Shown here piece after piece: positions 1 through 53,450 of a stretch of DNA of 53,450 nt. The translations under genes were made by a program, and so were the position numbers. Under the pieces are notes generated by a model. It was not told the origin of the DNA and searched no databases. It was given only the letters and a program-made list of their open reading frames with translations. Source of the DNA: SAR92 clade bacterium (GTDB lineage: Bacteria; Pseudomonadota; Gammaproteobacteria; Pseudomonadales; Porticoccaceae); NCBI GenBank assembly GCA_018607525.1, contig JABBBH010000063.1:1-53450 (forward strand), given 5' to 3'. The stretch's first letter is position 1; the number at the start of each line of letters is the position of its first letter.

Positions 1-53
1 TATAATTGCTGATCTTAAAAAGCACCTTAAAAATAATTTTACTGAGATAAGCA

Positions 54-2921
54 ATGGAAAAAACATTCGCCCCCCAAGACATTGAAGACAAGTGGTATAA
101 AACTTGGGAAGCCAGTGGTTATTTTGCCCCTAGCGGCGAAGGTGAGCCCTACAGTATTGTTATTCCTCCGCCCAATGTAACGGGCAGTCTGCATATTGGT
201 CATGCCTTGCAACACAGCATTATGGATGCACTCACTCGCTACCAGCGCATGAAGGGTAAAAACACGCTGTGGCAAGTGGGTACTGATCACGCAGGTATTG
301 CCACGCAGATGGTGGTTGAGCGTAAATTAGCGGCTGAAAACCAACCCGGTAAAGATGCTCTGGGTCGCGAGAAGTTTATTGAAAAAATCTGGGAGTGGAA
401 AGAAGAGTCTGGCGGCACTATTACCCAGCAGATGCGTCGCTTAGGTAACTCGGTGGATTGGGAAACAGAACGTTTCACTATGGATGAGGGTTTCTATGGC
501 GCAGTTCAAGAAGTTTTTGTGCGCCTTTACAACGAAGGACTCATCTATCGTGGAAAACGGTTGGTTAATTGGGACCCTAAACTCAATACTGCTATTTCAG
601 ATCTAGAAGTAGAAAACCGCGACACTAAGGGCAAGATGTGGAATTTGCGCTACCCTCTCGCTGAGGGTGTTAAAACAGCTGATGGCAAAGATTATATTAT
701 TGTCGCCACCACGCGACCTGAAACTATGCTCGGTGATACCGGCGTAGCAGTAAACCCTGATGACCCACGCTATCAAAACTTAATCGGCAAGTTTGTAGAA
801 CTGCCATTAGTGGGTCGTTTAATTCCTATTGTGGCTGATGAACACGCCGATATGGCTAAGGGCACAGGCTGTGTAAAAATTACACCGGCTCATGACTTTA
901 ATGATTATGAAGTGGGCCAGCGTCACAGTCTGCCAATGATCAATATTTTAACTTTCGCAGCGGATATTCGTAAAACTGCCGAATGCTGCAACTCTGATGG
1001 CAGCCAAAATACGGATATGGATGATAGCTTGCCCGAAAAATATCAGGGCATGGAGCGCTTTGCGGCGCGCCGTGAAATTGTCGCTGATATGGAAGCCCTA
1101 GGCCTGTTAGAGTCGATTGAAGAAAATGATATGACCATTCCCTACGGTGACCGTGGCGGCGTGGTGATTGAGCCTATGCTGACCAACCAATGGTATGTGG
1201 ATGCTAAAAAATTAGCAGGCCCTGCCATTTCTGCGGTTGAAGATGGACAGATAAAATTTGTTCCCCAACAGTATGAGAACATGTATTTCTCTTGGATGCG
1301 CAACATTCAAGACTGGTGTATTTCTAGACAGCTATGGTGGGGACATCGTATTCCTGCTTGGTATGACGAAGCTGGCAATGCCTATGTTGGCAATAGTGAA
1401 GAAGCGGTTAGAGCAAAGCACAATTTAGGTGATGAAGCCCTTACCCAGGACCCTGACGTTCTGGACACCTGGTTTTCCTCTGCGCTATGGACCTTTGGCA
1501 CACAGGGCTGGCCTGAACAGACTGAACGTCTTAAAAACTTCCACCCTACCGATGTTCTAGTCACTGGTTTTGATATTATTTTCTTCTGGGTCGCTCGCAT
1601 GATTATGATGTCGATGCACCTGATTAAAAATGAAGATGGCACTCCTCAGGTACCCTTTCATACAGTTTATGTTACTGGGCTAATTCGTGATGAGCAGGGT
1701 CAGAAGATGTCCAAATCAAAGGGTAATGTGCTTGACCCCTTGGATATGATTGATGGTATCGATATTGAAGATCTTGTTGAGAAGCGCACCGGTAATATGA
1801 TGCAACCTCAGCAAGCTGAGAAAATTGCTAAGCGCACTCGCAAACAGTTTAAAGAGGGCATTGAACCTCATGGTACCGATGCTCTGCGCTTTACCCTCTG
1901 CGCCCTAGCCTCTACGGGTCGCGATATTAATTGGGATATGAAGCGCCTTGAGGGCTACCGCAATTTCTGCAATAAGATCTGGAATGCGGGACGTTATGTT
2001 TTGATGAATGGTGAGGAACATAGCTGTGGCCAAAATGGAGAAGCATACAAGCTTAGTCTGGCTGATCGCTGGATTATTTCTCGCTTGCAAATAGCTGAAA
2101 CTGCAGTTATCGACGCTATTGATAGCTATCGTTTTGATTTAGCCGCTCAGGCACTGTATGACTTTGTTTGGAACGAGTATTGCGACTGGTACCTTGAGCT
2201 TTCTAAGCCTGTGCTTTGGGATGAGAACGCAGACCCCGAGCTGCAATTGGGTACTCGCCGAACACTGGTAAGAGTGCTTGAAAGCATATTGCGCTTAAGC
2301 CACCCAATAATGCCATTCATCACCGAAGAAATTTGGCACAGTATCGCGCCATTGGCGGGCATTGAGCTAAATTCTCAGGGTGATAGCATTATGCTTCAAG
2401 CCTACCCTATTCCCGATCAGTCTCTGGTAGATCAAGCGGCACTTGATGATATCGAATGGGTTAAACAGGTTATTGTTGGAGTGCGCAATGTGCGTGGTGA
2501 AATGAACATCTCACCGGCTACCTCCCTATCTATCTTCTTTACCAGCGGCGGTGTCAATGACAAGCGTCGACTTGAAGAAAACCGTCAGTATCTGTGTAAA
2601 TTAGCCAAGCTTGAATCAATCACCTGGTTAGATAACCCAGAAGATGCCCCTTTAAGTGCAACTACACTGGCCGGCGACTTAGAAATTCTTGTGCCTATGG
2701 CAGGGTTAATTGATATCGATGCTGAGCTCAAACGACTGGGCAAAGAAATAGAAAAATTATCCGTTGATGCTAACAAGCTTTCAGGCAAGCTTGGCAATGA
2801 AAAATTTGTTGCTAATGCTCCCGCTGAGGTAGTGGCCAAAGAGCGCGATAAGCTAAGTGATATGCAGGGTTCGATAGAGCAATTAACAGCCAAACAGACT
2901 GCTATAGCCGAGATGGCTTAG
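54..2921 (+). CDS. valS: Valyl-tRNA synthetase
   Basis: 955 aa ORF; class I signature [15 protein letters not shown], editing-domain [22 protein letters not shown] motif, C-terminal coiled coil. Confidence 0.98.
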
Positions 2922-2936
2922 TTGTTGGCTTAACCC

Positions 2937-4964
2937 ATGGCCCATAACTTAAATGCCCAGCAACAGGCAGCGTTAAAATACATTGATGGTCCCCTGCTGG
3001 TTCTAGCTGGAGCCGGCAGTGGTAAAACCAGTGTAATTACTGGAAAAATTGCCTATCTCGTCAAGCAATGCGGCATTCCCAGTCGCAACATCTATGCGGT
3101 AACCTTTACTAATAAAGCGGCGCGCGAGATGAAAGATCGCGTCAGCAAACTATTATCCAGTTCTGAGTCAAAAGGCCTCTCTGTTTCCACCTTTCATAAT
3201 CTGGGTCTGAATATTATTCGTTTCGAAATCAAAACTCTGGGTTTTAAGCCCGGTTTTTCGATTATGGATCAGGAAGACTGTCGCAACCTTCTCAAAGAGC
3301 TACTGGTTCGGCATACCGATCTCGATGAAAAACTCATCGATAATATCCAGCATACTATCTCTGACTGGAAAAACTCTCTGCTAGAACCTGGGCAGGCTGT
3401 GAGCGCTTCTAACAGTACCGGCGAACAAAGCATTGCCATGCTTTACGAGCGCTATCAACGCGCACTTCGTGCTTACAATGCGGTGGATTTTGATGACCTC
3501 ATTATGATCCCCGTTTGCCTATTTCGCGAACAGCCCGAAGTATTGGCCAAATGGCAACAACGCATACGCTATATGTTGGTAGACGAGTATCAGGATACCA
3601 ACCTCGCCCAATATGAACTGGTGCGTACCCTAGTCAAAGAAAAACAGGCACTCACCGTAGTAGGTGATGATGATCAGTCTATTTACGCTTGGCGTGGTGC
3701 TAGACCAGAAAACCTAATGCAACTGCAGGAAGACTTCCCTGCGCTTAAGGTCATTAAACTTGAGCAAAACTATCGCTCCACTGGACGCATTTTGGCCGCG
3801 GCAAACCAACTTATCGACAACAACCCTCACCTAATTCAAAAAGCCCTATGGAGTGAATTAGGCCCTGGGGATCCATTGCGATTTATTATTAGCGACAATG
3901 AAGAGCGCGAAGCCGAACGGGTAGTGAACGAAATTATTGATATGCGTCTGAAAAGACGCTGTAAATACAGCGATTTCGCTATTCTGTACCGCGGTAATTA
4001 TCAGTCGAGGCTTATGGAGTTAAAGCTCCAGACCCAGAATATCCCTTACGATATTACCGGCGGGCAATCCTTTTATGCCAAAACCGAAATTAAAGATGTG
4101 ATGGCTTATTTACGGCTAATCATTAATCCCGATGATGATAATGCCCTACTGCGAATTATTAACACGCCACGCCGCCAAATAGGGCCAACTACCCTAGAGC
4201 GACTGGGTGAGTATGCAAATCAGCGACAGGTTTCATTTTTAGATGCCATCGATGAGGTAGGTCTTAGTGCGACAGTTCCCAGTGCCAATTTACAGCGCCT
4301 ACAGCGTTTTAAACATTGGTTACAATCTGTGCAGCGTAATGTCTACAGTGACAAGCCTGTTCCTGCGATTCGTGAATTGCTTGAAGATATCGATTATCAA
4401 GACTGGTTGCGACAAAATGCCAGCAGTGATGCAGCGGCCAATAAACGCTGGGAGAATATTAACCTACTGATTAGTCAGATTGAGTATGCTCTTAAAGATA
4501 GCGAAAGCGACTCAGTTGAGGCGGACAAAAATCCTATAGAATCGGCAATTTCAAAAATAATATTGCGTGATATTTTGGATCGTGAGCAAGAAGAATCAGC
4601 GGACGATAAGGTGCAATTATTAACACTGCATGCCGCGAAGGGCCTTGAATTTTTACATGTCTTTCTTATCGGCATGGAAGAAGAAGTTTTGCCTCACCGC
4701 AATAGTATTGAAGGCGACCAAATCGAAGAAGAACGCCGGCTCGCCTACGTGGGCATTACCCGCGCCCAGCGCACCCTTACCATGACCAGTGCTGCCCAAA
4801 GAACCCAATTTGGTGAAACTAGTGCTACCACACCCAGTCGTTTCGTGGATGAATTACCGCAGGATGATCTAGTGAGGATGGGCGGTAATACTGAGGCCAG
4901 TGCCGAGCAAAACCAAGCCGCAGGGGAAGAATCTCTGGATGCGCTAAAGTCGTTATTTTCTTAA
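2937..4964 (+). CDS. rep: ATP-dependent DNA helicase Rep (UvrD/Rep superfamily 1)
   Basis: 675 aa; Walker A AGAGSGKT, VDEYQDTN, GDDDQSIYAWRGA, LLTLHAAKGLEF, AYVGITRAQ motifs. Confidence 0.95.
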   Translation: MAHNLNAQQQAALKYIDGPLLVLAGAGSGKTSVITGKIAYLVKQCGIPSRNIYAVTFTNKAAREMKDRVSKLLSSSESKGLSVSTFHNLGLNIIRFEIKTLGFKPGFSIMDQEDCRNLLKELLVRHTDLDEKLIDNIQHTISDWKNSLLEPGQAVSASNSTGEQSIAMLYERYQRALRAYNAVDFDDLIMIPVCLFREQPEVLAKWQQRIRYMLVDEYQDTNLAQYELVRTLVKEKQALTVVGDDDQSIYAWRGARPENLMQLQEDFPALKVIKLEQNYRSTGRILAAANQLIDNNPHLIQKALWSELGPGDPLRFIISDNEEREAERVVNEIIDMRLKRRCKYSDFAILYRGNYQSRLMELKLQTQNIPYDITGGQSFYAKTEIKDVMAYLRLIINPDDDNALLRIINTPRRQIGPTTLERLGEYANQRQVSFLDAIDEVGLSATVPSANLQRLQRFKHWLQSVQRNVYSDKPVPAIRELLEDIDYQDWLRQNASSDAAANKRWENINLLISQIEYALKDSESDSVEADKNPIESAISKIILRDILDREQEESADDKVQLLTLHAAKGLEFLHVFLIGMEEEVLPHRNSIEGDQIEEERRLAYVGITRAQRTLTMTSAAQRTQFGETSATTPSRFVDELPQDDLVRMGGNTEASAEQNQAAGEESLDALKSLFS

Positions 4965-5117
4965 CAATCAGCAACACAATTTCCTATAATCAAAAGGGTG
5001 CTGTTTTCTCGTTAGTTTTAAAAAATTGCGAGCTGTCCTTTTTTAAATATTTGTCTGCGAATAATTCATGAAGTTAACAGCGGCTTATGGATAGCCTGAT
5101 AATATATGGAGATTATT

Positions 5118-6674
5118 ATGCGATTTTTAGCTTTATTTGTTTTAGTTTTTTTACTGAGTGGCTGTAATGACGAAAGTGTAAAAAACTCAACTGACACGAG
5201 TAACACCAAAGAAACAACCGATGCAGTAGAAAAATCCCTATCTGACTGGGTGCAGGGTGAATATCTTCCCTCAAAAAATTTCGCTAATATCTGTAGTAAT
5301 CCTCGCCTAAATAATAAATATCAGGATCTTGCAGGTGATTATGTGGATGAAAAAAAATGGATCCGTTCATGGAGCCATGAAACCTATCTTTGGTACAACG
5401 AACTACCGGATATAGATCCAGCCAGTATCCAGGATCCAATCAAATACTTTGACCAAATGAAAACTAGCGCTATAACTAGCAGTGGATCAGCTAAAGATAG
5501 ATTCCACTTTGCAGTGAATACAGAAGAATCAGAATTACTATCTGAAACTGGAATATCCGTGGGCTATGGCGCCAACGCAAAACAAGATATGACCACTGGT
5601 AAACTTTATGTCACATACATTGAACCCAATTCACCTGCACAAAAAGCAAATATTAGTCGGGGTACTGAGATCCTTGCGGCAGACGGGATTTATATAGGCA
5701 GTGTTATTACTGATGAAGAATTAAATAATTTTAACTCGGCACTTTTGCCCGAAACTGCAAGGGAATCACATAGTTTTACCATAAGAAAACCTAACTCTAT
5801 TTTTACAGAGAACATAATATTAACTAGCTCAGCGACCACTGAAGTTCCGGTTTACCTTACTACGACGTTTGAAGCTAATGGTGAAAAAATTGGTTATCTT
5901 GTGCTCAACAGTTTTAATATAGAAACTGCAGAACTTCAGCTCATCAATGCAGTTAACCAAATAAAAAGTGCACAAATTTCTAATCTTATTCTTGATCTAA
6001 GGTATAACGGTGGTGGTTATCTAGGTATCTCAGCTGTTTTGGGCACAATGATCGCTGGCAACAAGGCATATGGAGAAATCTTTGAAAGCATGGTGTATAA
6101 CGACAAATACACACAATATGATCCAATTTATGGCCAATTAATTGAGCCATTTTTATTTCCAGAAACCACTCTTGGCTTCTCGACAACAAAAGGCACCCCG
6201 CTACCAAAATTAAATCTATCACGCGTATTTATCATCGCCACAGGCAATACTGCATCGGCCAGTGAAGCCCTTATAAATTCATTAAGAGGTATTGATGTAG
6301 AGGTTATTCTTATTGGCGAAACAACCACTGGCAAACCCTATGGGTTTTATGGCACAGATAACTGTGGAACCACCTACTATACCATTCAATTTAAAGGCAC
6401 TAACGCCAAGGGTTATGGCGACTATACTGATGGATTTATCCCATCTGCAATAGATAACGGCACAGACCTTGTGAAGGGTTGTTTAGTAGCAGATGATCTA
6501 TCCAGCCCATTGGGGAATACCAATGAAAAAATGCTTGGCACTGCTATCCACTATATAGCAAACGGTAGCTGTCCAACTGAAACCATGCCTTTAAGAACAA
6601 ACCACAGCTTATTATCCTCGGTTCGTGGCGAGGTAATTCGACGTCACCCAACAGAAGTCATAATGTTGAGATAA
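5118..6674 (+). CDS. S41-family peptidase, predicted lipoprotein with PDZ-like domain
   Basis: Lipobox LLSGC after hydrophobic leader; GNTASASEALINSL and GETTTGKPYG resemble the S41 Ser/Lys motifs; start moved from 5106 to 5118 because GGAG precedes this ATG. Confidence 0.8.
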   Translation: MRFLALFVLVFLLSGCNDESVKNSTDTSNTKETTDAVEKSLSDWVQGEYLPSKNFANICSNPRLNNKYQDLAGDYVDEKKWIRSWSHETYLWYNELPDIDPASIQDPIKYFDQMKTSAITSSGSAKDRFHFAVNTEESELLSETGISVGYGANAKQDMTTGKLYVTYIEPNSPAQKANISRGTEILAADGIYIGSVITDEELNNFNSALLPETARESHSFTIRKPNSIFTENIILTSSATTEVPVYLTTTFEANGEKIGYLVLNSFNIETAELQLINAVNQIKSAQISNLILDLRYNGGGYLGISAVLGTMIAGNKAYGEIFESMVYNDKYTQYDPIYGQLIEPFLFPETTLGFSTTKGTPLPKLNLSRVFIIATGNTASASEALINSLRGIDVEVILIGETTTGKPYGFYGTDNCGTTYYTIQFKGTNAKGYGDYTDGFIPSAIDNGTDLVKGCLVADDLSSPLGNTNEKMLGTAIHYIANGSCPTETMPLRTNHSLLSSVRGEVIRRHPTEVIMLR

Positions 6675-6704
6675 AAATGTTTGGATAATAAAAAAGAAAA
6701 AGTT

Positions 6705-6734
6705 GCTTCTAGTTTTCAATGAGGATCTAGAAGC
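6705..6734. repeat. Perfect 8-bp inverted repeat GCTTCTAG-N14-CTAGAAGC
   Basis: Read directly; lies between the convergent S41 peptidase and ihfB genes. Confidence 0.6.
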
Positions 6735-6773
6735 AGACAATAATTAGTAAATTGAACACACAAATTTCGAGGG

Positions 6774-7058
6774 TTAAAAACCCTGATTAACCCGATCGCG
6801 AAGATCTTTACCGGGTTTGAAATGTGGGACGTACTTACCACTGAGAGTCACTGAATCACCTGTCTTAGGATTGCGCCCAGTGCGTGGCGCACGATAGTGC
6901 AATGAAAAACTACCAAACCCACGAATCTCAATGCGCTGTTTACTTACCAGCGCATTCGCCATGCGTTCTAAAATCATACGAACTGCTTGCTCGACATCTC
7001 GAGGGGGCAGTTGATCTTGACTGATCGCTATTTTTTCAATTAATTCAGATTTGGTCAT
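6774..7058 (-). CDS. ihfB: Integration host factor subunit beta
   Basis: 94 aa HU/IHF fold; [29 protein letters not shown]; located downstream of rpsA. Confidence 0.95.
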
Positions 7059-7186
7059 CGATGCAGCTATCTATTACCTAGGTTTTCGTGAACGCGTTAA
7101 AAGATTTATAACGCAACATAACGATTTTATAAAAGTTTCACATGAATACAAGGTTTTATTTACTTTTGAGTGAATTTAAAGCAAAA

Positions 7187-7212
7187 AAAAGGGTGGCAAA
7201 GCCACCCTTTTT
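7187..7212 (-). terminator. Rho-independent terminator downstream of rpsA
   Basis: GGGTGGC-AAA-GCCACCC stem followed on the minus strand by an 8-nt T tract; A/T tracts on both sides. Confidence 0.85.
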
Positions 7213-7225
7213 CATCAAAACCAGA

Positions 7226-8899
7226 TTATTTATCCATCTGAGCCTTAATAAGATCACCAATTGTTGCTGGTGAAGAAGAATCAGTTTCAGATTTACGATG
7301 AGCTTTAACAGCCTCTTTCTCATCTGAAATATCCTTAGCTTTAATCGATAAGTTAATTGCTCGTGTTTTGCGATCAACATTAATAATCTTAGCTTCAATA
7401 CTGTCACCTACTTTTAGTTCGTTACGCGCATCTTCAACACGCTCACGAGACAGGTCAGAGGCTTTCAGTGTAGCTTCAATATCGTTACCTAGGTCAATAA
7501 TAGCACCTTTAGCATCAACTTCTTTAATGGTTCCAGTAACAATTGAACCCTTATCATTAGTGGTTACATAGTTATTAAATGGATCGTCAGAAAGCTGCTT
7601 AATACCCAAAGAAATACGCTCTCTTTCAGCATCAATACTCAATACAACTGACTCAACCTCTTCGCCCTTCTTAAAGTTGCGAACGGCTTCTTCGCCAGCT
7701 TCGTTCCAAGAAATATCAGAAAGGTGAACCAAACCATCAATTCCGCCTTCAAGACCAATAAAGATACCGAAGTCAGTGATAGATTTGATATTACCTGTAA
7801 CCTTGTCACCTTTAGCTTTAGTAGCCGCAAAGTCATCCCAAGGGTTAGTGAAGCACTGCTTGATACCTAGAGAGATACGACGACGTTCTTCGTCGATTTC
7901 TAGAACCATAACTTCAACTTCCTGACCTAAGTCAACGATCTTAGATGGGTGAACATTTTTGTTAGTCCAATCCATTTCTGAAACGTGAACAAGACCTTCA
8001 ACGCCATCTTCAAGCTCAGCAAAACAACCATAGTCTGTTAGGTTAGTTACCTTAGCCTTAGCACGAGCGCCTTCAGGGTAACGACCTTTGATATCGCCCC
8101 AAGGATCTTCGCCCATTTGCTTCATACCAAGAGATACACGGTTACGCTCGCGATCAAACTTAAGTACTTTAACGTCAATTTCGTCACCAACGTTGATCAT
8201 TTCTGATGGATGCTTAATACGCTTCCAAGACATATCAGTAATATGTAGTAGACCGTCAACACCACCCAAATCAACAAAGGCACCGTAATCGGTAAGATTC
8301 TTAATGATACCTTTCAATGAAACGCCTTCTTCAATGTTGGCAAGCAACTCTTCACGCTCTGCAGAGTTTGCACTCTCCATAACAGCACGACGGCTCACAA
8401 CAACGTTGTTGCGCTTAACATCTAACTTGATAACTTTAAATTCTAATTCTATGTTTTCTAAATGCGTGATCTCACGAAGAGGTCTTACATCTACAAGTGA
8501 ACCTGGTAGGAATGCGCGTAAGCCACGTACATCTACAGTGAATCCACCTTTGACCTTACCGCTGATTACACCGGTAACGATCTCATCTTTAGTATGTGCC
8601 GCTTCGAGTTCAATCCAAGATTCTGCACGACGCGCTTTTTCACGAGAAAGTCGAGTAGCACCAAATCCGTCTTCAACCGCTTCAAGAGATACCTGTACCT
8701 CATCACCGATATTGACTTCTAGCTCGCCTTTATCATTAAAAAATTGTTCTGCAGGGATAACACCTTCAGATTTCAAACCAGCATGAACTGTGACCCAATC
8801 TTTATCAACATCGATAATAACGCCAGTAATAATGGCACCTGGGTTCATTTCTACAGTTTGTAAACTTTGCTCAAATAATTCTTGAAAACTTTCGCTCAT
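7226..8899 (-). CDS. rpsA: 30S ribosomal protein S1
   Basis: Multiple S1 repeats; start assigned to [13 protein letters not shown] (8899) rather than the ORF-track start at 8965. Confidence 0.97.
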
Positions 8900-8961
8900 G
8901 GATAATGTCCTGAGTATTGACAGAGACTCGACAGTGGTAGAACTGCGTCGATCTCTTTGTT

Positions 8962-8982
8962 CCACGTGGCCAGTATACGTGG
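8962..8982 (-). promoter_or_regulatory. Hairpin in rpsA 5' leader (CCACGT-N9-ACGTGG)
   Basis: Perfect 6-bp inverted repeat about 65-85 nt upstream of the rpsA start codon. Confidence 0.4.
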
Positions 8983-9049
8983 GTCAGTTAAAATAAGGTG
9001 ATTAACAGCAATAGCTGGCGACTGCTAATACACCCATAATTTGAGATAC

Positions 9050-9730
9050 CTATAAAAGTCCGCGCAAGATAGCTAAATTTTGCACGCTATCAACCGCTTC
9101 TTGAATAGTTAGATCAGAAGAATCCACCTCAACTGCATCCGTGGCAGCAGCTAACGGCGATGTTTCTCTGTTCATATCTCTTTCGTCTCGAGAACGAACC
9201 TGCTCTTCGAGGGCGCGCAATTTAACATTTTCACCCTTTTCTAGCAACTGTTTATAACGCCGACTTGCGCGCTCTTCAATACTCGCGGTTAAAAATATCT
9301 TAAGTTGTGCCTCTGGAAAGACTTTTGTACCCATATCTCTGCCATCGGCAACCAACCCAGGCAATCGTGCAAACTGGTGCTGACGCTCTAATAAAGCGGA
9401 TCGAACCCTAGGGTTTTCAGCAACTCTAGAGGCTAGCGCACCTGTTTCTTCAGTGCGCAATTCATCAGTTACGTCCTCACCCTCAAGCAATACAATATTA
9501 TGGCCATCAGCTTTTGCCTGAAAACTCACATCCATATTTTTTGCCAACTGGGTAAAATCCGCATTGATGCTAATCTCGATGCCATGACGAACAGCAACCA
9601 GACCTAATAGGCGATAAAGCGCCCCACTATCTAGATAATGAAAGCCCAGTTGCTCAGCAAGAATACGGCTTATTGTTCCCTTGCCAGACCCACTTGGCCC
9701 ATCAATTGTGATAATTTTTACGTTATTCAT
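9050..9730 (-). CDS. cmk: Cytidylate kinase
   Basis: ITIDGPSGSGKGTISRILAEQLGFHYLDSGALYR; DGRDMGTKVFP. Confidence 0.96.
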   Translation of the reverse strand: MNNVKIITIDGPSGSGKGTISRILAEQLGFHYLDSGALYRLLGLVAVRHGIEISINADFTQLAKNMDVSFQAKADGHNIVLLEGEDVTDELRTEETGALASRVAENPRVRSALLERQHQFARLPGLVADGRDMGTKVFPEAQLKIFLTASIEERASRRYKQLLEKGENVKLRALEEQVRSRDERDMNRETSPLAAATDAVEVDSSDLTIQEAVDSVQNLAILRGLL

Positions 9731-11970
9731 GCTAATTTAATATTGATTCCGACCTGTCTTGCCAAGGAGATAAAATTAGGAAAAGAGGTAGCAACATTAT
9801 TAGTTTCTTTGATAGTGATTGGCCCATTAGCGCGCAGTGCAGCAATACTAAATGCCATAGCAATACGATGATCATCAAAGCTCTCTACTTCTCCGCTACC
9901 AATCTCGCCACCCTCAATATGGATACCATCATCCGTAGCAACTGCATCTACACCCAGTGTTACAAGGCCATCAGCCATACTTTGAATGCGATCACTTTCT
10001 TTGACTCTTAACTCTTCAGCACCGGTTAGGATGGTTTTACCTTCAGCACAGGCGGCAGCAACAAATAATACAGGGAATTCATCAATAGCCAGCGGCACCT
10101 GATCTTCTGGGATAGCAATACCCTTCAGTGGCGCATAACGCACGCGAATATCAGCCACCGGCTCGTCACCAACCTGAGCAGGGTTAAATAGCTCAATATT
10201 AGCGCCCATTTGACGAAGAATATTGATAACACCAATTCGCGTAGGATTTACTCCCACATGACGCAATGTAATATCTGACCCGGGAACAATCGCTGCAGCT
10301 ACCATGAAGAAAGCCGCAGAAGAAATATCTGCTGGTACATTAATTCTCGTTGAGGTTAATCGACCGCCACCATTTAAACTGGCAATATCATCATTGGAAT
10401 CAACCTGATAACCAAAACCGCGCAACATGCGCTCGGTATGATCTCTTGTAGGCGCTGGCTCAACTGTGGTCGTCTCACCCTCTGCATAGAGTCCAGCTAG
10501 CAACACACAGGACTTCACCTGTGCACTGGCCATTGGCATACGATAATTAATACCCTTGAGCTTTTGACCACCCTTGATACGCATAGGAGGCGTACCATCT
10601 TTCTCAGTCTCAATTACTGCGCCCATTTTGCGTAAAGGCGTTGCCACACGACCCATAGGTCTTCCAGATAAAGAGGTATCACCCTGTAACTCAACATCAA
10701 AAGCCTGACCGGCCAATAGGCCACTTAAAAGACGAATAGAGGTACCAGAATTACCCAGATACAGGGGTTTTTTAGGTGCCTTTAAGCCATAAAGGCCTAC
10801 ACCACGAATCACCACACGACCCTCATTAGGGCCTTCTATTTCAACACCCATATCACGGAATGCCTGAAGCGTAGCTAGACTATCTTCACCCTCAAGAAAA
10901 CCGGTGACCTCAGTCATGCCATCGGCCAGCGAGCCGAGCATAATTGACCGATGAGACATAGACTTATCGCCGGGTACGCGAAGATCACCACGCGCATTTC
11001 CACCGGGTGAAACAATATAGTTAATTACTTTTTCATTCATAGGGCTTTGTAATCCAGTATCTAATTTATTACTTTCAAGCATGCTACCAAAGTGGTTTCT
11101 GGCATCCCTTGCTCGTTTAAACATTGCAGTAAGCTTATCTTCTTCAGTGTTTTCAATAAGTGAACGAAGACTCACTAGGTTATCCATGACTTTATCCATC
11201 ACCTCGATAACCGCTTTTTTATTTGCTACAGCAATATCGCGCCACATAATAGGGTCGCTGGCTGCAATTCGAGTAAAGTCTCTAAATCCGCCGGCGGCGT
11301 AACGGAAAATATCAGTTTTTTCATTCATACTCGCCAGGGTATCAACCAAAGAATAGGCGAGAAAATGTGGCAAATGACTGGTTGCGGCAAGAATATGGTC
11401 ATGCTCTTGAACAGTCATCGTGGACACCATAGCACCCACATTCTGCCATAGGGCTGAGGTGCGCTTTAGATGATCTTCTGAGGTAGACTCAACCGGCGTT
11501 AAAATCACCCGATGATCAATAAACAACTCAGCATTAGCTGCAGTCACACCACTTTTCTCAGAGCCCGCAATGGGATGGCCTGGGACAAGCTGTGATGGCA
11601 CTTCTCCAAACAGCTCCTGTGCTGCGATCACGACAGATTCTTTAACGCTAGCCACATCGGTAATAGTGACTTCTGGGGAAAGTAGTTCTACACATTGCTT
11701 TAAAACTTCGGGAACACTCAGTGTTGGCACACCAATAACGACTATATCACCAGCAGTTAACTCACTGGCCACCTCCACTAAATCGCCAGCACAACGATCC
11801 ACTATGCCATTATTAAGGGCAATTTCTAAGGTAGACTTACGTCTTGAAATACCAATAACTTCTTTAGCAATATTTCTTTCGCGCACAGCAGCTGCCAAGC
11901 TGGAACCTATAAGCCCCATGCCAATGATCACTAATCGATTAACTACTTTTTCAGTTTTTTTCTTGGCCAT
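9727..11970 (-). CDS. aroA: Bifunctional prephenate dehydrogenase / 3-phosphoshikimate 1-carboxyvinyltransferase (TyrA-AroA fusion)
   Basis: 747 aa; N-terminal dinucleotide fold GMGLIGSSLA plus TyrA motifs; C-terminal EPSPS motifs PGDKSMSHRSIMLGSLA and LYLGNSGTSIRLLSGLLA. Confidence 0.95.
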   Translation of the reverse strand: MAKKKTEKVVNRLVIIGMGLIGSSLAAAVRERNIAKEVIGISRRKSTLEIALNNGIVDRCAGDLVEVASELTAGDIVVIGVPTLSVPEVLKQCVELLSPEVTITDVASVKESVVIAAQELFGEVPSQLVPGHPIAGSEKSGVTAANAELFIDHRVILTPVESTSEDHLKRTSALWQNVGAMVSTMTVQEHDHILAATSHLPHFLAYSLVDTLASMNEKTDIFRYAAGGFRDFTRIAASDPIMWRDIAVANKKAVIEVMDKVMDNLVSLRSLIENTEEDKLTAMFKRARDARNHFGSMLESNKLDTGLQSPMNEKVINYIVSPGGNARGDLRVPGDKSMSHRSIMLGSLADGMTEVTGFLEGEDSLATLQAFRDMGVEIEGPNEGRVVIRGVGLYGLKAPKKPLYLGNSGTSIRLLSGLLAGQAFDVELQGDTSLSGRPMGRVATPLRKMGAVIETEKDGTPPMRIKGGQKLKGINYRMPMASAQVKSCVLLAGLYAEGETTTVEPAPTRDHTERMLRGFGYQVDSNDDIASLNGGGRLTSTRINVPADISSAAFFMVAAAIVPGSDITLRHVGVNPTRIGVINILRQMGANIELFNPAQVGDEPVADIRVRYAPLKGIAIPEDQVPLAIDEFPVLFVAAACAEGKTILTGAEELRVKESDRIQSMADGLVTLGVDAVATDDGIHIEGGEIGSGEVESFDDHRIAMAFSIAALRANGPITIKETNNVATSFPNFISLARQVGINIKLA

Positions 11971-12008
11971 AAATTTACCCGATTATCCTTAGCTTTGTGC
12001 AGCTGTAT

Positions 12009-13094
12009 TTACAAAACAGCACTGGGATAGGAGCCCAAAACTTTTAGCTCAACAACTTGGGAATTTAATTCTTCCAATACTGCGGCAACTGGCTGATCTT
12101 CGATATGGCCTTCTAAATCTATAAAGAACACATAGCTCCATTTGCTATTGCGTGAGGGTCTTGATTCCAAGCGGGTCATATCAACATTGTGACGTCGAAA
12201 TGGCGCAATTAAATCATGCAATGCACCCGGCTTATTGCGAACAGAAACCACAACAGAGGTTCTATCCTTACCGCTTGGCGGGACGCTTTCTCTACCAATT
12301 ATCAAAAAGCGAGTTGAGTTATCTGGCTGATCTTCAATTTTTTCATGTAATTTTTGTAGATTATATAATTCACAGGCCATATCACCGGCTATTGCTGCAG
12401 AGTTCCACTCACCCTGAACACGTCTGGCGGCTTCAGAATTGCTGCTTACCGCAACTCGCTCGATAGCTGGATAGTTAGCATTGAGCCATTGACGGCACTG
12501 AGCCAGAGACTGGGCATGAGAATATACTCGAGTGATACCCTGTTTGTTGGTATTTTCACCCACCATAAAATGCTGATGGATACGCAGCTCAACCTCACCA
12601 CATATTTTTAGTGATGAATCCATAAAGCTGTCTAGGGTATGACTAATCACACCCTCTGTAGAGTTTTCTACGGGCACTACACCGTAGTGGCATGAGCCTG
12701 CCAAAACCTCACGGAAAACCTCATCAATGGCCGACTGGGGGACACTGACCGCAGAGTCTCCAAAATGCTTGAGCGCAGCTTCTTGGGTAAAGGTTCCCTC
12801 GGGCCCAAGATAGGCGACCTTAACTGGCTTTTCAAGAGCCAGGCAGGCTGACATGATTTGACGAAATAAACGGGCCATATCCTCGTTTTCTAGAGGACCA
12901 TTGTTCATTTCCATAACACGACGCAAAACCTGAGCTTCACGCTCCGGTTTGTAATAGGCTTGATCGCCCTGACCCTCTTTGACCTCAGCTACTTCCTGAG
13001 CACAGCGAGCTCGCTCACTGATACTCTCAATCAGCTGGGCATCAAGCGCATCAATTTTCTTTCTTAATGACTCTAAAGATTGCTTTTTCGCCAT
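12009..13094 (-). CDS. pheA: Chorismate mutase / prephenate dehydratase
   Basis: N-terminal chorismate mutase helices; PDT YLGPEGTFTQEAALKHFG; ACT-domain ESRPSR. Confidence 0.95.
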   Translation of the reverse strand: MAKKQSLESLRKKIDALDAQLIESISERARCAQEVAEVKEGQGDQAYYKPEREAQVLRRVMEMNNGPLENEDMARLFRQIMSACLALEKPVKVAYLGPEGTFTQEAALKHFGDSAVSVPQSAIDEVFREVLAGSCHYGVVPVENSTEGVISHTLDSFMDSSLKICGEVELRIHQHFMVGENTNKQGITRVYSHAQSLAQCRQWLNANYPAIERVAVSSNSEAARRVQGEWNSAAIAGDMACELYNLQKLHEKIEDQPDNSTRFLIIGRESVPPSGKDRTSVVVSVRNKPGALHDLIAPFRRHNVDMTRLESRPSRNSKWSYVFFIDLEGHIEDQPVAAVLEELNSQVVELKVLGSYPSAVL

Positions 13095-13108
13095 TTCTTA
13101 ACCTTTAA

Positions 13109-15664
13109 TTAATCTTCTTCAGGCTGGTCTTCTTCTTCAGGTTCAGCAATTCTTGCCAAACTTACCAGCTTTTCGTTTTCTTTAAGGCGAATAACACGCA
13201 CGCCCTGTGTATTACGACCAACGATAGATACCTCATCACCACGGGTTCTAACCATGGTTCCTTGATCAGAAATAAGCATAATTTCATCACCATCAAACAG
13301 CTGAGTGACCCCTACTAAAGGACCATTCCTTTCGCTTGCCTGAATAGCAATCATGCCTTTACCACCACGACCTTTTGTGGGGAATTCTTCAATTTTAGTG
13401 CGCTTGCCATAGCCGTTCTGACAGACAGTCAGCAATAACCCGTCATCCTCAGGAATGACCATAGAAATTACCGAGTGTCCCTCGGGGAGACGCATGCCTC
13501 TGACACCCTTAGAAACTCGACCCATTGCACGCACATCAGTTTCTGAGAACCTCACTGCCTTGCCCTCAGAGCTGAACAACATAATATCTTTACTACCATC
13601 AATGATAGCGGTACCCACAAGATGGTCACCCTCTACCAAATCAACTGCACGCAAGCCCACGCTTCTGGGTCTTGAGTACTGGTCTAATGATGTCTTCTTC
13701 ACAGTACCATTGGCAGTTGCCATAATCACAAACTGATCTGCACTGTATTCTTCTACGGGCAGGATTGAACTAATACGCTCACCTTCGTCCAATGGCAACA
13801 AATTCACCATGGGTCGCCCTCTTGAGTTACGACCCGCTACCGGTATCTGATAAACCTTCAACCAGTAAACTTTACCCAGATTGGTAAAACATAGAATAGT
13901 TGCATGGGTACTGGCGATTAATAGGTGCTCAACAAAATCTTCGTCTTTAACAGCAGTCGCTGATTTACCCGTACCACCACGGCGCTGAGCCTGATAGTCG
14001 GTAAGCGGTTGAGTTTTCGCATAGCCACCGTGAGAAATAGTGACAACACGCTCTTCTTCGGTAATTAAATCTTCCACTGTAAGGTCATGCTGCGACTCAA
14101 TGATTTCAGTTCTTCTTTCATCACCAAACTGCTCTAATACAGCTTCAAGCTCTTCTCTAATAACCAGCATTAAGCGAGTTATGCTACCCAGAATATCTTG
14201 GTAATCTGCAATCTCATCTAACTTAACGGTGAATTCTTCGATAATTTTATCCTGCTCCATACCGGTTAGGCGGTGCAGTCTTAATTCCAGAATATCTTTG
14301 GCCTGTTCTGGACTAACGTAATATTTACCCTTTCTCAACCCATACTGATCTTCCAACCACTCAGGTCGACTGGCTTCTGGGCCTGCACGCTCCAACATGG
14401 CAACTACCGTACCAGGCGTCCAACCCTTAGCCACCAATGCTTCTCGAGCATCAGCTGGCGAAGGTGACTTCTTGATCAGGGTAATAATTTCATCGATGTT
14501 AGCCAGAGCAATGGCAAAACCTTCTAAGGTGTGCGCTCTTTCTCTCGCCTTTTTCAAAAGATAAATAGTTCGACGGGTAACCACTTCTCGGCGATGTCGA
14601 ATAAAGGCTTCAAGCATTTGCTTAAGATTTAAAATCTTAGGCTGGCCATCCACAAGCGCCACCACATTGATTCCAAATACTGACTGAAGTTGCGTCTGAG
14701 CATAGAGATTATTTAAAACCACCTCGCCCATTTCGCCACGCTTAAGCTCAATAACAACGCGCAAACCATCTTTGTCAGATTCATCACGTAGCTCTGAAAT
14801 ACCTTCAATTTTCTTTTCCTTAACTAACTCAGCAATGCGCTCGATTAAACGAGACTTATTCAGCTGATAAGGAATTTCTGAAATAATGATGGTTTCACGT
14901 TTAGTCTTTTCATTAACCTCAATGTCAGCTTTTGCACGCTGATAAATTCGACCCCTACCCGTGCGATAGGCTTGGATGATACCGGCCTTGCCGTTAATAA
15001 TCGCCCCAGTTGGAAAATCTGGCCCCGGAATATATTCCATCAATTCATCGATAGTAATATCCGAGTTTTCAATCAGCGCCAAACAACCCTTAACCACTTC
15101 AGTTAAATTGTGAGGCGGAATGTTAGTCGCCATACCTACTGCAATACCCGACGAACCATTCACCAATAGGTTAGGGATTCGGGTTGGCAATACATGGGGG
15201 ATCCATTCTGTTTCATCATAGTTTGGAACAAAATCAACCGTATCTTTTTCTAAGTCTTCAAGCAGCGCATGGGCCAACTTTTGCATGCGAATTTCGGTAT
15301 AACGCATTGCCGCGGCCGAGTCACCATCGATAGAACCGAAGTTACCCTGACCATCAACCAGCATATAGCGCAAAGAAAATGGCTGTGCCATGCGGACGAT
15401 GGTTTCATAAACCGCAGAATCACCGTGCGGATGGTATTTACCAATCACATCACCCACAACACGAGCAGACTTCTTGTAGGCCTTGTTCCAGTCGTTATTC
15501 AGCTCGCTCATAGCGAACAAAACTCGACGGTGAACAGGCTTTAAGCCATCGCGAACGTCCGGTAATGCCCTGCCGACAATTACGCTCATGGCATAATCTA
15601 AGTAAGATTGCTTTAACTCGTCTTCGATATTAACCGGAAGGATTGCCTTCTCTGGATCAACCAT
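13109..15664 (-). CDS. gyrA: DNA gyrase subunit A
   Basis: 851 aa; [42 protein letters not shown] GyrA box. Confidence 0.98.
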
Positions 15665-15952
15665 AATTAATCTCTAAATATTCGATTTTATTTTACTGTT
15701 GCAATGCCAGTTTTTGGCACAGAATGACCATCTCTTTTCAGATTTGACCAACCCCCGCTAGCAACAGGATTCAGGTAAATTATTCTACCATACAAACCGC
15801 GCCATAACCCATTAATATTACAGTCTAAATAAGACTAATTTCTAGGCTTAAAATATGACTATTTAATCTCTTAAAATCGTCAAAATTTTCACAAACAAAC
15901 ACAACCCAATTCAAAAACTGGTTATACTCATTCCCTCAACAAAGGAATCGCT

Positions 15953-17254
15953 ATGCAAGCCACTTCTGTAGACCTAATTATCAACTGTCGTTGGTTAATC
16001 CCCATAATACCTGAGAACCAAATTATGGAGCGCCATGGGATCGTTATCAAAGCGGGTCGTATACTAGACATACTCCCTATCGAAGCCGCAGCCGATAAAT
16101 ATATCGCCAATCGCACTGAAAACCTTGATCATCACGCAGTCATGCCTGGCCTAATCAATAGCCGCGCTGACGGAGCAACAAGGCTCTTTAGGGGACATGA
16201 TGCTGGCTCAGAGTCGCCAGCGAATGACTCGCTTCTAACGGATCAGGGCTTTATCGCCGCTAGCACCGAATTGGCTATTGCAGAGATGCTCAAAACTGGC
16301 ACCACCTGCTATGCAGATAAACAGCATGCAAACAACTCGCTCATTGAATCAGTTCAGCTCTCTGGCATACGAAGTCAACTTAACTTTGCACTGTATGAAA
16401 AACCTACAAATTTCGGATCGGATGTCAGTGATTATTTACACCAAGGATTAAAGCTGAGAGACTACTGCTCCTCATACCCCCTGATTGAAATTGCATGCAA
16501 TCTCAACAATATTAATCAGCTTACAGATAGCACCCTAGAGCGGCTCGCATCCTATGTTAATGAGCTAGAGCTAACATTGCATATCCAGTGCAACACAGAC
16601 AAAAATGAAATCGAACAATCGATAAAACAATGGGACAGAACCCCAATCCAGCGATTATTTGATTCGGGTCTATTAATTCCTGAATCTCAACTTACTCATG
16701 TAAACCATTTTGAAGCTGATGATTTAGCGCTTATTCAACAGTCAAATTGCCATCTTGTTATTAGCCCTCAGGCAAATCTGATTAACCCAACTATTATGCA
16801 ATCCGTCAAAACACTGATGGAAACAGATAATAATATAAGCCTTGCAACCTCTTCTGCTAGTAATAACAGCTATAACCTATGGCTAGAGCTCCAAGCCATC
16901 ACCCAAATAATCGCATTTAACCAGCCTGACAAGTCGCTTGATGCTATTGCGCAACAAGCATTGCGCATGGCCACCATTAACGCCGCTAAAGCCCTTGGGT
17001 TGGAAGCTGAAATAGGTAGTCTAGAGCCCAACAAATATGCAGATATTATCGCTATAGAAATTAATTCTCTCAGCCACCAACCCCTGTATAATCTCGCGAC
17101 ACAATTAATCGCTAACAATGTCAGTCACAAAGTGACCCATAGCTGGGTTGCGGGCAGTGAGTTATTAGCAAACAGTAAATTATGCCAATTTGATGAACAT
17201 AATCTAATCCAATCAGCCCGAGACTGGGGTAACAAAGTACAACGTACTAACTAA
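15953..17254 (+). CDS. MtaD-like (TRZ/ATZ) amidohydrolase homologue, predicted catalytically inactive
   Basis: 433 aa; [53 protein letters not shown] align with MtaD; canonical HxH, HxHE and GTD motifs are replaced; lies upstream of ubiG. Confidence 0.8.
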
Positions 17255-17285
17255 TACTCTGAGCTTAAAAGGAAACCCAAATAGC

Positions 17286-17993
17286 ATGGCTAGCACAACC
17301 AATGTTGATCCCAATGAAATTAGAAAATTCGAAGAGCTTGCCAGTCGCTGGTGGGATAAAAACAGTGAATTTAAACCCCTGCATGACATCAATCCACTGC
17401 GAGCCAACTGGATCGATAACATCGCGCCCGTAGCAGAGAAAAAAGTTCTAGACGTCGGCTGTGGTGGTGGCATTCTTAGTGAGTCACTTGCTCAACGTGG
17501 CGCTGAAGTGACGGGTATTGATATGGGTGATGCACCACTCGGCGTAGCCAAGTTACATCAACTTGAGTCAGGGCTATCGATAAATTATCAAAAGTCGACA
17601 GCCGAGGATTTTGCAAAAAATCACGAAAACACCTTTGACATTGTGACCTGTCTCGAAATGCTCGAACATGTGCCAGACCCCAGCTCGGTAATCAATGCCT
17701 GCGCTAAAATGGTTAAACCTGGTGGTGCAGTATTTTTCTCTACTATTAACCGCAATCCCAAAGCTTTTTTGTTGGCGATTGTGGGTGCTGAATACGTACT
17801 GCGCATGTTGCCACGAGGCACCCATGAATACGGCAAATTTATTCGCCCCTCAGAACTGGCGAACTGGTCCAGAGAAGCCAACTTACAGGTTAATCAGATG
17901 ACTGGATTGCTTTACAACCCGCTGACTAAAACCTACAAACTTAGCCCATCTGATGTCGATGTAAATTACATGATTAGCACTCAAAAATGTTAG
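17286..17993 (+). CDS. ubiG: Ubiquinone biosynthesis O-methyltransferase
   Basis: [51 protein letters not shown]. Confidence 0.96.
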
Positions 17994-18652
17994 ATTTTAA
18001 AGCACTATTGTTCGACCTTGATGGCACGCTTTTAGATACGGCACCTGATTTTATAACCGCGGTAGAGAAACAGCTGAAAATTCGAGGTGGCCAGCTTCTC
18101 GACGGAAACCTAGTTCGCACCTCAGTAACCCATGGCTCTATTGGCATTATTGAGAGCGTTTACGGTATCAAACAAGATAATCCGAACTTTGAAAGTCTCA
18201 AAGAAGAATTTCTAGAACTTTACCTAGGCAACATTGCGGAAAAAACCCAACTCTTTGATGGCTTACAAATTGTTTTAGACAGCTGTGAAAAACATAATAT
18301 CCCCTGGGGTATCATTACTAATAAACCTCTAAAATATACTCAACCCGTTCTTGAAGCACTGGGCATGGAACAGCAATCGGCAACCACTATTTGTCCTGAC
18401 CATGTGACTCATCCCAAGCCTGACCCCGAGGGTTTATTACTCGCTTGCTCAGAAATTAATCTTGCGCCAGCAGATTGCATCTATGTCGGCGATCATATTC
18501 GCGATATACAGGCAGGAAAGAGCGCTGGAATGCGAACCCTAGCAGCGGGCTGGGGATATATTGAAGAGAATGAAAACATCTCAGAATGGGAGGCTGACTG
18601 GGTTGTAACAGACTCAAAGGACCTTAACGCTCTACTATTTAATGAATCATAG
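17987..18652 (+). CDS. HAD phosphatase, phosphoglycolate phosphatase-like; MupP candidate by synteny
   Basis: [42 protein letters not shown]; sits between ubiG and a YciK-like SDR. Confidence 0.85.
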
Positions 18653-19427
18653 GAATACTACATTGTTATCAGCCCAAGAAATTGCTCACTATCAAGCCAA
18701 AGAAAATTCACTTAAAGATCGTGTTGTTATGGTCACTGGCGCAGGCTCAGGCATTGGTAAATCTACAGCTATTGCCTATGCCGCTGCAGGCGCAACGATT
18801 ATTTTAGCGGGAAGAACAGTAGAGAAACTTGAATCAGTCTATGATCAGATTATTGAGGCTGGCGGCAAAGAACCCCTGATTTACCCGGTAGATTTTGAAG
18901 GTGCCACTGAAGATGATTTTAATGAACTGGCCAATCAAATCGATCAGCAGTTTGGTCGACTGGACGGTCTTCTCCTCAACGCTGGCATATTAGGTCAACG
19001 CACCCCGCTAGCAAAATATCGTCAAGATGTTTGGGATAAAGTGTTTAGAGTCAATGTAAGCTCACAGCATTTGCTGACTAAAGCACTGATGCCCATTCTA
19101 GAGGCCTCAGAAAATGCTTCCGTCATATTTACCACCTCAGGTGTTGGTCGCGTTGGTCGCCCTTTCTGGGGCGCCTATGCAGCATCCAAATTCGCCGTTG
19201 AGGGTATGGTGCAAATTTGGGCAGCAGAAAATGAAGGGCTTAACTCGGTACGTATTAACTGCATCAACCCCGGCGCTACTAGTACACAGATGCGCGCTAC
19301 AGCCTTTCCTGCAGAGAACCCAGAGAGCATTGCATCGCCTGAAGACATCATGCCGGCTTATCTGTATCTCATGGGGTCTGCAAGCTCTGGCGTTAACGGG
19401 CAATCAATTGATGCTCAGATCAAATAG
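18642..19427 (+). CDS. YciK-family short-chain oxidoreductase
   Basis: VTGAGSGIGKSTA, YAASKFAVEGMVQ; real start may be the TTG at 18664. Confidence 0.88.
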   Translation: MNHRNTTLLSAQEIAHYQAKENSLKDRVVMVTGAGSGIGKSTAIAYAAAGATIILAGRTVEKLESVYDQIIEAGGKEPLIYPVDFEGATEDDFNELANQIDQQFGRLDGLLLNAGILGQRTPLAKYRQDVWDKVFRVNVSSQHLLTKALMPILEASENASVIFTTSGVGRVGRPFWGAYAASKFAVEGMVQIWAAENEGLNSVRINCINPGATSTQMRATAFPAENPESIASPEDIMPAYLYLMGSASSGVNGQSIDAQIK

Positions 19428-19446
19428 CTAAAAAGCCCGTTTTAAT

Positions 19447-20286
19447 TTATTTCTTCCAAGGATTACCGCGGGCACGCAATTTTTTTTCTTTGCGTTGACG
19501 AATGTCACGCAACTGATTACTTTCATTAAACTTAGGCGTTTTAAGATTCACCGCTTTAAACAGAGAGCTGACCTGCTTAGGCTCAAGTTCAATAAACTCT
19601 GATCGGCGAATAAATGAAGGTAATTCTATTGGGCCATAGCTAATTCGCTTGAGCCGACTCACCTCAACGTCTTGTGATTCCCATAGACGACGCACTTCTC
19701 GCGTTTTACCCTCAGCCAAAATACAGCGAAACCACTGATTACTGCTGGTTTTATCTTCAGGGTTGCGGTGATGCTGAGCCTTAACCGTTTGGAATTTAGC
19801 AAGACCATCTTCTAAAATCACTCCTTCCGTCAGGTTATTGAGCATTTTTTGATCTACATCACCGTGAATTCGCGCTAGATATTCCCGCTTAATTTCGTAG
19901 GATGGGTGCATTAGTCGATTGGCCAATTCACCGTAATTGGTGAAAAGAAGTAGTCCACTGGTATTAATATCTAGCCGGCCGATAGCAATCCAGCGACCTG
20001 AATTAATTCTTGGTAGCGCCTCAAATACCGTAGGTCTTCCCTCAGGGTCCACTGTAGTACAAACCTCACCTTCAGGCTTGCTATACATCAAAACTCTGGG
20101 AGCTTCATCTTGGCTTGTTTTCACAGCACGGCCATCAACCATAATCCGATCAGATGCCTCTGCACGATCCCCTAGGGTTGCAGTAGAACCGTTCACAGAT
20201 ACCCTGCCATCAACAATCCATTTTTCTAGCTGGCGGCGTGATCCAAGACCTGCTGCGGCCAGAATTTTTTGAAGTTTTTCACTCAT
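19447..20286 (-). CDS. rluB: 23S rRNA pseudouridine synthase RluB family
   Basis: S4 domain EKLQKILAAAGLGSRRQLEKWI; GRLDINTSGLLLFTNYGELANRLMHPS; start placed at MSEKLQ, overlapping the scpB stop. Confidence 0.92.
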   Translation of the reverse strand: MSEKLQKILAAAGLGSRRQLEKWIVDGRVSVNGSTATLGDRAEASDRIMVDGRAVKTSQDEAPRVLMYSKPEGEVCTTVDPEGRPTVFEALPRINSGRWIAIGRLDINTSGLLLFTNYGELANRLMHPSYEIKREYLARIHGDVDQKMLNNLTEGVILEDGLAKFQTVKAQHHRNPEDKTSSNQWFRCILAEGKTREVRRLWESQDVEVSRLKRISYGPIELPSFIRRSEFIELEPKQVSSLFKAVNLKTPKFNESNQLRDIRQRKEKKLRARGNPWKK

Positions 20287-20962
20287 GAGTTTGACTGTCA
20301 TCCTTAGGTTCAACCTGAACGGTTTCAGGCTTTATTTCAATTGATTCTGGCATACCTACTACCAACGTTTCTTCGCCATCATCATTTGATGCAACACCCT
20401 GTGCAAGCGTTAACTCAAGGGCTGGGTCAAGCTCAGTAAGATCCTTAATTTCACCCAAAGCTGGAAGATCATCAAGGCTTTTTAAATTAAAGTAATCTAG
20501 AAACTGCTTAGTGGTAGCAAACAATGCGGGCTTTCCAGGAACATCTCGGTAGCCAACCACACGAATCCACTCGCGCTCCTGTAGTGTTTTTATAATTTCA
20601 GAGCTTACAGCAACACCACGAACCACCTCGATATCGCCTCGCGTAAGGGGTTGTCTGTATGCAATCAAGGACAGTGTCTCTAGCATGGCGCGGGAATAGC
20701 GTTTAGGCTTTTCTTCCCATAGACGATTCACCCAGGTGGCAAGTTCTTGATGCACCTGAAATCTGTAACCACTGGCTGTTTGCTTAAGCTCAAAGCCTCG
20801 GCCTCGAGAGTCTGTATCTATCTCTTCAAGGGCTGCTTTAATCTGATCTCTAGGCGGTCGCTCATCATCAGTAAATAATCGCTCAATTTGAGTAATATCC
20901 AGAGATTTTCCGGCGGCCATTAATGCGCCTTCTACTATTTTTTTAATTAGATCTGAGTTCAT
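20279..20962 (-). CDS. scpB: Segregation and condensation protein B
   Basis: ALEEIDTDSRGRGFEL, LETLSLIAYRQPLTRGDIEVVRGV, GYRDVPGKPALFATTKQFLDYF. Confidence 0.95.
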   Translation of the reverse strand: MNSDLIKKIVEGALMAAGKSLDITQIERLFTDDERPPRDQIKAALEEIDTDSRGRGFELKQTASGYRFQVHQELATWVNRLWEEKPKRYSRAMLETLSLIAYRQPLTRGDIEVVRGVAVSSEIIKTLQEREWIRVVGYRDVPGKPALFATTKQFLDYFNLKSLDDLPALGEIKDLTELDPALELTLAQGVASNDDGEETLVVGMPESIEIKPETVQVEPKDDSQTHE

Positions 20963-21828
20963 GATGTCTTTGCTTTTACATGTATAGGGCCAAAGGATTC
21001 ACTCTGTACAATTTCTACAAGTGACTCTTTTATTAATTCCATCACTGCCAAAAAGGTAACAACCACACCCAACCGCCCTTCTTCTAAAGTGAACAGAGCA
21101 ACAAAGGGCACAAATTGATTGTCGCGAAGATTTTCCATCACCTGAGACATTCGCTCACGTGTGGATAATTTCTCCATTTCAACTTGGTGACTTTCAAACA
21201 TTTCTGACCGCTTCAGCACATCGGCTAACGCAGTCACTAATTCTTTGATATCTACATCGGGATGAGGCCGCTGCTGATCACGGTCGGGTGCCTCAGAGGT
21301 GGCTTGATGAATATCTCGCCCCATCCGTGGCAGTTCATCGACATCCTCAGCCGCCTGCTTAAACCGCTCATATTCTTGAAGGCGCTTAATCAACTCTGCA
21401 CGAGGATCCTCTTCATCCTCTTCTTCAGCCTGCTGTCTTGGCAATAGCATTCGGGACTTAATCTCAGCCAACATAGCCGCCATCACTAGATATTCTGCAG
21501 CTAATTCAAGCTGAATTGAAGTCATCAACTCAATATAACCCAAATACTGACGGGTTATTTCGGCAACATCAATATCCAAGATATCGAGATTTTGTCGCCT
21601 AATAAGATAAAGTAACAGATCGAGGGGACCTTCAAAGGCCTCGAGAATAACCTCAAGGGCATCAGGGGGTATATAAAGGTCTTTGGGGAGGATAGTTAAT
21701 TCTTTACCCTGAATAACCGCAAAAGGCATTTCTTCTTGCAGGGGGGCGTTAACTGCGCTCACAGCCAAATTTATAGCCTGATTAGACTCTGTTGTTTTGG
21801 TTTTAATTGAGCTGTCTTGGTCAGACAC
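20959..21828 (-). CDS. scpA: Segregation and condensation protein A
   Basis: FEGPLDLLLYLIRRQNLDILDIDVAEITRQYLGYI, MAAMLAEIKSRMLLPR. Confidence 0.95.
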   Translation of the reverse strand: MSDQDSSIKTKTTESNQAINLAVSAVNAPLQEEMPFAVIQGKELTILPKDLYIPPDALEVILEAFEGPLDLLLYLIRRQNLDILDIDVAEITRQYLGYIELMTSIQLELAAEYLVMAAMLAEIKSRMLLPRQQAEEEDEEDPRAELIKRLQEYERFKQAAEDVDELPRMGRDIHQATSEAPDRDQQRPHPDVDIKELVTALADVLKRSEMFESHQVEMEKLSTRERMSQVMENLRDNQFVPFVALFTLEEGRLGVVVTFLAVMELIKESLVEIVQSESFGPIHVKAKTS

Positions 21829-21893
21829 TGGTTGCCCCTTAGTAAGCGATGCAGTGATTATACTCAGATTAAGTTATCTGAACATCCTCAAAA

Positions 21894-22511
21894 TCAAAAC
21901 GCTGAAAAATCTCCTGCACCCTGACGTAATATTTTAGGCATATCATCGGTCATATCAACCACAGTTGTAGGCTCAAGGCCGCAGTAGCCCCCATCGATCA
22001 CCATATCTACATGGGAGCCTAACAGCTGATTAATTTCATAGGCATCAGTCATTGGGTACTCATCTTCAGGCATCATGAGTGTAACGCTCATCATTGGCTC
22101 ATGCAGGCTATCCAGCATAGACATCACAATATTACTTTGCGGCACTCTAATGCCAATGGTTTTTCGCTTGGGATGCATGAGTCGTCGCGGCACTTCTGAT
22201 GAGGCCTTAAGAATAAAGGTAAAGGCGCCTGGCGTTGTCGCTTTAAGGGCTCTATAAACCACATTATCTACGCGAGCATAATTTGCCAAATCAGATAAAT
22301 CCTTACACATCAGTGTGAAATTATGATGCTTATCTAGTTTGCGAATAGTTCGAATTCGGTCCATTGCTTGCTTATCGCCAATATGACAACCCAATGCATA
22401 AACCGAATCGGTTGGATAGGCGACAATACCCCCACGATGCAAGCAGTCAACCACTTTACTGATAAGACGCTGCTGAGGGTTTTCGGGATGAATGGAAAGG
22501 ATCTCGCCCAT
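21894..22511 (-). CDS. L-threonylcarbamoyladenylate synthase-like protein (YciO/Sua5/YwlC family)
   Basis: GGIVAYPTDSVYALGCHIGDKQAMDRIRTIRKLDKHHNFTLMCKDL. Confidence 0.9.
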   Translation of the reverse strand: MGEILSIHPENPQQRLISKVVDCLHRGGIVAYPTDSVYALGCHIGDKQAMDRIRTIRKLDKHHNFTLMCKDLSDLANYARVDNVVYRALKATTPGAFTFILKASSEVPRRLMHPKRKTIGIRVPQSNIVMSMLDSLHEPMMSVTLMMPEDEYPMTDAYEINQLLGSHVDMVIDGGYCGLEPTTVVDMTDDMPKILRQGAGDFSAF

Positions 22512-22611
22512 GTTAATCTTCTAATATTGCTGTTTTAATGATTATCTCACAGCCAACCCAATAAAACTGTGTTTTATCTACTTATAAAGTCAGCTGAGAA
22601 AAAGGCTGATT

Positions 22612-24240
22612 TTAACCACTACTAGCTTCAAAAATTTCTTTCACTTTAAAACTAGCCCTGTAAGGAGTCCATTTTAACAACATGGCCCTTAATTCAAGTA
22701 ACCCAATAGGCTTATCAATATGATCACTCATACCAGAGTTTATACATTGGACCTTTTGCTTTTCACTCGCATTGGATGACATGCCTACAATAGGTAACTT
22801 AGCGGCATAATCTTCCTCAAAATTTCTTATTTGACGTGCAACTTCATAACCACTAACACAGGGAACATTACAGTCTATTAGCACCAGGTCGAAACACCCA
22901 TAAACCACTTTTTCAATGGCAGTTTTTCCATTCGAAGTAATCTCATAATCACAGCCCAACCGGTGCAACATTGCCTCAATAACATGCTGATTTATACGAC
23001 TATCATCAACAATTAATACCTTGGCCGTCTTATCATTAAGAACCGGTACCGCATCATTAATTGGCATCTTTGCTGTATAGCATCGGTTAACCAGCATGGC
23101 TGTTAAATTGGCGGTAAGAATTGGCTTGCTGATACGTGCAACATGAAAGCTATTGGTGTGATAGGAGGCAAAATAGGGATTTGATAAAATTAAAGCAAAG
23201 ATATCTGAAAAATTTAAACAATCCTCTACAAGTCCGAAAAAGTCAGATAAAGCCATATCCTCTATGTCTTCATCCACAATAATAGTTTGAAAGGTTTTAG
23301 CATCGGGCTTAGCCAGTCTAGTTATTGCGGCATGGGCAGATGAAACAATAATGACCTCACCACCCAGTGCATTAACCGAATTGACCACATGATCTTTTAT
23401 TAGCTCCGAGGCGGTGACTAATAATAATTTTTGATTCTCTAATCTAAGCTTTTTGGACTCAGCATGATTAAATTCAACACTGACTTCTTTATCTACTGCT
23501 TTCGTAACCATTGGCAGCCTTATGGATACCTGAGTTCCCTGCCCAAAACGACTTTCAAGACTCAGCCTGCCATTCATTATTTCAGCTAAACTTTTAGCGA
23601 TAGTAAGCCCTAGACCAAGACCTTTGTAAACGCTATCTGAGGAACAATCACCCTTAAAAAAAGGCTCAAATATCTGAGATTGCTTCGACTTTGGTATACC
23701 TATTCCCCTGTCATTAATCTTGAAGCAAATTGATTTTGGTATTTTGTTGATTGCTTCCTGCTCGCCTGCATTATCTATATAGAGTGACACATCACCAAAG
23801 TGTGAAAATTTAATCGCATTATCTAAAAGCTGAAACAATATCTGATGCAACTTGGCAGGGTCCGTAATTATTCGAGCTGGGAAGTTATTAGGAATCACAT
23901 AACCCAGATTAAGAGATTTTTTAAGGGCCTTTTCTGCAAGCTGATCGATTATTTCATCTAAAATCTCAACCAGATAGCAGTCCTGCTCCATGGGCCTGTG
24001 TTGATTATTTTTAATTTCAAAAAATGTTATTACTGATTGGACTGAATTCATCAGCGATTGACCAGAGGAATAGGCAATTTTGAAGTACTCCTTCTGCTTG
24101 CCTGTCATGGCTGTTGTTAGCAATAAATCCATTGTGCCTAGCATGGAACTCAGTGGTGGTTTAAGTTCCTTGGCCAATATCAAAGAATGTTTGTTATCAG
24201 TAGTGTTTTTGTGATTTGTAACCTCTGACATATTTGTCAT
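22612..24240 (-). CDS. Hybrid histidine kinase-like protein: degenerate HisKA, HATPase, pseudo-receiver, receiver
   Basis: HATPase boxes QLLDNAIKFS, NDRGIGIP, GLGLGLTI; C-terminal REC VLIVDDSRINQ / LVLIDCNVP / DKPIG; H-box reads AKELKPPL. An in-frame stop lies just upstream of the start. Confidence 0.9.
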   Translation of the reverse strand: MTNMSEVTNHKNTTDNKHSLILAKELKPPLSSMLGTMDLLLTTAMTGKQKEYFKIAYSSGQSLMNSVQSVITFFEIKNNQHRPMEQDCYLVEILDEIIDQLAEKALKKSLNLGYVIPNNFPARIITDPAKLHQILFQLLDNAIKFSHFGDVSLYIDNAGEQEAINKIPKSICFKINDRGIGIPKSKQSQIFEPFFKGDCSSDSVYKGLGLGLTIAKSLAEIMNGRLSLESRFGQGTQVSIRLPMVTKAVDKEVSVEFNHAESKKLRLENQKLLLVTASELIKDHVVNSVNALGGEVIIVSSAHAAITRLAKPDAKTFQTIIVDEDIEDMALSDFFGLVEDCLNFSDIFALILSNPYFASYHTNSFHVARISKPILTANLTAMLVNRCYTAKMPINDAVPVLNDKTAKVLIVDDSRINQHVIEAMLHRLGCDYEITSNGKTAIEKVVYGCFDLVLIDCNVPCVSGYEVARQIRNFEEDYAAKLPIVGMSSNASEKQKVQCINSGMSDHIDKPIGLLELRAMLLKWTPYRASFKVKEIFEASSG

Positions 24241-24562
24241 GCCTCTATTATTTTTCTGCTCTTAATGAAACATTCTTACCGCTACTTTATTTAAGCGACT
24301 GAATTGCTTGCGGGATTAGATATCTCTTAACAAATGATCTAGATACATAACCCCTTTAGAATAAGGAGTAGACAAAAACAAAGAGCATTTCAATTTCATA
24401 AAGAATAGATTTTCGGTTTTTGCGACACAATTCACACTTTTAGTTAGATCCTTGGACATTAATTTAATCAGGTTAGCCAATTTGGTCTTTCTATGGGTAC
24501 AATGTCTACCAATCGAACGGATCCATTTAATCGCTAAATTTCTGGGTAGTAATCTTTAAATC

Positions 24563-25294
24563 ATGACTAATCAGCAGCCACAAAAAAAACCTGAATCTGA
24601 GCTCAAAGCAAAAGACAAACCCGAGAGTCTTTTACTTAATTTGATGTGCAATATTATTTTACCGACGTTGATACTAACCAAGCTCAGTGGCGATGATTAT
24701 TTAGGTATCAAATTGGCGATTGTTGTGGCCTTAGCCTTTCCTCTTAGCTATGGTTTTTATGACTTTTTTGCCCGAGGTAAATTAAACTTTTTTTCTGCCC
24801 TAGGACTGGTCAGCGTAGGTCTTACTGGTGGCATTAGCCTACTTGAAATGGACGCTATTTATATTGCGATTAAAGAAGCCTCAATACCGGGCATTCTTGG
24901 GGTCGCAACATTACTTTCTTTAAAAACCTCACAGCCGCTAATTCACACACTGCTGCTGAACGAGTCAGTTTTTGATGTTAAAAGAATAAATCAGGCACTC
25001 ACCGACAACCAAAGTCATAGTCAATTTAATCAGTTGCTAATCAATGCCTCTTGGATATTAGCCGGCTCATTCTTTCTTTCATCCATACTAAATTATTTAT
25101 TAGCCGTTATTATCCTAACCGCCGACCCTGGAACTGTGAGCTTTAATGAACAACTCGGAAAAATGACAGCCCTGAGTTTTCCGGTTATTGCTCTGCCCGC
25201 CATGGCAGTCATGATGGGTAATCTTTTTTACTTATTTCGCGGTATTAAGCGACTAACTGGTCTAGATTTAGAATTTATAGTTAAACAAAAATAA
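24563..25294 (+). CDS. Integral membrane protein resembling the VC0807 family
   Basis: 243 aa with several hydrophobic helices; lies next to yciI, where yciB/ispZ is found in pseudomonads. Confidence 0.65.
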   Translation: MTNQQPQKKPESELKAKDKPESLLLNLMCNIILPTLILTKLSGDDYLGIKLAIVVALAFPLSYGFYDFFARGKLNFFSALGLVSVGLTGGISLLEMDAIYIAIKEASIPGILGVATLLSLKTSQPLIHTLLLNESVFDVKRINQALTDNQSHSQFNQLLINASWILAGSFFLSSILNYLLAVIILTADPGTVSFNEQLGKMTALSFPVIALPAMAVMMGNLFYLFRGIKRLTGLDLEFIVKQK

Positions 25295-25325
25295 TTTTTA
25301 TCCTTAAGAAAAGGGAATGCTTGAT

Positions 25326-25625
25326 ATGTGGTATGCAATTGTTAGTGAAGATGTTGAAAATAGTCTTGAGAAGCGAAAAGCGGCTAGACCCGCGCACCTT
25401 GAACGGCTTTATGAATTAAGAGACCAGGGTAGGCTTTTTGTTGCCGGCCCTAATCCTGCAATTGATTCAGAGGATCCGGGGCCCGCTGGCTTTTCTGGCA
25501 GCCTAGTTATTGCTGAATTTGATAGTCTTGCGTCGGCCAAAAGCTGGGCTGACAAAGACCCCTATGTTGCGGCTGGCGTTTATGCCAATGTGGTTGTGAA
25601 ACCTTTCAAAAAGGTTCTTCCCTGA
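25326..25625 (+). CDS. YciI family protein
   Basis: [55 protein letters not shown]; start placed at MWYAI. Confidence 0.9.
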
Positions 25626-25686
25626 GCTTAATTTGATTATTAATTAATACAAATTAGCGGTATGATCCCTAGCTACCCATGAAATA

Positions 25687-26409
25687 ATGAATGGTAAAAA
25701 ATTAATGTTTAATCCTAAATTAAATATCCTCGTAGGCCTATTATTAGCAGCTGCAGTCACCATTGCTGAGGAAACGGACGAGCCAATAACAGAACTGGCT
25801 ACGCCTGAAATTGGTTACATATCAGATCAGTTCTATGTCCCTCTTCGAAGCTCGCCCTGCCCTACCTGTAAGATCGTGCATAAAGGCTTAAGAAGCGGCA
25901 CCAAGCTATCTGTCTTGGGCGTAGAAGAAGAATGGACACTGGTAACCACGGAAAGCGGTTACCGAGGCTGGGTAAGAAGCCAACATCTTGCTGATCAGCC
26001 AGTGGCCCGTGAAAGACTCGAAGAAAGCCTGTTCACAATAAATAGTTTACGATCCACCAATGCTCAGCTTGAACTAGATATGCAAAATTCTTTTGAGTTA
26101 GTCGAGAGTCTTCGCGTAAGCATCAACGAGCTCAAATCAAGTCGTAGTAGTCTATCGAAGGAATTAGCTAATATTAAGTCAATTTCCTCAAAGGGTATTG
26201 TTCTGGATGAGCAAAATCAGTTGCTGGTTAAACACAACCATATGTTGCAGGAAGAACGCGATGTTCTGCGAGCCAATGTCGATGACCTACAAAAAAACCA
26301 AAACAATGATTCCATGCTTTACGGTGGTTTTTTAGTTCTCATAGGGGCAATTTTGGCTGCTATTATCCCTCGCTTGCGGGGCAGAAAACGTTTGTCAGGC
26401 TGGCACTAA
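25687..26409 (+). CDS. TIGR04211-like SH3-domain protein, coiled coil with C-terminal TM helix
   Basis: Signal-like N-terminus, bacterial SH3 region YVPLRSSPCPTCKIVHKGLRSGTKLSVLG...GYRGWVRSQHL, coiled coil, C-terminal TM helix. Confidence 0.8.
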   Translation: MNGKKLMFNPKLNILVGLLLAAAVTIAEETDEPITELATPEIGYISDQFYVPLRSSPCPTCKIVHKGLRSGTKLSVLGVEEEWTLVTTESGYRGWVRSQHLADQPVARERLEESLFTINSLRSTNAQLELDMQNSFELVESLRVSINELKSSRSSLSKELANIKSISSKGIVLDEQNQLLVKHNHMLQEERDVLRANVDDLQKNQNNDSMLYGGFLVLIGAILAAIIPRLRGRKRLSGWH

Positions 26410-26434
26410 ATAATAATAATTTTAGGATCTCATA

Positions 26435-27061
26435 ATGAAGTATTACATTAACTATTGTTTAGCGGCTTTTCTGTTAGTAGCTAGCACTCTGAGTGCCGAA
26501 GAAACAACAAAACCTCAGGTTCTTCTGGAAACCAATGTTGGCCAAATTGTACTTGAGCTCAACCCTCAGGCTGCACCTGTGACTGTTAAAAACTTTATCC
26601 AGTATGTGGATGAAAGATTTTATGATGGAATTATTTTTCATCGCGTTATTAAAAACTTTATGATTCAAACTGGGGGGCACCGGTTTGACCTAACCCCAAA
26701 AAACCCTAGCCACCCACCGATTGCTAATGAGTCTGATAATGGTTTAAAAAACCTTCGTGGAACTATTGCTATGGCTCGTACTCGCGTGCCTGATAGCGCC
26801 ACTAGCCAGTTTTTTATTAATCATAAAACCAATACATTTTTAGATCATCAAAAGAATCGTCCGGGTTATGCTGTATTTGGCAAGGTTGTTAAAGGCATGG
26901 ATATTGTCGACAAAATCGCAACTACTGAGATTAAAGCAAAGGGACGTTTGACTGATCTGCCAGTTAAGACTATCAGTATTATTAAGGCATCAGTGTTGAA
27001 GGTTAAACCAGTCATTAAAATCCAAAGCACATCTGAAAAACCTGCTGCCTCAGCAAAGTAA
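26435..27061 (+). CDS. Cyclophilin-type peptidyl-prolyl isomerase, predicted exported
   Basis: Signal-like leader; FYDGIIFHRVIKNFMIQTGG, ARTRVPDSATSQFFINH. Confidence 0.92.
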   Translation: MKYYINYCLAAFLLVASTLSAEETTKPQVLLETNVGQIVLELNPQAAPVTVKNFIQYVDERFYDGIIFHRVIKNFMIQTGGHRFDLTPKNPSHPPIANESDNGLKNLRGTIAMARTRVPDSATSQFFINHKTNTFLDHQKNRPGYAVFGKVVKGMDIVDKIATTEIKAKGRLTDLPVKTISIIKASVLKVKPVIKIQSTSEKPAASAK

Positions 27062-27073
27062 TCTGGAAACCCC

Positions 27074-27820
27074 ATGACGGCACTTAGTATTAATTTAAAT
27101 AAAATTGCTCTTATTCGAAATTCTCGAGAGGGTAACTATCCCTCTGTAGTCGAGCATGCAAAGACCTGTATTGACTGTGGTGTTGACGGAATTACCGTAC
27201 ACCCAAGACCGGACCAGCGTCATATTAGGCCCGATGATGTTCGCCAACTAGCTGCCCTTACCGGCCCGCTCGATGAGGTTGAATTCAACATTGAAGGTAA
27301 TCCATTTGCCGATGCCCTGGGTAGCTACCCTGGCTTAATTTCACTGGTACAAGAAACTCAGCCCGATCAATGTACCCTAGTCCCAGATGCTGATAATCAA
27401 CTGACATCCGATCATGGTTTTGATTTAACCCAACAAGCCGATTTACTAGCACCCATCATTAAGCAAATTAAAGCCATGGGCGTAAGAGTTAGTTTATTTA
27501 TGGACCCTGATATAGAACAAATTAAATTAGCTTCTGAAGTAGGTGCGGACCGAATTGAACTCTACACTGGCCCCTATGCAGCAGCCTGGGGCTCCAATCA
27601 GCTTGAAACTCATTTTCAACAGCATCTTGCAGCCGCTAACCTAGCCACATCCCTGGGTATGGGTGTTAATGCAGGACATGACTTGAATTTGGATAACCTA
27701 ACAAAATTTGCCAGTATCCCTGACCTTCTTGAAGTATCCATTGGTCATGCGTTTACCGTTGACTCTTTAAATATGGGTATGGTTTCGGCGCTTAGAGCCT
27801 ATCAAGCCTGTCTTTCTTAG
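27074..27820 (+). CDS. pdxJ: Pyridoxine 5'-phosphate synthase
   Basis: LSINLNKIALIRNSREGNYPSVVEHAKTCIDCGVDGITVHPRPDQRHIR; GHDLNLDNL. Confidence 0.95.
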   Translation: MTALSINLNKIALIRNSREGNYPSVVEHAKTCIDCGVDGITVHPRPDQRHIRPDDVRQLAALTGPLDEVEFNIEGNPFADALGSYPGLISLVQETQPDQCTLVPDADNQLTSDHGFDLTQQADLLAPIIKQIKAMGVRVSLFMDPDIEQIKLASEVGADRIELYTGPYAAAWGSNQLETHFQQHLAAANLATSLGMGVNAGHDLNLDNLTKFASIPDLLEVSIGHAFTVDSLNMGMVSALRAYQACLS

Positions 27821-27827
27821 ATTAAAA

Positions 27828-28637
27828 ATGACCCATAAAAACAAGCCATCTAATAAGCACCAAACTCAGGATACTGACCAGTATCTAGCGCGAAAGAATT
27901 TCTTTGATCATATGATTACCCTCTATGGCCGCAAGCCGGTTATTGAGGTTCTAAAAGACCCCAAGCTTGAGATTTATAAGCTTCATCTTGCTAAATCTAA
28001 TCGTGAAAGCTCAGTTATTAAAGAGCTTCGAGACTTGGCTGAACGGCGACAGATTGAAGTGGTACTGCATAGTCGCGAACAGCTGTCACGCATATCGAGA
28101 AATAGCAAACAGGATCAGGGTGTGGCCTGTGATATCTATTGCCCAGGCTTTCAACCCTATGCCAAATTTTTGGCTGACAATAACGCCAACAATAGTGATA
28201 AAACTTCACTTATTGCCCTAGATTCAGTGACCAACCCTCAGAACCTAGGGATGATTATTCGCAGTGTCACCGCAAGCCCTGCTACAGGCATTTTACTGCC
28301 CTCTAAGGGGAGTGCTGCCCTATCACCCTTGGTGATTAAAGCCAGTGCTGGCACTGCCTTTAAAGGCAATATTTTATCCTGCGATAATTTAGAAAAAGCC
28401 CTGATAGATTTTAAACAGCGCGGCTTTAAGATTTGCACCCTAAGCTCACATCAATCAACACCCATTGCCGAATTTGAAACAGAGCATCCCTGTATTTTTG
28501 TACTGGGCAATGAAACTCATGGGGTCCAACAAAGCATCATAGACATAAGCGACTACCGCATTGGCATTCCAATGGCCAACGGAGTTGAATCTCTAAATGT
28601 GGCCGTGACTGCAGCTCTAGTTGCGTTTAAGCTTTAA
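27828..28637 (+). CDS. SpoU/TrmH-family RNA 2'-O-methyltransferase
   Basis: SVTNPQNLGMIIRSV, FVLGNETHGV, IPMANGVESLNVAVTAAL. Confidence 0.9.
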   Translation: MTHKNKPSNKHQTQDTDQYLARKNFFDHMITLYGRKPVIEVLKDPKLEIYKLHLAKSNRESSVIKELRDLAERRQIEVVLHSREQLSRISRNSKQDQGVACDIYCPGFQPYAKFLADNNANNSDKTSLIALDSVTNPQNLGMIIRSVTASPATGILLPSKGSAALSPLVIKASAGTAFKGNILSCDNLEKALIDFKQRGFKICTLSSHQSTPIAEFETEHPCIFVLGNETHGVQQSIIDISDYRIGIPMANGVESLNVAVTAALVAFKL

Positions 28638-29865
28638 CTGGCTGAACACTCTTAACATGCCATAGGGGTGAATACATGGCAGTTATGATAGATAAGACTA
28701 GCGTTACAGTGGCAATCGCAAAGAAGGTGTCAGTTAGACCAATCCATTCCACAGTCAGCCCGCAGAATAATGCTCCCAATGGCGCACCGCCATACAGGCA
28801 GAGTTGATAAATAGACGCTGCTCTTGAACGCATATTATCTGGCACCTCGTTGTGCAAAATAGTTCGACCGAGGGTCATTGAGAGCCCGGAAAAAACACCC
28901 CAGATAAATATCAGTGGAAATAACAGCCACAGTGAGGGCTTAAGCGCTACTAGGGCGACCAATGTCCCTCTGACCAAAAAGCTCAGCACCATTAGTCTGC
29001 CAGCATTAAGAAACATAGCAGATAGGTTCATGACGCCGAAATTGACAGAAATAATACCCAAGGTGAAAACTATTTGCAGTGCGGCATAGAGTGTCGCCCC
29101 TCCACCATAGAGCTGTTTAGCTATAAGAGGTACGCCCACTAAATAGACACCAAAAGCCAAGAAGCCGGTAGCAAATACAATAAATATTAGATGCAGTAAA
29201 CCCTTATTATGGCGAAATAATACAAGCCCCTCGCGCAACTCATTAACAAGATTTTTGAGGGAAGACGAGGGCTTGGGAGGCAAGTTTTTCTCAACCTCAG
29301 GATCAAATGGATGGCATCGTTTAATAAATAATGAGCTCAACAGAAAAACCAATAGCTGGAAGCTTAAAAGATGTAATGGATCAATAATATCTAGCTGGCC
29401 CGCTAGCAGGAACCCTAAGCCCTGAGCAATAAACTGCACAACCATGACTTTTGCTACTGCCTGATGCATTAATTCCGGTGCGGCATAACCGATGAGGCTT
29501 TCTCTTGCCGGCTGGACAAAAGCCGTAATAGTGCCAAAAAGCGTGCCAAATATAATTAACTGAGTAAATGTGACAGTACCGGTCCAAAACAAAAATGATA
29601 GCCCCCCCACAGGAATAAAATACAGTAGATATAACAGGGCTAACCAACTACCTCGATGTCGTCGATCAGATACTACGCCACCGGGAAGAACGAACAACAG
29701 ACTGGGGAGTAGAACGGCTAACTGAGCAAATCCAAGGTGACTGGGTGATAAATCCAATACCCCAACCACGAGCCAAGGATAGAAAACTTTTTGCAACCCC
29801 ATGGCGAGATTGCTTAGACCAATAGTGATCAGAAAATAGCGGAATGAGAATGATTGAGTAGACAC
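28627..29865 (-). CDS. MFS transporter
   Basis: 412 aa, about 12 hydrophobic segments; PGGVVSDRRHRG loop. Confidence 0.85.
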   Translation of the reverse strand: MSTQSFSFRYFLITIGLSNLAMGLQKVFYPWLVVGVLDLSPSHLGFAQLAVLLPSLLFVLPGGVVSDRRHRGSWLALLYLLYFIPVGGLSFLFWTGTVTFTQLIIFGTLFGTITAFVQPARESLIGYAAPELMHQAVAKVMVVQFIAQGLGFLLAGQLDIIDPLHLLSFQLLVFLLSSLFIKRCHPFDPEVEKNLPPKPSSSLKNLVNELREGLVLFRHNKGLLHLIFIVFATGFLAFGVYLVGVPLIAKQLYGGGATLYAALQIVFTLGIISVNFGVMNLSAMFLNAGRLMVLSFLVRGTLVALVALKPSLWLLFPLIFIWGVFSGLSMTLGRTILHNEVPDNMRSRAASIYQLCLYGGAPLGALFCGLTVEWIGLTDTFFAIATVTLVLSIITAMYSPLWHVKSVQPVKA

Positions 29866-30090
29866 CTATTTACGTCGTCCACGGATTTTTGATACCGCCC
29901 AACCGATTAGGGAAGTAGGGATAAATATCGCGATTAAACCAGCTAGTATATAAACAAAATTTTGCATAATACTGTCTACGGAAACTGCGTAATTTTTTAT
30001 CATTATTAGTAAAAAAATCCCACAGGCCAACATGGATATAATCCAAGTAGAACGCATTTTAATGGGGCTTTTGCCCGTTTTATTGGTCAT
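29866..30090 (-). CDS. Small hypothetical protein with two predicted TM helices
   Basis: 74 aa ORF filling the gap between ligA and the MFS gene; Lys/Arg-rich termini. Confidence 0.55.
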   Translation of the reverse strand: MTNKTGKSPIKMRSTWIISMLACGIFLLIMIKNYAVSVDSIMQNFVYILAGLIAIFIPTSLIGWAVSKIRGRRK

Positions 30091-30109
30091 TAGTTGTTGG
30101 CTTCCAAAG

Positions 30110-32137
<2,028 letters not shown>

Positions 32138-32152
32138 CTAAGCTGTCGCAAT

Positions 32153-32971
32153 TTAACCGCTGCGCTCCTGAAAAAGAATTGCCTGCTGTGCGCGCTGACG
32201 ATAATGCTCAATGGTTTGTTTAGTCATTGAGCTGCGTGATTCGTCCATCATATTTAGTTGGAGTTTTTCAGCTAAATACGCAGCGGTTTCAATCATTAAA
32301 TCGAAGACTTCAGCGGGTTTCTCTAGGTCTGATGGCGCCATAAATAGGGTTACACCTACCAATTCCTGTCGGCCTATAGTGGTTAGGTCAAAAGTTCCTG
32401 GGTTTAGTAGATTTGCCATACTGAATAAAACTGGGCCTGAACCATTTTGATCGGTATGTCGGTGAAAGATCTTCATTTCCCCGTAGCGTAAACCTTGCTT
32501 TAATACGCAATCTAGCAGTAATTGACCGCAACAGGTTTGGCCCGTAGCAGTCATTAAATGAATCACTAATATTTCTTGTTGAGGTGATTCTTTAGGCTTA
32601 TCTGATGACGGTTTTTTAGGCCTTGCTTTAGGTGCCGGTGCCGCTCTTTCCACTACAGGTTCGTTATCTAAAGCCAGAGTGCCCTGCTCTGGCTGATCAA
32701 AAAGAGAATTTTGCTTTTCGTTTTCAATGCGCTCGGAAAAATCATGATCGCCGTCTCTTGGGACAACTCTTGATCTTCCCGAGGGAAATTGACTTTCTGA
32801 AAAAGGATCCTTGGCGTTTTCATAGCCGACCGAACGATCTATCTCGCGAGAGGACATTTGAATATTGTCGTAGCGATTGCGTTTTCGACGACGGACAACG
32901 TCCAGCACAATGGCTAAAAAGACCATGGTGCATACGGCTACTACTATCGTCTTTGGTTCAAAGTAATCCAT
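32153..32971 (-). CDS. zipA: Cell division protein ZipA
   Basis: N-terminal TM anchor followed by RRRKR, low-complexity linker, C-terminal FtsZ-binding domain; adjacent to ligA and smc. Confidence 0.92.
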   Translation of the reverse strand: MDYFEPKTIVVAVCTMVFLAIVLDVVRRRKRNRYDNIQMSSREIDRSVGYENAKDPFSESQFPSGRSRVVPRDGDHDFSERIENEKQNSLFDQPEQGTLALDNEPVVERAAPAPKARPKKPSSDKPKESPQQEILVIHLMTATGQTCCGQLLLDCVLKQGLRYGEMKIFHRHTDQNGSGPVLFSMANLLNPGTFDLTTIGRQELVGVTLFMAPSDLEKPAEVFDLMIETAAYLAEKLQLNMMDESRSSMTKQTIEHYRQRAQQAILFQERSG

Positions 32972-33030
32972 CAGTGAAGAATACTCTAATTATTCTATAA
33001 AACGCCAGTACTAGCGCCTAAAGAGTCTGC

Positions 33031-36000
33031 TTATGCCCCTGCTAATTCAGCGGCCTGATTTACATCTACAGTCACCAGACGTGAAACACCTGGTTCGTGC
33101 ATAGTGACACCCATCAATTGATTGGCTGCCTCCATTGAAATTTTATTATGTGAGATGTAGATAAACTGCACCTGATCTGACATCTCTTTAAGCATGGCGG
33201 CATAGCGACCCACATTGGCATCATCTAATGGCGCATCAACTTCATCTAGCATACAGAAAGGTGCAGGATTAAGCTTAAAGATCGCAAATACCATAGCAAT
33301 CGCAGTAAGCGCTTTTTCACCACCAGACAGAAGATGAATCGAACTATTTTTCTTACCGGGCGGTCTAGCCATTAACGCCACACCCGCATTTAATAGGTCA
33401 TCACCCACCATTTCAAGGTAAGCATGCCCACCACCAAATAGTTTGGGGAACAACTCTTGAATATGGGTATTCACAAACTCAAAGGTATCTTTAAATTTGG
33501 TTCTGGTTTCACGATCAATTTTGTGGATCGCGTTTTGTAAGGTATCTAGCGCTTCTTCTAATTCAGCATTTTGCTGATCTAGATAATCTTTGCGCTCTGA
33601 TTCAAGCTTGTACTCATCAATAGCCGCCAAGTTAATGGGCCCTAATCGCTGGACTCTGTTGGCAATGGCTTGCAGATTTTCTTCCCAATCTTGAATAGCC
33701 GCATCTTCTTCTAGGCTTTCAAGTAATTCGCTTAAATCGCCCTGCTTCTCAGAAATCTGACTCTCGATGGTACCGCTTAGGGTCGTAATTTCTTGTGCAG
33801 ACAAGCGCTGCTGTTCAAGCTTACCCTGAGCCTGTTGAACCTGCTGATCTAACTCACCACGCAGTTTTTCCTGTTCGCGCATCTGGAACTCAACTGTTTC
33901 CACCGCTGATCTCGCCTGGGCTAACTTTTCTTCAGCCGCTAACCTTGAGGCTAAGGCATTTTCGAGATCCTGCTTATAATTTTCTGAGGGATCTTCTTTG
34001 ATATTAAATGCCGCTTTTAATTGCTCACGACGTTCACCCAAGCGTTCAACCTGTACCTGTAAACGTTGAATACCCTCGCGCACTGATTCCAGCTGAGTAG
34101 ATAATGAGCGTTGACGCATCTCTAATTGCTGACGCTGAGATCTATCCTGCTCAGCTTTTTGTCGACTCTCGTCCAGCGCTGAACGGAACTGATCACGCTG
34201 TTGTACCAACTGCTCGCGCTGCTGTGTATCAACATCCATTTTCTCAATAGCCTGCTCGAGCGTTTTGCGAGCCTCTGCAAGGTTGTCTTTTTCAGACTTA
34301 GCCTGTGACTCAACCTCTGCCAACTCAGTCTCAGCACGCTGTTTACGTGCCTTGTACTGTTCAATCTGCACCTCAAAGCCACTTAAGGTTGAGCGTAATT
34401 CGGTATATTTGTTTTGCTGTTCTGAATACTGCGTATCCAGTTGCTGACGCGTCTGCTCTAATTCTTTTAGCTGCTTTTCGTTATCACCACGCAATTGCTC
34501 AGTTTTCTCAATTTGTTGATTAACCTGAGAAAGCTGTTTGCCAATTTGTTCCAGCTCTTGCTTGCGCTGTAAAAAGCCCGCAGTGGCATCTTTATCACGC
34601 GCCACACGTAACCAGTTATTACCCAGCCAAATACCCTCAGGAGTCACCACAGACTCTACAGGGCTTAGTTTGGACTGCAGTACCAAGGCATCAGCCAAAT
34701 TGTCGGCGGCATAGATATTGGCCAATAAACCATAAACGCCTTCTGCTTTGACTAGCTCACTGAGTAAGCGACCCTTATCAGCCGTGTTTTTAGCACCAGA
34801 GCCTTTACTAATCAGTAATAATTCGCCCTTCTTAAAGTCATCTAACAAGTCGATACTGGCGACCACATCATCAACTGCAATAGCCTGTAAGTAACTGCCT
34901 AAGACTGTCTCTACCGCCAATTCCCAACCCTTAGCTGGAACCACAGAGTCAGCCAGTCTCGGCTTATTTGCCAAGCCCTTATCAGCCAACCATTTTCTTT
35001 CTGACTCATCGCCCTTAGCCGCTTGCTGAAGTGCTTCAAGTGACGCTTCGCGTCCCTTTAAGGTCTGCTGTTCGCTGCGCAGCCTGTTGTAATCTGCTGC
35101 AGTTTGTTTTTCTTTCTCGCGCAATGACTGAATTGTTGCGCTCTGTTCTTGGCGCTTTTTCTCTACATCAGCGCGCGAAGCTTCAACTGCAGTGAGTTCA
35201 GTTTGCACTGCCGCCATTTCTTGCTCAGCAGGGCTATCCTGAAAACGACTCACCTCTGTTGCCAGTGCACTGCGTCTGTCATCAAGGCGACGTAAAATTT
35301 GTTCTACATGCTGAATTTTTGACTGCTGAACCTCAGCCTGCTGACGCGGGTCTGCTGCAGCCTGAGTAAATTCATCCCAAGATTGCTGCCATTGTTGCAT
35401 CGCAGTTTCAGCGGTTTGCAATAACTCTGTAGAGGATTTTTCTGCTGCCTGTGCCGTCACCAACAGAGGCTCTAGCTCCGCCTGCTCAGCTTCCCATCCA
35501 GCGGCCTTTTGCTTATCTGTATTGAGGTGCTGCTCGGCTTCAGTAAAATTATGCTCAGTTTGCTGAAGATCTTTATCTAATTCTTGAGCGCGTTGCTGAG
35601 AATGTTCAATGGCCTGCTCTAGGCGCGCAACCTCACCACCAATCTTATAAAAATTGGCTTGAATTTCATTGAACGCATCACTGGTTTGGGTAAAGTCCGC
35701 ACGCAACTTTTCAATCGCGGTATCGCAACCACTGCGCTCAGTGATCAGCTTTTCATGCTCAAGCTCAAGCTTGCCAATGATTTGCTTCTGCTGTTGACCC
35801 GACTGGTCATAATCACGCCAGCGCAAGGCTAATAATTCAACGGTTAATTGACGTTCCTGCTTCTTGTATTCAGCGTATTTTTCAGCGGCCTTTGCCTGCC
35901 GCTCAAGTCGACCTAATTGACGACCTAACTCATCGCGTATGTCGGTCAGTCGCTCAAGGTTTTCTTTGGTTCGATTAATACGTGATTCGGTATCTCTGCG

Positions 36001-36528
36001 ACGTTCTTTGTATTTAGAAATACCGGCAGCTTCTTCAATATAAACTCGTAACTCATCGGGCTTGGATTCGATTAAACGAGAAATCATACCCTGCTCGATA
36101 ATCGCGTAACTGCGTGGACCCAAGCCTGTGCCTAAGAAGATATCCGTAATATCACGACGACGGCACTTGTTACCATTCAAGTAATAGTTGGCTGTGCCAT
36201 CTCGAGTAACCTTACGCTTGATGGCAATTTCATTGTAGGAAGCATATTCACCGACAATACGCCCATCAGAATTATCAAACACCAGTTCAATGGAAGCCTG
36301 ACCAACCGGCTTACGCCCACCTGAACCATTAAAAATAACGTCAGACATCGATTCGCCGCGCAGATTTTTAGCAGAGCTTTCGCCCATCACCCAACGCACC
36401 GCATCGATGATATTAGATTTACCACAACCATTGGGGCCGACAACTGCACAGAGGTTACTGGGGAACTGCGCGTTGGTTGGGTCAACGAAAGATTTGAACC
36501 CAGCTAATTTAATTGATTTAAGGCGCAT
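33031..36528 (-). CDS. smc: Chromosome segregation protein SMC
   Basis: 1165 aa; VGPNGCGKSNIIDAVRWVMGE, long coiled coils and hinge, LLSGGEKALTAIAMVFA, CMLDEVDAPLDDAN. Confidence 0.97.
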   Translation of the reverse strand: MRLKSIKLAGFKSFVDPTNAQFPSNLCAVVGPNGCGKSNIIDAVRWVMGESSAKNLRGESMSDVIFNGSGGRKPVGQASIELVFDNSDGRIVGEYASYNEIAIKRKVTRDGTANYYLNGNKCRRRDITDIFLGTGLGPRSYAIIEQGMISRLIESKPDELRVYIEEAAGISKYKERRRDTESRINRTKENLERLTDIRDELGRQLGRLERQAKAAEKYAEYKKQERQLTVELLALRWRDYDQSGQQQKQIIGKLELEHEKLITERSGCDTAIEKLRADFTQTSDAFNEIQANFYKIGGEVARLEQAIEHSQQRAQELDKDLQQTEHNFTEAEQHLNTDKQKAAGWEAEQAELEPLLVTAQAAEKSSTELLQTAETAMQQWQQSWDEFTQAAADPRQQAEVQQSKIQHVEQILRRLDDRRSALATEVSRFQDSPAEQEMAAVQTELTAVEASRADVEKKRQEQSATIQSLREKEKQTAADYNRLRSEQQTLKGREASLEALQQAAKGDESERKWLADKGLANKPRLADSVVPAKGWELAVETVLGSYLQAIAVDDVVASIDLLDDFKKGELLLISKGSGAKNTADKGRLLSELVKAEGVYGLLANIYAADNLADALVLQSKLSPVESVVTPEGIWLGNNWLRVARDKDATAGFLQRKQELEQIGKQLSQVNQQIEKTEQLRGDNEKQLKELEQTRQQLDTQYSEQQNKYTELRSTLSGFEVQIEQYKARKQRAETELAEVESQAKSEKDNLAEARKTLEQAIEKMDVDTQQREQLVQQRDQFRSALDESRQKAEQDRSQRQQLEMRQRSLSTQLESVREGIQRLQVQVERLGERREQLKAAFNIKEDPSENYKQDLENALASRLAAEEKLAQARSAVETVEFQMREQEKLRGELDQQVQQAQGKLEQQRLSAQEITTLSGTIESQISEKQGDLSELLESLEEDAAIQDWEENLQAIANRVQRLGPINLAAIDEYKLESERKDYLDQQNAELEEALDTLQNAIHKIDRETRTKFKDTFEFVNTHIQELFPKLFGGGHAYLEMVGDDLLNAGVALMARPPGKKNSSIHLLSGGEKALTAIAMVFAIFKLNPAPFCMLDEVDAPLDDANVGRYAAMLKEMSDQVQFIYISHNKISMEAANQLMGVTMHEPGVSRLVTVDVNQAAELAGA

Positions 36529-36713
36529 TTTAGGTCGATTTCTTGGTCAAATTAAGTTTGCCATTTTGCTATGGCTTTTGGCTTATTCTACACAGTATAA
36601 GCACTAGGCAAAACCATTAATCGATATTTATGAAAGAATTATTCAATGGATTAAAAAGGCCACTGAAAATGATTGGAATTAAGAGTTTTTTTTAGCCTAA
36701 AAACGCCTTTAAA

Positions 36714-37925
36714 TTAGAGTCTTTGACGAGATATCTCAAGGGCTAATGAGTACTTTCCAGAAGATAGATCTACTCGCTGAATAGCTGCCTCCCAATCCCC
36801 TACCTGAGGAGTGGCAGAACCTGTTTCAGATAGCCTTGCCACCGCTTTAACCTCATTAACACTAGAAAGATTATAGCCTTCCATTACCGCATCCGAATTG
36901 CTCAGGGTAATAGTGGTCGGCAAGTCCCGTGCCCTTAGTTTTTTCGCCGCTAGGGGCATAGGTGCACCTGAAACGGCTACGAGCGCGACAAAGACTGTTT
37001 GATTGGGGTCAAATTGAATGGCTTTATCAATACTGACTGATATCTCCACCTGCGGTGACAACTGTTGCTCAGGCTCAATACCCAATCGCTTCTGAGCACG
37101 GGCTATACCCGTTTTTAAGGCAGTAGCCGTTGGTGAGCCCTGATCCATCTGTCTACTTGCTTCTTGCCAATAGGTAATAGCCAACTGCCACTGTTCGGTT
37201 TCGAACGCCTGAATACCTTTAAGCCCTAATACAGTAGGGTTTGATGAATCAATCGCAAAGGCTTTATCAATGGCCCTGTTAACCTCATCAGTAAACTGGC
37301 TATCGGCTAGCATAAAGGTGATTTCTGCATACTGAGCTAACAGATAACTATCTTCTGGCGAGGCTTTAATGGCTTGCGCATAGTGATACTGTGCGCTGGA
37401 TAAGTCATTTTGTTGAACCGCACGCTTTGCCAAGAGTATCCAATAATAGATATTATCTGGGCGCTGTGCGGCTCTTTTTTCTATGGCGCTAAATAGCTCT
37501 TGCTGTTTAAACTGCGCCTGCGGATCATCAACAGACAGCTGGGTATTCACTTCAAGCATTTTCAGTATCTTTTCATCAGCCGCAGCTCCCAAATAATGGT
37601 AGCTGGCTAAGCAAAAAATAGGCAGCAATAGCAAAGCAACAGGCAATAGCCTGCCCACTTTTACTGAAACCACAGTCTCTTCAACCTGTGGCTTTTGGCT
37701 ATTTAACAGGAGCAATTGCTTGGCTTCCGCTAAAAGCTGATCATATTGCGGCTGCTTTATTTCTTGCTGTTGCAGTTGACTGTCTAATTGCGCCTGCTGA
37801 TCGCGAAAGATTTGTAAATTAGCATCAGCATCGTCCTGCACTTCCGCCTTATCATGACGTACAAAAGGGTAGACCAAGAACAAACTGGCAAGTAATAACA
37901 GCCCTGCAATTAACCACCAGATCAT
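36714..37925 (-). CDS. ccmI: Cytochrome c biogenesis protein CcmI
   Basis: N-terminal TM pair, TPR-like region; end of ccm cluster. Confidence 0.9.
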   Translation of the reverse strand: MIWWLIAGLLLLASLFLVYPFVRHDKAEVQDDADANLQIFRDQQAQLDSQLQQQEIKQPQYDQLLAEAKQLLLLNSQKPQVEETVVSVKVGRLLPVALLLLPIFCLASYHYLGAAADEKILKMLEVNTQLSVDDPQAQFKQQELFSAIEKRAAQRPDNIYYWILLAKRAVQQNDLSSAQYHYAQAIKASPEDSYLLAQYAEITFMLADSQFTDEVNRAIDKAFAIDSSNPTVLGLKGIQAFETEQWQLAITYWQEASRQMDQGSPTATALKTGIARAQKRLGIEPEQQLSPQVEISVSIDKAIQFDPNQTVFVALVAVSGAPMPLAAKKLRARDLPTTITLSNSDAVMEGYNLSSVNEVKAVARLSETGSATPQVGDWEAAIQRVDLSSGKYSLALEISRQRL

Positions 37926-38428
37926 TGTGCGCTGTCCTTTTCTAATAACTTATCGAGCTGTGCTTGCTGTTCAGCGGTCAATTCTGCGCTAACAGAACTA
38001 GCTTTGGTTTTGGTAAAGGCGTAACGCCAGACAATCAAACCACCCAATAAAACAAAGCACAGTGGCGCGAACCACAAAAACCAGGTACCTGAATTCACCT
38101 GTGGGCGATAAAGAATAAATTCTGAATAACGGGAAACTAAATAGGCTTTGATTTCATCATCGGTATTTTGCGCCTCTAGCATGCTATAAATTTGCGCTTT
38201 CATATCTTTGGAGATTGGGGCATTGGAATCAGCGAGATTTTGGTTCTGACACTTTGGGCAACGCAGTTCCGCAACTAGCTGATAGTAGCGCTCGCGCAGT
38301 GAGGGGTCGGAAAAGACAACCACATCTGTACTAGCCTGTAACTGAGCCTGCTGATTAAACTGCCCATACGGAATTGCACAGAGAGCAAATACCATCAGTG
38401 AATTAACGAGCAGCGAACGAAAACTCAT
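37922..38428 (-). CDS. ccmH: Cytochrome c biogenesis protein CcmH
   Basis: RCPKCQNQNLADSNAPISKDM motif, C-terminal TM. Confidence 0.95.
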   Translation of the reverse strand: MSFRSLLVNSLMVFALCAIPYGQFNQQAQLQASTDVVVFSDPSLRERYYQLVAELRCPKCQNQNLADSNAPISKDMKAQIYSMLEAQNTDDEIKAYLVSRYSEFILYRPQVNSGTWFLWFAPLCFVLLGGLIVWRYAFTKTKASSVSAELTAEQQAQLDKLLEKDSAQ

Positions 38429-38958
38429 TTTTCTTTACCTACTAGTTGCTCATAGAGCACTTTGAATTCATCATCCCAAACGCGCTGATCAACCACCCCC
38501 ACACGGCGATACTGAATAATACCCTGTGCATCGACTAGATAGGTTTCTGGGGCTCCAGTGACACCTAAATCAAAGCCCAGACTACCCTGGGCATCGACAA
38601 TATTAAACTGGTAGGGATTACCTCTTTGCTCAAGCCAGCTTTGCGCCTTGGCATCTTGATCTTTGTAATTGATACCCACAATCGCTACGCCCTGATCTGC
38701 AAGCTGATTCAGCATAGGGTGCTCAATTCGACAGGCAAAACACCAGGTCGCCCAGACATTCACCAGAGTAACCTGTGATTTTAAATCTTGCTCAGATAGC
38801 AGTCGGCCATCATTGAGCGCAGGAAGTGTAAAGGCAGGAAAAGCCTCTCCAACCAGTGCTGAAGGAAGTTCTGTAGGGTCGCGGTCTAGGCCCTTAAATA
38901 AAAATATACTCAACACCAAAAATACTGCCAGTGGAGCGAATAGCGCTAATCTGTTCAT
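38425..38958 (-). CDS. ccmG: Thiol:disulfide interchange protein CcmG/DsbE
   Basis: Thioredoxin-like, VNVWATWCFACRIEHPML, GVTGAPETYLVD. Confidence 0.95.
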   Translation of the reverse strand: MNRLALFAPLAVFLVLSIFLFKGLDRDPTELPSALVGEAFPAFTLPALNDGRLLSEQDLKSQVTLVNVWATWCFACRIEHPMLNQLADQGVAIVGINYKDQDAKAQSWLEQRGNPYQFNIVDAQGSLGFDLGVTGAPETYLVDAQGIIQYRRVGVVDQRVWDDEFKVLYEQLVGKEK

Positions 38959-40919
38959 GACTCTGCCCTTTTATTTTCAAGCAGTGTTTTTCGTCGTCGA
39001 TAACGCCGATCGGTCGCCGCTATTAAGCCGCCTAAACCAACTAAAATACCGCCCAACCAGATACAGCGAATAAACGGTTTAACTTGCAGGCTCACTGCCC
39101 AAGAACCCTCAGCAAGAGGCTCGCCGAGGGAGACATAAATATCGCGCATCAAAGAGGGATCAATGGCGGCCTCGGTCATCACCTGCCCACCGGCATTGTA
39201 TTGGCGCTTTTCTGGGAACAAATTTGCCACCCATTTACTACCTCTGGTCACCGTAATTTGGCCTCGGTAAGCCGTAAAGTTAGGGCCAGCCACGGGGTTA
39301 ACGCCTTTAAAATCGAACTGGTAACCTGAGATTGTCGCTGAATCGCCCGGTGCCATACGCAACTCCCTAATCTCGTCATAGGCGGCATTCAAACCCACCC
39401 CCAACACCAGAATAGCCAATCCAGAATGTGCTAGCTGCATGCCTAGATAACTGTGGCTTAGTTTAGCTAACCGGGCAAAATCAGTGCCTATTTTGGCTTT
39501 CAAATCTATAGCAATAGTCGCTAGCAACCATAAGGAGATTAGCAATGTCAGACCAGCAGTGACTGAGTAACCTGAATCGGTATCGCCCAATACAAAAGGC
39601 AGTAAAAATGCACCCACAACGGCTATGGCCAGTGGCAACGGGATTTTACTCAATAAAAATTTACTGTCCGTGGCTTTCCATTTACTAAATACTGCAATAC
39701 CCATGGCAACCACCAAGCCAACACTGAGTGGTACAAAGAAAAAGTTGAAGTACGGCGGACCAACGGAAATTTTACCCAATTCAAGTACATCGGCAATCAG
39801 TGGGTATAGGGTACCAATCAGAATCATGGTTAATGAGCTGACTAGTAGCACATTGTTTATCAACAGCATCGCCTCGCGCGACCAGCCGCTGTAAGAAGCA
39901 ACCTTTTGCATTGCCGGACCGCGCAATGCGAACAACATTAACGAACCGCCAATTACCACAGCTAAAAACATCAACATAAACACCCCGCGCTCAGGGTCAG
40001 CGGCAAAGGCGTGAACGGAAGTCAAAATACCCGATCGTACTAAGAATGTTCCCAACAAACTCAACGAAAAGGCAAAAATAGCCAGTAATAGCGTCCAGCT
40101 ACGAAATACTCCGCGCTTTTCAGTTGCCGAAACGCTGTGCATGAGTGCAGTGCCAGCAAGCCATGGCATGAGTGACGCATTCTCTACTGGATCCCAAAAC
40201 CACCAGCCACCCCAACCGAGCTCGTAATAAGCCCACCAGCTACCCAAGGTAATACCTATGGTTAAAAAGACCCAAGCCATATTGATCCAGGGGCGCGACC
40301 AGCGAGCCCAGGCACTGTCGAATTGCCCACCAATAAGTGCCGCAATAGCAAAGGCAAAGGGAACCGCAAAACCTACATACCCCATGTACAACATAGGGGG
40401 GTGAATAATTAAACCTATATCCTGTAACAGCGGATTAAGATCTGAACCCTGCATTGGTGTCATGGGGAGCAGGCGTTCAAAAGGATTAGATGTCAGTATC
40501 AGAAATAGCGCAAAACCCACGGATATTGCGCCTAAAACAGAGAGTATTCGAGCCCTTAACTCTAGGGGTAGCGGGCGACTAAAGCGTGCAACTGCCGCAG
40601 TCCATCCGGCTAAAATTAACGCCCAAAGCAATAAGGAGCCCTCATGGGCCGCCCACACCGCACTGATTTTGTACTGGTTTGGAAGCTGAGTATTAGAGTT
40701 TTGCGACACATATTTTAGCGAAAAATCATCTAGCCAAAAGGCAGCTGCCAAACAGACAAACGAAATGGCAATAAATAAAAACTGTCCATAGGAAAGGGAA
40801 TGCCCAAGACGCATCCAAGCGTTGTAGCCCTTAAAGGAACCCACCATTGGCACCAATGACTGCATCAATGCCAAGCCCAGGGCGATAATTAGAGCAAAGT
40901 GCCCAAGCTCTGCAATCAC
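38955..40919 (-). CDS. ccmF: Heme lyase CcmF
   Basis: WWD motif WGGWWFWDPVENASLMPWLAGTALMHS; multi-TM. Confidence 0.96.
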   Translation of the reverse strand: MIAELGHFALIIALGLALMQSLVPMVGSFKGYNAWMRLGHSLSYGQFLFIAISFVCLAAAFWLDDFSLKYVSQNSNTQLPNQYKISAVWAAHEGSLLLWALILAGWTAAVARFSRPLPLELRARILSVLGAISVGFALFLILTSNPFERLLPMTPMQGSDLNPLLQDIGLIIHPPMLYMGYVGFAVPFAFAIAALIGGQFDSAWARWSRPWINMAWVFLTIGITLGSWWAYYELGWGGWWFWDPVENASLMPWLAGTALMHSVSATEKRGVFRSWTLLLAIFAFSLSLLGTFLVRSGILTSVHAFAADPERGVFMLMFLAVVIGGSLMLFALRGPAMQKVASYSGWSREAMLLINNVLLVSSLTMILIGTLYPLIADVLELGKISVGPPYFNFFFVPLSVGLVVAMGIAVFSKWKATDSKFLLSKIPLPLAIAVVGAFLLPFVLGDTDSGYSVTAGLTLLISLWLLATIAIDLKAKIGTDFARLAKLSHSYLGMQLAHSGLAILVLGVGLNAAYDEIRELRMAPGDSATISGYQFDFKGVNPVAGPNFTAYRGQITVTRGSKWVANLFPEKRQYNAGGQVMTEAAIDPSLMRDIYVSLGEPLAEGSWAVSLQVKPFIRCIWLGGILVGLGGLIAATDRRYRRRKTLLENKRAES

Positions 40920-41389
40920 TCGTAGCCCTCTTGGTACTGTTGTTGCTTTTCTTTTTGCTTCATTTCATAGGCTTTGTTCATGGCGTCAGCGACTTCTGGC
41001 GGCGTATAATTTTCATCATGCTTTGCCAACACCTGCGTGGCTTGCAAAACACTCTGTTGATCCAGCTGCCCTGTAGCAATAGCTGCCTCACCCTCGGCAA
41101 ATAGATCGGGCAATATACCGCTGTAACTTACCCTAAGATTGGCCATGCCGTCAGTCACCAAAAAGCTGACCTCAAGAGAATCCGTTGAACGTGCTATCGA
41201 ACCTTCAACCACCATCCCTCCTGCCCTAATGGTGACATTTTCTGGCGCCTCTCCCTGAAGTACCTGAGATGGCGTAAAGAAATAATTAGCATTCTGGCCC
41301 AGCATATAAGCCATCAGACCCACTGCAACACTACTGGCAACCACAATGAGTAACACAATCTGCAGTCTTTGCTTACGAATGGGGTGCAT
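40916..41389 (-). CDS. ccmE: Heme chaperone CcmE
   Basis: Heme-binding motif LAKHDENYTPPEV. Confidence 0.95.
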   Translation of the reverse strand: MHPIRKQRLQIVLLIVVASSVAVGLMAYMLGQNANYFFTPSQVLQGEAPENVTIRAGGMVVEGSIARSTDSLEVSFLVTDGMANLRVSYSGILPDLFAEGEAAIATGQLDQQSVLQATQVLAKHDENYTPPEVADAMNKAYEMKQKEKQQQYQEGYE

Positions 41390-41591
41390 CTGCGACCTCT
41401 TTCTGTTTTGCAGCCTGTTTACTGGCCTGCAATTTAATCTGTAATTCGATATTTCTCATTGCAGCCTGTTTTTGCCTAAGGGGTTTTACTACAAGCCCTA
41501 TCATTATCACAGCTGATATTGCAAAGGATGACCATACATAGATGCCATGGCCGTTCATCCAAATCAATTGCTGTAAGCTGTCAAAGTACAT
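41373..41591 (-). CDS. ccmD: Heme exporter protein CcmD
   Basis: Start placed at MYFDSLQQLIWMNGHGIYVW, just after the ccmC stop; single TM. Confidence 0.9.
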   Translation of the reverse strand: MYFDSLQQLIWMNGHGIYVWSSFAISAVIMIGLVVKPLRQKQAAMRNIELQIKLQASKQAAKQKEVADAPHS

Positions 41592-41592
41592 T

Positions 41593-42357
41593 CTATTTCT
41601 CCGCCGGCTGATTTGAAACAAGCTGTTTTACCCAACTAGCACGATATTCTCGTCTTAATATCTCTGCTCTGGCGAATAAAATAAGCGCCAATGAATAAAA
41701 ACTGTAAAAGCCAATAATCATGACCACCAGTGGCGCAAACATATCAGGATGCATGCTGGGCGCACCGGTAAATTTAATAGTGGCTGGCTGATGAAGCGTC
41801 TGCCACCAGTCAACAGACTTGTAGATTATAGGTACGTTAACCATCCCAACTAGACTCAAAACCGCGCCCGCTTTATCGGCCGCTTCATTATTCGAATAAG
41901 TATGCCTAAGGGCTATCACGCCAAAGTATAGGAATAATAAAATAAGCATGGAGGTAATTCGCGCATCCCAAACCCAATAGGTACCCCAGGTCGGCTTACC
42001 CCAAATTGCGCCAGTAACCAGCGCTATAAAGGTTAGCGCAGCGCCAATCGGCGCAGCAGAGCGCATCAGCATAAAGGATAATTTAATTCGCCAGATAAGA
42101 CCCACTGCACCTGAAATTGCCATAATATAGTAACCGGCAAGAGCGACTACTGAGGCAGGAACATGTAGGTAAATAATACGAAAACTATTGCCCTGCTTAG
42201 CATCGGGTGGCGCAATAGCCAACCCCCAAACAAGACCGGTAACCAAAAGCGCTAAAGTGGCAACCGCTAACCATGGCAACCAACGCTGGGTTTGCTGATA
42301 AAACCAACGGGGTGACCCTAAGCGGTGAAACCAAGTCCATTGCAAATTAAAATTCAT
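41593..42357 (-). CDS. ccmC: Heme exporter protein CcmC
   Basis: WGKPTWGTYWVWDARITSMLIL. Confidence 0.95.
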   Translation of the reverse strand: MNFNLQWTWFHRLGSPRWFYQQTQRWLPWLAVATLALLVTGLVWGLAIAPPDAKQGNSFRIIYLHVPASVVALAGYYIMAISGAVGLIWRIKLSFMLMRSAAPIGAALTFIALVTGAIWGKPTWGTYWVWDARITSMLILLFLYFGVIALRHTYSNNEAADKAGAVLSLVGMVNVPIIYKSVDWWQTLHQPATIKFTGAPSMHPDMFAPLVVMIIGFYSFYSLALILFARAEILRREYRASWVKQLVSNQPAEK

Positions 42358-42382
42358 TTAATTCAATAACCCTTTTAAATAA

Positions 42383-43066
42383 TTAACCATTCTTAGCAAT
42401 CCTAAGACCGGCTGAAATAGCGAGCGGACATAACACAATGGCTACCGCTAAAAGTGCAGCCAACATAGCGAGCGGGGCAAGCCAATTAAGACCATCCACC
42501 GCAGCTTGAATAGTTGCACTACCAAATATCAATACTGGCATATACAGAGGCATAACCAGCAATGCCAATAAAACCCCTCCCTGCCGTGGTAGAGTCAGAG
42601 CAGCACCCACTGCACCAATTAAACTTAGCACTGCAGTTCCCAGCGCAAGGCTGAGCATCATTGGTACCATCGCTGAAATAGGCAAGGAAAACCAAATAGC
42701 TATCACCGGTGAAAGCAGGGTTAGTGGTAACCCAATAACCAGCCAATGGGCGGTAATTTTTCCCAAAATTGGCATCATTAACAAATTCGGACTTATTAAT
42801 AGTTGCTCAAGGGAGCCATCTGCATAGTCTTCACTAAATAGACGCTCTATAGAAAGCAACGTAGCCAGCAATGCCAGAATCCATATTAGCCCCGGTGCTA
42901 TAGCCGATAACTTATTTGCCTCTGGTGCTATGGCAAGCGGCACCATAACAGCCACTAACAGGAAAAACATCAGCGGCTTACTTAAATCACCTCTATCTCG
43001 CTGAGCTATAAGTATATCTCTGTAAAGATAGGCTTTAAATCCACCCGAGAGGTTGTTCGCCATCAA
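42383..43066 (-). CDS. ccmB: Heme exporter protein CcmB
   Basis: 227 aa multi-TM; LSIERLFSEDYADGSLEQLL. Confidence 0.95.
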   Translation of the reverse strand: MMANNLSGGFKAYLYRDILIAQRDRGDLSKPLMFFLLVAVMVPLAIAPEANKLSAIAPGLIWILALLATLLSIERLFSEDYADGSLEQLLISPNLLMMPILGKITAHWLVIGLPLTLLSPVIAIWFSLPISAMVPMMLSLALGTAVLSLIGAVGAALTLPRQGGVLLALLVMPLYMPVLIFGSATIQAAVDGLNWLAPLAMLAALLAVAIVLCPLAISAGLRIAKNG

Positions 43067-43695
43067 GCCACCTCCATAAGAGGTTCTAGCTTGTAATTAC
43101 GGGTTGTCACCTGGGCTAGATCTTGATGCGATGAGAACAGAATTGCACCACCCTGAGCTAAATGCTGGTTCATGCAACGCTCAACTAATTCAACACCCTG
43201 CTTATCCAGTGATGTTAAGGGCTCATCTAATAACCAAAGTTTTGCCTGTGACGTTATTAGGCGCGCCAAGGCAACGCGACGCTTTTGTCCGGCAGAAAGA
43301 TTAGCACAGTGTATTTGCGCATATTCGCTGAGACCTACCACCTCAAGAGCTGCAGAAATTTTTTCACAGGATGTATTATTTGGACTCATCCAGCGAAGAT
43401 TTTCTTCGACCGTCAGAGCTGCTTTGACCCCTGACTGGTGGCCTATGAAGAGAACATTAGAAAGATACTCATACCGACAGTCGCTCAATGGCTGCTCGCG
43501 ATAACTTATCTGCCCTGAGCTTGAGGGCAAAATAGCCGTCAATAGTTGGAATAAGGTGGTTTTACCAGAGCCATTGACACCCAGTATTTGCAGGGCTTCG
43601 CCAGCTTTTAGCTCAAAGTCTACCGGCTGAAAAAGAACGGCATCATTGCGCTCAAAAGCCAAGCTTTCCACTTTAAGAACAGTATGAGTAGTCAA
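43063..43695 (-). CDS. ccmA: Heme exporter ATP-binding protein CcmA
   Basis: Walker A GVNGSGKTTL, LSAGQKRRVALARL, LWLLDEPLTSLD. Confidence 0.95.
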   Translation of the reverse strand: MTTHTVLKVESLAFERNDAVLFQPVDFELKAGEALQILGVNGSGKTTLFQLLTAILPSSSGQISYREQPLSDCRYEYLSNVLFIGHQSGVKAALTVEENLRWMSPNNTSCEKISAALEVVGLSEYAQIHCANLSAGQKRRVALARLITSQAKLWLLDEPLTSLDKQGVELVERCMNQHLAQGGAILFSSHQDLAQVTTRNYKLEPLMEVA

Positions 43696-43734
43696 GGGAC
43701 TGTTTTATCCTAAAAAAATTAGAACAGTATTATG

Positions 43735-43760
43735 CCAAAAAACAGCAGAAAATGCTGTGG
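43735..43760 (-). terminator. Probable rho-independent terminator of the 43795-44013 gene
   Basis: Minus strand ACAGCA-TTTTC-TGCTGT followed by T6. Confidence 0.6.
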
Positions 43761-43794
43761 GCATTAGAAATGTTTATGAAACCGTTAGCTAATC

Positions 43795-44013
43795 TTAAAA
43801 ATCCTCATAATCAAAATCTTTAACCTCACGATCAATTTTCGATTGTTCAAGCTTTTGCTCAAGACGCTTTCTAGAATGACTGCTCTGCTTAAACTTTTCT
43901 TTTAGCAAAGAACCGTCTTCGGAACTAGCATTTGAGGCCATGTTTGGCGGCTGATGATCTGAAAAATCATAACCCGAAGCAAATTCTATAACTCCTTCTA
44001 TATCACTAGACAT
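43795..44013 (-). CDS. Small charged hypothetical protein, possibly PA3496-like
   Basis: Start at MSSDIEGV preceded by AGGAG; C-terminus RKRLEQKLEQSKIDREVKDFDYEDF. Confidence 0.6.
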   Translation of the reverse strand: MSSDIEGVIEFASGYDFSDHQPPNMASNASSEDGSLLKEKFKQSSHSRKRLEQKLEQSKIDREVKDFDYEDF

Positions 44014-44278
44014 AGAAACTCCTATTATCCACGTAAATAAATAGTCTGTCTTTTGACCCAATGAAAAGGTCATCAAGCCACTCAATAAGTTATATTTTTT
44101 CCTACGAACATTAACCAACAGAGGATCATCAGGATTATTTATTTATTCTTTTATTAATAGCTGATTGGATAAATAGCGTAAATTTAGAGCCTACTCAGCA
44201 AAATATTGACTTGATGGAGTCAATGGTTTGAGATGAAACAGTATGCGATCTACAATGCATTAAACTTGAGAGATCCAG

Positions 44279-45508
44279 ATGCAAATATATTTAGTCGGCG
44301 GCGCAGTCCGCGACAGCTTAATCAACTATCCTAGTAGCGAAAATGACTGGGTAGTGGTGGGTGCCACCCCAGAACAGATGACAGATCTGGGGTATAAGCC
44401 TGTAGGTCAGGATTTTCCAGTGTTTATTCACCCTAAAACCGGTGAAGAATATGCACTGGCTAGAACCGAAAGAAAATCCGGACATGGGTACAAAGGTTTT
44501 GAATTTTATACCTCAACCGAAGTCAGTCTCGAAGAGGATTTAATTCGGCGGGATTTAACCATCAATGCCATGGCCCAGGATGATGAAGGCCGTATTATTG
44601 ATCCCTTTGACGGACAGAAAGATCTGGCACATAAACTGTTACGCCATGTCTCAGAAGCTTTCACCGAAGACCCATTAAGAGTATTGAGAGTCGCACGATT
44701 TGCAGCCCGCTATGCGCATTTAGGATTCACTGTAGCCCCAGAAACCATGGAGTTAATGAAATCCATAGTGGCCAAGGGTGAGATGGAATTTCTGGTAGCC
44801 GAAAGAGTATGGAAAGAAACCAGTCGCGCTCTCGCAGAGCAGTCGCCTCAGGTGTTTTTTGAAGTGCTCAAAGCCTGCAATGCTCTCGAGGTGTTGTTAC
44901 CTGAAGTCGATGCACTGTTTGGTGTTCCTCAGCGCGCTGACTACCATCCTGAGATTGATACCGGCATCCATACCCTTATGGCACTGAAAGCCGCCACCAA
45001 ACTCACCGACTGCGAAGCGATTCGGTTTGCGGTATTGGTGCACGATGTGGGCAAAGCCATAACTCCTGAAGATGTTCTTCCAAGTCATTCGGGTCATGAA
45101 AAACGCGGATTACCTCTGGTTAAAGCGATCTGTGATCGTTTAACTGTGCCCAATAAACATCGCCAGTTGGCAATGTCAGTGACTGAGTTTCATCTTCACT
45201 GTCACCGAGCATTAGAACTTAAACCTGCAACATTACTTAAGCTATTTCAAAGTATTGGCGCCATTCGATCGCCTGATAAATTAATAGATTTCTTAACCTG
45301 CTGTGAAGCAGATATCAAAGGAAGAGCTGGATTTGAAGATGCTGCGTACCCTTCTAAAGATTATCTGCTGGCCGCCCTTAAGGCAGTGAGTCAGGTTGAT
45401 ATCTCAGATCTTGTTGCTCAGGGCGTAAGCGGTGCTGAAATTGGCAAGCAACTTAATCAGCGTCAAATACAACATTTAACCGAATTTAAGACCAATAACG
45501 GAATATGA
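44279..45508 (+). CDS. cca: CCA-adding tRNA nucleotidyltransferase
   Basis: YLVGGAVRDSLINYPSSENDWVVVG; RRDLTINAMA; HD domain LVHDVGKA. Confidence 0.96.
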   Translation: MQIYLVGGAVRDSLINYPSSENDWVVVGATPEQMTDLGYKPVGQDFPVFIHPKTGEEYALARTERKSGHGYKGFEFYTSTEVSLEEDLIRRDLTINAMAQDDEGRIIDPFDGQKDLAHKLLRHVSEAFTEDPLRVLRVARFAARYAHLGFTVAPETMELMKSIVAKGEMEFLVAERVWKETSRALAEQSPQVFFEVLKACNALEVLLPEVDALFGVPQRADYHPEIDTGIHTLMALKAATKLTDCEAIRFAVLVHDVGKAITPEDVLPSHSGHEKRGLPLVKAICDRLTVPNKHRQLAMSVTEFHLHCHRALELKPATLLKLFQSIGAIRSPDKLIDFLTCCEADIKGRAGFEDAAYPSKDYLLAALKAVSQVDISDLVAQGVSGAEIGKQLNQRQIQHLTEFKTNNGI

Positions 45509-45512
45509 TCCT

Positions 45513-46262
45513 ATGGCTAAGCCGAATAAACGTGAAAAAATTGTTTTAATTACCGGTGCCGCCCGTCGTATTGGTGCCAATATTGCCCATCTGTTTCATC
45601 AGGCCAATTATAGGGTAGTGATTCACTACAACCAATCTGCTGTTGATGCTGATAAGTTATGCGAATCACTCAATCAAAAAGACGCTGATAGCTGCCTGAT
45701 GGTGCAAGCCAATTTAAGTAGCCCCTCTGGAATTGAAAAAATAGCTAAGTTAGTGGCCAGCCTAGGAAGACTAGATGTGTTGGTTAACAACGCCTCAAGT
45801 TTTTATCCAACGCCCCTTGAGGACTGTGATCAAGCTCAGTGGGATGATTTAATTGGCAGTAATTTGCGCGGGCCCTTCTTCCTAACCCAAAAACTCAGTT
45901 CACTGCTAAAAAAATATTCCGGATCTGTGGTGAACATTTCAGATATGCATGCCCGTCAAGCACTGGCTAATCACCCTATATATACCATTGCCAAGGCAGG
46001 CAATATCGCAATGACAAAAACGCTTGCACTGGAGCTAGCCCCTGAAGTGAGAGTTAATTCAGTAGCCCCGGGTGCCATTTTGTGGCCTGAGCATGAAGAG
46101 GATGATATTGAAAAACAACAGTCTGTTCTTAGCAATGTCCCAATGGGACGCTTGGGTAGAGAATCGGATATCGCTGATGCGGTATTTTTTCTTGCGATAG
46201 ATGCCAGCTATGTGACTGGGCAAACCATTGCCGTAGATGGCGGTAGCTCAACCAGCCTTTAG
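45513..46262 (+). CDS. folM: Pteridine reductase / dihydromonapterin reductase-like SDR
   Basis: LITGAARRIGANIA (TGxxxRxG type), NNASSFYPTPL, located beside folK and folB. Confidence 0.85.
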   Translation: MAKPNKREKIVLITGAARRIGANIAHLFHQANYRVVIHYNQSAVDADKLCESLNQKDADSCLMVQANLSSPSGIEKIAKLVASLGRLDVLVNNASSFYPTPLEDCDQAQWDDLIGSNLRGPFFLTQKLSSLLKKYSGSVVNISDMHARQALANHPIYTIAKAGNIAMTKTLALELAPEVRVNSVAPGAILWPEHEEDDIEKQQSVLSNVPMGRLGRESDIADAVFFLAIDASYVTGQTIAVDGGSSTSL

Positions 46263-46265
46263 CTG

Positions 46266-46763
46266 CTAACTAGACGGCCAGTTAAAATCAACTGGCCATA
46301 GTTTCTGGCTTTGCTTATCAAAGGCCTGCCAATGCTCAGTCATGGTTTGATGGGTTTCTGGATGCAACATCTGCGGCGCCAATTCTGCCAACGGCTGAAG
46401 AACAAAAGCATTCTTTAATACTTCGTTTCTAGGCAATCGAATCCCATCAATTTCACCCACTAAATCATCAACTGTTAGGATATCTATGTCTAGGCTACGC
46501 GGGCCAAACTTGGGGGCACTGCGATCACGCCCATTACAGTCTTCGATATGCTTTAAAATTTTGGTAATTTCACCCACAGACTGATCAGCTTGAATGCCCA
46601 CAACCAAATTATAAAAACTATCACCCTCAAAACCTACAGCAATAGATTCAAAGACCGTGGAAATTTCTAATTCACCAAAGGAATCCGACAGCGCATCAAG
46701 AGCGGCACAAATATGCTGCTCTCGATCAATATTGCTACCTAAGCTTAGGTATATGCGCGCCAT
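46266..46763 (-). CDS. folK: 2-amino-4-hydroxy-6-hydroxymethyldihydropteridine pyrophosphokinase
   Basis: YLSLGSNIDREQHI, FGPRSLDIDIL. Confidence 0.95.
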   Translation of the reverse strand: MARIYLSLGSNIDREQHICAALDALSDSFGELEISTVFESIAVGFEGDSFYNLVVGIQADQSVGEITKILKHIEDCNGRDRSAPKFGPRSLDIDILTVDDLVGEIDGIRLPRNEVLKNAFVLQPLAELAPQMLHPETHQTMTEHWQAFDKQSQKLWPVDFNWPSS

Positions 46764-47134
46764 TAAATAGGCACTCCAGCTGGCTTTTCACCGCGCTCCA
46801 ACAGAATGCCCACATCCTTTGAACCACGCAAGGCGCCAGGTTTACTCACCCGAAGTCGCAGCCATGGGACAGAAAATTCATTCATAACAATAGCCGCAAC
46901 TTCTTCGGCCATTCGCTCAACCAGCAAAAACTCACTTTGCTCGATAAAAGCAATAAGACGTTTAGCAATCGACTTATAATTTAATGCATACTGAATATCG
47001 TCTGTTTCACCCGCTTTTCGAATATCATGGGCCATCTCAAGATCTAAACTGACTGTTTGCTTAACTTCGCGTTCCCAGTCATAGATGCCAATAATAGTCT
47101 CTATTCGCAAGTCTCTTATGTAAACAATATCCAT
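46763..47134 (-). CDS. folB: Dihydroneopterin aldolase
   Basis: IYIRDLRIETIIGIYDWEREVKQTVSLDLEM-type sequence; overlaps folK start. Confidence 0.95.
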   Translation of the reverse strand: MDIVYIRDLRIETIIGIYDWEREVKQTVSLDLEMAHDIRKAGETDDIQYALNYKSIAKRLIAFIEQSEFLLVERMAEEVAAIVMNEFSVPWLRLRVSKPGALRGSKDVGILLERGEKPAGVPI

Positions 47135-47145
47135 TAATTGGTTCC

Positions 47146-48174
47146 TTAAATTGAAGAAAGGCTTTGCAGAGGCCAGCGCGGTGTTACCGATAACGACAGT
47201 TCGCTGCGCTCACCCGCCAGTAACCGCTGACAACCCGCATAGGCGATCATAGCACCATTATCAGTGCAAAACTCGTGACGAGCATAGAAAACCTGAGCAT
47301 CAAATTGAGTTAACTCAGCCTCTAATTTATGGCGTAGACGCTTGTTAGCAGAAACACCGCCGGCAATCACCAACCGTTTCATGTTAGTTTGCTTTAAAGC
47401 CCGCTTACATTTGATGGATAGCGTATCCACCACGGCCTCTTGAAATCCCGCACAGATATCATAGGTAGTCTGCTGATCCGGAAGCACATCATCGCCACGA
47501 TGCTTTTCGATCAAATTTCTAGTATGAGTTTTAAGCCCAGAAAAACTAAAATCTAAACCCGGTTTATCGGTCATCGGTCTTGGGAAATCAAAACGATTGA
47601 GATGGCCATTTTCAGCCAATTTGGCTAACACTGGGCCACCGGGATAATCTAGATCCAACATTTTAGCGGTTTTATCAAAGGCCTCACCAGCCGCATCATC
47701 AAGAGACTCACCCAAAAGCTGATAGTCACCAATACCCTTAACTGAAACTAGCTGGGTATGCCCCCCAGAAACTAACAGAGCTACAAAGGGAAACTCTGGG
47801 GGCTTGTCTTCCAACATAGGCGCCAGTAAATGACCTTCCATGTGATGAACACCCACTACAGGGATATCCAGAGTAAAACCTAAGGCAGTGGCCATAGAAC
47901 CACCTACCATTAATGCCCCCATCAATCCGGGGCCTGCGGTATAGGCAATGCCATCCAGTGCCTCCTTGGTGATGCCGGCTTCGGCAAGCACCTGATTAAA
48001 CATAGGCAAAATCTTTCGCACATGGTCGCGAGAGGCCAACTCAGGGACAACGCCACCATACTCAGCATGCAAAGCCACTTGAGAGTATAAACAATGGGCA
48101 AGAAGACCCCTTTCGCTATCATAAATAGCGAAACCGGTTTCATCGCAGGATGTTTCAATTCCTAATACAAGCAT
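47146..48174 (-). CDS. tsaD: tRNA N6-adenosine threonylcarbamoyltransferase
   Basis: [50 protein letters not shown]. Confidence 0.97.
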
Positions 48175-48361
48175 TGTGTTTTTTTAATCTATGGTTTTAG
48201 CCTGCAACTTTAACCTCAAAGCGAGTTTCTGTGAACCCAGTTGCCACTATTTTTTCATTAGAAAAACTGCACATAGAGAGTATAAATCGAGCTTTAATAG
48301 TGAATTTTGACTAAAAACAACTCAATAACCACCCAAAATTGCAGTTAAAGGTAAAAAGATT

Positions 48362-48390
48362 TTGCATCAATAAGGGGAAATGTATAGACT
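48362..48390 (+). promoter_or_regulatory. Candidate sigma70 promoter for rpsU
   Basis: TTGCAT, 17-nt spacer, TAGACT, followed directly by ACGCGCC. Confidence 0.45.
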
Positions 48391-48458
48391 ACGCGCCCTT
48401 AATGCCAGTGAACATAAAGTTCAGTGAATTTTAATTACTACAACAGGATTATGCATCA

Positions 48459-48674
48459 ATGCCAAGTGTGCGTATTAAAGAAAATGAGCCGTTTGACGTC
48501 GCCCTAAGACGTTTCAAGCGTTCATGCGAAAAAGCAGGAATTTTAGCCAAGGTTCGCTCAAAAGAATTTTATGAGAAGCCAACCTGGGAACGTAAGCGCA
48601 AAGGCGCAGCAGCTGTTAAGCGTAACCTTAAAAAGGTTTCTCGCGAATCACGCAAGTTCCAACGGTTGTACTAA
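48459..48674 (+). CDS. rpsU: 30S ribosomal protein S21
   Basis: [48 protein letters not shown]. Confidence 0.98.
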
Positions 48675-48716
48675 ACCCTCGCTAACCGCAGAGTTTAGAG
48701 CAAAATATATAGCAAA

Positions 48717-48738
48717 GAGCGCCTTGAGGCGCTTTTTG
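48717..48738 (+). terminator. Rho-independent terminator downstream of rpsU
   Basis: AGCGCC-TTGA-GGCGCT followed by a T run. Confidence 0.85.
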
Positions 48739-48791
48739 TGTTTCTAGCTATCGACGCTGATAAAATAAATTTTTATTCGAAGGTGTAATCA

Positions 48792-49235
48792 ATGAGTCTT
48801 AAACAACAGATCCATACTGCGATGAAAGAAGCTATGCGTGCCAAAGAAAAGGCTCGACTAGGTGCAATTCGACTGATTCAAGCGGAAGTTAAGCGTATTG
48901 AAGTTGATGAGCGAATCGAGATTGATGATCAAAGACTGATTGCCATCATGGATAAAATGATCAAACAGCGTCGAGACTCTATCGCTCAATATGAAGCTGC
49001 GGGTCGTCAAGAGCTTGCAGATATCGAAGTGGCGGAAATTGATGTTATTCAAGACTTCCTCCCTACCGCTCTCACCGAGCAAGAAATTAATGACCTAATT
49101 CAACAGGCTATAGCCTCTACAGGCGCAGAATCAATGCGTGATATGGGCAAGGTAATGGGTATTTTGAAACCGCAAATTCAGGGCCGAGCAGATGGCGGCG
49201 TTGTCAGTGGTGCAGTAAAAAAAGCCTTAGTCTAA
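48792..49235 (+). CDS. GatB/YqeY domain-containing protein
   Basis: AMKEAMRAKEKARLGAIRLIQAEVKRIEVDE; DMGKVMGILKPQIQGRADGGVVSGAVKKAL. Confidence 0.93.
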   Translation: MSLKQQIHTAMKEAMRAKEKARLGAIRLIQAEVKRIEVDERIEIDDQRLIAIMDKMIKQRRDSIAQYEAAGRQELADIEVAEIDVIQDFLPTALTEQEINDLIQQAIASTGAESMRDMGKVMGILKPQIQGRADGGVVSGAVKKALV

Positions 49236-49316
49236 TAAACGCTGTTTATTTCCTTAAAGAACCCGTTACACTGTATCTTTAACTAGCACATTAACATCAC
49301 TGCTTCGATTGGGTAT

Positions 49317-51257
49317 ATGGCGGGTTTAATTCCACAAACATTTATAGATGATCTCTTAGATCGCGTCGATATTGTCGACGTGGTTAACAGCCGTGTTCCG
49401 CTCAAAAAAACCGGCAAAAGTCATAAAGCCTGTTGCCCTTTTCACGAAGAAAAAAGCCCCTCATTCACCGTTGCCCAAGACAAACAGTTTTATTACTGTT
49501 TTGGCTGTGGCGCAGGCGGCAATGCTCTGGGCTTTATTATGGAATTTGATCGTATCGATTTTTTACCCGCGGTAGAGTTATTAGCAAAAAATGCGGGTAT
49601 GGAAATTCCCAGAGAAGCCGTGGCCAATCCAAAGGCCAAACAACATCGCGATGATCTTTACAGTGTAGTCACCGAGGCTGATAAATTTTATCGCCAAAAA
49701 CTGCGTACTGAAGAAGCTAAACAGGCGGTAGCCTACTTAAAAGCGCGCGGCTTAACCGGAAAAATTGCAGCCCAGTTCGGTATCGGATTTGCACCACAGG
49801 GCTGGGATAATCTACTCAAAGCTGTGGGCACCAAAGAAGAAAAAATAAAACTACTAGCTGACTCAGGCATGTTGGTGGTCAAACCCGAAGAAAAGAAGCA
49901 ATACGACCGCTTTAGACATCGCATCATGTTCCCTATTCGCGATCAGCGCGGGCGAACCCTAGGCTTTGGTGGCCGTGTTCTAGACGACAGCACGCCTAAG
50001 TACCTCAACTCACCGGAAACCCCTATCTTTCACAAGGGTAGAGAGCTGTATGGCTTATATGAAGCCCGCCAGGCACTCAAAGAAATACCCTATTTGTTAA
50101 TGGTAGAGGGCTACATGGACGTGATCGCTCTTGCACAGTTTGGTATCCATAATGCAGTTGCCACCTTAGGAACCGCACTTACTGAAAATCATCTGCAAAA
50201 ATTATTTCGATACACCAGTGAAATTGTATTCTGCTTTGATGGTGATAATGCGGGTAGACGTGCGGCATCACGCTCACTTGATATTGCATTGCCAGAAATG
50301 CGCGATGGAGTGACCGCAAAATTTTTGTTCCTTCCCGATGGTGAAGACCCTGATACCATGGTCAGAAATTTAGGTTCAGAGAAATTCCAAACGCAGATTC
50401 AAAATGCCACACCATTGTCCGAGTTTTTATTTGAAGAGCTGAGCGAAGGCATTAATATAGAAACCGGCGAAGGCAAAGCCAAACTTAGTAAATTAAGCGC
50501 ACCTAAAATCAATAGAATACCCGTAGGTGTGTTTAAACAGCTTATGCTTGAAGAGCTTTCAAGAAAAACCAGTATTGCTGTAGATGACCTCAAAACCTAT
50601 GTCGAAACCCATGGCGGCCCGACAAATCAGCCATCCCAGCCCAATCAGACTGCCCCATCCTACGAACAGGGTTCAGATGTTCAGACCTGGGAATCGGCGC
50701 CTATTCCCGCAGAGGATGATTATGGTATTTCTGACATAGGCTATGATCAAAAAACATCAAAAATTCGCCTTACACCCATAAAACATCTGACTGCCCTGCT
50801 AATTAATCATCCGCAATTAGCTGAACATATTGATAGCGCAGATTTACTTTTCAATTCATCAGATGTAGACACTCAGCTATTTTTAAAATTATTAAATGTG
50901 GTACAAAGTAATCCACAATACAAACCCTCCCATATATTTGCCTACTGGCATGGTACTTACAGTGACTCACAGGAAACCCAGATTTTACAAGATCTGGCTG
51001 CTAGTGAGCTCTATCACCCGCCCTCCGGCACTGGAAGGGATGATAATCAGGAATTCTGTGATGCATTGAATCATGTCTTAAAAGAGGCCTTTTACCAACT
51101 GCCTGCCAGTGAAAAAGCCGCCCATTTACTGGATCAAGAGAAACTTGATGAAAGCCAGATAAAACAACTGTATAAGCTCAGATTAGAACTGCCGGAAGAT
51201 GAAAAATCAGCGGCATTAAAAGAACAAATTAAACAGCGATTACTAGCCCAGCAATAA
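49317..51257 (+). CDS. dnaG: DNA primase
   Basis: CHC2 zinc finger CCPFHEEKSPSF...YYCFGCGAGG; TOPRIM VEGYMDVIAL, FCFDGDNAGRRA. Confidence 0.97.
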   Translation: MAGLIPQTFIDDLLDRVDIVDVVNSRVPLKKTGKSHKACCPFHEEKSPSFTVAQDKQFYYCFGCGAGGNALGFIMEFDRIDFLPAVELLAKNAGMEIPREAVANPKAKQHRDDLYSVVTEADKFYRQKLRTEEAKQAVAYLKARGLTGKIAAQFGIGFAPQGWDNLLKAVGTKEEKIKLLADSGMLVVKPEEKKQYDRFRHRIMFPIRDQRGRTLGFGGRVLDDSTPKYLNSPETPIFHKGRELYGLYEARQALKEIPYLLMVEGYMDVIALAQFGIHNAVATLGTALTENHLQKLFRYTSEIVFCFDGDNAGRRAASRSLDIALPEMRDGVTAKFLFLPDGEDPDTMVRNLGSEKFQTQIQNATPLSEFLFEELSEGINIETGEGKAKLSKLSAPKINRIPVGVFKQLMLEELSRKTSIAVDDLKTYVETHGGPTNQPSQPNQTAPSYEQGSDVQTWESAPIPAEDDYGISDIGYDQKTSKIRLTPIKHLTALLINHPQLAEHIDSADLLFNSSDVDTQLFLKLLNVVQSNPQYKPSHIFAYWHGTYSDSQETQILQDLAASELYHPPSGTGRDDNQEFCDALNHVLKEAFYQLPASEKAAHLLDQEKLDESQIKQLYKLRLELPEDEKSAALKEQIKQRLLAQQ

Positions 51258-51293
51258 AAAAAGGCAATATCTGCTGAATTTACTAAAATTACT

Positions 51294-51322
51294 GCGACAT
51301 TAGAATAAATTTTCGATATAAT
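51294..51322 (+). promoter_or_regulatory. Candidate sigma70 promoter for rpoD
   Basis: GCGACA, 17-nt spacer, perfect TATAAT, followed by TACGCGCC. Confidence 0.55.
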
Positions 51323-51362
51323 TACGCGCCATTTCAAGCGCATAAAAGACAGTATAAAAACT

Positions 51363-53213
51363 ATGAGCGATAATCAAAAAAATCAGCAATCCGGAATTAA
51401 AGATCTTATTGCCAAAGGCCGTGAGCAGGGTTACCTGACCTACGCCGAAGTTAACGATCACTTGCCTGAAGGCATTGCAGATCCCGAGCAAGTAGAAGAT
51501 ATCATTCAAATGATTAATGATATGGGCATCACTGTTTTTGAAACTGCGCCTGATGCTGAATCTATTTTGATGATTTCCGGGGTTAATACTCCCGATGAGG
51601 TTGCCGCCGCTGAAGCTGCAGCCGCCCTAGCCTCTGTAGAATCTGAACAGCATAGAACAACCGACCCAGTGCGTATGTATATGCGTGAAATGGGCTCCGT
51701 TGAGCTACTTACCAGAGAAGGCGAAATTGAAATCGCCAAGCGTATTGAAGAAGGCACGCGAGAGCTAATGTCAGCAGTTTCCGACTGGCCATCGACTGTC
51801 GCCGCCGTTATTGCAGAATGGGATCAGGTGTTAGCCGGTGAACGCAAACTAACTGACCTCATTAGTGGTTACCTCAACCCAATGGAGCATGTACCCTCAG
51901 CGCTAGCTCAACAGCAGGCTGCTGAAGCCGCTGAAGCCGAAAGAATTGCCAACGGTGGAGCCGTCGTTGAAGACGAAGAGGAAGAAGAAGAAAATGAAGG
52001 CGGTCTAGATCCTGAAGAAGCTAACCGTCGCTTCGAAGAAATTAGAGCGCAGTTAAGCAAAACAGAAAAGTATATTGCTCGTTACGGTCGCGATGGAAAA
52101 TCTTCTAAAGAAAACCTAGAGCAACTTTCTGATGTTTTTAAATACCTCAAGCTAACGCCCCGTCAATTCGATCCATTAATTGCCATGGTTAAGAATGCCG
52201 TTGATAAAATTCGCTTACAAGAACGCGCCATCATGCGCCTCTGCTTGCGCTATGCAAAAATGCCACGTAAAGACTTTATCAAAAGCTTCCCTAACAATGA
52301 AACCAATATGGAATGGGTTACTCAGCTGATTGAAAGCAATGCTGATTGGTCAAAAGGGCTAAAAAATCAAGAAATTGAAATCCTTCGCTGTCAAAGAAAG
52401 TTAGCGCAGGTTGAAGCTAACAGTCAGCTGAGTATTGCTCAAATTAAAGATATTAACCGCCGCGTGACTATGGGTGAAGCCATGGCTCGTCGTGCGAAAA
52501 AAGAGATGGTAGAAGCTAACTTGCGACTAGTAATCTCGATTGCTAAAAAATATACCAACCGCGGTTTGCAGTTCCTTGATCTTATTCAGGAAGGTAATAT
52601 CGGCCTAATGAAAGCGGTCGATAAGTTTGAATATCGTCGCGGTTATAAGTTCTCGACCTATGCTACCTGGTGGATTCGTCAGGCAATTACTCGTTCAATT
52701 GCTGACCAAGCAAGAACCATTCGTATCCCAGTGCATATGATCGAAACCATTAACAAACTGAATCGTATTTCCCGCCAAATGCTACAAGAAATGGGCCGTG
52801 AAGCCACGCCTGAAGAGTTAGCAGAGCGCATGGAAATGCCAGAAGATAAAATTCGTAAAGTGCTTAAAATCGCAAAAGAACCCATCTCAATGGAAACGCC
52901 CATTGGTGAAGATGAAGATGCAAATATTGGTGATCTTATCGAAGATACCACCATTGCCTTGCCGGTTGATGAAGCCACTAAATCGAACCTTACCGACTCT
53001 ACACGCAACGTACTTGGCAGCCTAACCGCTCGTGAAGCCAAGGTACTAAGAATGCGTTTTGGTATTGATATGAATACAGATCATACCCTTGAAGAAGTAG
53101 GTAAACAGTTTGATGTAACCCGTGAGCGTATTCGTCAAATCGAAGCCAAAGCATTACGTAAACTTCGTCACCCGACTCGCTCGGACCATTTGCGCAGCTT
53201 TATCGACGAATAA
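51363..53213 (+). CDS. rpoD: RNA polymerase sigma factor RpoD (sigma70)
   Basis: 616 aa; [57 protein letters not shown]-terminal [23 protein letters not shown]. Confidence 0.98.
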
Positions 53214-53224
53214 ATAAGAAATCT

Positions 53225-53272
53225 GCTAAAACTATCGCTTTGTAATCTAGAATAAATACAAAGCGTTTTAGC
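53225..53272 (+). terminator. Long bulged stem-loop downstream of rpoD (possible terminator/3' processing element)
   Basis: GCTAAAA-ctat-CGCTTTGTA ... TACAAAGCG-TTTTAGC; 16 paired bases with a one-sided bulge. Confidence 0.5.
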
Positions 53273-53286
53273 ATGTCGCCCAGCGG

Positions 53287-53436
53287 CAAAAAGACAAGTT
53301 AAACAGCAAGACCATTAAACCTAGGATTTTTGGCTCAGCGCAAGGCGAACAATGAAGCCAGTGAAGGAGCATACATAAGGTATGTGACTGAATGAGTGAA
53401 GCAGTTCAACGCAGCGATCAGTCAAAAAGACAAGTT
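53287..53436. repeat. Non-coding imperfect palindromic element flanked by a 14-bp direct repeat
   Basis: CAAAAAGACAAGTT at 53287-53300 and 53423-53436; TTTTTGGCT...AGTCAAAAA outer arms; CATAC...GTATG tip at 53370-53384; no ORF. Confidence 0.6.
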
Positions 53437-53450
53437 TAAAATTAACGCAG

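Follow-up and report, generated by a model that had tools for sequence, protein, structure and literature searches.

The window, that is, the whole stretch of 53,450 nucleotides analyzed here, contains an open reading frame on the minus strand which, read directly, runs over 542 codons from an ATG start to a TAA stop (Table 1). The genome to which it belongs (G000) is represented by a 1.41-Mb assembly with 93% completeness. Promoter and terminator scans at the locus gave signals at or below chance.

Table 1. Features at the locus, in positions of the window. G009 is the genome with the closest orthologue.
Feature	Position	Strand	Remark
Putative pseudo-histidine kinase gene	22612..24240	-	542 aa; architecture DHp*-CA-pseudoREC-REC
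Likely ribosome-binding site AGAGG	24242..24246	-	directly upstream of ATG; conserved in G009
In-frame TAA, 7 codons 5' of ATG	24262..24264	-	CAA in G009 (sequence directly)
Degenerate DHp (HisKA) helical hairpin, residues 21-80	24001..24180	-	Pfam 22.9 bits; two long AlphaFold2 helices
Lys24 codon AAG at the phospho-acceptor His position	24169..24171	-	
Pro28 codon CCA at the phosphatase Thr position	24157..24159	-	
HATPase_c (CA) domain, residues 120-245	23506..23883	-	Pfam, alignment, AlphaFold2 model
Pseudo-receiver, residues 269-395	23056..23436	-	receiver fold, acidic pair absent
Receiver, residues 404-526	22663..23031	-	Response_reg 75.9 bits; phospho-acceptor D456 codon 22873-22875
New C-terminal tail, residues 527-542	22615..22662	-	relatives run on into HPt-REC-GGDEF-EAL here
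Conserved flank yciO-like, scpA, scpB, rluB	19447..22511	-	common to full-length locus
Conserved divergent flank: 243-aa membrane protein, YciI-like, SH3 protein, peptidyl-prolyl isomerase, pdxJ	24563..27820	+	

Domains of the encoded protein

Two strong Pfam matches, HATPase_c (83 bits) and one Response_reg (76 bits), were found in the protein. The match to the HisKA profile, a comparison that an earlier sequence-only reading had proposed, begins at residue 22 and is sub-threshold, with 22.9 bits against the Pfam cut-off of 26.9. The AlphaFold2 model (mean pLDDT 75) shows a DHp hairpin, a CA domain and two receiver-like domains. The first receiver-like domain has no Pfam match, and its residues 269-395 form alternating strands and helices in the model. 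The best PDB match by Foldseek is the hybrid kinase ShkA, followed by GacS, HK853 and RetS, and DivL is also among the matches. The DHp/CA fold, retained as judged by AlphaFold2 and Foldseek, and the missing His would together place the protein among the pseudo-histidine kinases.

No PAS domain was matched by Pfam in the protein, and neither a sensor domain nor a transmembrane input was found in the frame or in the upstream stretch. The sequence-only reading had placed no transmembrane or input domain before the H-box and an in-frame stop just upstream. It was right on both points; neither Pfam nor the upstream homology search returned a sensor, and the TAA is present. In the G009 orthologue, the CAA at this position makes the frame slightly longer, and the added stretch contains no sensor domain. 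A longer N-terminus or a frameshifted sensor is ruled out, as no homology to the sensor region was found in the 322 bp upstream of the ATG. A split-off C-terminus is likewise ruled out, as the 100 bp between the stop codon and yciO showed no homology to the lost C-terminal region.

Substitutions at the catalytic sites

The HisKA motif is H-E/D-x-x-T/N, in which the acidic residue is required only for the kinase activity and the Thr/Asn only for the phosphatase activity (PMC3510030). All sensor-bearing relatives tabulated (26 of 26) have both His and Thr, in the motif THELRTPM. In the window protein, alignment of the HisKA column confirms the Lys that had been read at the His position. The same Lys is observed in the G009 orthologue, which was found among 50 genomes of the genus and is 88% identical, at the same locus and without indels. 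Two further relatives, in G063 and G064, are ~52% identical, have 1250-aa frames without TM or HAMP and show Ser and Gln, respectively, in this column. Named records assign G009, G063 and G064 to Porticoccaceae, Gammaproteobacteria of marine type. The phosphatase Thr, four residues on, is lost in the same four sensorless proteins (P, S, A, A). Glu25, the acidic residue after the His position, is present in all four.

A His in close orthologues, named beforehand as evidence against the substitution, was not observed. Sequencing error or strain mutation is ruled out: an independent genome has the same Lys, and neither of the next two relatives has a His. Nor is there anything particular about Lys. 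Across the clade, the position is K, K, S, Q, which rules out Lys as a special catalytic residue and indicates that the position has been freed from constraint. The codons CAG (Gln in G064) and AAG (Lys) are one base apart, and mutation could easily have led from His to Gln and on to Lys. HisKA domains without His account for 0.9% (722 of 76,471; PMC12632262), and a literature search for surveys of degenerate hybrid kinases yielded only this figure.

In the window protein, the ATP-site residues N141, K144, D177, G179, G181, G207, G209, and G211 are retained. All eight key residues of the N, G1, F, and G2 boxes are retained in each of the four sensorless proteins. The earlier description of intact N, G1, and G2 boxes thus holds for the eight residues checked, but not for the first Asn of the N box, which is replaced by Q137. 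Among the features of an active HisKA kinase, the protein has the ATP site and lacks both the His and the Thr/Asn. We infer that it is unable to autophosphorylate. It probably has little or no HisKA phosphatase activity, because the Thr is lost.

The receiver at 404-526 contains the acidic pair D412/D413, the phospho-acceptor D456 and K510, as in the receivers of hybrid kinases, and also S488; its phospho-site is intact. The Thr switch position of the receiver is Ser or Ala in the four sensorless proteins. At the acidic-pair columns of the first receiver (269-395), D-D or D-N is observed in genus g31 and S/T-x in the window's genus. This difference indicates that the first receiver became a pseudo-receiver within the family.

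Sites invariant among the 26 full-length, sensor-bearing relatives were used to compare the domains. The share of these sites kept by the four sensorless proteins is highest in the receiver (66%), followed by CA (55%), the pseudo-receiver (50%) and DHp (33%; 13 of 39 in the window protein).

Reduction of a full-length locus

In relatives, the same locus encodes a ~1500-aa protein with the architecture sCache_4-HAMP-HisKA-HATPase-(pseudo)REC-REC-HPt-REC-GGDEF-EAL. In most genomes with a member of the family, the full-length gene lies between yciO-scpA-scpB-rluB and the divergent genes for the 243-aa and YciI proteins, and an insert of several genes is sometimes present within the locus. A strong match was observed in 10 of the 14 genera of Porticoccaceae, mostly in ~1500-aa frames. 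In the genome contig scan, named relatives of the pseudokinase were confined to MAGs of Porticoccaceae, besides distant ordinary kinases. The full-length protein of G020 has 1505 aa, and its core is 35% identical to the window protein over about 510 aa. The two share synteny and the HisKA-HATPase-pseudoREC-REC core, whereas sCache, HAMP, His, Thr, HPt, the second REC, GGDEF, EAL, and a neighboring ABC_sub_bind gene are found only in G020.

The window gene is a syntenic, stepwise-reduced orthologue of the full-length protein. This origin from a sensor/c-di-GMP protein was absent from the sequence-only reading, as were P28, Q137, the pseudo-receiver and the intact phospho-site of the receiver. 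A paralogue is ruled out, as both flanks match the full-length locus and no other HisKA hit in the window's own genome comes close.

All four sensorless proteins fall into one clade, on a long branch (SH-aLRT 100). The tree of yciO and scpA also groups their genomes, along with G007 and G034. In the aligned sequences, no member of the small clade has the sensor, the His or the Thr, and loss of HPt-REC-GGDEF-EAL is confined to the window's branch. In G063 and G064 (L055 2756-6493 on the minus strand, and L056), the Ser/Gln pseudokinase module is fused to HPt, REC, GGDEF, and EAL, and the c-di-GMP enzyme part is apparently intact.

In other genomes the locus is more degraded. Within the group seen in the yciO and scpA tree, G007 has only a 188-codon EAL remnant, and G034 has a C-terminal fragment starting at the contig edge. 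Elsewhere in the genus, only C-terminal pieces are present in G056 and G028, and only a ~58-aa relic in G004, and no trace of the gene was found at the locus in G026, G068, G059, and G069. Such fragments, relics, and absences across the genus indicate that the locus decays repeatedly. The C-terminal EAL/GGDEF remnants, of about 58 to 326 aa, include those at L129 8030-8596, L131 4638-4913, L184 6273-7181, and L183 6346-7326.

Between G000 and G009, all 542 codons could be compared without indels or stops, with dS of 0.34, dN of 0.060 and dN/dS of 0.175 (95% bootstrap range 0.12-0.24). In simulations without selection to the same divergence, about 13 in-frame stops are expected, and none of the 2000 runs (0/2000) had zero. 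The low dN/dS and the absence of stops and indels indicate that the shortened protein is still maintained by selection. The flanking genes show a lower dN/dS of 0.03-0.15 between the same genomes, and the constraint is therefore weaker than on the neighbors. The pseudo-receiver shows dN/dS of 0.17, and the new C-terminal tail and the start region are conserved in G009. The dN/dS between G063 and G064 is 0.11, with dS near saturation.

Possible role of the reduced protein

Judged by its residues, the protein has lost the sensor, the His, the phosphatase Thr and the C-terminal output, but still has the phospho-site of the receiver and the ATP-site residues that were checked. Several characterized proteins share part of this combination. 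RetS of Pseudomonas aeruginosa is a hybrid kinase with two receiver-type domains, and its His is kept. It blocks GacS by a DHp-DHp heterodimer, which replaces the GacS homodimer interface (PMC12148439). RetS, which acts on another kinase by this pairing, matches the window protein in sequence and fold, but it is a membrane sensor with a periplasmic domain, whereas the window protein has no sensor in or upstream of its frame. DivL of Caulobacter, with Tyr in place of His, acts neither as a kinase nor as a phosphatase; it binds and senses DivK~P (PMC4211667). The HisKA fold, the replaced His, the ATP motifs and the apparent lack of both activities are common to DivL and the window protein. DivL differs in its PAS domains, its conserved Tyr (rarely Ala) and the lack of a receiver; in the window protein, neither a sensor nor a PAS domain was found, the variable site holds Lys, and there are two receiver-like domains.

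ShkA of Caulobacter is likewise a soluble DHp-CA-pseudoREC-REC protein without N-terminal input, in which the pseudo-receiver is the input domain (PMC7010744). The window protein has this architecture with no other input domain, but ShkA carries the His and works as a kinase that c-di-GMP switches. RocA, which acts on CovS (PMC7028121), and a ChrS pseudokinase variant, which heterodimerises with HrrS (PMC9491836), are further examples of catalytically dead kinases modulating a working kinase, although they are membrane proteins without receivers from unrelated lineages.

With about even confidence, we consider the window protein to be a pseudo-histidine kinase which is kept by selection, consists of the soluble DHp-CA-pseudoREC-REC core of a reduced BarA-like sensor, and acts by binding. 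Its DHp/CA would pair with another two-component protein, or dock the receiver of one, in a RetS- or DivL-like manner, and its own receiver (D456) and pseudo-receiver would supply input. The sequence-only reading had suggested an allosteric regulator, a partner of another kinase or a phosphatase. The non-catalytic roles are reasonable because there is no sensor and no His, the ATP motifs are kept, Lys is conserved and selection is active; the phosphatase option is not supported, since T28 is replaced by P28. A candidate partner is the remaining hybrid kinase, on contig C61 (TM-HAMP-HisKA(H)-HATPase-REC-HPt), which has the His, a receiver and a weak HPt match and whose DHp-CA is 32% identical to the window protein. 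It would be the least unsupported candidate in this genome. Against such a binding role, erosion is strongest in DHp, which would not be expected of a main docking surface, the constraint on the gene is relaxed relative to its flanks, and in sister lineages either the N-terminal half or the entire gene is gone.

The same relaxation and the repeated decay in the genus, together with a genome of only 1.4 Mb in which no EAL domain was found, would also be expected of a non-essential remnant on its way out, open by recency and with no remaining cellular role. This is unlikely, considering that the upper bound of dN/dS is 0.24, that no indel or stop has accumulated, that the new tail and start region are conserved, and that neither the receiver phospho-site nor any of the ATP-site residues checked has been lost. 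The ShkA-like domain order and the best structural match to ShkA raise another reading, with a pseudo-receiver that would sense a small ligand, phosphorylation of the receiver in trans, and DHp/CA as a nucleotide-dependent scaffold. The ShkA pseudo-receiver binds c-di-GMP (PMC7010744), and the pseudo-receiver here is under selection. However, the output of ShkA requires its His, and c-di-GMP is weakly motivated as the ligand in a genome with one GGDEF and no EAL match, so that we regard this reading as quite improbable.

It is very unlikely that the protein is a phosphatase only, or a decoy, draining phosphate from a response regulator. HisKA phosphatase activity does not strictly need the His (PMC12632262), but the Thr, required exclusively for this activity (PMC3510030), is replaced in all four sensorless proteins. 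Autophosphorylation shifted to another residue, or phosphorylation of Lys24 itself, is hardly credible. Glu25, the kinase residue, is still there, as are the ATP-site residues that were checked; however, no single chemistry is conserved at a site that varies among K, S, and Q in one small clade, and DivL with Tyr is inactive (PMC4211667).

For the binding role, the lineage route can be drawn only tentatively, and we are inclined to doubt it: sensor, His, and Thr may have been lost together while the c-di-GMP output was kept, as in G063 and G064, the output may have been lost next, and a function as a trans-acting regulator of the remaining phosphorelay may have been gained. The 1.4-Mb genomes G000 and G009 each have a single GGDEF protein, and no match to an EAL domain was found in them. 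The c-di-GMP branch is thus nearly gone, in keeping with the lost output domains.

Pseudo-histidine kinases are rare and their origins are little documented. HisKA domains without His are already known as a kind; what is new here is that His, Thr, sensor, and output have all been lost from a protein whose ATP site and receiver remain under selection. Also new is the graded series at one locus in closely related genomes, from the intact protein through a sensorless, His-less form with output and a core-only form to fragments and absence. At the same spot, a large membrane sensor and second-messenger enzyme gave way to a soluble protein, probably a regulator of other signaling proteins. The locus illustrates how signaling is dismantled or reused during the shrinkage of marine genomes. 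As the core-only form is under purifying selection, what selection keeps in a non-phosphorylating kinase becomes directly testable.

A gene for an ABC_sub_bind (PF04392) solute-binding protein lies beside the full-length locus of G020 (L040 9977-10909), and another beside the C61 hybrid kinase of the window's genome (L185 3776-4765). The solute-binding protein in this recurring pairing may be a co-sensor.
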